From contig NZ_KB892844.1 of NCBI RefSeq assembly GCF_000373965.1, positions 1 through 54,037 of the forward strand: a stretch of DNA of 54,037 bases, in the 5' to 3' direction. The notes beneath the pieces were generated by a model, which saw only the letters and a program-made list of their open reading frames with translations, was not told the origin of the DNA and did not search any database. The position numbers and the translations under genes were made by a program. The stretch is from Uliginosibacterium gangwonense DSM 18521. GTDB taxonomy: Bacteria; Pseudomonadota; Gammaproteobacteria; Burkholderiales; Rhodocyclaceae. Shown here piece by piece: positions 1 to 54,037 of the stretch; positions within the stretch are counted from its first letter, which is position 1, and every line of letters begins with the position of its first letter.

Positions 1-836
1 TTCACCGCACCTGCGGTCAATCCGGAGATCAATCGCTTGGACGCCATCACGAAGAGGATCATCAGTGGCAGCACGGCCACGGCCGAGCCTGCCGAGATCG
101 CCCCGTAAGGGGTCTGGCCGGTGCCTTGCAGCGCGCGTAGCGCCAGCGGGATGGTGTACATGTCCATGTCACGCATCACGACCAGGGGGCCCATGAAGTT
201 GTTCCAGGACCCGATGAAGGTCAAGAGCCCCAGGGTGCCCAGTGCCGGTCCAATCAGGGGCAGGATGACCCGGAAGTAGATGCCGAACTCACTGCAGCCA
301 TCAATGCGGGCGGCGTCGATCAGTTCCTTCGGGATCGCGGACTCGATGTACTGGCGCATCAGGAAGATGCCGAAGGCACCCACCATGGCCGGCACGATCA
401 GGGCCTTGGGTTGGTTCATCCAGCCGATCCAGCTCATGGTCAAGGCGGTCGGGATGATGCCCACGAAGGAGGGCAGCATCATGGTCGACATGATCAGGCC
501 GAAGATCAGTTTCTTGTAGCGGAACTGGTACATCGCAAAGGCGTAGCCGGCGAGCGAACAGAAGAACAGGTTTGCAGCCGTGGTGGCAATGGCGATGTAC
601 ACGCTCCAGCCGATGTTGTGCCAGAACGCAGGCAGACGCCCGAGCAAGTCGTTCCAGTTCTCAAAGAAGTGTGTGCCAAACCACAGGGGTGGGGGCACCG
701 AGAGGATCTCGGTGTTGGTGTGGGTAGCGAACACGAACATGAACCAGAACGGGGCGAACATCATCACGCCGCCAACGGCGATGATCAGGTAGGCCAACAG
801 GATGGGCAGGCTGGGTAGAGAGATTTTCGATTTCAT
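1..836 (-). CDS. Carbohydrate ABC transporter permease, MalG type (3' end cut by window edge)
   Basis: Inner-membrane permease of a CUT1-type sugar importer. The reading frame from ATG at 836 runs to the window edge. The last visible residues (GLTAGAV) match the usual MalG-family C-terminus, so probably only two or three codons are missing. About six hydrophobic segments are visible. The cytoplasmic EAA loop, which docks on the ATPase, reads ELIDAARIDGCSEFGIY followed by VILP. The gene starts 12 bases after the stop of the partner permease and lies third in the leftward operon after the binding protein. The ATPase subunit is not in the window and may lie beyond the left edge or elsewhere. Sugar specificity cannot be read from the sequence. 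The family call is secure. Confidence 0.9.
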   Translation of the reverse strand, partial: MKSKISLPSLPILLAYLIIAVGGVMMFAPFWFMFVFATHTNTEILSVPPPLWFGTHFFENWNDLLGRLPAFWHNIGWSVYIAIATTAANLFFCSLAGYAFAMYQFRYKKLIFGLIMSTMMLPSFVGIIPTALTMSWIGWMNQPKALIVPAMVGAFGIFLMRQYIESAIPKELIDAARIDGCSEFGIYFRVILPLIGPALGTLGLLTFIGSWNNFMGPLVVMRDMDMYTIPLALRALQGTGQTPYGAISAGSAVAVLPLMILFVMASKRLISGLTAGAV

Positions 837-848
837 GATGGGCTGCTC

Positions 849-1832
849 CTATTCCTTGCTCGCCAGCAGCTTGTTGTTGATCACGGTGAGGACGACGATC
901 AGGGCAAAGACCAGCCAGGCAATCGCAGCAGCGGTGCCGAAGTCGTTATCCATGAAGCCGGTGCGATACATGTGCATGGCAACGGTCAGGCCCGCCATAT
1001 CCAGGCCGCCCGAACCGCCGGTGATGATGAAGGGCTCTTCAAACAGCTGCAGGTTGCCGATGATGGTGAAGGTCACACACATGAACATCATGGGCTTGAG
1101 CAATGGCAAGGTAATGAAGCGGAACTGTTGCACGCGGGTGGCACCATCCATGGTGGCCGCTTCGAACAGATCCTTGGAAATGGTTTGCAGGGCGGCCAGA
1201 TACATCACCGTGTTCCAGCCCACATAACGCCACCAGACCACAAAGGCAATCATCGGCTTGATGTACTGCGGTTGGCCCCAGTCAATGTTCTGCGCCGGGA
1301 ACAACCAACCGATCACCGGGGTGTGAGACATCCCGGTCAAGAAGCTGTTGACCGCACCGAAGTCACGCGAGAACAGCGTGGTGAAAACCAGGGAAATCGC
1401 CACCGACGAAGTGATAAAGGGCAGGAAGTAGACGCCCACCACGGTGTTGCGCATACGCCCAAAGACCGTATGTAACAGATACGCCAGGGGCAGACCAATC
1501 AAATGCTGTGGCAACCCGGAAGCCAGCCCCAGCCAGACGGTGTTGTACAAGGCTTTCCAGAAATAGTCATCCTGAGTCAGGATGTAGGTGTAGTTCTCAA
1601 TACCGACCCACTTCATCGCCTCCAGGCCCATCGCAGGGTCCCATTGGTGGAAGGATAGGTAGACCGCAAACAGCAGCGGGAACAGCCCGAACAGACAGAA
1701 TATGATGAAGAACGGGCTCACGAACACATACGGCGCCCAGTCACGACCTTTCAGACGCTTGCGGCGTGCGATCGGTTGTGTTGCGGCTGCGGCGGTTCCG
1801 ACGTCCTGGTGTATAGGCATGATGGATGACAC
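849..1832 (-). CDS. Carbohydrate ABC transporter permease, MalF type
   Basis: Partner permease of the same sugar importer. It has an N-terminal cytoplasmic arm, about six transmembrane segments and the EAA loop (DLFEAATMDGATRVQQF followed by ITLP). I chose the GTG at 1832 because AGAGGA lies 7 bases upstream; the in-frame TTG at 1838 sits almost on top of that Shine-Dalgarno sequence. An ATG at 1820 is a second alternative. This gives about 327 residues, normal for the MalF/UgpA family. It lies 60 bases after the binding protein gene and 12 bases before the second permease, so the three are almost certainly one transcript. The sugar is unknown. Confidence 0.92.
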   Translation of the reverse strand: MSSIMPIHQDVGTAAAATQPIARRKRLKGRDWAPYVFVSPFFIIFCLFGLFPLLFAVYLSFHQWDPAMGLEAMKWVGIENYTYILTQDDYFWKALYNTVWLGLASGLPQHLIGLPLAYLLHTVFGRMRNTVVGVYFLPFITSSVAISLVFTTLFSRDFGAVNSFLTGMSHTPVIGWLFPAQNIDWGQPQYIKPMIAFVVWWRYVGWNTVMYLAALQTISKDLFEAATMDGATRVQQFRFITLPLLKPMMFMCVTFTIIGNLQLFEEPFIITGGSGGLDMAGLTVAMHMYRTGFMDNDFGTAAAIAWLVFALIVVLTVINNKLLASKE

Positions 1833-1892
1833 GATCAAATCCTCTGGACAGCGCCCTCATCGAGGGAGGGCGCTGAGTGCTACGACAAACGA

Positions 1893-3134
1893 TTAACGGC
1901 GAACGCGACGCTCAATTTGTGCCTTGGCATCAGTCAGTGCAGTCTTGATGTCCTTGTTTTGTTCAAGAACCTTGTCCAGTTCGGAGTTGATGATGTCTTG
2001 AGCGGTAGAGTCATACTTGTCGACATCAAATGCAGCGATGTGCTCTGCTGCAACCTTCCAGAGTTGGCGAGCTTTTTGACCACCGAGGAATTCGATCGGT
2101 TGGTTCATGAAGTCGTCATTCTGGGCGGCGATCAGAGACGGGAAGGCTTCAACTTGACGGAAAGCCTCAATCTGTTGGCCCTTGTCAAGCGTCAGGTACT
2201 TGATGAAATCCCATGCTTCTGGCTTATGCACAGCCTTCTTGGGGATGCCGTAGAACGAGCCGCCGTAGGATGCAAACGAACCAGCAGGCAGTTGGGCAGA
2301 GCGCCACAGACCCTTGGTGTCCGGAGCGATCCAGTTCTTCAGGTGACCACCCAGCCATGCGCCCATCATTTCTGTAGCGATCTGGCCGCGCTTGAAGCCT
2401 TCGGACCATTCGTTGGACCATGCGCCGATCTTGCCGTCGATCCCTGCAACGCGAGCTGCCTTGGCGATTTCAAAAGCCTTTACGAAGCGGGGATGATCCA
2501 CCACAGGCTTGCCCTTGCCATCAAAGTACAGACCTTCGCCGTCCTTCACACCGGAGCGGATGGCGATTGCCATCAGTTCGTTGGCATGCGGGATCATGTA
2601 GGCGCCGGTCGCTGCCTTAACCTTCTTGCCTGCTTCAATGTAGGTTTCCCAGCTCTTGGTCAGGTCTTCTTCCTTGACGCCGGCCTTGTCCATGATGTCC
2701 TTGCGATAGAACATCGTGCCCGGGCCAATGTCACAGGGGATCGCTGCCAGTGCCCCCGTGCCCGCCATGGCTTGCGGCAGGCTGAACTTGGAGATCTGAG
2801 CCTTGTATTGCAGGCCGTTGTAAGGGGCCTTGGACAGGTCTTCCAGACCGCCGGATTCAGCAAACTTGCCGATGAAGCCCATATCCACGGCCATCACGTC
2901 CGGCAGATTGGCACCTGTAGCAAGTGCCGTGGTCATGGCGGTGTGGTGGTCGCCATAGGCCAGGCTTACCAACTTGATTTCGACATCCGGGTGCAGCTTT
3001 TTGTAACCGGGAATGGCGGCCTTGATCGAACGATCCAGGTCAGGGAATGCAGCCACGGTGAGCGTGGTTGCAGCCATGGCACTGATGCTTACCAGACCCA
3101 GGGCGGCAACCAAGGGACGCAGAATGTGTTTCAT
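1893..3134 (-). CDS. Extracellular sugar-binding protein of ABC importer (family 1)
   Basis: Periplasmic solute-binding protein, 413 residues, the usual size for CUT1 binding proteins. It starts with a clear signal peptide (MKHILRPLVAALG, hydrophobic core, likely cleavage after SAMA). The mature protein begins TLTVAAFPDLDRSIKAAIPGY, typical of family 1 binding proteins, which capture a mono- or oligosaccharide and deliver it to the two permeases encoded downstream. A Shine-Dalgarno sequence (GAGGAG) precedes the ATG. A LacI-type operator lies 22 bases upstream of the start and a strong regulated promoter about 290 bases upstream. The ligand cannot be predicted by eye. Confidence 0.93.
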   Translation of the reverse strand: MKHILRPLVAALGLVSISAMAATTLTVAAFPDLDRSIKAAIPGYKKLHPDVEIKLVSLAYGDHHTAMTTALATGANLPDVMAVDMGFIGKFAESGGLEDLSKAPYNGLQYKAQISKFSLPQAMAGTGALAAIPCDIGPGTMFYRKDIMDKAGVKEEDLTKSWETYIEAGKKVKAATGAYMIPHANELMAIAIRSGVKDGEGLYFDGKGKPVVDHPRFVKAFEIAKAARVAGIDGKIGAWSNEWSEGFKRGQIATEMMGAWLGGHLKNWIAPDTKGLWRSAQLPAGSFASYGGSFYGIPKKAVHKPEAWDFIKYLTLDKGQQIEAFRQVEAFPSLIAAQNDDFMNQPIEFLGGQKARQLWKVAAEHIAAFDVDKYDSTAQDIINSELDKVLEQNKDIKTALTDAKAQIERRVRR

Positions 3135-3156
3135 AAGTTTGCTCCTCTCCTATTTG

Positions 3157-3170
3157 TGAGAACGTTTTCA
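3157..3170. promoter_or_regulatory. LacI-family operator, copy 1 (proximal to binding protein gene)
   Basis: TGAGAACGTTTTCA is a 14-bp near-palindrome with one mismatched pair and the central CG typical of LacI/PurR-family operators. It lies just upstream of the Shine-Dalgarno sequence of the binding protein gene. Two similar sites occur at 3392-3405 and 3939-3952, and the only LacI-family regulator in the window is encoded beside them. Confidence 0.75.
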
Positions 3171-3247
3171 CGTTTCGCGATTTCTCGCGGGTACTACAAA
3201 CCTTTTGCAGCAGACGCCGAGACCTGTTTGGGCGCCAGCGCGTAACT

Positions 3248-3355
3248 TCAGCAATCTTTTGACGTAACTACACGGACAACAAGGGGATTTATGGCGCCAA
3301 GTCCGGCGGTTTCAGCTTCTTTGGCCGTACCGGCAGAAGGGGGTTGCCTCTTCAT
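3248..3355 (-). CDS. Possible 35-residue leader peptide or small protein in the sugar-importer transcript
   Basis: Short ORF starting MKRQPPSAGTAKEAETAGLG and ending TSKDC. Its ATG at 3355 has AGGAG at 3364-3368, 8 bases upstream, a better translation signal than most real genes in this window. It lies about 57 bases downstream of the predicted transcription start of the importer operon and 113 bases before the binding protein gene, so it should be on the same mRNA. It has no membrane segment or signal peptide and ends in a single Cys. I do not recognise the family. It could be a translated leader, a small protein, or a chance ORF with a chance Shine-Dalgarno sequence. A longer in-frame start at 3448 lies upstream of the promoter and is unlikely. 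Confidence 0.45.
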   Translation of the reverse strand: MKRQPPSAGTAKEAETAGLGAINPLVVRVVTSKDC

Positions 3356-3391
3356 AGACTTGTCTCCTATATTTTTTCGGCCAGACATGTC

Positions 3392-3405
3392 TGAAACCGT
3401 TTTCA
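3392..3405. promoter_or_regulatory. LacI-family operator, copy 2 (at the transcription start)
   Basis: TGAAACCGTTTTCA is palindromic apart from one mismatched pair. It lies immediately downstream of the -10 element of the leftward promoter at 3420-3448, from about +7 to +20 relative to the expected start. A bound repressor there would block transcription of the importer. Confidence 0.8.
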
Positions 3406-3419
3406 TCATTGTATGTGAG

Positions 3420-3448
3420 ATTACAGAATTATGGCCCCGCTTTGTCAA
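3420..3448 (-). promoter_or_regulatory. Sigma70 promoter for the sugar-importer operon
   Basis: On the minus strand, TTGACA (3448-3443) and TGTAAT (3425-3420) are separated by exactly 17 bases. That is a perfect -35 box and a 5 of 6 match at -10. Transcription should begin near 3412. The operator at 3392-3405 overlaps the early transcribed region. The 5' leader to the binding protein gene would be about 280 bases and would contain the 35-codon ORF and a second operator. Confidence 0.8.
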
Positions 3449-3938
3449 CGTAAATTATTCGTCGTAAGGGAAATCCCTAGGCCGGCGCATCTCAACTGTT
3501 CGTGCGGATTCTACTCCATGAGTTTGGCCTGTGAAGAGATGTAAGGGGGGCGGCGAGGCAAGTGTTGTATTCATACTGAATGAATTCCTGTGTGTGATCG
3601 TTTTCTTGAGTTCATGCATCTGGCACATGTATCGATCGGGAAGATAAGGCCACAGGCACTTTGGCGTTTGCTATGGGCGTGGGAAAGAGCGTGCAATTTG
3701 AGCAGATGAGCGAGGTGTTTTCCCTTTAGGGCAGGGGGGCGGCAAGAAGTCTTTGTTAACGCAAGTGAATATTTCAGGCCACGGGTGAGATGCGGGGCGC
3801 CTGGTGCGGTTCTGCGCTGTTTTGGGTGTTGCGTTTTTGTCTGGCCAGCACCAAGGCATCGCTGATTTATTTGGGCTGAAAGACGAACTTTTGTGAGGGC
3901 AAATGTGCAGGAATGCATAGCTCAAGCAAGTTTTCAAT
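3449..3938. other. Non-coding stretch between the importer promoter and the regulator
   Basis: I see no convincing gene in these 490 bases. Minus-strand frames of 88 and 115 codons exist but have proline/histidine/cysteine-rich compositions and no ribosome binding site. A weak partial match to the operator (TGTGATCGTTTTCT, 3593-3606, about 10 of 14 positions) may be a fourth, poor LacI site. Confidence 0.5.
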
Positions 3939-3952
3939 TGAAAACGTTGTCA
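3939..3952. promoter_or_regulatory. LacI-family operator, copy 3 (upstream of the regulator gene)
   Basis: TGAAAACGTTGTCA is the palindrome with one mismatch. It lies 62 bases upstream of the chosen start of the LacI-family gene, suggesting autoregulation. Its position inside the longer possible reading frame supports the downstream start codon. Confidence 0.72.
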
Positions 3953-4014
3953 GCTTGACCCGAACGTGCAATCATCGTGCGCATTCGTTATTGCAGTGGT
4001 TTCCCAAACAAAGC

Positions 4015-5037
4015 ATGGCTTTAGACCGATTGGTGGCAGACCGACAAGCTGTGACGGTGCTGGACGTGGCACGCGAAGCAGGCGTCTCGGTCAGCACGGT
4101 TTCACGCATCATCAATGGCACTGTCAAAGTGTCGGAAGACAAGCGTCTGGCGGTCGAAGATGCAATCCGCAGGCTTGAATTCAAACCCAATCTTTTTGCC
4201 CGAAGTTTGAAGAAGGGCACCACGATGACAATCGGGGTGCTGATCCAGGACGTTGAAAGCCCCTTCTTTACCCGTGTGATGTGTGGCCTGGAAGAAGGCG
4301 TGTTGGATACCGGGTATGCCTTGATTATCGTCAGCGGCCACTGGGATGCGGCTGAGGAAGCCGAGCGGATCAAGTTGCTGATGGCGCGTCGGGTTGATGG
4401 GCTGGTGATCTTGACCGGGCACCTTTCAGATGCCCAGATTGCCGAGTTTGCGCAGATGCAGCCTATCGTCGTGACCGGGCGGAAGATTGATGCTGAAAAT
4501 GTGCGCTCAGTGTTCTTCTCCAATGAGGAGGGGGGCTATCTGGCTACCCGGCATCTGGTCAGCCTGGGACATCGCAGGATCGCGTTTATAGCCGGGCCAC
4601 CCACACATAGCGATGCAATCAGCCGTTTCGAGGGCTACCAACAGGCCTTGGCTGAAGCAGGAATCGTGCTGGACCCCGCTCTGATCGTGCAGGGGGACTT
4701 CAAGGAAAATGGCGGGGTATTCGCCATGAACCGCTTGCTGGATTCCGGGGCCCCGTTTACAGCGGTCTTTGCCGCCAACGACCAGACCGCGCTGGGGGCA
4801 CGTATGGTGCTCTCCCGTCGTGGTATCCGCGTGCCAGACGATGTGTCACTGGTGGGCTTTGATGATCTGCCGACTTCTGCCTATCTGACCCCCCCTCTTA
4901 CCACGATTCGCCAACCTCTGTTCGAGGTCGGGCAACACTGTGCGAGCCTGCTCTTGGGCATGCTTGGTCAGCAAGGCAAGGCCATTGCCTTGCCGCCTCT
5001 GGAACTGGTGGTACGGGAGACAACCCGTCGCGTTTAA
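4015..5037 (+). CDS. LacI-family transcriptional regulator of the sugar importer
   Basis: DNA-binding repressor of about 340 residues. The N-terminal helix-turn-helix and hinge are clear (VTVLDVAREAGVSVSTVSRI, then LKKGTTMTIGVLIQDV), followed by a periplasmic-binding-protein-like effector domain. I place the start at ATG 4015, because an upstream ATG at 3913 would add 34 residues with no homology to the usual N-terminus and would cover an operator. The gene faces the importer operon, and three copies of a TGAAAACGTTTTCA-like palindrome lie between them. The simplest model is local repression of the importer and of itself, relieved by the transported sugar. The inducer is unknown. The gene converges on the next one with a 23-base gap. 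Confidence 0.93.
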   Translation: MALDRLVADRQAVTVLDVAREAGVSVSTVSRIINGTVKVSEDKRLAVEDAIRRLEFKPNLFARSLKKGTTMTIGVLIQDVESPFFTRVMCGLEEGVLDTGYALIIVSGHWDAAEEAERIKLLMARRVDGLVILTGHLSDAQIAEFAQMQPIVVTGRKIDAENVRSVFFSNEEGGYLATRHLVSLGHRRIAFIAGPPTHSDAISRFEGYQQALAEAGIVLDPALIVQGDFKENGGVFAMNRLLDSGAPFTAVFAANDQTALGARMVLSRRGIRVPDDVSLVGFDDLPTSAYLTPPLTTIRQPLFEVGQHCASLLLGMLGQQGKAIALPPLELVVRETTRRV

Positions 5038-5060
5038 TTCCGGCCCGCACCCAAAGCGGG

Positions 5061-6203
5061 TTAGATCACGCCGGGGATGAATCTCCAGCGCACCGCCAAC
5101 ATGTATTCCTTGTAGCCATTGTTGGCACGCAGCAGATGGTGTTCCTCGGTGATGGCTCTTGCCGCATAGATCAGACTCCAGGCTGCGGTGCATAGCACGG
5201 CAAGGCCCAGGGCCTGAACCCCTTGACCAAACGCCATGTAAAAAGTGGGGAGTGCGCCGATCCACCAGGCCAGATTTTTGGCCGTATAGGCGGGATGGCG
5301 CACAAACGCATAGGGGCCGCTGCAGACGATACCCCGGTTGGTCAGGTTGCTGGCCTTCAGGCCCAGCGCAATGGAAGCCCAGGAGTAAATCCCCATCAGA
5401 AGCAGGATGCTGCAGTTGGCCAGCAGGTGGATGGTGTCATTGGCAAAATGGGGGAAATCAGCGCTTTGCCAAGCGAAGGCACGCCCGGTCAGAGCATTGA
5501 ACGGGGGATAGCATGCCAGACAGACGAGCCAACCCAGGAGACTGGGTTCCACTGAGATGATCCGGTTTTTCCAGCGCGGCATCTCGATGATGTAGCCCAG
5601 GGTAAATAACAGCGTATCGACAAACAGAATCAGTTGAAACGCTGCCATGAACAAGGCGTGATCAAATAGCCCCCGGCCGGTGACTCCTTGCTGCACATCG
5701 CTGCGAACCAGTTCGACGTTGTGCAGCATGTCCCCGATGTGTGCCAGACACCAATTGATCATCAAGGGAGCGAAGAAAAATTTCAAGAGCAAGGCCAGCG
5801 CGGCTTGCCGGGTGGTGTGCGAGATCAGCGCCTTGGCAACGGGCTGTTTGCGGGATGACTTGCGCCTCCTGCCTTTGCGTGTCAGCGTCGGGGTGGGTCT
5901 ATGCCAGCGACCTAGGCCCAGATATAGCCCTCGGAGGGCAGTCCAGGCCTTGGCATGCACATACGGTTGAAATGCGTAGTAGGGCACCAGGATGATGGCA
6001 TAGGCGATCAGCACGGCGATGAACAAATTGTAGACCGGGATATGGATACTGACGGTCTGGAAGAACTGGATCGTGGCAAACGCCCTGAGAATGCCTTGAT
6101 GAAAAGGCGACAGGTAAAAGCAGATATACCAGCCTGAAAGCATGAGCGCCAAAGTGGAAAAATAATTTTTGGCAAAACGGGTGGTGGTGATGCGAGCAAG
6201 CAT
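5061..6203 (-). CDS. Isoprenylcysteine carboxyl methyltransferase-like membrane protein
   Basis: Multi-pass membrane protein of about 380 residues. The C-terminal 85 residues carry the ICMT/phospholipid-methyltransferase signature: GPYAFVRHPAYTAKNLAWW near residue 296, then EEHHLL and GYKEYM near residues 353-368, which in this superfamily form the S-adenosylmethionine and substrate site. Several transmembrane helices precede it. Residues 100-125 are a strongly basic segment (RKGRRRKSSRKQ), probably a cytoplasmic loop. The start at 6203 is my choice; a frame opening at 6326 adds 41 low-complexity residues, and neither start has a good ribosome binding site. The methyl acceptor is unknown; bacterial members are rarely characterised. 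No linked biosynthetic gene is visible. Confidence 0.75.
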   Translation of the reverse strand: MLARITTTRFAKNYFSTLALMLSGWYICFYLSPFHQGILRAFATIQFFQTVSIHIPVYNLFIAVLIAYAIILVPYYAFQPYVHAKAWTALRGLYLGLGRWHRPTPTLTRKGRRRKSSRKQPVAKALISHTTRQAALALLLKFFFAPLMINWCLAHIGDMLHNVELVRSDVQQGVTGRGLFDHALFMAAFQLILFVDTLLFTLGYIIEMPRWKNRIISVEPSLLGWLVCLACYPPFNALTGRAFAWQSADFPHFANDTIHLLANCSILLLMGIYSWASIALGLKASNLTNRGIVCSGPYAFVRHPAYTAKNLAWWIGALPTFYMAFGQGVQALGLAVLCTAAWSLIYAARAITEEHHLLRANNGYKEYMLAVRWRFIPGVI

Positions 6204-6475
6204 GGTGTGGCAATGCAATAAAGGCTGGATTGGTTGTGGGCCCGCAGCGCAGCCATGCTGGGCACGACCTTTCTGTGAAGGCGCGCTCAAGCCCCTATGT
6301 GCTGCGGGCAAGCCCGATGGGGGCAATTCTCGCTTGTTTTATGCACGTGATTGCAACCATCCGGCGTTTTTCTACAGCAATTGGTGTTCAATGGGGGCTT
6401 GGCATACCCGCAGCAGCGTAAAATGATACCGGTCGCCTGATCTTGCGCCACTTCCCCCTTGCAGTGAGCCTCCCC

Positions 6476-8248
6476 ATGAAGCATATGCCTGCGCCCGATA
6501 CCCTTCCGTTCCGTGATTTACCCCGCGCCTTGTGGTTCTTTTTGGCAGAAGAACGCTGGCGATTTTTGTTTTTCATGCTGGTGCTGATCCTGGTGCTGTT
6601 TTATGGCATGGTGCCGCCATACCTGATCGGCCTGATTGCCAATTTCCTGATCGGCTACGTCAAGGCTCCGGCTGAGTTGAAACCCTCTGTGCATACCCTC
6701 TATACGCTGGTGGGGACTTTGGCGGTCTGCCATGCGCTGATTGCCCTGATACGGCTTTCCAGCAAGCGTGTGCTGGGCATGATCAGCCTGAATGCCCGTT
6801 ACCGTGCCAAAGTCTGGGGGTTTGAACGCCTACTCGATTTTTCCCTAGCCTGGCATCAGCAGGAAAACACCGGCAACAAAGCCCAGCGCATCCTGACTGG
6901 CGCCGAAGCAGTGCGCGAGTGGACGGGGGAGATGTTCAACAACCTGCTCGCTGCCTCCACCGCATTTATCGGCGCTCTGATCGCCTGTAGCGTGTTGCAC
7001 CCGGCCTTCGCGTTGTTCTTCCTGTATTTCCTCGGGGTCTTGGTGAGTATCGAGTTGTATTTTGACTATCGCATCTCGCGGATCTCGGACCAGATCAATC
7101 GCTCGATGGAGAACGCCAGCGGCAGTTTTGTGGAGAGTGCCTCCAACATTCTGGCCGTTAAGGCCTTGGGGGCGGCTGAGAGCATGAGCAACAACGTGGC
7201 TCAGCGCGAGGAAATGGCACGGCTGCTGGGGCATGAACGCTTGCGCCTGGGCAACACCAAATGGATGTGCTTCCAGATTCACAACGCCTTGTCTTGGGGG
7301 GCGTATCTGGTCGCAGTTGCCTACATGGTCATGCATGGCCGCCTGGAGGCAGGGTTTTTCCTGACCTATGCGGTGTATTTTGATCGGCTGCGCGAGTCGT
7401 CCATCGACTTTACCGACCGCATCCAACTTATGATTGAGCGCAAGTCCAACCTCGCCCGCATGATGCCTTTCTTTTGGGGAAACAATGCACAGGTCAAGGG
7501 CACCCAGGCCTTCCCCAAGGATTGGCAATCCATCCGTTTGCAGGAGGTGTCGTTCCGTTATGGCGACAAGCCCGCAGTCGGCCCCATGTCGCTGGAGATT
7601 CCCCGTGGGCAGGTGGTCGGGATTGCCGGGCATTCGGGTTCAGGCAAATCCACCCTGATCAAGTTGTTGCTGGGGTTGTATCAGGTGGAAGCTGGGCGCC
7701 TGGATATCGGCAAGGTGGCGGTGGCAGACATCCGTCACGAGGAACTGACTTCGAATGTAGCCGTCGTCTTACAGGAAACTGAACTGTTCAACCTTTCCTT
7801 GCTGGAAAACATCTGCATGATGCGCGAGGTGGATTCGGTCCTGCTGGAGCGTGCCTGCCGTGTTGCCTGCCTGGATGATCTGATTGCCCGCCTGCCGGAT
7901 GGTTTGCAGACCATGGTTGGGGAGAAAGGCAGCACCCTGTCTGGCGGCGAGCGCCAGCGCATCGGAATCGCCCGGGCCCTCTATCGCAACGCCCCGATCC
8001 TGCTGCTGGATGAGGCCACCTCTGCGCTGGATTCGGTGACCGAGCAGAAAGTGATGGACGCCCTGATGGCCGAGCGTGTCACAGGTGTCACGATGCTGAT
8101 CGTGGCACACCGCATCAGCACGCTCAAGGACGCGGACCGGATTCTGGTATTCGAGCGCGGGCAGATCGTGGAGGAGGGGGGCTTTGCCGCACTCTCGCAT
8201 GACCCCGCGTCACGGTTTGGTGGAATGTTCGCAATCCAGGCTGCCTGA
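6476..8248 (+). CDS. ABC exporter, fused membrane and ATPase domains
   Basis: Half-transporter of about 590 residues: an N-terminal six-helix ABC exporter membrane domain, then an ATPase domain with Walker A GHSGSGKST near residue 385, signature LSGGERQR near 487, Walker B ILLLDEATSALD near 508 and the H-loop (VAHRIST). It should act as a homodimer, or with another half-transporter, to export a lipid, peptide or drug. Substrate is not predictable. Start at ATG 6476; a TTG at 6443 would add 11 residues. The gene is monocistronic: its upstream neighbour is divergent, and a strong hairpin terminator follows 17 bases after the stop. Confidence 0.88.
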   Translation: MKHMPAPDTLPFRDLPRALWFFLAEERWRFLFFMLVLILVLFYGMVPPYLIGLIANFLIGYVKAPAELKPSVHTLYTLVGTLAVCHALIALIRLSSKRVLGMISLNARYRAKVWGFERLLDFSLAWHQQENTGNKAQRILTGAEAVREWTGEMFNNLLAASTAFIGALIACSVLHPAFALFFLYFLGVLVSIELYFDYRISRISDQINRSMENASGSFVESASNILAVKALGAAESMSNNVAQREEMARLLGHERLRLGNTKWMCFQIHNALSWGAYLVAVAYMVMHGRLEAGFFLTYAVYFDRLRESSIDFTDRIQLMIERKSNLARMMPFFWGNNAQVKGTQAFPKDWQSIRLQEVSFRYGDKPAVGPMSLEIPRGQVVGIAGHSGSGKSTLIKLLLGLYQVEAGRLDIGKVAVADIRHEELTSNVAVVLQETELFNLSLLENICMMREVDSVLLERACRVACLDDLIARLPDGLQTMVGEKGSTLSGGERQRIGIARALYRNAPILLLDEATSALDSVTEQKVMDALMAERVTGVTMLIVAHRISTLKDADRILVFERGQIVEEGGFAALSHDPASRFGGMFAIQAA

Positions 8249-8264
8249 TGCGATGGTAGAAATC

Positions 8265-8299
8265 AAAAAGCGCGACACCATGAATGGGTCGCGCTTTTT
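8265..8299. terminator. Bidirectional intrinsic terminator between ABC exporter and PiT gene
   Basis: A 12-bp perfect stem (AAAAAGCGCGAC pairing with GTCGCGCTTTTT) with an 11-base loop. It has A-run and T-run flanks, so it can end transcripts from both converging genes. Confidence 0.88.
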
Positions 8300-8324
8300 G
8301 CCATTCAGCAGTAGCCAGTTGTTT

Positions 8325-9332
8325 TTACAGTACGTGGTGGCCAATCCACCATGCAATGGCCGCAATGATCGCACTGCAAGGGATGGTGAGCACCCAGGCC
8401 CAGACGATGCTACCTGCCAGCCCCCACTTCACGGCAGAAAAGCGCCGGGATGAACCCACGCCGACAATGGCACCGGTGATGGTATGGGTGGTCGAAACCG
8501 GCACCCCCAGCCAGGAGGCCACGTACAGGGTCAGCGCGCCGCCGCTGTCGGCACAGAAACCGCTGTAGGGGCGCAGCTTGGTGATGCCCTGGCCCATGGT
8601 CTTCACAATCCGCCAGCCCCCGAACAGGGTGCCAAAGCCGATAGCCGAATAGCACGCAATGATGGTCCAGTTCGGAATGGATTCGCCTGCTTTGAGGTAG
8701 CCCGAGGTCAGCAAAAGCAGCCAGATGATCCCGATGGTCTTTTGTGCGTCGTTCCCACCGTGCCCCAGGCTGTAGGCGCTGGCAGAGAGTACCTGCAGGC
8801 GGCGGAACCAGCGGTCTACCTTGGTGGGAGTGGTGCGCGCACACAGGTGGGTGACCAGCAACATCATCAACGAGCCCAGCAGCATGCCCAGTACGGGGGA
8901 GATGACGATGAAGGCGACCGTCTTGCCGATCCCCGACCAGATCAGCGGGCCGGAGCCTGCCTTGGCCACCGTGGCGCCGACGATGCCGCCGATCAGCGCG
9001 TGGGAGGAACTGGAGGGGATACCGAAATACCAGGTCAGGATATTCCAGCAGATGGCGCCGATCAGGGCACCAAACACCACGTAGTGGTCAACCACGCTGG
9101 GGTCGACAATACCCTTGCCGACTGTGGCGGCCACGTGGGTGCCGAACACGCCGATGGCGATGAAATTGAAGGTAGCCGCCAGGGCGACTGCCTGATTGGG
9201 CTTCAATACCCCGGTGGACACCACCGTGGCGATGGCGTTGGCCGCATCGTGAAAGCCGTTGAGGAAGTCAAAGAACAGCGCAAGTGCGACGAGGAGGATC
9301 AACCCCGTCATGCCTAATTGAGTAAGTTCCAT
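8325..9332 (-). CDS. Low-affinity inorganic phosphate transporter, PiT family
   Basis: Integral membrane phosphate/cation symporter, 335 residues. Both copies of the PiT signature are visible: FFDFLNGFHDAANAIATVVS near residue 22 and GGNDAQKTIGIIW near residue 196. The two halves share the inverted repeat architecture of the family. It starts 9 bases after the DUF47 gene, and the pair is a common bacterial phosphate uptake operon. About ten hydrophobic segments are present, and the length is typical for the short bacterial subgroup. It should move metal-phosphate into the cytoplasm. Confidence 0.93.
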   Translation of the reverse strand: MELTQLGMTGLILLVALALFFDFLNGFHDAANAIATVVSTGVLKPNQAVALAATFNFIAIGVFGTHVAATVGKGIVDPSVVDHYVVFGALIGAICWNILTWYFGIPSSSSHALIGGIVGATVAKAGSGPLIWSGIGKTVAFIVISPVLGMLLGSLMMLLVTHLCARTTPTKVDRWFRRLQVLSASAYSLGHGGNDAQKTIGIIWLLLLTSGYLKAGESIPNWTIIACYSAIGFGTLFGGWRIVKTMGQGITKLRPYSGFCADSGGALTLYVASWLGVPVSTTHTITGAIVGVGSSRRFSAVKWGLAGSIVWAWVLTIPCSAIIAAIAWWIGHHVL

Positions 9333-9341
9333 AGCAGGGGA

Positions 9342-9968
9342 TCAGGCGTTTTCCAGCACGATGCCTTCGATGACTTTGCCTGCATCCTGGCAGTGGTCGG
9401 TGATCTTCTCCAGCCCCTCGTAGATGGCCTTCATCTTGATGATCTGCACGGCATCGCGTTCATCGCGGAACACGCGGGAGAGCGCGCTGCGCATCACGCG
9501 GTCGCAATCGGATTCGAGCTGATCGATTTCGCGGCAGGTGGTGAGCACATCGGCAGAGTTTTCCATGTTGTCGATGAGCTTGACGGCCTGCTTGAGGCGC
9601 TCACAACAGGAAAGCGAGAGTTCGGCCAGCTGGATTGCGTCCGGGGTGATGCGGCGGATGTTGTACAGGCTCATGGATTCGGCCACGTCCTGGATCGAAT
9701 CCACGATGTCATCCGTACTGGTCACCAGTGCGTGAATGGCATCACGGTCGAACGGGGTGATGAAGGACTTGTGCAACAAGGCCATGGCATCGTGGTTGAT
9801 CTTGTCGGCGCTGGTTTCGATGGCATCGATCTTCTCGATGTGGATGGCAGCGTTTTCCATATCAGTGACCAGCGCGACCAGCTCGCGTGCGGCCAGCACT
9901 ACCTGCTCGGTATGTGCGTTGAAGTAATCGAAAAAACGGCCCTCACGGGGCATGAAACGTCCGAACAT
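9342..9968 (-). CDS. DUF47 / PhoU-like accessory protein of the PiT transporter
   Basis: Cytoplasmic, all-helical protein of 208 residues, similar to PhoU (TIGR00153 family). It starts MFGRFMPREGRFFDYFNAHT, the standard beginning of the family, so I use ATG 9968 rather than the longer frame at 10058. Acidic metal-binding motifs of the PhoU type are suggested by DINHDAM-like and ENSADVL segments. The gene is first in a two-gene operon with the PiT transporter and is thought in this family to modulate transport. The exact mechanism is not established. Confidence 0.9.
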   Translation of the reverse strand: MFGRFMPREGRFFDYFNAHTEQVVLAARELVALVTDMENAAIHIEKIDAIETSADKINHDAMALLHKSFITPFDRDAIHALVTSTDDIVDSIQDVAESMSLYNIRRITPDAIQLAELSLSCCERLKQAVKLIDNMENSADVLTTCREIDQLESDCDRVMRSALSRVFRDERDAVQIIKMKAIYEGLEKITDHCQDAGKVIEGIVLENA

Positions 9969-10076
9969 GGATGTAGGGTGACAAAAAAAGATGCGCAATG
10001 ATAACAGTGTATGAGGCTGTCGAAAGAGGTGTTCTCTGATGCTGGGCAAAACCGGCACAGAGATTTACCGCTTTGT

Positions 10077-11015
10077 TCAACTTTCGGCCTGAAGTTCCTT
10101 GGGAATCGGGAAGGTGATGTTTTCATTGGCACCTTCTACTGAGCGGACCTCCCCAGCCCCCAGTTCGCGCAGGCGGGCAATGACTTCTTCTACCAACACT
10201 TCCGGGGCCGACGCGCCCGCCGTGACGCCTACCCGTGGTTTGCTCGCCAACCAGGCCGGGTCAAGCCCCCCCGCGTTGTCCACCAGATAGGCAGGGATGC
10301 TGCGCAAGGCAGCCACTTCGCGCAGGCGGTTGGAGTTGGAACTGTTCTTGGAACCCACCACGATCATCAGATCAACTTGCGGGGCAATGAATTTGACCGC
10401 GTCCTGGCGATTTTGCGTGGCGTAGCAGATGTCGTCCTTCTTGGGGCCGATGATGGCGGGGAAGCGGGCCTTGAGGGCATCCACGATCACCTGTGCATCG
10501 TCGACCGACAAGGTGGTCTGGGTGACGTAGGCCAGCATGCTCTCGTCACGCACCTGCAGGGCCACCACGTCTTCCACCGATTCCACCAGATACATGCCGG
10601 AGGTCGATTGCCCCATCGTACCTTCCACTTCCGGGTGACCCTTGTGGCCGATCATCACGATCTCGCGCCCGGCTTCACGCATCTTGGCTACTTCCACGTG
10701 TACCTTGGTCACCAGTGGGCAGGTTGCATCAAACACGCGCAGCCCACGGGCGTCGGCTTCTACCCGCACCGCCTGGGATACGCCATGAGCGGAAAAGATC
10801 AGGGTGCTGCCATTGGGCACTTCAGCCAGATCTTCGATAAAGATGGCGCCCTTGCTGCGCAGATCATCGACGACGAACTTGTTATGCACCACTTCGTGCC
10901 GCACATAGATGGGGGCGCCGTAGAGCTTGATGGCACGCTCCACGATCTCGATGGCGCGTTCCACCCCGGCACAGAAGCCACGGGGGTTGGCAAGGAGGAT
11001 TTGGGGTTTGTTCAT
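10077..11015 (-). CDS. ispH: 4-hydroxy-3-methylbut-2-enyl diphosphate reductase
   Basis: Last enzyme of the non-mevalonate isoprenoid pathway: a 4Fe-4S protein that converts HMBPP to IPP and DMAPP. At 312 residues it matches the family length. The three cluster-ligating cysteines are visible in NPRGFCAGV (C15), [11 protein letters not shown] (near residue 100) and a third in the C-terminal half. The HGVS and [11 protein letters not shown] motifs of the active site are present. It is the last gene of the ribF-ileS-lspA-fkpB-ispH group, 38 bases after fkpB. Confidence 0.97.
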
Positions 11016-11053
11016 GTTTGCTTCCTGTGGGACAACCCACGCTCCATATTCTG

Positions 11054-11488
11054 TCAGATGACGCCGATGATCTGGACTTCCACCGCGACGGGTTTACCCG
11101 CCAGTGGGTGATTGAAATCCACCAGGGCATAGTCGGCCGTCAGTTCGCGCACCAAGCCGGGATAGCGGCTGCCATCTGGAGCGGGGAAACCATACACCGC
11201 ATCGGCTTCAAGCTGCATGTCTGCCGGAATGTGGGCACGGTCGATCTTCTCCACCAGTTCTGCGTTGTAGGGGCCGAAGGCTTCGCCTGCCTCAAAATGG
11301 AAGGTTTCGTGATCGCCCGCAGCCAGCCCGATGAGCCGGGCTTCGAGTGCTGGCATCAACTCCCCAACCCCCAGTTGCAAGGTGGCAGGGGAGGATTCGA
11401 AGGTCGAGAGCATCACGGTGCCGCTCTCGGCGTGGCTGACCCGAAAGTTCAGAGTGACCAGACTGCTGGGGTGGATGCATCCGCTCAT
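11054..11488 (-). CDS. fkpB: FKBP-type peptidyl-prolyl isomerase, SlpA/FkpB type
   Basis: Cytoplasmic proline isomerase of 144 residues. It opens with [18 protein letters not shown] and has [20 protein letters not shown] and [17 protein letters not shown], the SlyD/SlpA subfamily pattern, with the insert-in-flap chaperone domain in the middle. Unlike SlyD it has no metal-binding His-rich tail. It lies 3 bases after lspA and before ispH, the same order as in Escherichia coli, which supports the fkpB name. Confidence 0.93.
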
Positions 11489-11491
11489 ATA

Positions 11492-11983
11492 TCAGATCTT
11501 TATCGTTGTGTTCTTCTGCTTGCGGCTCTCACGGAACTGGGCCAGTACCATCAGCGCCACCCCCAGGCAGATGGCGGAATCTGCCAGGTTGAAGGCGGGC
11601 CAATAGTGGCGATCTACGTGAAAGGCCAGAAAATCGACCACTGCGCCATAGGCGAAGCGGTCGATCACATTGCCCAAGGCACCGCCGACAACCATCGAAA
11701 ACGCCCAGGGTTGCAGCCATTCGCTACGGTTACGCCAGATCATGACGAGCAGCCAACTGCTGATGACGACTGCCAGCGCGGTGAAGAACCAGCGCTGCCA
11801 GCCACCGTGTTCTGCCAGGAAGCTGAACGCCGCGCCAGGGTTGTAGACCAGCACCAGATCGAAGAAGCTGGTGACCGGCAGGCGCTCATAGAGCTGGAAG
11901 TGTTGCAAGACAGCGATCTTGCTCCACTGGTCCAGGCCGATCACCGCTGCAATCAGGGCAAGCCACCCCACAAAGCGAATCAT
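11492..11983 (-). CDS. lspA: Lipoprotein signal peptidase (signal peptidase II)
   Basis: Inner-membrane aspartyl protease that removes signal peptides of lipoproteins; 163 residues with four transmembrane helices. The catalytic aspartates are in [19 protein letters not shown], and the N-terminal GLDQWSK motif is present. The start codon at 11983 overlaps the ileS stop (ATGA), so I prefer it to an 18-codon longer frame. It processes predicted lipoproteins such as those at 21814 and 43763 in this window. Confidence 0.96.
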
Positions 11984-14796
11984 GCGTGGCTCCGTGCTTC
12001 GCCCGCGCCATGCAGGTTGTCGTCGCAACGCCCGCACAGTTCCGGGTGTTCCGGGTTGCTTCCCACATCAGCACGGTAATGCCAGCAGCGGGAACACTTC
12101 TGGTGGGCGCTTGGGGTGACCACGATCTTTTCTTCGGCTGCGCTGGCGACTTCTACAATGTCTGCCGCAGAGGTGATGAAGACAAAGCGCAGATCATTCC
12201 CCAACGTCTTCAGTGCAGCGAATTTGTCGCCCGTAGCATGAACTGTCACTTCCGCCTGCAACGAGGAACCCACTTGGCCTGCGGTACGCACGGCTTCGAT
12301 TTCCTTCATCACTTCGGCACGCACGGCGCGGATCGTGTTCCACTTGGCTTCGTCCTTGTAATCGGCGAAAGACAGCCCGTCGATCATCGCTGCGGGCAGA
12401 TCATGCCAGCGGTGCAGCATCACGCTGTCGTCCTTGTCGCCACTCATCACGGCCCAGGCTTCTTCGGCGGTGAAGGAGAGGATCGGCGCCATCAGTTTCA
12501 CCAGGGTCTGGCTGATGTGCCACAGAGCTGTTTGCGCGGAACGCCGTGCCACCGACTTGGTCGCACTGGTGTAGAGGCGGTCCTTGAGGATGTCGAGGTA
12601 GAAACCACCCAGATCTTCGGAGCAGAAGATCTGCAGTTTCTGCACGATCTTGTGGAATTCGTAAGTCGAGTAGTCGGCTTGGCAGCGTTCATTGAGTTGC
12701 GTCGTCAGCCACAGGGCGTAACGATCCACCTCATAGATTTCCTTGGGCTGTACTGATTCCTTGGCCACATCGAAATCCGAGGTGTTGGCAAGCAGGAAGC
12801 GTAGCGTGTTGCGCACGCGGCGATACACCTCGACCACGCGGGCGAGGATTTCCTTGCTACCGGCAATTTCGCCAGAGTAATCGGTGCTGGCGACCCATAG
12901 GCGCAGGATGTCGGCGCCCATTTTTTCAGTGATCTCTTCGGGCAGAATCGTGTTGCCCAGCGACTTGCTCATCTTGCGGCCCTTTTCATCCACGGTGAAG
13001 CCGTGGGTGAGCAGCGCCCTGTAAGGCGCGTGACCATCGATGGCTGCGCCGGTGAGCAAGGAACTATGGAACCAGCCGCGATGCTGGTCGGAGCCTTCCA
13101 GATACAGGTCGGCACGCGGACCGTGTTCGTGGCCTTCGTTGTGCGAGCCGCGCATCACGTGCATGTGCGTGGTGCCCGAATCGAACCATACGTCCAGGGT
13201 GTCGCTGATCTTGTCGTACAGCGGGGCTTCGGCACCCAGCAGTTCGGCTGCATCCAGCTTGAACCAGGCTTCAATGCCTTCTTTCTCAACACGCTGGGCG
13301 ACTTCTTCCATCAATTCCACGGTGCGCGGATGCAGCTCCCCGGTTTCCTTGTTCAGGAAGAAGGGGATCGGCACGCCCCAGGTACGCTGGCGCGAGATGC
13401 ACCAGTCGGGTCGCCCAGCGATCATCGCATGCAGGCGTGGCTTGCCCCAGGCCGGGTAGAAGACCGTTTCTTCGATGGCCTTGAGGGCACGTTCGCGCAG
13501 CGTGGCGCCTTCCTTGGGTTGCTTGTCCATGCCCACGAACCACTGCGCGGTGGCGCGATAGATCAGCGGGGTCTTGTGGCGCCAGCAGTGCATATAGCTA
13601 TGGCTGATGGTTTCGTGATGGAGCAGCGCACCCACTTCCTGCAACTTGGCCACCACGTTCGGGTTGGCCTTCCAGATGAACTGACCACCGAAGAATTCGA
13701 GGCTTGGTGCATACACGCCATTGCCTTGAACAGGATTGAGGATCTCGTCGAAACCACGACCATTCGCGCGCCAGATGTTGAAGTCATCCACACCGTAGGC
13801 TGGGGCACAGTGCACGATACCCGTACCGGTATCCACGCCCACATAATCAGCCAGATAGACTGGCGAGAGACGATCGTAGAAGGGGTGATGGAAGGGGATG
13901 CCCGCCAGACGTTTGCCTTCGGCCTCGCCTAGCACTTCGCCATGCAGCTTGTAGCGCTTCAGGCAGGCTTCGACCAGTTCGGCTGCGAGGATCAACAGCT
14001 TGTCGCTCACGTCGACGAGTGCGTACTTCACTTCCGGGTGGATGTTCAGTGCCTGGTTGGCGGGGATGGTCCACGGGGTGGTGGTCCAGATTACCGCATA
14101 GGCGGGCTTGGCCAGACCTTCCTGGCGGAAGGCGATGGAGAGTTGCTCCGGCTCGGTACACTTGAAGGCTACGTCGATGGCGTCGGACTGCTTGTCTTCG
14201 TACTCGACTTCGGCTTCTGCTAGCGCAGAGCCGCAATCAAAACACCAGTTGACCGGCTTGAGCCCCTTGAAGACGTAGCCGTGCTTGACCATCTCGGCCA
14301 GCGCCCGGATTTCACCGGCTTCGTTGGAATAGGCCATGGTCAGGTAGGGGTTGTCCCATTCACCCAGTACGCCCAGGCGGATGAAGCCAGCCTTCTGGAT
14401 TTCGACCTGTTCGGTGGCGTAGGCGCGGCAAAGCTCACGCACCTTGGCGCCGGGCAGATGCTTGCCGTGGGTGACTTCCACCTTGTGCTCAATGGGCAGG
14501 CCGTGGCAATCCCAGCCCGGTACGTAAGGGGCGTCGAACCCGGACAAGGTTTTGGAGCGGACGATGATGTCCTTGAGCACCTTGTTGAGCGCATGGCCCA
14601 GGTGCAGACTGCCGTTGGCGTAAGGGGGGCCATCGTGCAGAATGAATTTGGGGCGACCTGCGGATACCTTGCGAATCTTCTCGTAGAGCTTCTTCTGTTG
14701 CCACTGTTGAATCCAACCCGGTTCCCGCTTGGGCAGATCGCCACGCATGGGGAAAGGGGTATCCGGCATATTCAGGGTCTGACGATATTCGGCCAT
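11980..14796 (-). CDS. ileS: Isoleucyl-tRNA synthetase
   Basis: Class I aminoacyl-tRNA synthetase of 938 residues that charges tRNA-Ile and edits valine. The HIGH motif appears as [12 protein letters not shown] and the KMSKS loop as [10 protein letters not shown]. The CP1 editing domain sits between them. The C-terminal zinc finger is present ([13 protein letters not shown] and LCGRCDDNL), marking the bacterial zinc-containing type. It is preceded 7 bases upstream by ribF and overlaps lspA by 4 bases at its 3' end. Confidence 0.98.
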
Positions 14797-14803
14797 TTTT
14801 CTC

Positions 14804-15748
14804 TCACAAGCTCACAAACTCAGGGTGTGCGGCAAAGTAGTTCCGCACCTCATTACAATCGGTCTGGATGGCGTGCTTCAAGGCATCCAGTGAAGGGTAT
14901 TTCTGTTCATCGCGTACCTTGTGCCAGAAGCGCACACGCAGGCGCTGCCCATACAGGTCGCCAGAGTAATCCAGCACAAACACTTCCAGCTTTAATGCCA
15001 GGCGATCGCCGATCGTGGGGCGCACGCCTACGCTGGCGGCCCCGATGGCTCGCTGGAAAGGCCCGCCATCCACGGTCACGGCAAACACGCCAGCCAGCGG
15101 CAGGCTGGGCTGGCGCAACTGGATATTGGCGGTGGGAAAGCCAATAGTGCGGCCAATCTGCGCCCCCGGCAAAACCCGGCCTTCCACAACGAAAGGCTCC
15201 CCCAGCAGGCGCGCGGCATGCTCGATCTGTCCTGCCTGCAAGGCTTCGCGCACGGCGGAGCTGGAGGCGCGCTCGCCCGCCACTTCCAGGGTCGGCATGG
15301 CTTCTACCGTGAAGCCATGCAGCTTGCCGCCCGCCAGCAGCGCGGCAAAATCGCCGTCCCGCCCTCGTCCGAAGCGGAAATCATCACCAATCATCAGGTG
15401 TCGGGTTTGCAGGTCTCGCGCCAGGGTCTGGCTGATGAAGGCATCAGCACTTTGTTGTGCAAAGGCAGCGTTGAAACGCTGGACGATGACCCGGTCAATC
15501 CCTGTCTGCGACAGCAGTTGCAACTTGCGGCGCAGGCTGCACAGGCGCGGAGGGGCCGCCTCCAGCGAAAAGTATTCGCGTGGGTGCGGCTCAAAGCACA
15601 GGGCTACGGCAGGCAGCCCCAGCGCGTCGGCCTTGGCCCGCAAACGGGCCAACAATGCACGGTGGCCCAAGTGTACGCCATCGAAATTTCCGATGGTCAG
15701 AACACAGGGGCCTTGAGCTGAAATGGGGATTTGCCGACAGACCTGCAT
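14804..15748 (-). CDS. ribF: Bifunctional riboflavin kinase / FAD synthetase
   Basis: Makes FMN and FAD from riboflavin. At 314 residues it has the normal bacterial two-domain form: an N-terminal nucleotidyltransferase with [13 protein letters not shown] and a C-terminal kinase domain with [11 protein letters not shown]. It is the first gene of the operon and is translated from ATG 15748. The next gene upstream is also leftward but separated by about 190 bases, which contain no other gene that I can see. Confidence 0.97.
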
Positions 15749-15940
15749 AAATGCCTGATGAAAAACGATGAATTATAGCGGCAAGCGCCTGATTCGGCAT
15801 CTGGCAGGTGAAAAACTCGCAAGAAAAGATGGAGGGGGCGGCGCAAGCCTGATCCTGTTGTGCAGACCCGAGGCTTGTTGAAGGGAGGGGGCAGGGCGTA
15901 GCCCGGTACTCAGGCTACGTCCCTGATTGGTGAAACCAGA

Positions 15941-16507
15941 CTAGCGATGGTGGTCTCCGCGATCATCATCGTGGCGTTCCCAGCCACGGCCCCAGCGCTC
16001 ATCATGACGGTCATCGCGGCGATCATCACGACGTTCTTCGTGATCGCGCCGCCATTCGTGTGCGCGGTGGTCTTCCCACTCCCGGCGGCGTTCCCACTCG
16101 CGGTGTTCATCCCGGTACTCGTAACGTGGGGGCGGGGCTACACGCCAGTATTCCTCCACCGGGCGTACGTAGTGCGGTTCCCAGCGGCCGGGCTCAAAAT
16201 GCCAGCGAGGCCCACGTGGTTCCCAGCGTTCCGGTACCCAGGTATAGCCGGAGCGCACCACAACCCATGTACCGGGCATCCACAGGTAGCGACCATCGTC
16301 CCAGCGCCAGAAGCCAGATTGCCACATGTATCCGGGGCGGGGTGGAGGGGCGGGCTCATAGCGTATTGGTGGCGGTGGCGCATCCACATCGATACGCACA
16401 CCTGGCAGCCGTACACCGACCGAGACGTCTACACCCGCGTAGCTGGCGTTTGCTCCCAGGCCAGCCGCCGCCATCAGGCATGACATGACTACTTGTTTGA
16501 TCCTCAC
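15941..16507 (-). CDS. Secreted YXWGXW-repeat protein, Arg/His-rich tail
   Basis: Exported protein of 188 residues. I use the GTG at 16507 because GAGGAG lies 7 bases upstream; it yields a clean signal peptide (VRIKQVVMSCLMAAAGLGA, cleavage near NASYA). A beta-rich stretch follows, then repeats of the YxWxxGxW type: GYMWQSGFWRW, RYLWMPGTWV, GYTWVPERWEPRG and WHFEPGRWEPHY. The last 60 residues are a highly charged Arg/Asp/Glu/His tail. The family is common in betaproteobacteria but has no known function. A larger relative lies at 25746. The tail could bind metal or polyanions, which is speculation. Confidence 0.8.
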   Translation of the reverse strand: MRIKQVVMSCLMAAAGLGANASYAGVDVSVGVRLPGVRIDVDAPPPPIRYEPAPPPRPGYMWQSGFWRWDDGRYLWMPGTWVVVRSGYTWVPERWEPRGPRWHFEPGRWEPHYVRPVEEYWRVAPPPRYEYRDEHREWERRREWEDHRAHEWRRDHEERRDDRRDDRHDERWGRGWERHDDDRGDHHR

Positions 16508-16634
16508 GATACAACTCCTCGTTATCAGCGTGGTGCCATGCACCCTTGATGGCTATAACGCGGGGGAGGAAGGTGCCGCCTACATGCTACTGTAAGTATT
16601 TGTAATTGTTGTTTTGTGTCAATGGCTTGCGTTG

Positions 16635-17405
16635 CTAGGCCATGCCAAGGCGGGCGTGCAGGGCGAGGTATTCCTGGGTGAGTTTGTGGCGGGGATCAAG
16701 GTGAATCATGGGCTTGGCCGTCTGGTGGCTTTCGCGGATGCGTACCGAGCTGGAAAGGTAGGTGGGCAGAATCGGCAGGCCCTCTGCCAACAAATCGTCC
16801 ACCAGTTTTTGTGGCAGGCTGGCCCGCGCCTGGAACTGATTGACGACGATGCCCTCAACCTGCAAGGCTTGGTTGTGATCGGTACGGATCTCCTCCACAT
16901 TCTCCAGCAGCGCATACAGGGCCCGGCGCGAGAAGTCGTCACAGTCAAAGGGGATCAAGCAGGCATCCGCAGCAATCAGCGCCGAACGGGTGAAGAAATT
17001 CATGGCTGGCGGCGTGTCGATATAGATCTGGTCGAATTGATCGTCCAGTTCCGCCAGGGCGTCGCGCAGCTTGTAGATTTTGTAGCGCGATTCAAGCTTG
17101 CCCATCAACTCTTCCAGCCGTGGCGAGGACGCCATCAGGTACAGATGCTCAAAAGGGGTGGGGAGTGCATGGTCAGCGGTGGCGCGCTGTTCGAAGCGGA
17201 TCGTGAGTGTCTGCTCGAACAGGTCGGCCAGATTGGGTTCGATACCCTCTGCCGCTGCCCCCATCAGATAGTGGGTGGAATTGCCCTGCGGGTCCAGGTC
17301 AACCACAAGGGTACGTAGCCCGTTGTTTGCCGAGATGGCTGCAAGATTGCAGGTGATGGTGGATTTGCCGACGCCGCCTTTCTGGTTGAATACCACGCGT
17401 TTCAT
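16635..17405 (-). CDS. Orphan ParA-family ATPase
   Basis: Deviant Walker A ATPase of 256 residues (NQKGGVGKST, residues 7-16; then VVDLDPQGNSTHYLMG and the switch region IYIDTPPAMNF). Proteins of this type position DNA or large complexes on the nucleoid by ATP-driven dimerisation. There is no ParB gene or parS-like repeat beside it, so it is probably not the chromosome segregation ParA. It may instead place another cargo, or be a regulator of the BcsQ/MinD type. It has a typical chromosomal composition and no plasmid neighbours. Confidence 0.88.
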   Translation of the reverse strand: MKRVVFNQKGGVGKSTITCNLAAISANNGLRTLVVDLDPQGNSTHYLMGAAAEGIEPNLADLFEQTLTIRFEQRATADHALPTPFEHLYLMASSPRLEELMGKLESRYKIYKLRDALAELDDQFDQIYIDTPPAMNFFTRSALIAADACLIPFDCDDFSRRALYALLENVEEIRTDHNQALQVEGIVVNQFQARASLPQKLVDDLLAEGLPILPTYLSSSVRIRESHQTAKPMIHLDPRHKLTQEYLALHARLGMA

Positions 17406-17672
17406 CTTGCATCCTTCCCATTTGGCTGAACAGAGGGTGTCCCCATCAGTATATGCTTGACGCGCATGTCATCCCTGCTCTTTAGTGCAGGTCTGCTACG
17501 TTTTTTGTGCGCCGGGTCGTTTGCGATGTTGACCAGGGTAAGTCAAGGCTGCATACCTTGGCAGGCGCCACGCATCTTGGCATTTACCGTACTTTGCCAA
17601 AATGGTGTTGGATTCGCACTACAAGGTGCCGTGGAATGGAATAATGCGCTTGCTTATGGCTGGGGGGATCTT

Positions 17673-18131
17673 TTGAAACGTACAAAAATTGCGGCTCGGG
17701 CGCTGATGGCCTTTTTTGCATGCGTGGCGGGCAATGCGTCCTGGGCAACCGATCTGGTGAGTTTTGGCGGCGCCTCGTATCACTTTGAACGTGATCTGGG
17801 GTATAACGAGTTCAACTATGGGCTAGGGTATGAAAGAGATTTGCGTGATGACTTCTCGATCTCTGGCGGAGTGTTCAAGAACAGTATCCGGCGCGCGGCA
17901 TTTTATGTGTTGGGCAACTATTACCCGGTGACGCTCGGGGCCGGGTTCCGGCTCGGGCTTGCCATCGGGGGGGTGAGCGGTTATCGTCATCTTGCCGTTG
18001 CCCCGGCCCTGTTGCCTGCCTTGGAATGGCGTGGTGAGCGGCTGGCCCTGCAAACCTATGTGATCCCGACCATCAAGCCCCATATTGATGGTGCTGTGGT
18101 GCTTCAGGTCAAATATCAGTTATCAAAGTAG
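17673..18131 (+). CDS. Small predicted outer-membrane beta-barrel protein
   Basis: Exported protein of 152 residues. I choose the TTG at 17673 because a G-rich Shine-Dalgarno sequence precedes it and a proper signal peptide follows (KRTKIAARALMAFFACVAGN, cleavage near ASWA). The upstream 72 codons of the open frame have no signal and are probably not translated. The mature part alternates polar and aromatic residues in strand-like stretches (SYHFERDLGYNEFNYGLGYE and others) and ends with LQVKYQLSK, consistent with a six- to eight-stranded barrel. Family not recognised. It is followed 40 bases later by another exported protein. Confidence 0.6.
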   Translation: MKRTKIAARALMAFFACVAGNASWATDLVSFGGASYHFERDLGYNEFNYGLGYERDLRDDFSISGGVFKNSIRRAAFYVLGNYYPVTLGAGFRLGLAIGGVSGYRHLAVAPALLPALEWRGERLALQTYVIPTIKPHIDGAVVLQVKYQLSK

Positions 18132-18171
18132 AATCATTATTGAAGTGGATTGAACGGAGACGGCGGGCGCA

Positions 18172-18537
18172 ATGAATAGATGGAAGCGAATTGCGGGGGG
18201 CGTGGTGCTTTGCGGTTGGGTGGCGTTGGCACCGGTGGCTGCGCAGCAAGTGGTATTGACGCCGGCTCAGACTGCCATGCTCAAACGGGAGCAGGTCAAG
18301 GCGGAAGACCAATATGTCAGCCAGGTGGCCAAGATTGCCGGTGTGCGTCAGCGCACCGTGCGCCAGGCCATTCCTGATCACGCCCGCATCACCGATCCGG
18401 TGGCCCGGGTGATTTCTGCATTGGAGCATACCTTGGGCGAACCTTTGAGTGACGAGCAAAAGGATGCGATCCGTGCAGCGGATGCGGAGTACACGGCTGC
18501 CATCAAGGCTGCTGAAGAAACTGTCATGAAGCGCTGA
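18172..18537 (+). CDS. Small exported protein of unknown function
   Basis: A 121-residue protein with a signal peptide (MNRWKRIAGGVVLCGWVALA, cleavage near PVAAQ) and a helical, Ala/Glu/Lys-rich mature domain. I do not recognise the family. It could be a periplasmic helical protein. It probably shares a transcript with the preceding outer-membrane protein (40-base gap), and a strong terminator hairpin follows at 18613. Confidence 0.65.
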   Translation: MNRWKRIAGGVVLCGWVALAPVAAQQVVLTPAQTAMLKREQVKAEDQYVSQVAKIAGVRQRTVRQAIPDHARITDPVARVISALEHTLGEPLSDEQKDAIRAADAEYTAAIKAAEETVMKR

Positions 18538-18612
18538 ATGAAACACTGATTTTGACACCGGAATAACAAGCCTCTCTGTCGAAAATCAGGACGTGTGTTT
18601 TATGACAAAAAG

Positions 18613-18644
18613 AAACGGCCTGATGGTTTTCCATCAAGCCGTTT
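18613..18644. terminator. Bidirectional intrinsic terminator
   Basis: AAACGGCCTGATGG pairs with CCATCAAGCCGTTT across a TTTT loop, with one mismatch. Flanking A and T runs allow termination in both directions, between the small exported protein (+) and the decarboxylase (-). Confidence 0.85.
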
Positions 18645-18669
18645 TGTATTCAAGCTGCTCGGGATCGTC

Positions 18670-20907
18670 TTATTTTACGCAATCCACACAGTAGCGAATG
18701 TATCCGTCCTTGTTCTCCTTGACCAAGCCGTGGATATCAGTCTCGAAGCCAGGGAATTGCTCGTTGAATTCGCGGGCGAATTTCAGGTAATCCACGATGG
18801 TCTTGTTGAAGCGCTCGCCCGGAATTAGCAGCGGAATGCCGGGTGGGTAGGGTGTGACCAACATCGCCGTGACGCGGCCTTCCAGGTCGTCGATCACCAC
18901 ACGCTCAATTTCGCGGTGGGCCATCTTTGACCACGCATCGGTTGGGCGCATGGCCGGTTCCATGTCAGACAGATACATCTCGGTGGTTAGTCGTGCGACA
19001 TCGCGCGCCTTGTATACATCGTGGATGCAGTGGCATAGTTCGCGTAGCCCCATTTTTTCGTAGCGTGGGTGCTTGGCGATGAACTCCGGCATCACGCGCC
19101 ACAAGGGCTGGTTGGTGTCATAGGCGTCCTTGAACTGTTGTAGCTCAGTCACTAGCGTATTCCAACGGCCTTTGGTAATGCCGATGGTAAACATGATGAA
19201 GAAAGAATACAGGCCGCATTTTTCAACGATGATGCCGTGCTCAGACAGGTACTTGGTGAGCACGCCTGCGGGGATCCCTGAATCGGCGAAGTCGCCATCC
19301 ACGTCCAGCCCCGGTGTGATGATGGTGGCCTTGATTGGGTCGAGCATGTTGAAGCCTTCGGCCAGATTGCCAAAGCCATGCCAGCGGTCATTGGCCTTGA
19401 GCATCCAGTCTTCGCGCTCGCCCATGCCTTCTTCGGCCAGATAATCCGGCCCCCATACCTTGAACCACCAGTCCGCACCCCATTCCTCATCTACCTTGCG
19501 CATGGCGCGGCGGAATTCCATGGCTTCGGCAATCGATTCTTCAACCAGCGCGGTGCCTCCCGGTGGCTCCATCATTGCAGCGGCCACGTCGCAGCTGGCA
19601 ATAATCGAATACTGCGGGCTGGTGGAGGTGTGCATCAGGTAGGCTTCGTTGAACAGATCCTTGTCCAGATGGCGGGTTTCCGAATCCTGCACCAGAATTT
19701 GCGATGCCTGCGACAGACCCGCCAACAGCTTGTGGGTCGATTGGGTCGAGAAGATCATCGACTCCTTGCAGGGGGAGCGGCCCTCGCCAATGGCATGGTA
19801 GTCGCCATAGAAGTCGTGGAACGCAGCATGCGGCAGCCACGCTTCGTCAAAGTGCAGGGTGTCGATCTTGCCGTCGAGCTCTTCTTTGATCTCTTCCACG
19901 TTGTACAGCACACCGTCATAGGTGCTCTGGGTGATTGTCAGCACGCGGGGACGGATGTTTTTGTCTTTGGCAAACGGGTTTCTGGCAATCTTCTTCTGAA
20001 TGTTTTCCCACTTGAATTCACTCTTCGGAATCGGCCCGATGATGCCAAAGTGATTGCGTGTGGGCATCAGGAACACAGGGATCGCCCCGGTCATGATGAT
20101 GGAGTGCAGGATTGACTTGTGGCAGTTGCGGTCGACCACCACCACGTCACCCGGCGCCACGGTGGAGTTCCACACGATCTTGTTGGAAGTCGAGGTGCCG
20201 TTGGTGACGAAGAACAGGTGATCTGCGTGGAAAATGCGCGCAGCATTGCGCTCGGAAGCAGCCACCGGGCCGGTGTGGTCGAGCAGTTGGCCCAGTTCAT
20301 CCACAGCGTTGCAAACGTCGGCGCGCAGCATGTTCTCACCAAAGAACTGGTGGAACATCTGGCCGACCGGGCTCTTCAGGAACGCCACGCCGCCCGAGTG
20401 CCCCGGACAGTGCCAGGAGTAGGAGCCGTCTGCCGCGTAGTGGGTCAGCGCACGGAAGAAGGGGGGCGGCAGGCTTTCCAGGTAATCCTTGGCCTCGCGC
20501 ATCACATAGCGGGCGATGAATTCTGGGGTGTCTTCAAACATGTGGATGAAGCCATGCAGCTCGCGCAGCACATCGTTGGGGATGTGGCGGCTGGTGCGGG
20601 TCTCACCGTACAGGAAGATAGGGATGTCTGCATTGCGCAGACGGATCTCTTCAACAAAGGCGCGCAACTCGGCAATGGTGACATCGGCTTCGTCAGAGGA
20701 GAACTCCTCGTCGTCAATCGACAGGATGAAGCCCGAGGCGCGGCTTTGCTGCTGGGCGAAAGAGGTCAGATCGCCGTAACTGGTCACCCCCATCACCTCC
20801 ATGCCTTCGGCCTCAAGGGCCTTGGCGAGCGCGCGGATGCCGAAACCCGAGGTGTTTTCCGAGCGGAAATCCTCGTCGATGATGATGATCGGAAAATGAA
20901 AGCGCAT
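18670..20907 (-). CDS. Orn/Lys/Arg decarboxylase (PLP-dependent, AdiA/CadA fold)
   Basis: Large fold-type I amino acid decarboxylase of 745 residues with the full domain set: an N-terminal response-regulator-like wing domain (residues 1-130), the PLP domain and the C-terminal domain. The PLP lysine is K393 in STHKLLAGLS, and the cofactor-binding Asp is in HFDEAW (354). The length suits arginine decarboxylase AdiA or lysine decarboxylase; substrate cannot be assigned by eye. No antiporter gene is adjacent, which argues against a dedicated acid-resistance pair and for a polyamine biosynthesis role. dcd lies 161 bases upstream on the same strand. Confidence 0.92.
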   Translation of the reverse strand: MRFHFPIIIIDEDFRSENTSGFGIRALAKALEAEGMEVMGVTSYGDLTSFAQQQSRASGFILSIDDEEFSSDEADVTIAELRAFVEEIRLRNADIPIFLYGETRTSRHIPNDVLRELHGFIHMFEDTPEFIARYVMREAKDYLESLPPPFFRALTHYAADGSYSWHCPGHSGGVAFLKSPVGQMFHQFFGENMLRADVCNAVDELGQLLDHTGPVAASERNAARIFHADHLFFVTNGTSTSNKIVWNSTVAPGDVVVVDRNCHKSILHSIIMTGAIPVFLMPTRNHFGIIGPIPKSEFKWENIQKKIARNPFAKDKNIRPRVLTITQSTYDGVLYNVEEIKEELDGKIDTLHFDEAWLPHAAFHDFYGDYHAIGEGRSPCKESMIFSTQSTHKLLAGLSQASQILVQDSETRHLDKDLFNEAYLMHTSTSPQYSIIASCDVAAAMMEPPGGTALVEESIAEAMEFRRAMRKVDEEWGADWWFKVWGPDYLAEEGMGEREDWMLKANDRWHGFGNLAEGFNMLDPIKATIITPGLDVDGDFADSGIPAGVLTKYLSEHGIIVEKCGLYSFFIMFTIGITKGRWNTLVTELQQFKDAYDTNQPLWRVMPEFIAKHPRYEKMGLRELCHCIHDVYKARDVARLTTEMYLSDMEPAMRPTDAWSKMAHREIERVVIDDLEGRVTAMLVTPYPPGIPLLIPGERFNKTIVDYLKFAREFNEQFPGFETDIHGLVKENKDGYIRYCVDCVK

Positions 20908-21068
20908 GGCCCTTCCTGTCTATCAAAAAAATTGGCTGTATCGAACTATGTGGCAGCCGGGTTACAGATACTCGTGCACGGCGCGTCCGGCAAAGAGTGC
21001 AAAGGGCCGCAAAAGCGCGAAGCTTATAGCGGCCCAAATCGAAAAAAGTGTGTGTGCGCTAGGCGGAA

Positions 21069-21635
21069 CTATATTTTTGGCAGTGTGACGCCAATCTGCC
21101 CCTGGTACTTGCCCCCACGGTCACGGTAGGAGGTTTCGCAGACCTCGTCGGACTCGAAGAACAGCACCTGGGCGCAGCCTTCACCTGCGTAAATCTTGGC
21201 TGGCAGCGGTGTGGTGTTGGAGAACTCCAGCGTCACATAGCCTTCCCATTCCGGCTCGAAGGGGGTGACATTGACGATGATGCCACAGCGGGCATAGGTA
21301 CTCTTGCCCAAGCAAACGGTCAGCACCGAGCGGGGGATGCGGAAATACTCCATCGTGCGGGCCAGCGCAAACGAGTTGGGCGGGATGATGCAATAGTCGC
21401 CTTCGATTTCGACGAAAGACTTCGGGTCGAAGTTCTTGGGGTCGACGATGGTCGAATTGATGTTGGTGAACACCTTGAATTCCGGCGCGCAGCGGATGTC
21501 GTAGCCGTAGCTCGACGTGCCGTAGGAGACGATCTTCTGGCCATTGACCTCACGGATCAGCTCGGGCTCGAAAGGCTCGATCATGCCGTGTTGTTCTGCC
21601 ATGCGGCGAATCCATTTATCCGATTTGATGCTCAC
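21069..21635 (-). CDS. dcd: dCTP deaminase
   Basis: Converts dCTP to dUTP for thymidylate synthesis. At 188 residues it is of standard length. It has the conserved [17 protein letters not shown] and [19 protein letters not shown] blocks, with the catalytic Glu in [11 protein letters not shown]. The C-terminal [10 protein letters not shown] segment, which closes over the nucleotide, is intact. It starts with ATG at 21635 ([20 protein letters not shown]). Confidence 0.97.
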
Positions 21636-21813
21636 GTGTGGTGCCCAGGGTAATCTTGAAAAACGGCGATTCTAACGCGATGTTCCCCGGATTTTGCATG
21701 CTTTTTTTGATCAAATGCTGAAAACCTGCAAATCGTAGGGGTGGTGAGGGTGCGGTGTTCCGGTTTTCTGCCCTCAAACGCCCGACAGAAGCCATTGTGC
21801 GCAGTCGCCCAGA

Positions 21814-22029
21814 TTATTTGCTTTCTTCTGGCTTATCGTCCTTTTGCTCGGTTTTCTTGCTGTCGCTGTCATCTGTGGCGACGTCAACCACGGCCTTGCC
21901 GACCTTGAAGGGGATTTTGACGACTTCGATCCCCACGTCTACGGCAGTGCCGACAATGGTGCCCAGGCAACCGCTCAGACTGAGGGGCAGGGCCAGGATG
22001 CAGAGCAGACGAAGGAAGGTGCGTGACAT
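21814..22029 (-). CDS. Small lipoprotein (NF038104-like)
   Basis: A 71-residue predicted lipoprotein. Starting at ATG 22029 gives MSRTFLRLLCILALPLSLSG then Cys, a clear signal peptide with lipobox LSGC. The short mature part has a helical GTIVGTAVDVGIEVVKIPFK stretch and then a charged Asp/Lys/Glu tail. It resembles the small NF038104-type lipoproteins of beta- and gammaproteobacteria, which are of unknown function. It lies alone between dcd and the LysR regulator. Confidence 0.75.
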   Translation of the reverse strand: MSRTFLRLLCILALPLSLSGCLGTIVGTAVDVGIEVVKIPFKVGKAVVDVATDDSDSKKTEQKDDKPEESK

Positions 22030-22085
22030 GGTAGGCAGTGTTATTGATGCAGGGGATTTCAATAGCCTAGCATGTACCGCCGGTT

Positions 22086-22997
22086 TTACAGTACGGCGTT
22101 CGTCCGCTGCATGGAAGAGAAAACCTCAGCCAGCCAGTCGATGAATGCCCTGAGCCGGGTAGAAAGTTGGGCGTGGTAAGGGTAGAGGATGGACACCGGC
22201 ACCGGGGGCGGGCGCAGTGTGGACATAATTTCACACAGAGCGCCGCAAGCAAGGTCCGCCGCAACGTGATGGCGGGGCGCCTGGATGATCCCCAGGCCCG
22301 CACGTGCGCAGGCCACATAGCCTTCGGCGTTGTTGATGGCAATGTCCGAGTGTCTCAGGATGGACTGGACCCGCCCCGCCACACAGAAATCAAACGGGGC
22401 AGGTTTGCCGGTGGTGGTGGAAAAGTAATTCACCACGGCGTGCTGCATGAACTCTTCAATACTGTCCGGCCGACCCTGGCTGGCCAGATAGGCGGGGCTG
22501 GCGCAGGTGAGCTGCTCAAGCAAAGCCAGGCGCCGCCCAACCAGCGGCGAGTCGCCCAATTCTCCTACGCGCACGGCGCAATCGATGCCTTCCCGCAGCA
22601 GATCGACCAGCCGGTCTCCCATGCTGACTTCCAACTGGATTTGGGGGAAGCGGGCATGGAATTCGGGCAGGCGAGGAATCACAAAATGCAGCCCGATGGT
22701 GGGTTGCAACTCTACGCGCAGAATGCCTTTGGGAATGGTGCGGGTGGCAAAGGCCGATTCGGCATCTTCCAGATCGGCCAGCAGGCGCAGGCAACGTTGA
22801 TAGTAGGCGTTGCCGTCTAGCGTGACGCTGACTGCGCGGGTTGTCCGGTGCAAAAGCGAGACCCCCAGTCGGCGTTCCAGTTGCTTGATGGTGTGGCTGG
22901 CCGTGGCACGGGGAATGTGAAGCTCATCGGCAGCACGGGTGAAACTGCCGAATTCCACGACTTTGGAGAACAGCTGCATGGCTTGGAAACGATCCAT
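22086..22997 (-). CDS. LysR-family transcriptional regulator
   Basis: DNA-binding regulator of 303 residues. The N-terminal winged helix-turn-helix is clear (MDRFQAMQLFSKVVEFGSFT, ELHIPRATASHTIKQLERRL), followed by the effector-binding domain. It belongs to the subgroup usually annotated DsdC/CrgA-like. It is divergently transcribed from an aldo/keto reductase with a 136-base AT-rich gap, so that gene is the likely target. The effector is unknown. Confidence 0.9.
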   Translation of the reverse strand: MDRFQAMQLFSKVVEFGSFTRAADELHIPRATASHTIKQLERRLGVSLLHRTTRAVSVTLDGNAYYQRCLRLLADLEDAESAFATRTIPKGILRVELQPTIGLHFVIPRLPEFHARFPQIQLEVSMGDRLVDLLREGIDCAVRVGELGDSPLVGRRLALLEQLTCASPAYLASQGRPDSIEEFMQHAVVNYFSTTTGKPAPFDFCVAGRVQSILRHSDIAINNAEGYVACARAGLGIIQAPRHHVAADLACGALCEIMSTLRPPPVPVSILYPYHAQLSTRLRAFIDWLAEVFSSMQRTNAVL

Positions 22998-23133
22998 CTG
23001 GGTGCACCGGTGGGCGAGGTAATTGTTGTGTATTTTTGAATAAATTACCCAATTTATCCATCTTTATCCAATGCGGGCGCGATGAAATGATGTGTGCCAG
23101 AAGGTTTTGGTTCATCCACACAGGGAGCACACC

Positions 23134-24006
23134 ATGGCATTACCCGTTGCACTGGGCACCGTCAATTTCGGAACTTCCATCGACAAGGAGCACTGTTTTC
23201 AGGTGCTGGATATGTTTCAAAGCCTGGGTGGAACCCGCATTGATACGGCAGACAACTACGCGTTCTGGCATCCGCAGGGCCAGGGCGGCGAAAGTGAGCG
23301 TGTGATCGGCGCCTGGCTGGCAGACAAGAATCGCAGCGATTTCGAGATCATCACCAAGATCGGCGCCCAGTCGCTGAGCAGTAAGACCTTTGACAATCTG
23401 ACGGGGCTCTCCGCTGCGGCTGTCCTGCGCGCCGTCGAAGGGTCGCTGTACCGATTGGGGACCTCCTATATCGACGTGCTGTTTGCGCATCTGGATGATC
23501 CGCACACGTCCCTGCTGGAAACCTGGCAGGCTATGAGCCAACTGGTTGCCAGTGGCAAAGTGCGCAAGCTGGGCATCTCTAACTACTCAACCCAACGCGT
23601 AAAAGTGCTGGATGAGCTGATCGTGCAGCATGGGCTGGAGCCCGTATCCTATGCGCAGTATCGGCATACAGTGATACCGCCCGTGCCTGGGGCTGATTTT
23701 GCGCCGCAGATTGCCATTGATGATGGATTACTTGCGCAACTGCGGAACATGTCAGCCCCGCTTACCATCATGGCCTACTCCCCTCTGCTGGATGGTCATC
23801 TGGCTGTGGCAGGGGCAGAACTGCCCGCGCAATATGATTCAGCCGCCAACAGGGAAGCCGTAGCGGCGATGGGCGAAGAGGCCCGCAGCCGCAATGCCAG
23901 TCTCGCGGCGGTCGTGCTGGAACGGCTGTGCCAGCAGGGCTTTCTTCCCATTACCGCAACGGGTAATGCGCAACGGCTGAGGGAAAACCTCAAGTTGCTC
24001 TGCTGA
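23134..24006 (+). CDS. Aldo/keto reductase
   Basis: NADPH-dependent oxidoreductase of 290 residues with a TIM-barrel fold. The catalytic tetrad can be read as Asp and Tyr in RIDTADNYAF, Lys in IITKIG and His in DVLFAHLDDP. The C-terminal cofactor loop contains ITATGNAQRLRENL. I start at ATG 23134, preceded by CAGGGAG, rather than at the frame opening 42 bases earlier. It faces a LysR gene that probably controls it. The substrate is unknown. It ends 3 bases before a convergent cytochrome c gene. Confidence 0.9.
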   Translation: MALPVALGTVNFGTSIDKEHCFQVLDMFQSLGGTRIDTADNYAFWHPQGQGGESERVIGAWLADKNRSDFEIITKIGAQSLSSKTFDNLTGLSAAAVLRAVEGSLYRLGTSYIDVLFAHLDDPHTSLLETWQAMSQLVASGKVRKLGISNYSTQRVKVLDELIVQHGLEPVSYAQYRHTVIPPVPGADFAPQIAIDDGLLAQLRNMSAPLTIMAYSPLLDGHLAVAGAELPAQYDSAANREAVAAMGEEARSRNASLAAVVLERLCQQGFLPITATGNAQRLRENLKLLC

Positions 24007-24009
24007 GCG

Positions 24010-24384
24010 CTACCTGACGGTTTGTAGATAGGCGATCACGTCGGCCACATCGGCGGCAGATGGCGGGCTCAGCAGCCGCATCTTGGTGCCGGGCAGGTCG
24101 GTTTTGGGCGAGGCCAGATAACGGGTGAGCCGTTCAGGTGTCCATTGCAGTTTGGCCGCGCGCGCTGCATCCGAATAGTTGTAGTAGGGCACGCTGGCCG
24201 AAGACCGGCCCACCACACCCGCCAGCGAGGGGCCGCGCTTGTTTTTGCCCGTGATGGTGGTGTGGCAATCGGAGCATTGATCCTGAAAGACCTTGGCGCC
24301 GTGCGCGGCATTTCCGACGGCGTGGGCGGGCAGGCAGGCCAAGGCGGCCCCGGCGATGAGCAGGGCGGTGAAGCGCGGGGGCAT
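24010..24384 (-). CDS. Periplasmic class I cytochrome c
   Basis: A 124-residue monohaem cytochrome with a signal peptide (MPPRFTALLIAGAALACLPA, cleavage near AHA). The haem site is CSDCH, and the distal Met ligand is in PGTKMRLL. Size and layout match small soluble c-type cytochromes that shuttle electrons to oxidases or peroxidases. It starts 3 bases after apbC on the same strand and is probably cotranscribed. Its partner is not in the window. Confidence 0.92.
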   Translation of the reverse strand: MPPRFTALLIAGAALACLPAHAVGNAAHGAKVFQDQCSDCHTTITGKNKRGPSLAGVVGRSSASVPYYNYSDAARAAKLQWTPERLTRYLASPKTDLPGTKMRLLSPPSAADVADVIAYLQTVR

Positions 24385-24387
24385 GGC

Positions 24388-25479
24388 TCAGTCCTTGTTG
24401 ACAACGATAGTCGGGAACTTCAGTCGCATGTCGCGCTGCTTTTCTGCAATGGTAATGGCCACCTTGCGGGCGATGCTGCGGTAGGCCTCGGCAATCTTGC
24501 TGTCCGGCGCCGCGACCACGGTGGGCGTGCCCGAGTCGGTCTGGCTGCGGATCTGGATGTCCAGCGGCAAATCGCCCAGGAAGGGTACGTTATAGTCTTC
24601 GCACATGGCAGCGCCACCGCCTGCGCCAAAGATGTGCTCCGCATGGCCGCAGTTCGAGCAGATGTGGATGCTCATGTTCTCCACGATGCCGAGGATGGGG
24701 ATGGAAACCTTTTCGAACATCTTCAGCCCCTTGCGGGCGTCCAGCAGTGCAATGTCCTGCGGAGTGGTGACGATCACCGCGCCCGTGACGGGGACGGTCT
24801 GCGCCAGCGTGAGCTGGATGTCCCCCGTGCCGGGAGGCATGTCGATGACCAGGTAATCCAGATTGTCCCAGCGGGTATCAAAGAGCAACTGGCGCAGCGC
24901 CTGCGTGACCATTGGACCACGCCAGACCATGGGCTGCTCGGGGTCGACCAGAAAGCCGATGGAGTTGGCCTGCAAGCCATGGGCTTCCAGCGGAATCATG
25001 GTCTTGCCGTCTTCCGACTGCGGTTGCTGATCCGCAATACCCAGCATCTGTGGTTGCGAGGGGCCGTAGATGTCTGCGTCCAGAATGCCCACACGCGCCC
25101 CTTCCTGTGCCAGGGCCAGGGCGAGGTTGACCGCCGTGGTGCTCTTGCCCACGCCGCCCTTGCCGGAGGACACCGCAATGATGTTCTTGACCCCCGGAAT
25201 GAGCTTCACATTGCCTTGCACGGCGTGTGTGACCACTTTCGAGGTCACCGTCACATCCGCTCGCTCGACTCCCGCCTGAGCCAGCGCGACAGCCTTGATC
25301 TGTGCAGCCAGCGCAGCATGCTGGCTGGCTGCCGGGTAGCCCAATTCAATTTGAATCTGGGCTGTACCGCCATCGAGTTTGATGCTCTTGATGGCTTTGG
25401 CGCTGGCGAAGGTTTTATCGGTGTTGGGGTCGATCTGTGCGCCGATGGCGGTGCTGAGTGCTTGTTCGGTTGTGCTCAT
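24388..25479 (-). CDS. apbC: Iron-sulfur cluster carrier ATPase ApbC/Mrp
   Basis: MRP/NBP35-family P-loop protein of 363 residues that carries Fe-S clusters to client proteins. It has an N-terminal MIP18-like domain (residues 1-85), then the deviant Walker A SGKGGVGKSTT, the DIYGPSQPQMLG block and the cluster-binding CxxC in ICSNCGHAEHIFG. The length is typical. The downstream cytochrome c gene is 3 bases away. Upstream is a 266-base gap to a divergent gene in which I see nothing else. Confidence 0.96.
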   Translation of the reverse strand: MSTTEQALSTAIGAQIDPNTDKTFASAKAIKSIKLDGGTAQIQIELGYPAASQHAALAAQIKAVALAQAGVERADVTVTSKVVTHAVQGNVKLIPGVKNIIAVSSGKGGVGKSTTAVNLALALAQEGARVGILDADIYGPSQPQMLGIADQQPQSEDGKTMIPLEAHGLQANSIGFLVDPEQPMVWRGPMVTQALRQLLFDTRWDNLDYLVIDMPPGTGDIQLTLAQTVPVTGAVIVTTPQDIALLDARKGLKMFEKVSIPILGIVENMSIHICSNCGHAEHIFGAGGGAAMCEDYNVPFLGDLPLDIQIRSQTDSGTPTVVAAPDSKIAEAYRSIARKVAITIAEKQRDMRLKFPTIVVNKD

Positions 25480-25745
25480 GTCGGGTGCGTTGGGGAATAG
25501 TTGATGTGTTTACTCAAGTTTACCACGCTCGGCGGCTGGGGGCGGATTTCGGATGAGCGTGGTTGGTATTTGCACGCCTCCAGCGGTAAAAAGTCGTCCT
25601 GATAGGTTTGACGCCATCGCTTGCGCGCTTGTTCCACGCGTGTGGCGGCGTTTCATAAATAGCTGCGTGCCTCTGCATCAAGGGGGATTGTCGCAGGCTT
25701 GAGCCATCTTTGCATGGGCATGGATGGTATTTCGGGGAGTGCTGA

Positions 25746-26552
25746 ATGTATTTACGTCGCTGTGTCGTTTCCATGTGGGTTGTGGGGGCCTGTCTAGTCA
25801 TGTCACCCTTGGCCCAGGCCAGAGTCAACATTGATGTGCAGGTGGATTTGTCCCCCGTGCATGTGGATGTGGCTCCGCCTGCTCCACGCAGGGAAGTGGT
25901 GCCGCCGCCACGGGAAGGCTACCAGTGGCGTCCCGGCTTCTGGCGTTGGGAAGGGCGCCGTCACCTGTGGGCGCCGGGTGTGTGGATGCGTGCGCAGGCT
26001 GATGCAGTGTGGGTGGCGGATGCCTGGGAACGCGATGGCCGTGGCTGGCGTTTTGTGCCGGGGCATTGGGAGCAGGTAGAGCGTGATCGCGATGATGATG
26101 AGGATCGTGATGAACATCGCCATCACCATGACTCACGCCGGGACGAGGACTGGGGGCGTGACGAGGGCCAGAGCTTCCAGGTGCCGCCAGACCGAGTGCC
26201 CCCGCGTGGCAGTTGCAAGGTCTGGTTCAAGGGCTTGCCGCCAGATCGCCAGTCCCCGCCCATGAACTGCGACATGGCCAGGGCGGATGCCCGCGAGTGG
26301 GGTGGCATGGTGATCTGGGCGCGTGGGCCGGGTTCCTTCCAGGATGGCCGAGTGGGGGCTGAAGACTTCGGCCCGCATCACCTCTATGACGTGCCGCCAG
26401 ATCGCCTGCCGCCGCCGGGGATGTGCCGCGTGTGGTTCGACAACGTACCGCCGGACCGTCAGCCGCCTGCAGAATCCTGCCGTGCTGCTATTCACCACGC
26501 CCGCGAGGAAGGCGGGCGGGTGTTGCATATGCCAGGCGATTCGCGCTATTGA
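25746..26552 (+). CDS. Secreted YXWGXW protein with two tandem Pro/Cys modules
   Basis: Exported protein of 268 residues with a signal peptide (MYLRRCVVSMWVVGACLV, cleavage near AQA). Residues 58-110 carry YxWxxGxW-type repeats (GYQWRPGFWRW, HLWAPGVW, WRFVPGHW). Residues 111-140 are a charged Asp/Arg/His linker. Residues 146-191 and 216-261 are two copies of one module at an exact 70-residue spacing. Each contains VPPDR, a Cys, VWF, PPDRQ and a second Cys 18 residues after the first (C157/C175 and C227/C245). The even pairing suggests disulfides. The N-terminal half resembles the protein at 15941, which lacks the Cys modules. Function unknown. Its 3' end overlaps the convergent radical SAM gene by 7 bases. 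Confidence 0.85.
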   Translation: MYLRRCVVSMWVVGACLVMSPLAQARVNIDVQVDLSPVHVDVAPPAPRREVVPPPREGYQWRPGFWRWEGRRHLWAPGVWMRAQADAVWVADAWERDGRGWRFVPGHWEQVERDRDDDEDRDEHRHHHDSRRDEDWGRDEGQSFQVPPDRVPPRGSCKVWFKGLPPDRQSPPMNCDMARADAREWGGMVIWARGPGSFQDGRVGAEDFGPHHLYDVPPDRLPPPGMCRVWFDNVPPDRQPPAESCRAAIHHAREEGGRVLHMPGDSRY

Positions 26553-28066
26553 GAACCAGCCCCTGCGCCAGCAAGTGCCTCCGCAGCCGCTTGCTGGCGG
26601 GCTTCCTCCAGGCTGGGGTCGTACTTGTTGCGGAAGTGGCGCAGCGGCGGGAACATCAGCAGGTTGGGCAGCAGGCGCCAGTAGGGGCCGGGTACGCCCA
26701 GCATGTCGAGCCCCGCATAGATTCTGCGCAGCGCCGGAGTGATCGCGCCGTCAGACGCATGCACGATGCAGGCGTTGCGCAAGTGTGCGCGGGTGATGCG
26801 GGCGATGACCTTCTTTTCGTCGATTTCCGGCGAAATGTAGAAATGCCCGTCGGATAGATCGGTATCTGCAGCCAGATAACCATTTTCCACCGCCTGCTCT
26901 GCAAGCCGGGTGCCGGGCAGGATGCGGATGCCGGTGAAAAAGATGGAGAGGAACTGCTTGCCGACAAGCTGCGTTTCGGCAAAGCGGATGCTTTCCTCGC
27001 AGGTTTCCATGGTTTCGCCGGGGCCACCGAGCATGAAGAACCACGAACTGGTGATGCCCGAGGTAGCTGCATATTCGCGGCAGCGGTTGACTTCACGCAT
27101 GGTGTAGCCTTTGCTGAGGCTCTTTAACATGGGGTCGCAGGCCGCCTCGGCGGATATGAGCATGGAATTGAACCCGGCACGCTTCATCACCGGGAAAAGT
27201 TCCGGCGGCACATCGCGCGGGTTCAGCCCCATCACGGTAAAGTTGGCCTTGATGCGGCGGCGGATGATCTCTTCGCAAATCTCAATGGCATGTGAAGCGG
27301 GCACGTTGAAGGTGGAGTCCACAAATTCAAACGTCCTGGCCCCGCTCTTGCGCTGCACGCGCTCAATCTCGTCGACCACTTCGCCCGCTTCACGGCGACG
27401 GCAACGGAGCCCCTCCACCTGGGGGTAGGCGCAGTAGCTGCAACTCATCGGGCAGCCACGCTTGGTCTGGATCGGCCATGCGCCACCGCCACGCTGGTAA
27501 GGCTTCCAATTCACCCAGTCTTCCATTCGGGAGTCGGAAAAAGACTTGAGCAGCACAGTGGGATTGCGGTGCAGCGTGCCATCGACGCGATAGCACAGGC
27601 CCGAGATCGTGCTGAAATCCCCTTGCCCCTGGATGGCTGCCACCAGTGCGGGGAAGGCCACTTCGCCTTCGCCGATGATGGCATAGTCGGCACCAAATAC
27701 ATCCAGCGCCTGCTCGGCCAGAATCGAGATAGCAGGCCCGCCCAGCGAAATCGGCACAGCACGGCCATCGGGCAGGCGGGCATGCTGGCGGATCACCGCA
27801 ATCTGCGCCTGGATTTCCTGCAGGGGCGATACATAGCGCTGGCTGATCACGTTGTCGATATTGCGCACCGACACGCCAACCAACTCCGGCTTGAAGGATT
27901 TGATGGCCCGCTCCAAGGCGGTATGTGTGTCATGCTCAAACGCCAAGTCGAGCAGTTTTACCTCATGACCTGCGATGGCGCTGGCAGACGCTACGTAGCT
28001 CAGGCCGACAGGAGCCGCCGGTTCCATTTCACGGCTTTGGTTGGAATAGATCAACAGGATTCGCAT
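26546..28066 (-). CDS. B12-binding domain radical SAM protein
   Basis: Protein of about 506 residues: an N-terminal cobalamin-binding-like domain (MRILLIYSNQSREMEPAAPV, LGGPAIS, GEGEVAFPAL), then a radical SAM domain with the cluster motif CPMSCSYC. The AANG-like block and glycine-rich FFMLGGPGETMETCEESI follow. Members of this class (BchE/HpnP-like) do methylations, cyclisations or rearrangements on lipids, tetrapyrroles and antibiotics; the reaction here is unknown. I start at ATG 28066, because the 32 upstream codons make a poor N-terminus. No biosynthetic partner lies beside it. Confidence 0.88.
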   Translation of the reverse strand: MRILLIYSNQSREMEPAAPVGLSYVASASAIAGHEVKLLDLAFEHDTHTALERAIKSFKPELVGVSVRNIDNVISQRYVSPLQEIQAQIAVIRQHARLPDGRAVPISLGGPAISILAEQALDVFGADYAIIGEGEVAFPALVAAIQGQGDFSTISGLCYRVDGTLHRNPTVLLKSFSDSRMEDWVNWKPYQRGGGAWPIQTKRGCPMSCSYCAYPQVEGLRCRRREAGEVVDEIERVQRKSGARTFEFVDSTFNVPASHAIEICEEIIRRRIKANFTVMGLNPRDVPPELFPVMKRAGFNSMLISAEAACDPMLKSLSKGYTMREVNRCREYAATSGITSSWFFMLGGPGETMETCEESIRFAETQLVGKQFLSIFFTGIRILPGTRLAEQAVENGYLAADTDLSDGHFYISPEIDEKKVIARITRAHLRNACIVHASDGAITPALRRIYAGLDMLGVPGPYWRLLPNLLMFPPLRHFRNKYDPSLEEARQQAAAEALAGAGAGSQ

Positions 28067-28247
28067 GAACAGGCAGGCCAAGCAAGCGCAGGGCGGGGAA
28101 AAAAGAAGTGACAAGGATAACAAAAGCGCGCGCTTGATCGGCTGTTTTCCGTCAGAACCCATGCAGATTGCAGACCGCCCCGGTCTTGCAGGCAGAAAGG
28201 CTTGCGCTTATTGTTATCGGTTTTCCGGTCATGCCTCAAAAAAAGCC

Positions 28248-28664
28248 ATGCTGATACGCAGTTTCCAAGCCGCCGACGAACAAGCCGTGATTGCCCTGTG
28301 GCTAGCCTGCGGGCTGACCCGCCCCTGGAATAACCCTGCGCTGGATATCCAGCGTAAGCTCACCGTGCAGGCAGAACTTTTCCTGGTGGGCGAGGTGGAT
28401 GGGCGCATCGTAGCGTCTGCCATGGCCGGTTATGACGGCCACCGTGGCTGGGTGAATTACCTTGGCGTAGCGCCCGAGCATCGCGGCAAAGGCTATGCAC
28501 GCCAGATCATGCAACGCATCGAAACCCTGCTAGGCGAACGTGGCTGCCCTAAACTCAATCTGCAAGTGCGTGCGGATAACCAGGTGGCACTTGGTTTTTA
28601 TGCCGCATTGGGCTATGGGCAGGATGCCGCTGTGAGCCTGGGAAAACGCTTGATTAAGGATTGA
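28248..28664 (+). CDS. GNAT-family acetyltransferase (YpeA-like)
   Basis: A 138-residue N-acetyltransferase. The acetyl-CoA-binding loop is VAPEHRGKGYARQIM, with the usual GNAT beta-strands around it and LQVRADNQVALGFYAALGY at the end. Length and ALWLACGLTRPWNNP match the YpeA subfamily, whose substrate is not known. I use ATG 28248 (MLIRSFQAADEQAVI), because the longer frame upstream would overlap the divergent radical SAM gene. It stands alone and is followed by a gene with its own ribosome binding site. Confidence 0.88.
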   Translation: MLIRSFQAADEQAVIALWLACGLTRPWNNPALDIQRKLTVQAELFLVGEVDGRIVASAMAGYDGHRGWVNYLGVAPEHRGKGYARQIMQRIETLLGERGCPKLNLQVRADNQVALGFYAALGYGQDAAVSLGKRLIKD

Positions 28665-28799
28665 GCTGCTGCGGTGATGATTTGATATTTGAAAGTATTA
28701 TGACGTGCGTGCCAATGGTTGTTTGATTTGTTGAAACCGACCTTTACACGTGCTACACCGCGTGAATGTATCGTTGCGTGAAGTAAGCAAGGAGGACGT

Positions 28800-29588
28800 A
28801 TGCGTGTGCTGAGGCTGTGTTGCTTGTGCTGGCTGATCGGGGTGAATGCGGCGCTGGCGGATGTTGTTGAGCGCGTGGTGGATGTGCCGACCCGGCCGGG
28901 TGTCAGCCAGAGAATGCTGGTGATGGCGCCAGAGCATCCGCGAGCGGCTGTGGTGTTGTTTTCCGGCGGCGATGGCGGCTTGCGTATCGGTGCGGATGGC
29001 AGCCTTGGGGGTGGCAAGGGCAATTTCCTGGTGCGTAGCCGCAGCCTGTTTGTGGCGCATGATCTGCTGACGGTGGTGGTGGATGCGCCGTCTGATCGGC
29101 AGACCGAGCCTTATCTGGGTGGTTTCCGGCAAACGCCAGAGCATGCTGAAGACATTCGTGGCGTTATCGCCTGGTTGCGTCGCCAAGGGGCCTGGCCGGT
29201 GTGGCTCATCGGCACGAGCCGGGGCACCCAGTCTGCCGCGTATGTAGCCACGACTTTGCAGGGGGCTGATGGACCGGATGGTTTGGTGCTGACCTCCACG
29301 ATTCTGAGTGACAAAAAGAGCCGCCCGGTGACTGCAATGCCGTTGGAATCCTTGCAGATTCCTGTGCTGGCTGTCCATCATGAGCAGGATGCCTGCAGGG
29401 TTTGCCCGCCAAGCGATCTGCCGCGCCTGATGGAAAAGCTCAGCCATGCCAAACGCAAGCAGCTACTGAGTTTCAGTGGTGGCGAAGATCGGGGTGACCC
29501 GTGCGAAGCATTTGCGCATCACGGTTACAACGGGATCGAGCAAGCCGTGGTGGATGGGATTACCGCCTGGATTCTTGCGACCCCATAG
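28800..29588 (+). CDS. Exported alpha/beta hydrolase
   Basis: A 262-residue protein with a signal peptide (MRVLRLCCLCWLIGVNAALA) and an alpha/beta hydrolase fold. It has a nucleophile elbow GTSRGTQSAA, a candidate acid in VHHEQDACRVCPPSDL and a candidate His near FAHHGYNGIEQ. An excellent Shine-Dalgarno sequence (AAGGAGGA) precedes the start. Two cysteine pairs may be disulfides in the periplasm. The Ser-containing GxSxG-like elbow supports esterase or peptidase activity, but the substrate is unknown. Confidence 0.8.
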   Translation: MRVLRLCCLCWLIGVNAALADVVERVVDVPTRPGVSQRMLVMAPEHPRAAVVLFSGGDGGLRIGADGSLGGGKGNFLVRSRSLFVAHDLLTVVVDAPSDRQTEPYLGGFRQTPEHAEDIRGVIAWLRRQGAWPVWLIGTSRGTQSAAYVATTLQGADGPDGLVLTSTILSDKKSRPVTAMPLESLQIPVLAVHHEQDACRVCPPSDLPRLMEKLSHAKRKQLLSFSGGEDRGDPCEAFAHHGYNGIEQAVVDGITAWILATP

Positions 29589-29668
29589 CCGGGCGCTTGC
29601 AAGCGGGCAGAGCCCGCAGCACAATGCCTTGAATGTGCTCGGCTCCCCCGATTTGAGAAGGTACTTAT

Positions 29669-30229
29669 ATGACAATCACAACACTTGATCCGCGTACGGC
29701 GCTGATTCTGATAGATTTGCAGGCAGGGATTCTTGCGCTGCCCACGGCACACCCTTCAAGCGAAGTTTTGCGACAGTGCTGTGTGCTGGCCGAAGCGTTC
29801 CGGCGCCATCAACTGCCGGTGGTGCTGGTCAATGTGGCAGGGGCTGCGCCGGGGCGAACCGAGCAAGGCTCGCGCCCTGCTCCGCCCGCAGGCTGGAGTG
29901 AGTTGAGCCCTGAACTGAATCCCCAGCCGCAGGATCATCGGGTGACCAAACATACTTGGGGCGCATTTACGGATACGGGCTTGGCAGAGTATCTGCACCA
30001 GCAGCAGGTGACCCAGGTGGTGATCGCCGGGATTTCCACCAGCATCGGGGTGGAGTCAACAGCGCGTCAGGCACAAGAGCGCGGCCTGAATGTGACGCTT
30101 GCGATTGATGCGATGACCGACACCAGTGCCGAGGCGCATACCAACAGCATTACCCGTATCTTTCCGCGTTTGGGTGAGACAGGAACCTGTGCTGATATTC
30201 TACGTCTGCTGGAGACGCGCACGCGGTAA
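29669..30229 (+). CDS. Isochorismatase-family hydrolase lacking the catalytic cysteine
   Basis: A 186-residue Rossmann-like hydrolase of the isochorismatase superfamily. The catalytic Asp (ALILIDLQAGI) and Lys (HRVTKHTWGAFTDTG) are present. At the nucleophile position the usual Cys is replaced by Gly (GISTSIGVESTARQA), as in true isochorismatases, which use no Cys, and in a poorly studied subgroup. It is thus unlikely to be a nicotinamidase or carbamoylase. No siderophore or phenazine gene is nearby. The 3' end of the gene overlaps the inverted-repeat element at 30229. Confidence 0.82.
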   Translation: MTITTLDPRTALILIDLQAGILALPTAHPSSEVLRQCCVLAEAFRRHQLPVVLVNVAGAAPGRTEQGSRPAPPAGWSELSPELNPQPQDHRVTKHTWGAFTDTGLAEYLHQQQVTQVVIAGISTSIGVESTARQAQERGLNVTLAIDAMTDTSAEAHTNSITRIFPRLGETGTCADILRLLETRTR

Positions 30230-30344
30230 GAAGCCGTAACAAAATGGTTCTGGCGTTGTTTTGCACCGCCTTGCCGTACTGCTTGTACTGTCTGCGTCGG
30301 CGCGTCTAGCCAGAACCGTTGCACTGCATTTTGTTAAAGCTTCT
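30229..30344. repeat. 116-bp inverted-repeat element with a core like Neisseria Correia elements
   Basis: The ends are inverted repeats: AGAAGC, two bases, TAACAAAATG, then GTTCTGGC on the left; the same blocks in reverse complement on the right, with an extra 10 bases (CGTTGCACTG) between the last two. The reversed core contains GCAGACAGTACAA, then AGTACGGCAAGGCG and a CAACGCC end. From memory this is nearly the core of Correia repeats, in which GCAGACAGTACAA, AGTACGGCAAGGCG and GCAACGCC follow in the same order. Only the outer inverted repeat differs from the neisserial TATAGTGGATTAA. It begins on the stop codon of the hydrolase and ends 15 bases before the convergent regulator. Best read as a small non-autonomous MITE-like element or a structured RNA-forming repeat. 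Confidence 0.72.
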
Positions 30345-30358
30345 AAGTGCCCTAAGGC

Positions 30359-30790
30359 TTATCCCAAATGGGTGTGGCGTTTCTGTTTGGGTTCGTTTTC
30401 CATTGCGGCGATTCCATCCAGAATGCCGCAGGTGCCTACGGTCTGTTCGGTTTGGCAACGTTCGCGTAGCTGTACCAGGGATTGCTTGAGGTGTTCCAGT
30501 TCCTGGATGCGTTCCTCAACGTGTGCGATATGCACATCGAATACCTCATTGACGGCGCCGCAGCCTGCCCCCGGTTGATCGATCAGGGCGAGCAGGCGGC
30601 GGATTTCTTCGTGGCTCATGTCCAGGGCGCGGCAATTGCGGATCAGGCGCAGGCGCTCGACATGCGTAGGGCCGTAGGTGCGGAAGTTGTTCCCGGTGCG
30701 GGCCGGGGCGGGCAGGAGCCCCTCTCTTTCGTAGTAGCGCACGGTTTCAACCGTGCTTTGGGTCAGCCGTGCAAGCTCGCCGATTTTCAT
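30359..30790 (-). CDS. cadR: MerR-family Cd/Pb-responsive regulator
   Basis: A 143-residue MerR protein. The DNA-binding helix-turn-helix is MKIGELARLTQSTVETVRYY, followed by the long dimerisation helix. Metal-binding cysteines are C77, C112 and C121, the CadR/PbrR pattern, where spacings of 35 and 9 match the lead-type subgroup more than the cadmium CadR (35 and 7). The C-terminus ends with a small His-containing tail. It is divergent from the P-type ATPase, and the MerR-type promoter lies between them. CadR versus PbrR cannot be settled by eye, so the symbol is provisional. Confidence 0.88.
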   Translation of the reverse strand: MKIGELARLTQSTVETVRYYEREGLLPAPARTGNNFRTYGPTHVERLRLIRNCRALDMSHEEIRRLLALIDQPGAGCGAVNEVFDVHIAHVEERIQELEHLKQSLVQLRERCQTEQTVGTCGILDGIAAMENEPKQKRHTHLG

Positions 30791-30817
30791 GATGGAGTCC
30801 GGGCAGATGAACAAGGG

Positions 30818-30848
30818 TTGACTCTATAGTAGCTACAGGATGTGGAAT
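30818..30848 (+). promoter_or_regulatory. MerR-type promoter and operator of the metal efflux ATPase
   Basis: TTGACT (-35, 30818-30823) and TGGAAT (-10, 30843-30848) are separated by 19 bases, the long spacer that MerR regulators untwist. Between them CTATAGTAGCTACAG is a dyad centred in the spacer. The layout and sequence are close to what I recall of the PbrR-controlled pbrA promoter. Confidence 0.8.
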
Positions 30849-30877
30849 GTGCTCATCAAGAATCAGGAGCCTATTCC

Positions 30878-33175
30878 ATGTCTGCCCATCATACCCACGA
30901 TCAACATGACTCGTGCTGTGGTCACGATCACGCCGAGCATGCACACACGCCTGCCCCAACGCCCCTGTGGAAGCTTGTGGCGCAGCCGTCGCAGCCCGCC
31001 TCATCGTGCGGAAGCGGCTGTGGCTGCGCCTCAGGCACTGCAGCGGTAATCGAACCTACGCCCGTGATTGAGATCGCCGGGGCGGTGCAGACCCGTATCC
31101 GCATCCTGCAGATGGATTGCCCGACCGAGGAGGCGCTGTTGCGCCGCAGGCTGGGGGGCATGGCAGGCGTTGCCCACCTGGAATTCAACCTCATGCAGCG
31201 CATCTTGACGGTGACCCATCTGCCAGCGGTTCTGGAAGAGGTGCTGGTGGGTATCCGCTCCTTGAGCTTCAACCCCGAACTGGTGGATGAAGAGGCACCC
31301 ATGCAGGCGGTGGTGGCTCCTAACGCATCCTGGTGGCCGCTGCTGGCGGCGGGGGGCGCGGCGATTGCCTCCGAAGCCATTCAGTGGCTGGGCATGCCCG
31401 CGTGGTTGTCGGCTGCGCTGGCGGTTGCGGCGGTGCTGATTGGGGGTGTCACCACCTTCAAAAAGGGCTGGATTGCGGTGCGCCACGGCAACCTCAACAT
31501 CAATGCCTTAATGAGTATTGCCGTGACCGGGGCTTTGCTGATCGGGCAGTGGCCAGAGGCGGCCATGGTGATGGTGCTCTTTACGCTGGCCGAGCGGATT
31601 GAGGCGCTGTCTTTGGACCGCGCCCGCAATGCCATTCGCGGCCTGATGGAGCTTGCCCCGGAGCAGGCCACAGTTTTGCAGCCAGATGGTAGCTGGCTGG
31701 CCCAAGCCGCCAGATCGGTAGCGCTCGACGCACGGGTGAGGGTGCGCCCCGGCGAGCGCATTGCGCTGGATGGCTGCATCGTGAGCGGCCAGTCCGCCAT
31801 CAATCAGGCTCCCATCACCGGTGAGAGCCTGCCGGTGGAAAAAGGGGAGGGCGACCCTGTGTTTGCCGGGTCCATCAATGAAACCGGTTCCTTTGACTAT
31901 CGCGTGACCGCGCTAGCCGACAACAGCACCCTGGCCCGCATCATCCATGCGATTGAAGCGGCGCAAGGTGCGCGGGCGCCCACGCAGCGCTTTGTCGACA
32001 AATTCGCTCAAGTTTATACCCCGCTTGTTCTGCTGATTGCACTGGCGGTCGCTATTGTTCCTCCGCTTGTTTTTGCGGGGGCGTGGTTGGTGTGGATCTA
32101 CAAGGCGCTGGTGTTGTTGGTGATCGCCTGCCCGTGTGCCCTGGTGATCTCGACCCCGGTCACCATCGTCAGTGGGCTGGCGGCGGCCGCCCGACATGGC
32201 ATCCTGATCAAAGGCGGCGTGTACCTTGAGGAGGGCCGCAAACTGGGCTGGATCGCCTTCGACAAAACCGGCACGCTGACCCACGGCAAACCAGCCCAGA
32301 CCGATTTCGTCGCCTTGCCCGGTTTTGATGCGGCGCATGTCCGCAGCATCTCGGCCAGTCTGGCGAGGCGATCCGACCACCCCGTTTCGCACGCGGTCGC
32401 TGAAGCAGCAAGGTGCGATGGGGCGCTGCTACTGGACATCAAGGGGTTCGAGGCGCTACCCGGCCAAGGTATCCGTGGGCAGGTCGAAGATCGCATCTAC
32501 ACGCTGGGCAATCACCGCCTGATCCATGACCAGGGCCTGTGTTCTGAAGCTTTAGAAGCACAGATTTCCGGCCTCGAATCCCAAGGTAAGACGGTTATCC
32601 TGCTTGCCGATGATGACAAGGTACTGGGCCTGTTTGCCGTGGCGGATACCGTCAAACCCAGCAGCCGGGAAGCTGTAGCGCAACTGCATGCGTTGGGCGT
32701 CAAGACACTCATGCTCAGTGGCGACAACCCGCATACGGCCAATGCGATTGCCGCCCAGGTCGGCATTGATGAGGCGCAGGGCAACCTGCTGCCAGAAGAC
32801 AAACTCAAGTGCATCGAAGCACACCTGTCCGCCAAAGCCCGTGTCGGCATGGTGGGCGACGGCATCAACGATGCGCCTGCGCTGGCGCGTGCGGATATCG
32901 GCTTCGCCATGGGGGCCGCAGGCACAGGTACGGCAATCGAGACAGCCGATGTGGCCTTGATGGACGACGACCTGCGCAAGCTGCCACGTTTCATCCGCCT
33001 TTCACGCAGCACCTATGCGGTGCTGATCCAGAATATCGTCATGGCGCTGGGCATCAAGACGGTATTCCTGGTGCTGACGCTGCTCGGGATTGGCACGATG
33101 TGGATGGCAGTTTTTGCCGACGTGGGGGCGAGCCTGCTGGTGATCGGCAATGGGCTGAGATTGCTGCGGCGGTAG
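30878..33175 (+). CDS. cadA: Heavy-metal P-type ATPase (Cd/Zn/Pb efflux)
   Basis: Inner-membrane P1B ATPase of about 765 residues that pumps divalent soft metals out of the cytoplasm. The N-terminus is unusually His/Cys-rich (HHTHDQHDSCCGHDHAEHAH and SSCGSGCGC before residue 50) and precedes a heavy-metal domain whose site is MDCPTEE (C81) instead of CxxC, typical of Zn/Cd pumps. Other marks: CPC in VIACPCALVIS, phosphorylated Asp in DKTGTLT, and GDGINDAPAL. The start at 30878 has AGGAG 8 bases upstream. It is controlled by the divergent MerR-type promoter. Confidence 0.93.
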   Translation: MSAHHTHDQHDSCCGHDHAEHAHTPAPTPLWKLVAQPSQPASSCGSGCGCASGTAAVIEPTPVIEIAGAVQTRIRILQMDCPTEEALLRRRLGGMAGVAHLEFNLMQRILTVTHLPAVLEEVLVGIRSLSFNPELVDEEAPMQAVVAPNASWWPLLAAGGAAIASEAIQWLGMPAWLSAALAVAAVLIGGVTTFKKGWIAVRHGNLNINALMSIAVTGALLIGQWPEAAMVMVLFTLAERIEALSLDRARNAIRGLMELAPEQATVLQPDGSWLAQAARSVALDARVRVRPGERIALDGCIVSGQSAINQAPITGESLPVEKGEGDPVFAGSINETGSFDYRVTALADNSTLARIIHAIEAAQGARAPTQRFVDKFAQVYTPLVLLIALAVAIVPPLVFAGAWLVWIYKALVLLVIACPCALVISTPVTIVSGLAAAARHGILIKGGVYLEEGRKLGWIAFDKTGTLTHGKPAQTDFVALPGFDAAHVRSISASLARRSDHPVSHAVAEAARCDGALLLDIKGFEALPGQGIRGQVEDRIYTLGNHRLIHDQGLCSEALEAQISGLESQGKTVILLADDDKVLGLFAVADTVKPSSREAVAQLHALGVKTLMLSGDNPHTANAIAAQVGIDEAQGNLLPEDKLKCIEAHLSAKARVGMVGDGINDAPALARADIGFAMGAAGTGTAIETADVALMDDDLRKLPRFIRLSRSTYAVLIQNIVMALGIKTVFLVLTLLGIGTMWMAVFADVGASLLVIGNGLRLLRR

Positions 33176-33225
33176 TTCATTTGTTATGATCAATGCATCA
33201 ACGGGCGCATGAGCCGGGAGACAGT

Positions 33226-33543
33226 ATGAAGCGTTTGATGTATATCGAAAACAAGGCTGGGGGGCTGGATGGCCCAGGGCGCATCGGATGGGTTACGTTC
33301 TCACGATCTTTGCGTTCGATGTATTACGCCGGACGGGTATTACAAAAAATCAAGTCCGGCTACAAATACAATTGCTTTGACGTCGAGACCGGTGAAGATT
33401 TCTGGATTTCCGGACCCAAGAAGAATGGCCAGGACAAGCTGTATGGCGGTATTGTCGAGATTGACGAGGATGCCAGAGAACAGTATTGGACCGAGGTCCG
33501 GCAGGCGCCGGAGTGCGTTCATTTGACCCGCTACCGGGGCTGA
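33226..33543 (+). CDS. Conserved small protein of unknown function
   Basis: A 105-residue protein starting MKRLMYIENKAGGLDGPGRI and ending LTRYRG; GGGAG lies just upstream. It is rich in Gly, Tyr and Trp and has no signal or membrane segment. I recall similar short conserved proteins in many proteobacterial genomes, sometimes carrying misleading names; the function is not known. It is followed 4 bases later by another small protein gene, and the two are probably cotranscribed after the metal pump. Confidence 0.8.
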   Translation: MKRLMYIENKAGGLDGPGRIGWVTFSRSLRSMYYAGRVLQKIKSGYKYNCFDVETGEDFWISGPKKNGQDKLYGGIVEIDEDAREQYWTEVRQAPECVHLTRYRG

Positions 33544-33547
33544 CAGG

Positions 33548-33862
33548 ATGGCGCAAGACGCCAATGGCCGCCCCGTGTTGCAGGGAACACGGGTTCGCTT
33601 GCTGTCTCTGTCGGGTGAATGGTTTGATAACTTACCTGCCGACGAAAAGGCAGACGTTCTTTCCATGATCGGGGAGGTGTTCGAGGTCACGGAAATTGAT
33701 GAGTATGGCTATCCTTGGGTCGGAGAATCCTGGCCTGACGCGGCCAAGGGGGAATGGCGGGGCCACTCCATAGCGCTGGAATCTCATGAAATGGAAGTGG
33801 TTGATGAGGTTTATCCGGCACTTTGCGTTGCGAACACGTGGTCAGATTCTGATAAAGGCTAG
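33548..33862 (+). CDS. Small acidic protein of unknown function
   Basis: A 104-residue acidic protein (MAQDANGRPVLQGTRVRLLS, then FEVTEIDEYGYPWVGESWP). The first half reads like a short SH3-like beta-barrel, as in small proteins with a G-T-R-V-R-L-L start. No signal peptide. It is 4 bases after the preceding small gene, so the two are likely one operon. I do not recognise the family. Confidence 0.7.
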   Translation: MAQDANGRPVLQGTRVRLLSLSGEWFDNLPADEKADVLSMIGEVFEVTEIDEYGYPWVGESWPDAAKGEWRGHSIALESHEMEVVDEVYPALCVANTWSDSDKG

Positions 33863-34028
33863 GTCGGTGGGGGAAAAGGGGCTGTGTGGTGCCCTATGAG
33901 CGCTTCCGTGGTGCTGGTTGCAGCTTGTTGAGGGGTGTGTGCAGAGGCGAATTTATCCAGTGCGTTTCTGTTTTGTTCGGTTTACGAGCTAAAATTAACC
34001 CTTTACGCTACTGATCGCTTTTCCACTC

Positions 34029-36143
34029 ATGAGTGCATCTGCCCGCAAGTTGTTTGTTACCACCGCGCTACCTTACGCCAACGGCCCTTTTCACGTCGGT
34101 CACATCATGGAGTACATCCAGGCCGATATCTGGGTGCGAATGCAGCGCATGGCGGGGCATGAGGTGCATTTCGTGTGTGCGGATGACGCCCACGGCGCGC
34201 CGATCATGCTCAAGGCCGAAGCCGAAGGCGTGACCCCGCAGCAACTGGTGGGGCAGATTGCGGCAGGTCGCCCGCAGTATCTGAACGGCTTTTTGATCAG
34301 CTTTGACAACTGGCATTCCACCGATTCGGAAGAAAACACCCAGCTCTCGCAGGATATCTACCTCAAGCTGCGTGAGGCGGGCTTTATCGACCGCAAGACC
34401 ATCGAGCAGTTCTTTGACCCGGTCAAGAACATGTTCCTGCCGGACCGCTACATCAAGGGTGAATGCCCCAAGTGCGGCGCCAAGGATCAGAACGGGGATA
34501 ACTGTGAGGTCTGTGGTGCCGTGTACGCGCCAACCGAGCTGAAGAACCCGGTTTCCGCGCTCACCGGTGCCACACCGGTGATCCGTGAGTCCGAACACTT
34601 CTTCTTCCGCCTGTCTGACCCGCGCTGCGTGGAGTTCCTGCGTAACTGGACGCAGGATGGCCGCCTGCAGCCGCAGATTGCCAACAAGGCGCAGGAGTGG
34701 CTCTCCAGCGAATCCGGGCTGGCCGATTGGGACATCTCGCGGGATGCGCCGTACTTTGGCATTCCCATCCCCGATGCACCGGGCAAGTACTTCTATGTGT
34801 GGCTGGACGCGCCAGTCGGTTATCTCGCCAGCTTCAAGAACTACTGTGGCAAACACGGCATGGATTTCGCCCAGTTCATGGCGGACCCCAAGACCGAGCA
34901 GATTCACTTTATCGGCAAAGACATCGTTTATTTCCACTGTCTGTTTTGGCCTGCGATGATGCACTTTGCCGGGCAGCCCTATAAGGTGCCGGACAACGTC
35001 TATGTGCACGGCTTCATCACCGTCTCGGGCGAGAAGATGAGTAAGTCGCGTGGCACGGGGATCTCTCCGCTGCGCTACCTGGATATCGGCCTGAATGCGG
35101 AGTGGCTGCGCTACTACATCGCCGCCAAGCTGAACGCGAACGTGGAAGATCTGGACTTCAACCCAGATGATTTCGTGGCCCGCATCAATTCCGATTTGGT
35201 CGGCAAATACGTCAACATCGCCAGCCGCTGCGCCGGGTTCATCACCAAGCGCTTCGAAGGCAAGCTGAGCGCAGACCTGCCCGCTGAAGGGCAAGCGTTG
35301 CTGGCCGCCTTGCGTGAAGCCAAACCAGGGGTGCGGGATTTCTACGAAGCACGTGAATTCTCCAAGGCCATGCGTGAAGTGATGGCCCTGGCAGACCGCG
35401 TGAATGAATACATCAATGCCCACGCACCGTGGGAACTGGCCAAGCAGGAAGGGCGCGAGCTGGAGCTACACCAGGTCTGCTCGGTGGCGCTCAACGCCTT
35501 CCGCCTGCTTACCACCATGCTCACCCCGGTGATGCCGCGTGTGGCTGAGTCGGTTGGCAAGTTCCTGAACTGTTCGTTCGCCTCGTGGGACGACGAAACC
35601 CCGCTGTCTGTGATCAACAAATACGAGCACCTGATGACCCGCGTCGATGCCAAGCAGATGGATGCATTGTTTGATGCACCCGAAGCGCCCAAGGCGGCAG
35701 AGCCCGCCAAGCCAGCCAATGGCAAGGCAGACCCCTCCAAGCATGCGCAGCAACAGGCGCATGTAGACAAGGTTGTAGCCGCTGACGCCGAATCGGATTT
35801 TGAACCCTTCATCAGCATTGATGATTTTGGCAAGGTGGATCTGCGTATCGCCAAGATCGTGGGTGCCGAGCATGTGGAAGGTGCGGCCAAGCTGATCAAG
35901 TTGCTGCTGGATATTGGCGAAGAGCGCCCGCGTCAGGTTTTCGCGGGGATCAAGAGTGCGTATGACCCGGCGACCCTGGTGGGCCGCCTGACCGTGATGG
36001 TGGCCAACCTCGCGCCGCGCAAGATGAAGTTTGGCTTGAGCGAAGGCATGGTGCTGGCAGCCTCCGACGACAAGGGCGAGGTGCCGGGCTTGTTTATTCT
36101 GTCTCCCGATAGCGGTGCGCAACCGGGAATGCGGGTGAAATAA
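34029..36143 (+). CDS. metG: Methionyl-tRNA synthetase
   Basis: Class I synthetase of 704 residues that charges both initiator and elongator tRNA-Met. The HIGH motif is [14 protein letters not shown], the KMSKS loop [11 protein letters not shown], and the zinc knuckle in the connective domain has CPKCG and CEVC. After a low-complexity Ala/Lys/Pro linker (near residues 550-590), the C-terminal EMAP-type tRNA-binding domain begins near residue 600 and provides the dimer form, as in Escherichia coli. The start has no strong Shine-Dalgarno sequence, but the family N-terminus ([20 protein letters not shown]) fixes it. Confidence 0.97.
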
Positions 36144-36381
36144 AAGGCCGGATCATGAGGCAGGTGGGGCGCGCACGAATGGGAATGACAACGACACTGT
36201 TGTTGGATGCCCAAGGTGTGCCTCTCTGCTTGCCTCATGTGTCGGGCTGCGCTGCGGGTACAAGGGGGTGAAATCGTGCCTCTGACCCGCAACAAGCGCT
36301 GGATTGTGAGTCATTTTCACCAACCGCCGATGGTGATTGGAATGCCTATGGGTTTTCTTAATCACTGTTATGGAGGTTTTC

Positions 36382-38013
36382 ATGATCCGTTTTCAGCCCA
36401 AGCTGCTTGAGACGCTGCGTGGCTATGATAGAAAGACTTTCATCCACGACCTGTCTGCTGGCGTCACGGTAGGGGTCTTGGCCATTCCACTGGCGATGGC
36501 GTTTGCCATTGCCAGTGGTGTCAGCCCGTCGTCCGGTTTATGGACGGCGATCATCGCTGGCTTCATCATTTCCGTCTGCGGCGGCTCCAAGGTGCAGATC
36601 GGTGGCCCCACCGGCGCATTTATTCCCATCCTGTTCGCCATTGCGGCACGGCATGGTATTTCCAATATGCTGGCGGCAACCTTTCTGGCTGGCGTGCTGC
36701 TGGTGGCAATGGGGCTGACCCGCATGGGTAGCCTGATCCGCTTTATTCCCGTATCGGTGGTGATCGGTTTTACCAACGGGATTGCGGTGGTGATTGGTCT
36801 GTCGCAAATCAAAGACTTCTTTGGCCTGCCGGTTGATTCCCTGCCTGCTGAGTTCTTTGCCCGCATGAAGGCTTTGGTGGAATATGTCCCCCGCATGGAC
36901 CCCTATGCGGCGGGGCTGGCGATTGGCACGACTGCACTGGTTTTTGCCTGGTCACGCGTGGTGGAGCGCTTCCCCCGGCTGGTTGTGCTGCCTGCTCAAC
37001 TGGTGGGGCTGATAGCCGGGACGCTGGTGGCTGTCATATTCCATCTGCCTGTGGAAACCATTGGCACGCGCTTCAATGGCATTCCCCAGGAAATTCCCAT
37101 GCCCAGCATCCCCTTTCCATCCTTGAGTGTATTGGGGCGCTTGCTGGTGCCTGCCATCACGATTGCTCTGTTGGGGGCGATTGAATCGCTGCTGTCGGCC
37201 CGCGTGGCGGACAACCAGATTGATGATCGTCATGACCCTAACCAGGAATTGGTGGCGCAGGGGATGGCGAACATCGTAGTGCCATTTTTCGGTGGGATCG
37301 CTGCAACAGGTGCGATTGCGCGGACCTCGACCAACGTCAAGGCAGGCGGGCGCACCCCGATTGCTGGGGTCGTACACTCGGTCACTTTGCTGCTGATTGT
37401 GTTGGTGGCGGCTCCCCTGGCATCCTGGGTGCCGATCTCTGTGTTGGCGGCGATTGTGATGGTCACGGCGATCCGCATGGGCGAGTGGCATGAGTTCGGA
37501 CGCTTGCGGCACTTCTCGTGGAATTACGGCGTCATTTTGATGGCGACCTTCCTGCTCACCGTGGTCTTCGATCTGACCATCGCGGTGGAGATCGGCATGG
37601 TCCTGGCCAGTCTGTTCTTCATCTACCGGATGCAAGGGCTGACCAACATCGAATTGGCCGACAGCAAGTTACCTCCTTCCATCCAGTTGTATCGCCTGCG
37701 TGGCTCGCTGTTCTTTGGTGCAATTGCCCGGCTGGAAAGCCAGTTTGATCCTGCCAAAACCGATGCCCTGGTTGTTGTGCTGGACATGAGTTCGTTGCTC
37801 AACATTGATACCACGGGTGTCGATTGGCTGCAGGCCTTGTGCAAAACGCTCACGCGCAAGCAATGCAGTTTGGTGCTGTTCGGTTTGAACCATCAGCCCG
37901 CTTCCATTATCCAACGCTCAGGTTTGGCGGCACTGATTGGGGCGCAAAACCTCTGTACTGATGAGTACGAGGCCTTGCTGCGAACACACAAGATTCTGGA
38001 AGAAAATGACTGA
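36382..38013 (+). CDS. SulP-family anion transporter with STAS domain
   Basis: Inner-membrane transporter of 543 residues with 10-14 hydrophobic segments and the SulP signature ([20 protein letters not shown], then [10 protein letters not shown]). The C-terminal STAS domain holds the anti-sigma-antagonist-like core ([20 protein letters not shown]). Members carry sulfate, bicarbonate or organic anions. I start at ATG 36382, with TGGAGG upstream, rather than 45 bases earlier. The last 8 bases overlap the acylphosphatase start, implying translational coupling. Confidence 0.92.
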
Positions 38014-38287
38014 GATTGTCGGACGGCGTTTGCTGATTCGTGGTGTGGTCCAAGGCGTGGGCTTCCGTTGGTTCATGGCGCAGGAAGCCCGCCGCCTGGG
38101 CGTGGGCGGCTGGGTGCGCAATCTTGCAGATGGCCGGGTGGAGGCGGTGGTCTGTGGCACCGAGCAAGCCGTGGCCGCCGTGCTGCACTGGGCCACGCGT
38201 GGCCCGTCGGGTGCCCGTGTGGACGAAGTCCTTGTGGAAGAGAGTGCAGTGCGGCAACGCGCCTTTGAGCGCAGATCAACTATCTAG
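38006..38287 (+). CDS. acyP: Acylphosphatase
   Basis: A 93-residue enzyme that hydrolyses carboxyl-phosphate bonds. The catalytic pattern is [20 protein letters not shown] with the active Arg, and Asn in [12 protein letters not shown]. The start codon at 38006 overlaps the SulP stop, so the two are translated together. The association with an anion transporter has no clear functional meaning; carbamoyl or acetyl phosphate turnover is the usual guess. Confidence 0.93.
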
Positions 38288-38344
38288 ATGATTGCTTAAA
38301 TCTATCGAAGAAGGTTTGACCTGTCATGTGTCGCTGACCATAAT
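38280..38344 (+). promoter_or_regulatory. Promoter of ahpC with a possible OxyR site
   Basis: A near-perfect sigma70 promoter is TTGACC (38316-38321) and CATAAT (38339-38344) with a 17-base spacer. Just upstream, CTAT (38280), ATTG (38291) and CTAT (38302) are spaced exactly 7 bases apart, matching three of the four tetranucleotides of the OxyR motif (ATAG/CTAT). The first element is absent. The leader to ahpC is about 65 bases. Confidence 0.55.
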
Positions 38345-38416
38345 CATCGCCTGTATAACCCCTAGGTTCGCTCAGGTATCTGGGCGTACCCAACCATTCA
38401 AGAGAGAGGAATCATC

Positions 38417-39016
38417 ATGGCCGTTCTGGTTGGCAAGCAAGCCCCCGACTTCACTGCTACTGCTGTGCTGGGCAACAATGAGATTAAGGACATCACCCTG
38501 TCTGGTTTTACCAAGGGCAAGTACACCGCGCTGTTCTTCTATCCGCTGGACTTTACCTTTGTCTGCCCTTCCGAACTGATCGCTTTTGACCATCGTCTGG
38601 AAGAGTTCAAGAAGCGCAACGTCGAAGTCATTGGTGTTTCCATCGACTCCCAATTCACCCATCTGGCCTGGAAGAACACCTCCGTGGACAAGGGCGGTAT
38701 CGGTCAAGTCGGCTACACCATGGTGGCTGATGTGAAGCACGAGATCGCCAAGGCGTATGACGTTGAATCCGCCGGTGGCGTGGCTTTCCGTGGCACCTTC
38801 CTGATCGACAAATCCGGTGTGGTGCAACATCAGGTGGTCAACAACCTGCCGCTGGGGCGCGATATTGATGAGCTGATCCGCGTGATCGACGCCCTGCAAT
38901 TTACCGAAGAGCATGGCGAAGTCTGCCCGGCTGGCTGGAAGAAGGGCGCCAAGGGCATGAATGCCTCCCCCGAAGGTGTCGCCAAGTATCTCGCTGAAAA
39001 TGCCAAGGCGCTGTAA
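38417..39016 (+). CDS. ahpC: Alkyl hydroperoxide reductase / 2-Cys peroxiredoxin
   Basis: Thiol peroxidase of 199 residues that reduces peroxides, organic hydroperoxides and peroxynitrite. The peroxidatic cysteine is C50 in DFTFVCPSE and the resolving cysteine is C170 in EVCPAGW, with the typical 2-Cys C-terminal tail. The protein is of the AhpC/Prx1 type. No ahpF follows; the reductant is unknown. The ribosome binding site (GAGAGAGGAA) is strong, and a terminator follows. Confidence 0.95.
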   Translation: MAVLVGKQAPDFTATAVLGNNEIKDITLSGFTKGKYTALFFYPLDFTFVCPSELIAFDHRLEEFKKRNVEVIGVSIDSQFTHLAWKNTSVDKGGIGQVGYTMVADVKHEIAKAYDVESAGGVAFRGTFLIDKSGVVQHQVVNNLPLGRDIDELIRVIDALQFTEEHGEVCPAGWKKGAKGMNASPEGVAKYLAENAKAL

Positions 39017-39072
39017 TAGCTGATGCACACTGTAAAAAGTCATGACTTGGTCATGGCTTTTCAGACCATAGA

Positions 39073-39099
39073 CAAACCCCCGGATTTTTCGGGGGTTTT
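39073..39099 (+). terminator. Intrinsic terminator of ahpC
   Basis: A hairpin of CAAACCCCCG paired with CGGGGGTTTT around an ATTTTT loop, followed by more T residues. It lies 57 bases after the ahpC stop. Confidence 0.88.
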
Positions 39100-39251
39100 G
39101 TTTTTCTGGGCGGGATAGCGGGGTGTTTGCAGAACTTAACGAAACAAGGGGGTGACATGTAGTGCTGCCCGCTTGCCTTTTAGGCACGGCGGTTTGGATG
39201 GAGGAGGGCTGCGCTGCGCAAGTATGCCTATGAAATAATTTTAACCGCATA

Positions 39252-39283
39252 CGACAAAGCCCTCACAAAGGAGGGCTTTGTCG
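39252..39283. terminator. Strong hairpin, possible terminator between ahpC and the next leftward gene
   Basis: A 13-bp perfect stem CGACAAAGCCCTC / GAGGGCTTTGTCG with a 6-base loop. There is no long T-run on the plus side. On the minus strand it lies 50 bases downstream of the small leftward gene at 39333 and may end its transcript. The 236 bases between the ahpC stop and this hairpin contain only the ahpC terminator and no gene that I can see. Confidence 0.55.
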
Positions 39284-39332
39284 GTAGTCGGAGGCCATGC
39301 AGGCATGGCTTTTTGATTACAACGAACTTTGA

Positions 39333-39635
39333 TCAGGCGGCGCTGGGGATGCGACCACCGAAGCCGAAGGCGCCACGCACGCGCTTGGCGGCAACCGCCA
39401 GCTTGGCGAACACCTCAGCCATCACTTCTTCAAACGTCGGGGCGACTGCGAGCTTGCGGTCCAGCAGCCAAGCCTTGGCGTGTGCGCGGTTAGCGAAGTC
39501 GGCGGATTGCTCGACAACGTAATCCAGGCCGTCTTCCATCATGATCACTTCGGCCCAGTACATGCCATTGGCTTCGTAGATTTCGCCATATACACGGTCC
39601 GGTGTTGTCAGGTCGTATGCTTCATTGGTTTTCAT
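39333..39635 (-). CDS. Small protein of unknown function
   Basis: A 100-residue protein (MKTNEAYDLTTPDRVYGEIY, ending with GAFGFGGRIPSAA). AAGGAG lies 7 bases before the ATG, so translation is well supported. It has no signal or membrane segment, a central helical stretch (RAHAKAWLLDRKLAVAPTFE), and a glycine-rich end. The family is not recognised. It is flanked by non-coding DNA on both sides. Confidence 0.75.
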   Translation of the reverse strand: MKTNEAYDLTTPDRVYGEIYEANGMYWAEVIMMEDGLDYVVEQSADFANRAHAKAWLLDRKLAVAPTFEEVMAEVFAKLAVAAKRVRGAFGFGGRIPSAA

Positions 39636-40025
39636 GGTAAAACTCCTTATATGTATTTAGGGGGAATTGTGTTTGCCTCGGGGGCTTTGTTGATTCAATA
39701 CTAGGATTGGATTCTGCAGTGATCCAATTGAAAGTTTAAATTTGATAATAAGTAGCTTTGAATCATCCCCGAGAGGCGCATGTGTACTGATATTCAAGGG
39801 TTTTTCGTTCTGTCGGATGCCGTGTGGCACCGATAAACGGCAAATTCCAAGGTAATTATTGTTTTTTGTTTTATGCTTTTGAAATAGGCGAGCGCCAACA
39901 CCGAATCAGGCTTTTGCCTGCTTCGGTGCAGAGGGTCTTGTTTGTGACTTGTTTTCAGTGATGGGCTGTTCAGATCAGGGGGAGGGGATCTGTCTGTACA
40001 GGCCCATCAGGGGCTGCGCGATTTT
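39636..40025. other. AT-rich intergenic stretch, no gene seen
   Basis: I see no ORF with a ribosome binding site. The stretch holds a hairpin at 39899-39928 (CACCGAATCAGGC pairing with GCCTGCTTCGGTG, TTTT loop, one mismatch). That hairpin could serve as the 3' end of the small leftward gene at 40026. An AT-rich segment at 39720-39760 may hold the promoter of the 100-residue protein gene. Confidence 0.5.
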
Positions 40026-40145
40026 TCAGTTGCCTGCGATCATCGACATTACCGGCAGGTAGGCCACTGCTACGGCGGCTACCCAGGTGGCGATGGTGAC
40101 GTACTTGGGGGTACGGCTGTCTTCTTCGTAAAGGGCTGCATTCAT
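40026..40145 (-). CDS. 39-residue predicted single-span membrane peptide
   Basis: Reads MNAALYEEDSRTPKYV, then a hydrophobic helix (TIATWVAAVAVAYLPVMSMI) and AGN before the stop. An acidic N-terminal head precedes one membrane span. AAGGA lies 9 bases before the ATG. A sigma70 promoter with a 17-base spacer sits about 45 bases upstream (40189-40217), giving a 5' leader of about 37 bases. A hairpin lies about 100 bases beyond the stop. Three independent signals support a real small gene, though I do not recognise the family. Topology probably N-in or N-out is unresolved. Confidence 0.7.
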   Translation of the reverse strand: MNAALYEEDSRTPKYVTIATWVAAVAVAYLPVMSMIAGN

Positions 40146-40188
40146 GATGTGATTTCCTTGTTTTGCTAAGATTTTGTTTGTTGATCGA

Positions 40189-40217
40189 ATTATCTAAGTA
40201 CCCCAGGGCTTTGTCCA
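40189..40217 (-). promoter_or_regulatory. Sigma70 promoter for the 39-residue peptide gene
   Basis: On the minus strand, TGGACA (40217-40212) and GATAAT (40194-40189) are each one base from consensus and separated by 17 bases. The predicted start is near 40182, 37 bases before the ATG at 40145. Confidence 0.65.
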
Positions 40218-40414
40218 AATCGACTTTTGGATTGCCTCATCTATTTGATTTATATGGTGAAATTTATATTTGTTTTATGCGGCTATAAGTTGCACAAATG
40301 ACCAAAGAGACTGAAGTTCCCGGCAATCGGCAAATCCTTGCGCCAAGCCGTGTATCTGGCGCTGGCGTGGGTATCATTCATGCTTGTCACTCATAGACAA
40401 AGCAGACAAAAATT

Positions 40415-41209
40415 ATGTTGATACTCATTTCCCCCGCAAAAAGTCTCGATTTTGAGCGCCCAGTGCCAGCGCTCCCCCATAGCCAACCGGACTTTCTCGA
40501 CCCCGCCGCTCGTCTGATTGCCGTGTTGCGTGAAAAGACGCCTGCCCAGATTGCCAGCCTGATGTCGATTTCTGATCCACTGGCGACCCTCAATGTGGCC
40601 CGCTACGCGGATTGGTCGCCCCCCTTCACGCCTGCCAATGCGCGGCAGGCTGTGCTGGCCTTCAATGGGGACGTATACGAGGGCCTGGATGCATGGTCCT
40701 TGAGTGCCGCGCAACTGGATTTTGCCCAGCAGCACCTGCGCATCCTCTCGGGTCTGTATGGGGTACTCCGCCCGCTGGATCTGATGCAGGCCTATCGCCT
40801 GGAAATGGGCTCCAGGCTGGCAAACCCTGGTGGCAAGGATTTATACGCGTTCTGGGGGGACACCATCACCCAGGCGCTGAATCAGCAGATTGAAGCGCTC
40901 GGGCAGGCAGAGGAGGAGGCCGTGGTGGTGAATCTGGCCTCAGGGGAATATTTCAAATCGGTGCGCCCCAAGAAATTGGCCGCCCGCGTCATTACCCCTG
41001 TGTTTGAAGAGCGCAAGGGAGATGGCTACAAGATCGTCAGCTTCTATGCCAAGCGGGCGCGGGGCTTGATGAGTAGGTATGCAATTGTCAATTCTGTGAG
41101 CAAGGTTTCTGCGCTCAAGGATTTTGACATGGAAGGCTACAGGTTTGAATCCAAAGCATCGGATGATGCCAAATGGGTGTTTCGCCGTGATGGCGTGGAG
41201 AAAGCATGA
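40415..41209 (+). CDS. yaaA: Peroxide stress protein YaaA (UPF0246)
   Basis: A 264-residue protein with the family start [16 protein letters not shown] and the motifs [39 protein letters not shown] and [16 protein letters not shown]. In Escherichia coli the homologue binds DNA and lowers damage during hydrogen peroxide stress by limiting free iron. Here it lies near ahpC but has its own promoter region. Its stop overlaps the start of a carboxypeptidase gene (ATGA). Confidence 0.95.
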
Positions 41210-42333
41210 GCATTACAATCAGCACTGAGTTTGATAGTGGCAATATCGAAGTGGTGGATGCCAGCAATGCGCAGGATATGCGCCTGCGCATCCGGCAGGA
41301 TACCAACAGCGAATTCTACCAGTGGTTCCATTTCCGCCTGCATGCAGTACGCGGTGTGGCCCTGCGCTTGGTGATCGAGAACGCCGCACAGAGCAGCTAC
41401 CCCGGGGGGTGGTCGGGTTATCGTTGTGTGGCCAGCTATGATCGCCAGAACTGGTTCCGCATTCCTGGCACAGACTTTAATGGGGAAGTGCTCGCCATCG
41501 ATTTCACCCCCGCCGCAGATACGGTATGGCTGGCGTACTTTGAGCCTTATTCGCATGAGCGCCACCTGGATTTTATTGCACGCTGCCAGATGAATCCCTT
41601 GGTGACGGTCGATAGCATCGGCAAGAGCCTGCAAGGGCGTGATCTGGATCGCATCCAGATCGGGCAGGGTAGCCATCCGGTGTGGATACAGGCGCGCCAG
41701 CATCCGGGCGAGAGCATGGCCGAGTGGTTCATGGAGGGGTTGGTTGAACGCCTGCTGGATGTGGCCGACCCCGTAGCACGGCAGGTGCGCGAACTTGCGC
41801 AATTCCATCTGATTCCCAACATCAACCCAGATGGTAGCGTCCTGGGGAACCTGCGCAGCAATGCGGCCGGGGCCAACCTGAATCGTGAATGGCTGAACCC
41901 GAGCCTGGAACGCAGCCCGGAGGTTGTGCATGCCCAGGCTGCAATGCGTGCCAGTGGTGTTGACCTGTTCCTCGATATCCATGGTGATGAAACGCTGCCC
42001 TATGTATTCATTGATGGCAGCCACATGGTGCCGGGCTATGGTGAGCGCAACAAGGCTTTGCAGGCCACCTTTCTGGAGAATCTGAAGACAGCCAGCCCGG
42101 ATTTCCAGACCATCCACGGTTATACCGAGGATCGTTTTGACGAAGAGCTGCTTACCCTGGCCTCAAAATGGGTGCCGCATACTTTTGGCTGCGTTTCGAT
42201 GACGCTGGAAATGCCCTTCAAGGACAACAACAATCTGCCTGATCTGCGCAATGGCTGGAGCGGGCAGCGCAGCAAGTGCCTGGGGGCGGCATTTCTGTAT
42301 CCGATCTTGGCCTACCTGCGCGCCTTGAGCTGA
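41206..42333 (+). CDS. M14-family zinc carboxypeptidase (cytosolic type)
   Basis: A 375-residue protein with an N-terminal beta-sandwich domain (residues 1-125) and a C-terminal peptidase domain, the layout of bacterial relatives of cytosolic carboxypeptidases (AGBL/CCP). Zinc ligands are H166 and E169 in HPGES and H259 in LDIHGDE; the catalytic Glu is E335 in SMTLEMPF. It has no signal peptide and so should act in the cytoplasm. It overlaps yaaA by 4 bases. The natural substrate of bacterial members is not known. Confidence 0.9.
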
Positions 42334-42343
42334 CGAATTTGAA

Positions 42344-42387
42344 ATGGCCGGTCGGACAGAGCAACTGAACTCTGCGCGACCGGCCAT
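42344..42387. terminator. Bidirectional hairpin between carboxypeptidase and PilT-like gene
   Basis: An 11-bp stem ATGGCCGGTCG / CGACCGGCCAT with an inner CAGAG/CTCTG stem. It separates two converging genes. There is no long T-run, so efficiency is uncertain. Confidence 0.6.
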
Positions 42388-42405
42388 GAAACGACTTCAA
42401 TCGGT

Positions 42406-43557
42406 TCAGCGCGGCTTCTTGAGCTTGAGCAGAGCCTCGGCAAATTTCACCGGGTCGGTGCTGCCACGGCGGGCGTCTTCCACGGCGACTTTGCGGTCCT
42501 TGATCAGGCGCAGCAGGTCGTCGTTCATCGCGTGCGAGCCAGAGGTCGGCTCCAGCGTCAGCTTGTCGAGCAAGGGGCGGATGCCCGCAAGATTGTTGGT
42601 GGCGATCAGATGGCCCGATTCCGGCGTGATGGTTAGGCATTCGGTGGCCAGATGGTAGGCGTCCCCTTCCAGCGAGGGCAGCAGCGCTTGGCAGATTACC
42701 CCACGCAGGGTGCTCGACAGGGTCTGTGCCTGTGCTTCCGTGTTGCCCAACAGACGCAGCATCTTCTGCAAACCCAGCTCAGTGGTGCGGGCGTGCAGGG
42801 TGGCGAACACCAGTGGCCCGGCTTCAGAGAGCGCCAGTGCCTCCTGTGCGGTTTGCGCATCGCGGATTTCACCGATCAGGATCACGTCCGGGCGCTCGCG
42901 CAGCGCATCCAGCGCACCCAGGTAATAGCTTGCCACGTCCCCATCGGCGCCTACTTCACGCTGGGTGATGATGCTCTTGCGTTGCGGGATCAGCGTTTCG
43001 ACCGGGTCTTCAATCGTGATGATGTGGCCCGAGCGGGTCTTGTTGATCTGGTCCAGCAGCGAGGCGATGGTGGTCGACTTGCCCTGGCAGGTGTCCCCCA
43101 CGATCAGCACTAGCCCACTGGTGAGTTTGGCCAGCTCCTGCGTATTCTGGCGCAGCCCCAGCGCATCTAGCGACAGCGGTTCCGCCGGGAAGCGGCGGAT
43201 CACGCAGCCCAGGCGCTTGCGGCCATGGAAGGAGAAACAGTTGACCCGCAGGCGGGCACTGTAGAGGTCCTTGGCGCGGTCAAAGGCGCGATCCAGAATG
43301 CGCTCTTCCCAGTTCGGTTCAATCACCTCGAAGAACTCTTCAAGCTCCTGTCCGGTGATGGGGATGTCTGATACCGCCACGAGCCGCTTGGGCTGGCGCA
43401 GCATCAGCGGGCTGTTCTGGTGCATGATGATGTCGCTGAACACGATGTTGGAGTTCAGCAGGCTGAGAATCTGTTCGATTAACGTTCCGCTGCTCGGAAA
43501 ATCATCGTTTTCCAGAGGGGAGAGCGTTTCAATCAAAGAGTAATGCGATAAATCCAT
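42406..43557 (-). CDS. PilT-like secretion/retraction ATPase, stand-alone
   Basis: A 383-residue P-loop ATPase of the PilT/PilU/GspE superfamily. An N-terminal PAS-like domain (residues 1-110) precedes the RecA-like core: Walker A GDTCQGKSTT (154-163), the Asp box IITIEDPVE, Walker B ILIGEIRD and the His box GPLVFATLHA. The P-loop residues (GxxxxGKS) are complete, but the usual TGS before GKS reads TCQ. No pilus, pilin or pil operon gene is nearby. It could be a PilU-like paralogue acting on the type IV pilus elsewhere on the chromosome. I start at ATG 43557, 13 codons below the frame opening. Confidence 0.85.
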   Translation of the reverse strand: MDLSHYSLIETLSPLENDDFPSSGTLIEQILSLLNSNIVFSDIIMHQNSPLMLRQPKRLVAVSDIPITGQELEEFFEVIEPNWEERILDRAFDRAKDLYSARLRVNCFSFHGRKRLGCVIRRFPAEPLSLDALGLRQNTQELAKLTSGLVLIVGDTCQGKSTTIASLLDQINKTRSGHIITIEDPVETLIPQRKSIITQREVGADGDVASYYLGALDALRERPDVILIGEIRDAQTAQEALALSEAGPLVFATLHARTTELGLQKMLRLLGNTEAQAQTLSSTLRGVICQALLPSLEGDAYHLATECLTITPESGHLIATNNLAGIRPLLDKLTLEPTSGSHAMNDDLLRLIKDRKVAVEDARRGSTDPVKFAEALLKLKKPR

Positions 43558-43762
43558 GGATTTCCCCGGCGAATTGGCACAGCACCGACGCGTCAACAGC
43601 GCCCCTGATCTGGAGCAGAATCCTTGCGCGCTCTACGGCAGATTGCAAGTATAAGGCCGACTTCAGCCGCCGAACGGTTTGTGTTGTTGCCTTGTGTATC
43701 CAAGTCCCCCTATTTTGGGGCTGCGGGCCGTCGGCACAAGGCGGCCCGGTTGCGCCAAGCAA

Positions 43763-45067
43763 TCAAAGGGTAGCACGTGTGACGGCGGCGCTACAGTATG
43801 GGCCTGTAAATGCGCCAGGATTGATTGTACCTGTCAGGGGCATGGCTTTGAGCGCTGCCCAGATCACGATATCGGCGTCATCGCCGTTGAGTCCCAGGCT
43901 TGTGATGGCATTCCCGATGTTTTTGCACAGATTCTCGGCGGTCTTCTGATCTGTGTTCGGGTTGCCGAATCCTGTCATCGCTGTGGCAAACCAGTCTTGC
44001 TGTTGCAGGTAGCTGCGGATGGAACCCAAGGAAGAATTGCCTTGCAGCAGGTTGTAACTGAGCACCTGTCCAGGGTTGATTTCTGCATGTACTGCGTGCA
44101 AGGCTGCTGCCCGGGTGGGTTGGCAGCGTGGCTGGGCGCCTGTGCAGATCGACCAGTCGGCAAAGATGGACGGGCGAGGGGCCGCAAAGGAAATCTTCCA
44201 GGTGCCCACCTCTTCAAGCGAGTTCACATCCCAGTTGCCTTCCTTGGTGGGGATGCGCAACAACACCGCCACCCCGCCGTTGGGGTTCCAGCGCCGCAGA
44301 TCCCGGTGGCTGACATGGGTTTCCTTGATTCCGTTGGCAAACAGATTCTGGATGGCTTTGTCGATGGCCTGCGCCTTGTCCTTGCTGGCCTGGGTGGTGA
44401 GCTTGGTGAGGACGGAAGCCTCGGGGGACACCTGCTGGATGCCTGCGATGGCGATTTGCAGGGCCGTGCCCGCCATGTTGCTGGAATACTCGCTGCTACC
44501 GGAGAGGACGAAGCTGATTTCCGGGATATTCGCATCCCCATCTGGCCGAATCAGGAACAGCGGAAAATTCAGCAATTCGTGCCCCACGCTGCGGTTCCAG
44601 AATTCACCATTGCGGTCAGACTGATGGCTGAGTGTGAGGAGTGAGGCGGTCGTCTCGTATTCCCCCACCTTGATGTTGGCGGCCAGGTTGATATCGGATT
44701 TCTTCCCCAGCAGGTAGCGGTACAGGGCGTTGCGTTTCTGGTATTGCAGCGAAACCGGGTCCTCTTCACCGTCCTTGGTTGCGCTGATGGTGCTGGAGAT
44801 GGTGACCCGCGTGTAGGTGTTGCCAAAGTCTTGCCCCTGCGGACCCGCTTTGCTATCCAGATCGCTGAATTCCGTCAGCGGGGTGACATCCACCACCATA
44901 TTGCGGGGGCTGGCGGGTGCCGCCCCGGCACTTTTTGTGATCACGGAGACAGAGGAGGGCGGAGCCGTCAAGGTGCTGGTTGTCGGCGCATTAGGCAGGT
45001 TGGCACAAGCTGCCAGCACTGTGGTGGGGAGTACCAACAGGGCGAAACGACGTATTGTTATGGGCAT
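43763..45067 (-). CDS. Large lipoprotein of unknown function
   Basis: A 434-residue lipoprotein. The start at 45067 gives MPITIRRFALLVLPTTVLAA then Cys (C21 in LAAC), a clear lipobox. The earlier part of the open frame (105 codons) is probably not translated. The mature protein begins with a Thr/Pro/Ser-rich linker and continues with a mixed alpha/beta domain (TYTRVTISSTI, VSLQYQKRNALYRYLLG, SFVLSGSSEYSSNMAGTAL) and a Cys-containing C-terminal part. Family not recognised. It is divergent from an exported protein and separated from the PilT-like gene by 205 bases in the same direction. Confidence 0.7.
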   Translation of the reverse strand: MPITIRRFALLVLPTTVLAACANLPNAPTTSTLTAPPSSVSVITKSAGAAPASPRNMVVDVTPLTEFSDLDSKAGPQGQDFGNTYTRVTISSTISATKDGEEDPVSLQYQKRNALYRYLLGKKSDINLAANIKVGEYETTASLLTLSHQSDRNGEFWNRSVGHELLNFPLFLIRPDGDANIPEISFVLSGSSEYSSNMAGTALQIAIAGIQQVSPEASVLTKLTTQASKDKAQAIDKAIQNLFANGIKETHVSHRDLRRWNPNGGVAVLLRIPTKEGNWDVNSLEEVGTWKISFAAPRPSIFADWSICTGAQPRCQPTRAAALHAVHAEINPGQVLSYNLLQGNSSLGSIRSYLQQQDWFATAMTGFGNPNTDQKTAENLCKNIGNAITSLGLNGDDADIVIWAALKAMPLTGTINPGAFTGPYCSAAVTRATL

Positions 45068-45365
45068 GATGATCTCTCTTTGGTTGGGGCAAGTCAGGCT
45101 GACAGTGCCGAAACCAGCATAGCGGGCCTGATTGGGATCGTGGTGGCTGCGCATACGCAAGTGTGATATTTGCCAAGCTTGATCCAGTTTGGCGGAGAGA
45201 TGAGCCGTGCGCCATGTGGCTTTTGGGAAGTACGCACCCTCGGGCATGTTGGGGGCAAGGCGGGTGAGGCAGGGGCTTGATGGCAAAAACAGGTGAAAAT
45301 CCGGGAGGTGCGGGCGGAATGTAATACACTCTGTGGCAGTGAGTCTCATTGTATTGGTCGTTATC

Positions 45366-45821
45366 ATGCTGCAAATTTCCAAGAAGTGGCTGGCTGTGCT
45401 GGCGCTGGTTTCAGGTTCGGCCTATGCCGGATCGGTGTCCATGATCTCTGTGTCGGACAGCATTTCCGCTACGGTTGAAGGTATTTCCACCGCAAGTTCA
45501 ACGGTAGGCAAAAGCTCGGCCAAGCTGCTCAATCTTGCCGAGGGGGACTATAAAGTGGTTGATGTCGCCCAGGCGCAGGAAGCGGGCAAGCTGCGCCTGA
45601 CCTTGCATCCGGTGGATGAAACTGCTGCGGGCGAAGGGTTTTATCTCTATGTGGTGGCTGCCGATGTGGAGCAGGCCCAGATCCGCCAGGGCGATATTGT
45701 GTCGGCCAAGCTACGCCCCTACGGCGTGGCCGTGTTTGGCCAAGGCAAGTCCAGTCCGTTTGCGCTGGTGCTGGACGAGGCTTGGCGCAAGCAGATTCTG
45801 CCCCAAGCGATTACCGGCTGA
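45366..45821 (+). CDS. Exported 151-residue protein of unknown function
   Basis: Starting at ATG 45366, it has a signal peptide (MLQISKKWLAVLALVSGSAYA). The mature part starts GSVSMISVSDSISATVEGIS and continues with a beta-rich domain (YKVVDVAQAQEAGKLRLTL, GFYLYVVAADVEQAQIRQGD). Family not recognised. It is followed 9 bases later by the DUF2145 gene, so the two are likely one operon. The divergent lipoprotein gene starts 298 bases upstream. Confidence 0.75.
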   Translation: MLQISKKWLAVLALVSGSAYAGSVSMISVSDSISATVEGISTASSTVGKSSAKLLNLAEGDYKVVDVAQAQEAGKLRLTLHPVDETAAGEGFYLYVVAADVEQAQIRQGDIVSAKLRPYGVAVFGQGKSSPFALVLDEAWRKQILPQAITG

Positions 45822-45830
45822 GTCCCCAGG

Positions 45831-46733
45831 ATGACTTGGCGCCAAGCCTGCTTGGGGGTGGCATTGGCTTTGATGCTGGTGCCAGCAGGGCAGGCGGCGA
45901 GTTGGTCGTACTGCGATCAGCCTGCCCGGGCGAATCTGGTGCAAACCGACCGGATGCTGCGTTTCGGGCATCTGGTCGAAAATATTCTGGATGAAACTGC
46001 GGCACAGGCTGTAGTTGTTTCCCGCTCGGGCTTTGACTTGGAACGTTTCGGTCTGCACTATTCCCATGCTGGAGTCATGTTGCGAGATGAGGTGCAACAA
46101 GGCTGGTCCGTTCGCCAGTTATATTTCGATTGCGCAGCCGAACGCCCTCGAATTTATGATCAAGGCATCCCTGGTTTTCTGCTTGGCAATGAAGAAGACT
46201 TGCCTACCTTCATCTCCATGGTGTTCTTGCCGCCAGATGAAGAGCGTCGGCTGGCCGTCCAAGCGCATAGTAAACCGGTCGCACTGTCGCTTTTGGGGCA
46301 GACCTACAGTGCCAATGCCTACCCGTTTTCTACCCGCTATCAGAACTGCAACCAGTGGGCGCTGGAATTGCTGGCATATGCCTGGGGCAATATTTCCCTA
46401 GAGGCGCCGGATCGGCGTGCTGCCGCACAAGGCTGGCTCAAGGCCCAGGGCTACCAGCCTACTCAGATCAGGCTGGGGCCGTTTCTCGATGTGGCAAGCT
46501 GGTTTGTGCCGCTGGTGAATCGGGATGACCACCCCGCCAACGAACTCGCGGAAGGCATAGTCTCTTTGAGCATGCCGGATGCCGTGGAAGATTTTGTCCA
46601 TCAACAGGTGCCAGCGGCCACGCGTTTGGAAATCTGCCTGAAAGACACGCACGTGGTGATCCGCAAGGGCTGGCGCAGGCTGGATGCCAAATGCGTGGCC
46701 GAACCTACGGATCAGGTGATGCAGTTGCAATAA
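45831..46733 (+). CDS. Exported DUF2145 protein, possible NlpC/P60-like cysteine enzyme
   Basis: A 300-residue protein with a signal peptide (MTWRQACLGVALALMLVPAG, cleavage near QAA). It matches the DUF2145 pattern. Two segments look catalytic: SHAGV with H79 and QNCNQWALEL with C173. This His-before-Cys order is the hallmark of the circularly permuted papain-like (NlpC/P60) fold, where enzymes cleave or transfer acyl or amide bonds in the envelope. That reading is inference from motifs. It lies 9 bases after the 151-residue exported protein and converges on the nucleosidase gene 8 bases later. Confidence 0.78.
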   Translation: MTWRQACLGVALALMLVPAGQAASWSYCDQPARANLVQTDRMLRFGHLVENILDETAAQAVVVSRSGFDLERFGLHYSHAGVMLRDEVQQGWSVRQLYFDCAAERPRIYDQGIPGFLLGNEEDLPTFISMVFLPPDEERRLAVQAHSKPVALSLLGQTYSANAYPFSTRYQNCNQWALELLAYAWGNISLEAPDRRAAAQGWLKAQGYQPTQIRLGPFLDVASWFVPLVNRDDHPANELAEGIVSLSMPDAVEDFVHQQVPAATRLEICLKDTHVVIRKGWRRLDAKCVAEPTDQVMQLQ

Positions 46734-46741
46734 GGCGGCGC

Positions 46742-47773
46742 TTATTTTTTCTGTTGATCCTGCTTTTTCCAGGCTTCCAGAAAGGCCAGCGTGACTTTTG
46801 CCTCGTTCGTTTCGGCCAGACCGCTGCCAAAGAAAGCGCCCACATCCTTGAAGTCGTTTCCGCCCGCGAGGTCCGACAGGCTACGGAAGGCAATAAAGGG
46901 TATCTTGTTGGCATAGGCTACGTGGGCCAATGCGGCGGTTTCCATGTCAATGGCCTCTGCTTGCAGGGTATCGTACAGATAGCTGCGGTAAGCCGGGTTA
47001 GCGAGGAAGGCGGTGCCAGACGCTGCACGGCCGCCTACGCGCAGCACGGGCGGCTCGCTGACGCATTGCTTGGGCTCACGCGGGCCGCATTGATCCAGCG
47101 CCAAAGAGAGACCACGGGCGACGGCAAGCATGCGAGGGTCCGCCACATAATCGAAGCGGAATTCGCCTTTGGGGCTGTTGTCGGCATTCATCACGAAATT
47201 CTCACGCATGAACATGCCTGTGGATTCCTGGCCTGCCTGCCACGCTGGCAAGGGTTTGCCATCAGCATCCCGGGCGAGCTTCAGGCCCAAGCATTCGATA
47301 TCCCCCGGTTTGCCACAGGCCGCAGGCGTGCTGCCATCGCCATTCCAGTAAATTTCCATCGGCATGGCCCAGCGCTCGGGCACCACCACATCCCCCACAT
47401 GGTTGGCAGGATTTACGCCCCCGGCAATGCCGCTGAGGATCAGGCGTTCGATGCGGAAGTGATCCAGCATCAATTGCGTGTTCATCGTTGCATTGATCAT
47501 GCTCACGCCCGAGAGCACGATCACCACCGGATTGCCGCGCAGGGTGCCCGTAGTGAAGCGGTTGCCGTTGACCTGCCATTCGCGCTTGCCCTGGGTTTGC
47601 ACCAGCAGGATATCCGCCTCCGCCCCAAAGGCAGAGACGATGCCGATACGGGGTGTGCATTCGCTCAGGCAGCCCTGGTGAGGTGGTGGGGCTGCGTGGC
47701 TGGTACTGCTGAAGAACATGCTTGCGGCTGCGAGCAGGCAAGGCAGCAGGGATTGGCGCAATGGTGTCATCAT
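46742..47773 (-). CDS. Exported nucleosidase/phosphorylase-superfamily protein (MTAN-like)
   Basis: A 343-residue protein with a signal peptide (MMTPLRQSLLPCLLAAASMF, cleavage near SHA). It has the purine nucleoside phosphorylase / MTA-SAH nucleosidase fold: RIGIVSAFGAEADILL, LSGIAGGVNPANHVGDVVVP, the substrate-binding EAIDMETAALAHVAY and FRSLSDLAGG. The signal peptide is unusual for MTAN, which is cytoplasmic; related secreted members occur in other bacteria. It probably salvages extracellular nucleosides or senses a purine-linked ligand. Cys pairs may form disulfides in the periplasm. Confidence 0.85.
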   Translation of the reverse strand: MMTPLRQSLLPCLLAAASMFFSSTSHAAPPPHQGCLSECTPRIGIVSAFGAEADILLVQTQGKREWQVNGNRFTTGTLRGNPVVIVLSGVSMINATMNTQLMLDHFRIERLILSGIAGGVNPANHVGDVVVPERWAMPMEIYWNGDGSTPAACGKPGDIECLGLKLARDADGKPLPAWQAGQESTGMFMRENFVMNADNSPKGEFRFDYVADPRMLAVARGLSLALDQCGPREPKQCVSEPPVLRVGGRAASGTAFLANPAYRSYLYDTLQAEAIDMETAALAHVAYANKIPFIAFRSLSDLAGGNDFKDVGAFFGSGLAETNEAKVTLAFLEAWKKQDQQKK

Positions 47774-47939
47774 CTCTGGGCTCTACTGGATTGTGGTGTG
47801 GCGGTATTTTATCGTGAGGCGGATGGCAAAATGGTTTCTGGATGCCCAGGCGGGAGCAGAGCCGGGGCTTCTTTTTAAATGCCCCGGGGTGGGTGGCTAC
47901 GGGGTAGAATGGAAGTTTCCCTTGCTTTGCGTGAGATAA

Positions 47940-49286
<1,347 letters not shown>

Positions 49287-49302
49287 GCATACTTGCCCTT
49301 TC

Positions 49303-49331
49303 AAAAAGCCCACAGCGATGTGGGCTTTTTT
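49303..49331 (+). terminator. Intrinsic terminator of argG
   Basis: A 12-bp stem AAAAAGCCCACA / TGTGGGCTTTTT with a GCGA tetraloop and a T-run. A classic rho-independent terminator. Confidence 0.92.
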
Positions 49332-49378
49332 GTGTGCGGCATTTCAAGGCGCTATTTTTCAGTAAGCTTTGTTTGGTC

Positions 49379-51592
49379 TCAGCCCGCCTGGAGATGGCTG
49401 TAGCGCTTGATTCTGTCATACGCGCGTTCGCGCAGGCGCCAGCGCTCGGCGTCCGAGAGCATGTTCGCCGCCCAGTTGAAGACATTGGCATCCTGCACCT
49501 GTTGTCGCAGACAGATCATGCGTTCCCTTTGTTCGGCTTCGCTCATCTGCAAGGCCTGCAGCATGGCGTCTGTGAGTTCTTCCATGAGATAGGGATTGAC
49601 GATGAGCGCTTCGCGCAATTCCAGGGCCGCGCCTGTGAAGCAGCTTAGAATCAGCACACCTTGTTCGTCCTCGCGCGCAGCGACGAATTCCTTGCTGACC
49701 AGATTCATGCCATCATGCAGGCTGCTGACGACGCAGACCTGAGCGGAGCGATATAGGGCGCAGAGTGTATCCGCATCCTGGTAAGCTTCGATGAAGGTGA
49801 TGACTGGTGTTTGCCCGTTGGTAGTGAAACGGGCATTGATGTGTGCGACCAGCGCACGCACGCGCTGTTGGAAGCTGCTGTAGTCCCGTACCATATCCCT
49901 GGTGGGGCTGGCTATCTGCACAAAGTGTACGATGTGGCGCAGGGCTTCATGCTTGTCCAATAGGTGTTCAAAAGCCAGCAGGCGTTCCTCTATGCCTTTG
50001 ATATAGTCAAAGCGATCTACGCCCAGAATGATCTTTTTGTCTGCGGGAATCTTCAGGCGCTCTAAGCACTTGTCCTGCAGGTAGGTAGTGGGTGGGCGTT
50101 GTGCGGGCCAGGCGATGGAGATGGGATAGGTCTGGATCAGTGTTTCACGCGCGTTGCAGAAGACGCTGGAACGGTCATGCTCGATGCGCGCTTCAAGAAA
50201 CCGATCCACCGAGGCCAGAAAACTCTGGCGATGGCCTGCGGTCTGAAAGCCGATAATGGTGCTTCCCAATAGCCCCTGAAGTATTTCATGACGCCACGGG
50301 CAGATGCTGAAAGCGTCGGCGTTTGGCCAGGGGATGTGCCAGAAGCTGATGATGGTGGCATCTGGCAGATGCCGCCGGATCATGGCAGGTGCCAGGGCCA
50401 ATTGGTAATCCTGAACCAAGACAATGGGATTTTTGCAGCGTGCTTCTTCGAGCACAGCATCGGCAAAGCGTTGATTGACTCTCTGGTAGTATTGCCAGTC
50501 CGTTTCACGGAAAACAGGCCGGACATGGGCCATATGACAAAGTGGCCAGATGCCGCCATTGGCGAATCCGGCGTAGTAGCCCGTATGTTCTTTCGCACTG
50601 AGCCAGAGGCGCCGTAAGGTGTATCCGCCTGCGCCTCCGGTGACGACTACCCGATCGTGATTGTCGACTTTCTCTGCGTCGGCCGTGCCGTTGCCGTGCG
50701 CGATCCAGGTGCCACCGCATGCACTCAGCACGGGTTCCAGCGCAGAGATGAGGCCGCTGGCCTGCCGTATGACTTGTATGCCCTCTGCCGTGCGGATGTG
50801 GCTGAAAGGTTGATGGTTGGATAGCGCGATGACCTGTTCACCGCTGAGCTTGCCTTTCAGAAGGGCTTGGAGACGCTCCGCATCCCAGACAAGGTGTGCC
50901 TGTGTCCCCAGGTGTCGGCAACTGTCTTCAATATCACGTAAGTGGGTACGCAGGTCATGCATCCAGGGGGCAGAGGGGGTGTTTGCAGTATTGCTTTCAT
51001 GCAGCAGTCTTTGCAGGCTGAGAGACCAGTAGCGCCGGTGCTGACGCAGTACCAAAGCCATGATCAGGATACATACAACCGTCAGGGAACTGATGACGAT
51101 GAACAAATGCTGACGGGATGTAGAGACTCGATTTTTGGCAAATTCCAGGCTGTGAATGATGACCAGCTCGCCAATATTGTCTTTGTCGATTTTGACTGGA
51201 AACACGCCGACATGTGCGGTTTCTGACCCCAGCGTGATCTGTGGCCGCTCCTCTTGCTGGATGAGTTGCGCCGTCTGGCAACTCATCCAGACCGGATAAT
51301 CTGTGGTCTGGTAGCGAAGGGCGCCTGTTGGCGAGCAGAAGCCGATGGCGATCAGCTTTTCATCCTGTACTGCACGTTCGAACAGTGCCTCAATACGTTC
51401 ACCTTCCTGCTTGGCCAGGGCATGGCTGATTGTGTCTGAGAATGCGTTTGTCAGCACCGCGCCGCGTAAAGTGATGTCTCGCACAGCCCATCTGAAAGTC
51501 AGGTGGTTGACAGCGTAAAAGGACGCCACAGTAATCAATGTCAAGGAGACAAGGAAGAGTAGCAATACCGGTAGACGGACAAAAAATGTCAT
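49379..51592 (-). CDS. Membrane-anchored GT20 glycosyltransferase (trehalose-6-phosphate synthase family)
   Basis: A 737-residue protein with an N-terminal membrane helix (residues 6-28), an extracytoplasmic domain of about 130 residues, a second helix (163-183), a linker and a C-terminal GT20 domain. GT20 marks: [49 protein letters not shown] and [15 protein letters not shown]. The start of the domain has SNHQPF (258-263) and QASGL, where OtsA has SNR and GGL. So the acceptor site differs from OtsA, and the product could be trehalose-6-phosphate or another sugar phosphate such as glucosylglycerol phosphate. No phosphatase gene is adjacent. Start at 51592 chosen over a TTG at 51637; neither has a good ribosome binding site. 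Confidence 0.85.
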
Positions 51593-51694
51593 GAAAGAAA
51601 TATGGCCGCGAAGATTATGGTGCGGTGCAATGCGCAAGAACCGCAGCTTGTCTCATATAATGCGCTTAATAGGCACTTATCGCCTTGATTGAGC

Positions 51695-52840
51695 ATGAAA
51701 GTCAAGCGCCCTCTTCAGATTATTCTGGTTTTCAATACCCGTGGCCCATTCAGTAGAGAAGTGCTGGCTGGTGTGGGGGCGTATGTCAAATCTCGCAAGC
51801 TTGATTGGCGGATGACGATCTGCAATGCGCTGGCAGGTTCATTGGATGGGGCGGACGGATATATTCTGGATACCGAGAGCGTGCATCCAGAAATGTCAGC
51901 AATGCCCGGCAATGTGCCCTGTGTGTACGTTGCCCCTGCGCTGACTGCCGCACCGCAAAGCGCGGTGCCACTGGTGTACCCCGATAATGCTGCTTTGGTT
52001 GCTGAGGCAGTGGGGCATCTGCGGGAAACATCGGCTACACGAATGGCATTTTATTCCCGGCCCCGTTACAGAGAGCAGCCGTGGGCCCAGGAACGGATCG
52101 CGGCGTTTCGTCAGCTGCTCGGGCCGCAGGCCGATATTTGGCAAGGAGGCGATGCGCCAGCCAATTCCGCTGAGGAAGCGCTTAAGACCATGGCCTGGAT
52201 CAGACGCCTGGGGTTTCGTACAGGCATTGTTGCCGTGAATGATTCAAGCGCCAGGGAACTGCTGAGTTTGTGCCAACAGCTTGGTCGTGACATTCCGCAG
52301 GATATTTCAATCGTAGGCATCGATCACGATCCGCTGGTTGCTGCATTATCGCCGATCGATTTCTCTTCGGTGCGACAACCACATGACCGTATCGGCCAGA
52401 CTGCGGCGGAGCTGTTGCATCGACGGATACAGATGCCAGACGAAGCCACGCCGATGTACACGCCAATTGCTCCCGAGGGGTTGCACCTTGCCAACTCTTC
52501 GGGCAAGGCGCCGGGCACACTTTACGCGGCATTGGGGTTTATCAGGCAAAACCTCGGGCAGAGCATCAAATCCCAGCAGGTGGCAGACCATGTAGGGGTC
52601 TCTCGCGCAACGCTGGAGCGCCTTTTCCTCAAGCAGTTGGAAAGTACCGTCCACGATGAAATCTTCCGCCAGCGTATCGCCTTGGCCAAAACCCTGTTGC
52701 GCAGCGGCGACATGGCAACGGCTGATGTGGCGAGGCAGAGCGGATTCAAGACCGCGCAGTACATGCACTACGTTTTCAAAAAAGAGTTTGGCACTTCGCC
52801 CAAGGAGTTTGCCGCAGGTAATACCGATGCAGATGATTAA
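51695..52840 (+). CDS. XylR-like regulator: LacI-type sensor fused to AraC DNA-binding domain
   Basis: About 381 residues: an N-terminal periplasmic-binding-like sensor domain (LQIILVFNTRGPFSREVLAG through residue 270; SIVGIDHDPLVAALSP is the usual late block) and a C-terminal AraC/XylS helix-turn-helix pair (SQQVADHVGVSRATLERLFL, then TADVARQSGFKTAQYMHYVF). This arrangement is that of XylR, the xylose activator. It is divergent from the GT20 gene with a gap of about 100 bases, so it may control that gene, itself, or a distant sugar operon. A TATAAT at 51656-51661 may be its -10 box; no good -35 is visible. TTG 51689 is an alternative start. Confidence 0.87.
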   Translation: MKVKRPLQIILVFNTRGPFSREVLAGVGAYVKSRKLDWRMTICNALAGSLDGADGYILDTESVHPEMSAMPGNVPCVYVAPALTAAPQSAVPLVYPDNAALVAEAVGHLRETSATRMAFYSRPRYREQPWAQERIAAFRQLLGPQADIWQGGDAPANSAEEALKTMAWIRRLGFRTGIVAVNDSSARELLSLCQQLGRDIPQDISIVGIDHDPLVAALSPIDFSSVRQPHDRIGQTAAELLHRRIQMPDEATPMYTPIAPEGLHLANSSGKAPGTLYAALGFIRQNLGQSIKSQQVADHVGVSRATLERLFLKQLESTVHDEIFRQRIALAKTLLRSGDMATADVARQSGFKTAQYMHYVFKKEFGTSPKEFAAGNTDADD

Positions 52841-53156
52841 ACCAAGGACAAGTGGCTAGACCGATTATTTGTTGCATCAGTACAACACCTTATGTCTTTG
52901 GTCGTGGTTTTTCTCATGCGTCCATAAATAATTTTTCTTGCGATAAGTGTTTGTCAGTCCTCATGTTTCCGCTACGTGTGAGCGGATTTCGCAATGCCTG
53001 TGCGCCAATATCGAAATTGAGGCCTCCCCAGGCTATGGGTACAAATGCCTGACCTCTTCTCCAAGAGGGTAAACCTTGATCCCTTCGGTCAGTGACGAAT
53101 TGGCATTAAGCCTGTCTTGGAGCGAGCGTTTTATACCTATATCGGGAGAAACACAC
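52841..53156. other. Intergenic region upstream of the porin, no gene seen
   Basis: No ORF with a ribosome binding site. It must hold the porin promoter, but I see no convincing -35/-10 pair. TTTTATACC near 53129-53137 is the best -10 candidate. The leader is probably long, as is common for abundant porins. Confidence 0.5.
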
Positions 53157-54037
53157 ATGCAGATGAGAATAATTGCTCTGGCCGTTCTCGGCCTGATGTC
53201 CAGCGCAGCCTTCGCAGAAGCCACAGTCAAGATCGGCGGCAAGTACGACGCTGGCTACCAGTTCAAGCACACAGCCCTCTCGGACGCTGCTGATGGCACG
53301 TATGGCGGAGCCAAGACCACTGAAACCCTGGGTGACGGCTCTGCTTCCACCTCCCGTATCACGGTGCAGGCCAAGGAAGACCTGATGCCGGGCTGGAACG
53401 CCATGGTTGACCTGGACTTGCGCTTCGGTACCGTTGAAGAAGGCAAGACCGGTATCACCAGCAACGATAAGAAGGCCCTGTACCTGACCTCCCCGTACGG
53501 CAACCTGCGCTGGGGCGTGATGAACCTGGTGAGCCAACAGTACTGGGATTACGAAGAAAAGCCCTACATGGTTAACGTGAAGGACTTGGAAATCGTCAAG
53601 TACGGCGTCATGGCCAAGCGCGTCTCCTCCCTGAGCAGCCGTGCTACTGAATATGACACCCCCGTGTTCAACCTCGGCCCGGTTGCTTTCCGCGCCAAGG
53701 CCAACTTCGTCTTTGGTGACAACCAGACGACGGGTGCCAACAACGTGGACAATGGCGCCACCGGGGCGGTTAACGGCGGTAACGTACGTGCGCTGGCTGT
53801 GACGGGCGCTGTCGGCAAGCTGGTGAACTGGACGCTGTCCACCCACGAACGTGCTCGCACCACCTTTGGTCAAGGCCTGAGCAACGGCATGCACTGGCAA
53901 GAACATTCGATCAGCATCCACCCGATCGAAGGCCTGAAGATCGGCATGAACTACAACATCTACAAGGGTGGTGACGGTACGGCTGCAGGCGCCTTCAAGG
54001 AAAAGAACACCAACTTCGTGGTGGCCTATAACCTGGG
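53157..54037 (+). CDS. Outer-membrane porin (3' end cut by window edge)
   Basis: The first 293 codons of a Gram-negative porin of the betaproteobacterial type. The signal peptide is MQMRIIALAVLGLMSSAAFA, and the mature protein starts EATVKIGGKYDAGYQF. Beta-strand features of a 16-stranded trimeric porin are visible: STSRITVQAKEDLMPGW, MVDLDLRFGTVEEG, SPYGNLRWGVMNL. A GGGAGA Shine-Dalgarno sequence lies before the ATG. The frame stays open to the window end, so the C-terminal strand and final Phe are not seen. Such porins pass small hydrophilic solutes. Confidence 0.93.
   Translation, partial: MQMRIIALAVLGLMSSAAFAEATVKIGGKYDAGYQFKHTALSDAADGTYGGAKTTETLGDGSASTSRITVQAKEDLMPGWNAMVDLDLRFGTVEEGKTGITSNDKKALYLTSPYGNLRWGVMNLVSQQYWDYEEKPYMVNVKDLEIVKYGVMAKRVSSLSSRATEYDTPVFNLGPVAFRAKANFVFGDNQTTGANNVDNGATGAVNGGNVRALAVTGAVGKLVNWTLSTHERARTTFGQGLSNGMHWQEHSISIHPIEGLKIGMNYNIYKGGDGTAAGAFKEKNTNFVVAYNL

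What the first reader, a model, noticed from the sequence alone, without database searches (positions are those of the whole stretch)
30229..30344. Correia-like inverted-repeat element outside the typical Neisseria context
A 116-bp element has paired end blocks AGAAGC..TAACAAAATG..GTTCTGGC, with a 10-base insertion in one arm. Its reversed core carries GCAGACAGTACAA, AGTACGGCAAGGCG and CAACGCC in the same order as the Neisseria Correia repeat core, as far as I remember. The outer ends are different. This suggests a wider family of small elements sharing one core, possibly acting as mobile MITEs or as RNA processing signals. It sits exactly on a stop codon between convergent genes.
Basis: partly seen in the sequence, partly recalled or inferred. 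Interest (0 to 1): 0.7.

Follow-up and report, generated by a model that had tools for sequence, protein, structure and literature searches.

The report
Correia-like mobile hairpin beyond Neisseria
A small mobile DNA element here carries, inside different ends, the same folded core as the Correia repeats of Neisseria, so those repeats look like one branch of a wider bacterial family that often sits right behind stop codons.

Summary
The element proper is 30230-30343 (114 nt) between TAA and TAA; the left TAA is the upstream gene's stop codon. It is a MITE: 16 places in its genome match at E<=1.7e-16; a 3-bp TWA duplication is intact at 10 of 16. Its core aligns to a Correia-ended copy on viral contig L094 at 32 of 36 positions, 0 of 1000 shuffles reaching the score, and to N. 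gonorrhoeae at 49 of 62. Its end repeats and target site differ from Correia's, so it is no Correia element proper. The same core, CTTGCC-GTAC-N5-GTAC-TGTCTGCG on a stem that covaries (three of five measures beat all 500 shuffles), lies inside several different end sequences; a covariance model finds it in 49 of 200 genomes of the order. Elements start at stop codons with a strand bias: 36 sense, 9 antisense of 125. I read it as a transposase-moved shell carrying a structured 3'-UTR module. The transposase and the RNA role are inferred; no autonomous partner was found where I looked. Open-licence text searches showed no report of the core outside Neisseria.

The parts
30230..30343 (+). the mobile element proper (114 nt; 11 of the 16 copies measured are 112 nt)
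   Evidence: ends fixed by terminal repeats and target duplication
30227..30229 (+). left copy of the target duplication, TAA; also the stop codon of the upstream gene
30344..30346 (+). right copy of the target duplication, TAA
30230..30246 (+). left terminal inverted repeat GAAGCCGTAACAAAATG
30327..30343 (-). right terminal inverted repeat
30247..30254 (+). inner arm GTTCTGGC
30309..30316 (+). inner arm GCCAGAAC, pairs with 30247-30254
30317..30326 (+). 10-nt unpaired insert in the right arm, seen at the same place in most full-length sister copies
   Evidence: by eye
30263..30269 (+). stem A, 5' side (5 of 7 pairs formed in this copy)
   Evidence: covaries across 58 sequences
30297..30303 (+). 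stem A, 3' side
30270..30296 (+). conserved core CTTGCC-GTAC-TGCTT-GTAC-TGTCTGCG; GTAC pairs 30276-30279 / 30285-30288, variable loop 30280-30284
29669..30229 (+). upstream gene, isochorismatase-domain protein, ending in the target duplication
30359..30814 (-). convergent MerR-family regulator gene

Best explanation
A non-autonomous mobile element (MITE) that belongs to a superfamily defined by one structured core shared with the Correia elements of Neisseria, enclosed here in a different shell. A transposase acting in trans probably recognises the shell (terminal repeats GAAGCYRTAACAAAATG) and inserts it into TAA/TTA, duplicating the triplet; when the target is a TAA stop codon the duplication restores the stop, so the gene survives and the element becomes its 3' untranslated region. 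Read in the mRNA, the element folds into a long hairpin: outer arms, a stem A whose sequence is free but whose pairing is kept, and an apical motif (CTTGCC, a GTAC/GTAC stem with a variable loop, TGTCTGCG) whose sequence is kept. That motif most likely acts at the RNA level as a processing, protection or 3'-end signal, as double-stranded Correia RNA is bound and cut by RNase III. Shown: family, duplication, core homology, covariation, stop-codon strand bias. Inferred: the transposase, transcription, and the RNA role.
For: Multi-copy: 16 places at E<=1.7e-16; 17 model hits in this genome. TWA duplication identical at 10 of 16 copies, best pair of copies 98% identical, and two identical 113-nt copies 1834 bp apart in different flanks on the viral contig L392. 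Core homology to Correia: blastn E=8e-5 against N. gonorrhoeae with a 70-nt sister-copy query; window element 32 of 36 against L094 and 49 of 62 against N. gonorrhoeae L119. Same core in different shells: end classes, two shells in one genome, G184. Stem A covariation: 79.8% of cells paired against 66.9% shuffled, 91 double-changed cells against 39.2+-5.1, covariation score 0.313 against 0.121, each 0 of 500; best slid control 47 double-changed cells. In 48 copies of the genus fetched by whole-element BLAST, the 24 fixed core positions average 0.90 identity, stem A 0.72, the NNN of the loop 0.52, and 5 copies have a 6-nt loop: a loop that tolerates length change fits a folded strand better than a spaced dimer site. 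Stop-codon bias: within 4 nt of the stop of an ORF of >=120 codons, 36 sense and 9 antisense (one element in both) of 125, against 0 and 2 for the same test 150 nt further out; p 4e-5 to 8e-4 over eight settings. RNase III binding and cleavage of Correia RNA: PMC2649163, passages and Background section.
Against: Both strands fold about equally well, so folding picks no strand. Two of five covariation measures are weaker: further pair types 5 of 500 shuffles, pairs with a two-sided change 409 of 500; relatedness also lifts such scores. RNAalifold alone predicts 8 pairs, one with a two-sided change. Codirectional neighbours show no clear orientation bias (41 sense, 35 antisense of 129 elements). 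In the Correia-like TATAG class the stop-codon counts are only 5 to 1 of 33. At wider settings the control 150 nt out is not small (18 and 18 at 20 nt). No terminator or promoter consensus at the window copy; no Rfam match. No autonomous element with these ends at the 10 DDE_Tnp_1 hits of the genome nor in the end matches listed for G000, G444, G587 and viral contigs. Six of 16 copies lack an intact duplication.
Confidence: 0.55

Rival explanations
1. The core is kept for a DNA-level reason: folded single-stranded or cruciform DNA, or a host-protein site, needed for transposition or replication of the element whatever its shell.
For: Conserved sequence across shells that presumably use different transposases; GTAC-N5-GTAC is palindromic; both strands fold equally; codirectional neighbours show no clear orientation bias.
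Against: Sense bias at stop codons, 36 to 9 of 125, is not expected of a strand-neutral DNA function, though an asymmetric insertion could give it; loops of 5 or 6 nt argue against a fixed-spacing dimer site, not against folded DNA.
Confidence: 0.3
2. Passive inheritance: the core is a neutral relic spread by recent horizontal transfer, with ends exchanged by recombination.
For: Patchy distribution, 33 of 399 genomes of the order by exact pattern; core-less short relatives exist (L089, L090).
Against: Stem A has diverged with compensating changes while the motif has not; a neutral stretch would diverge along its length.
Confidence: 0.1
3. An ordinary Correia element acquired from Neisseria.
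For: Core homology.
Against: Ends are GAAGC rather than TATAGTGG and the duplication is TWA rather than TA. BLAST relatives occur in 6 of 8 genomes of the genus, the window's own included, and copies with GAAGC ends are seen in four of the others (L265, L266, L267, L268).
Confidence: 0.03
4. Chance resemblance or a single-copy hairpin.
For: None found.
Against: Copy number and shuffles.
Confidence: 0.01

Closest known systems
Correia repeat enclosed element (CREE, NEMIS) of Neisseria
   Same: The core (32 of 36 nt to L094; 49 of 62 to N. gonorrhoeae L119), a size near the 104-108 bp class, very short relatives (about 73 nt here, L090; 69-73 bp in PMC2649163), inverted-repeat hairpin, many copies, mobiliser unknown.
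   Different: Terminal repeats, 3-bp TWA instead of TA duplication, inner arms, a host genome with none of the Correia ends seen at its copies, and in this genome a preference for stop codons.
IS5-like / PIF-Harbinger (PHIS) transposons
   Same: TWA duplication is that of eukaryotic PIF/Harbinger (PMC4482050, passages); a TNA duplication for the bacterial IS1031 group is recalled and comes from no call.
   Different: No transposase gene in the element and none found with matching ends; the passages of PMC4482050 give bacterial IS5 an ANT duplication.
ERIC and REP/BIME-type intergenic repeats
   Same: Short palindromic repeats; ERIC insertions at 3' ends of genes that change transcript levels are mentioned in PMC10969869 (passages).
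   Different: A shared core was not looked for; REP/BIME features are recalled and come from no call.

Membership tests
Correia repeat enclosed element | conserved core | tested here: met
Correia repeat enclosed element | 26-bp Correia terminal repeat (TATAGTGGATTAA...) | tested here: not met
   window ends are GAAGCCGTAACAAAATG and its inverted copy
Correia repeat enclosed element | TA (rarely CA) target site | tested here: not met
   TAA/TAA here, TWA identical at 10 of 16 copies
Correia repeat enclosed element | length classes 153-157, 104-108, 69-73 bp | tested here: inconclusive
   114 nt here, mostly 112 nt elsewhere, plus a core-less relative of about 73 nt
Correia repeat enclosed element | RNase III binding of the transcript | not testable with these tools
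   needs RNA
MITE | short, terminal inverted repeats, target duplication, many dispersed copies, no transposase gene | tested here: met
   the ORFs that overlap it are mechanical
MITE derived from an IS5/IS1031-like element | autonomous element with the same ends | tested here: inconclusive
   none found at 10 DDE_Tnp_1 hits of the genome or in listed end matches of three genomes and 39 viral stretches; other transposase families and other genomes not tested
Known Rfam RNA family | match to a covariance model | tested here: not met
   window 29900-30700 none at E<=1; four core-bearing loci none at gathering score

The most novel reading that the evidence does not exclude
The core is a previously undescribed structured RNA module of Betaproteobacteria that travels in interchangeable transposon shells and is delivered, sense-oriented, onto stop codons as a ready-made 3' untranslated region; Correia elements are its Neisseria branch.
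Probability: 0.3. Interest if true: 0.85.

Novelty: new variant of a known kind. Interest (0 to 1): 0.68.

Why it matters
Correia repeats were described in 2009 as found only in Neisseria, with an unknown mobiliser (PMC2649163, Background section). If they are one branch of a superfamily with a shared structured core and interchangeable ends, the questions of what the core does and what moves these elements become testable in harmless soil and water bacteria, and the fixed and free parts of the core say which bases to test.

Tried and rejected
Rejected: chance resemblance, single-copy hairpin, ordinary Correia element, intrinsic terminator by consensus (none found), known Rfam family.

Led nowhere: the search for the autonomous partner. 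Paired ends at insertion-sequence distance were sought by eye in the end matches of G000; at 6 of 10 DDE_Tnp_1 loci, then at all 10 with up to 4 mismatches, where one unpaired weak match turned up; in G444 (a capped list; a 1.1-kb candidate pair proved to be two separate small elements); in G587; and at 39 end matches in viral contigs (a 1.9-kb candidate proved to be two identical small elements). Only one transposase family was searched for. Lone ends in G000 (L083-L088) were read over their first 300-340 bases by eye; no gene search was made there. An empty-site comparison for the window copy failed: by BLAST five relatives match the MerR gene over most of its length and a sixth in part, while the left gene is matched in one, on another contig. 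The idea that outer arms are inverted copies of host flanks arose from four copies in G185 with four different arms and was not tested. A paper for a TNA duplication of IS1031 was not found.

Selection to bear in mind. Most loci were found by an exact core pattern, so its fixed letters are conserved by choice there. One search is freer of that: its 49 stretches are the 16 G000 places, all 25 BLAST matches of G587 and 8 of the 14 stretches of four other species printed (L269, L271, L276, L279, L283, L284 left out), fetched by BLAST with the whole element but then set in register on a core-like match with up to 9 mismatches; L324 had none and rows with a longer loop are out of register, which lowers the identities. 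For the covariation alignment I dropped 8 of 65 non-redundant rows (two G000 copies, one of them the window's own; two Correia-type rows with an insert beside the core; four with unlike left flanks) and added the window, giving 58. Gene calls come from a simple longest-ORF script and from open frames before a stop. (171 elements) used assumed ends where none were clear; others (129; 127, 125 after removing like flanks) left such elements out. L386 carries no core and was a mistaken pick.

Full report
What is there. The window copy is an imperfect hairpin. Its ends are fixed by comparison with sister copies: the element is 30230-30343, between two copies of TAA. The left TAA is the stop codon of a gene with an isochorismatase domain, and the convergent gene is a MerR-type regulator whose stop lies 15 nt beyond the element.

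It is a mobile family. The window's genome (5.02 Mb, 35 contigs, unnamed) gives 47 BLAST matches at E<=10, of which 16 reach E<=1.7e-16 and 14 of these span nearly the whole element. Terminal-repeat matches with up to 3 mismatches number 31 forward and 31 reverse, against 12 and 15 for the reversed control. The triplets flanking the repeats are identical in 10 of 16 copies, and in those 10 always TAA or TTA; in five they differ and in one, L016, the left end is lost. A match in direct rather than inverted sense is what a target duplication gives. Six of 8 genomes of the genus, the window's own included, have matches at E<=0.001; one relative has 25. On a viral contig two identical 113-nt copies lie in different flanks. 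Core-less relatives exist, about 73 and 102 nt long (L090, L089).

The Correia link is real. The window element itself aligns to a Correia-ended copy on viral contig L094 at 32 of 36 ungapped positions, at the same offset from the left end in both; the score of 52 compares with at most 26 in 1000 shuffles. Against the named N. gonorrhoeae copy L119 it is 49 of 62 with gaps. The ends do not match: Correia copies begin TATAGTGGATTAA and go into TA.

One core, several shells. Round 188 core occurrences, duplicates of site not fully removed, I extracted the best inverted repeats. By a rough rule 56 fall in a TATAG class, 45 in an AACAAAA class like the window's, 10 in CAAAAT, 9 in ATTCC and 68 in none of these, some of the last because the ends were poorly found. 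Family genome G184 holds two shells: TATAGTGAATCGCA and GAGCCGCTAATAAAACC-like. TWA duplications recur in the AACAAAA class of other genera (by eye, not counted).

Distribution. The pattern CGTACTNNNTGTACTGTCTGCG is in 6 of 199 genomes of the family, 33 of 399 of the order, 2 of 369 of the class and 4 of 299 of the phylum; in the last two the hits are all of the window's own order. The window's genome is counted in each, and the samples overlap. The reversed-pattern control was 0 in the genomes listed. A covariance model of the core finds 49 of 200 genomes and 39 of 109 genera of the order at E<=0.001; at most 28 candidates a genome were scored, so copy counts are lower bounds. That order is probably Burkholderiales in the GTDB sense, since copies with classical Correia ends occur in 'same order' genomes (L248-L250); the species is not known.

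Structure. Directly outside CTTGCC...TGTCTGCG lies a 7-pair stem of free sequence. On 58 sequences 79.8% of cells pair against 66.9% shuffled, 91 cells are changed on both sides against 39.2+-5.1, and the covariation score is 0.313 against 0.121; no shuffle of 500 reaches any of these. Two other measures are weaker: further pair types 5 of 500, pairs with a two-sided change 409 of 500. The best slid control has 47 double-changed cells. An ungapped count on 65 sequences made before any alignment agrees for the six pairs next to the motif, which exceed the largest of 500 shuffles; pairs further out do not. The GTAC/GTAC stem never varies in that set, but it was part of the search pattern. In 48 of 49 copies of the genus fetched by whole-element BLAST (one had no core-like match), the 24 fixed core positions average 0.90 identity, stem A 0.72 and the three loop bases 0.52; five copies have a loop one base longer. 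RNAalifold by itself gives only a partial structure. So pairing is kept in stem A, sequence is kept in the motif, and neither is kept in the loop.

Position. Of 125 elements with clear ends and unlike flanks, 36 start within 4 nt of the stop codon of an ORF of at least 120 codons read in the sense of the core, and 9 in the antisense (one element counts in both; p=4e-5 by a sign test that takes elements as independent); the same test 150 nt further out gives 0 and 2. At all eight settings of distance and length sense exceeds antisense (p 4e-5 to 8e-4); the outer control grows with distance, to 18 and 18 at 20 nt. By class, within 12 nt, sense to antisense is 11:1 in this genome, and elsewhere 13:6, 5:1 (TATAG) and 19:7. 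In the window 12 of 115 noncoding TWA sites are stop codons, whereas in this genome 11 of 15 copies lie within 12 nt of a stop in the sense direction. Over 171 elements 71 of 193 facing stops but 11 of 146 facing starts lie within 10 nt. Codirectional neighbours show no clear orientation bias, 41 to 35. A TAA target explains why the stop survives; it does not explain the strand bias, which suggests selection on the transcript or an asymmetric insertion.

Reading. Parts shown: mobile family, TWA duplication, common core with Correia, covarying stem, stop-codon strand bias. Parts inferred: a transposase in trans, transcription as 3' UTR, and an RNA-level job such as processing, protection or 3'-end formation. 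The nearest documented behaviour is RNase III binding and cutting of Correia RNA (PMC2649163, passages and Background; PMC10969869, passages). The DNA-level rival remains open, because both strands fold equally and the orientation bias is confined to stop codons.

What is in print. [quoted passage not shown] The passages seen of PMC5039591 and PMC10969869 name no other host for it. Text searches (listings seen, those in part) showed no report of the core elsewhere; the Neisseria form of the 21-mer is printed in one Neisseria paper, and a 13-mer of it in two, both on Neisseria. The library is open-licence only; the original Correia and NEMIS papers were not read, and PMC3024310 was not held.

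Noticed in passing
L064 and L066 (genomes G011, G185): An element sits at the same place just behind a gene ending in a GGM-rich tail, which I recall as typical of groEL, in two species of the genus; long retention at one site would suggest co-option.
   Followed up: no
L126, L132, L133, L150, L152, L187, L195 (Neisseria MAG S5R_Sa_39): Several TATAG-type end sequences (TATAGTCGGAGAAAT, TATAGTCGTTTC, TATAGTGAAAAAAC) carry the core in one genome, some elements side by side or nested.
   Followed up: no
H8, H9 (NZ_CP119140.1, NZ_CP119142.1): Two N. gonorrhoeae records of 2.17 Mb are listed as plasmids but have the size of a chromosome.
   Followed up: no
L178: A Rhizobium MAG contig carries the core; misbinning is possible.
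   Followed up: no
window 30359-33175: A MerR-type regulator gene lies beside, and divergent from, a P-type ATPase gene, a layout I recall from metal-resistance loci.
   Followed up: partly
L340-L343 (G444): Small elements with similar ends: three of 73-76 nt without the core (L340-L342) and one of 90 nt that keeps a core-like motif (L343), recalling the shortest Correia class.
   Followed up: partly
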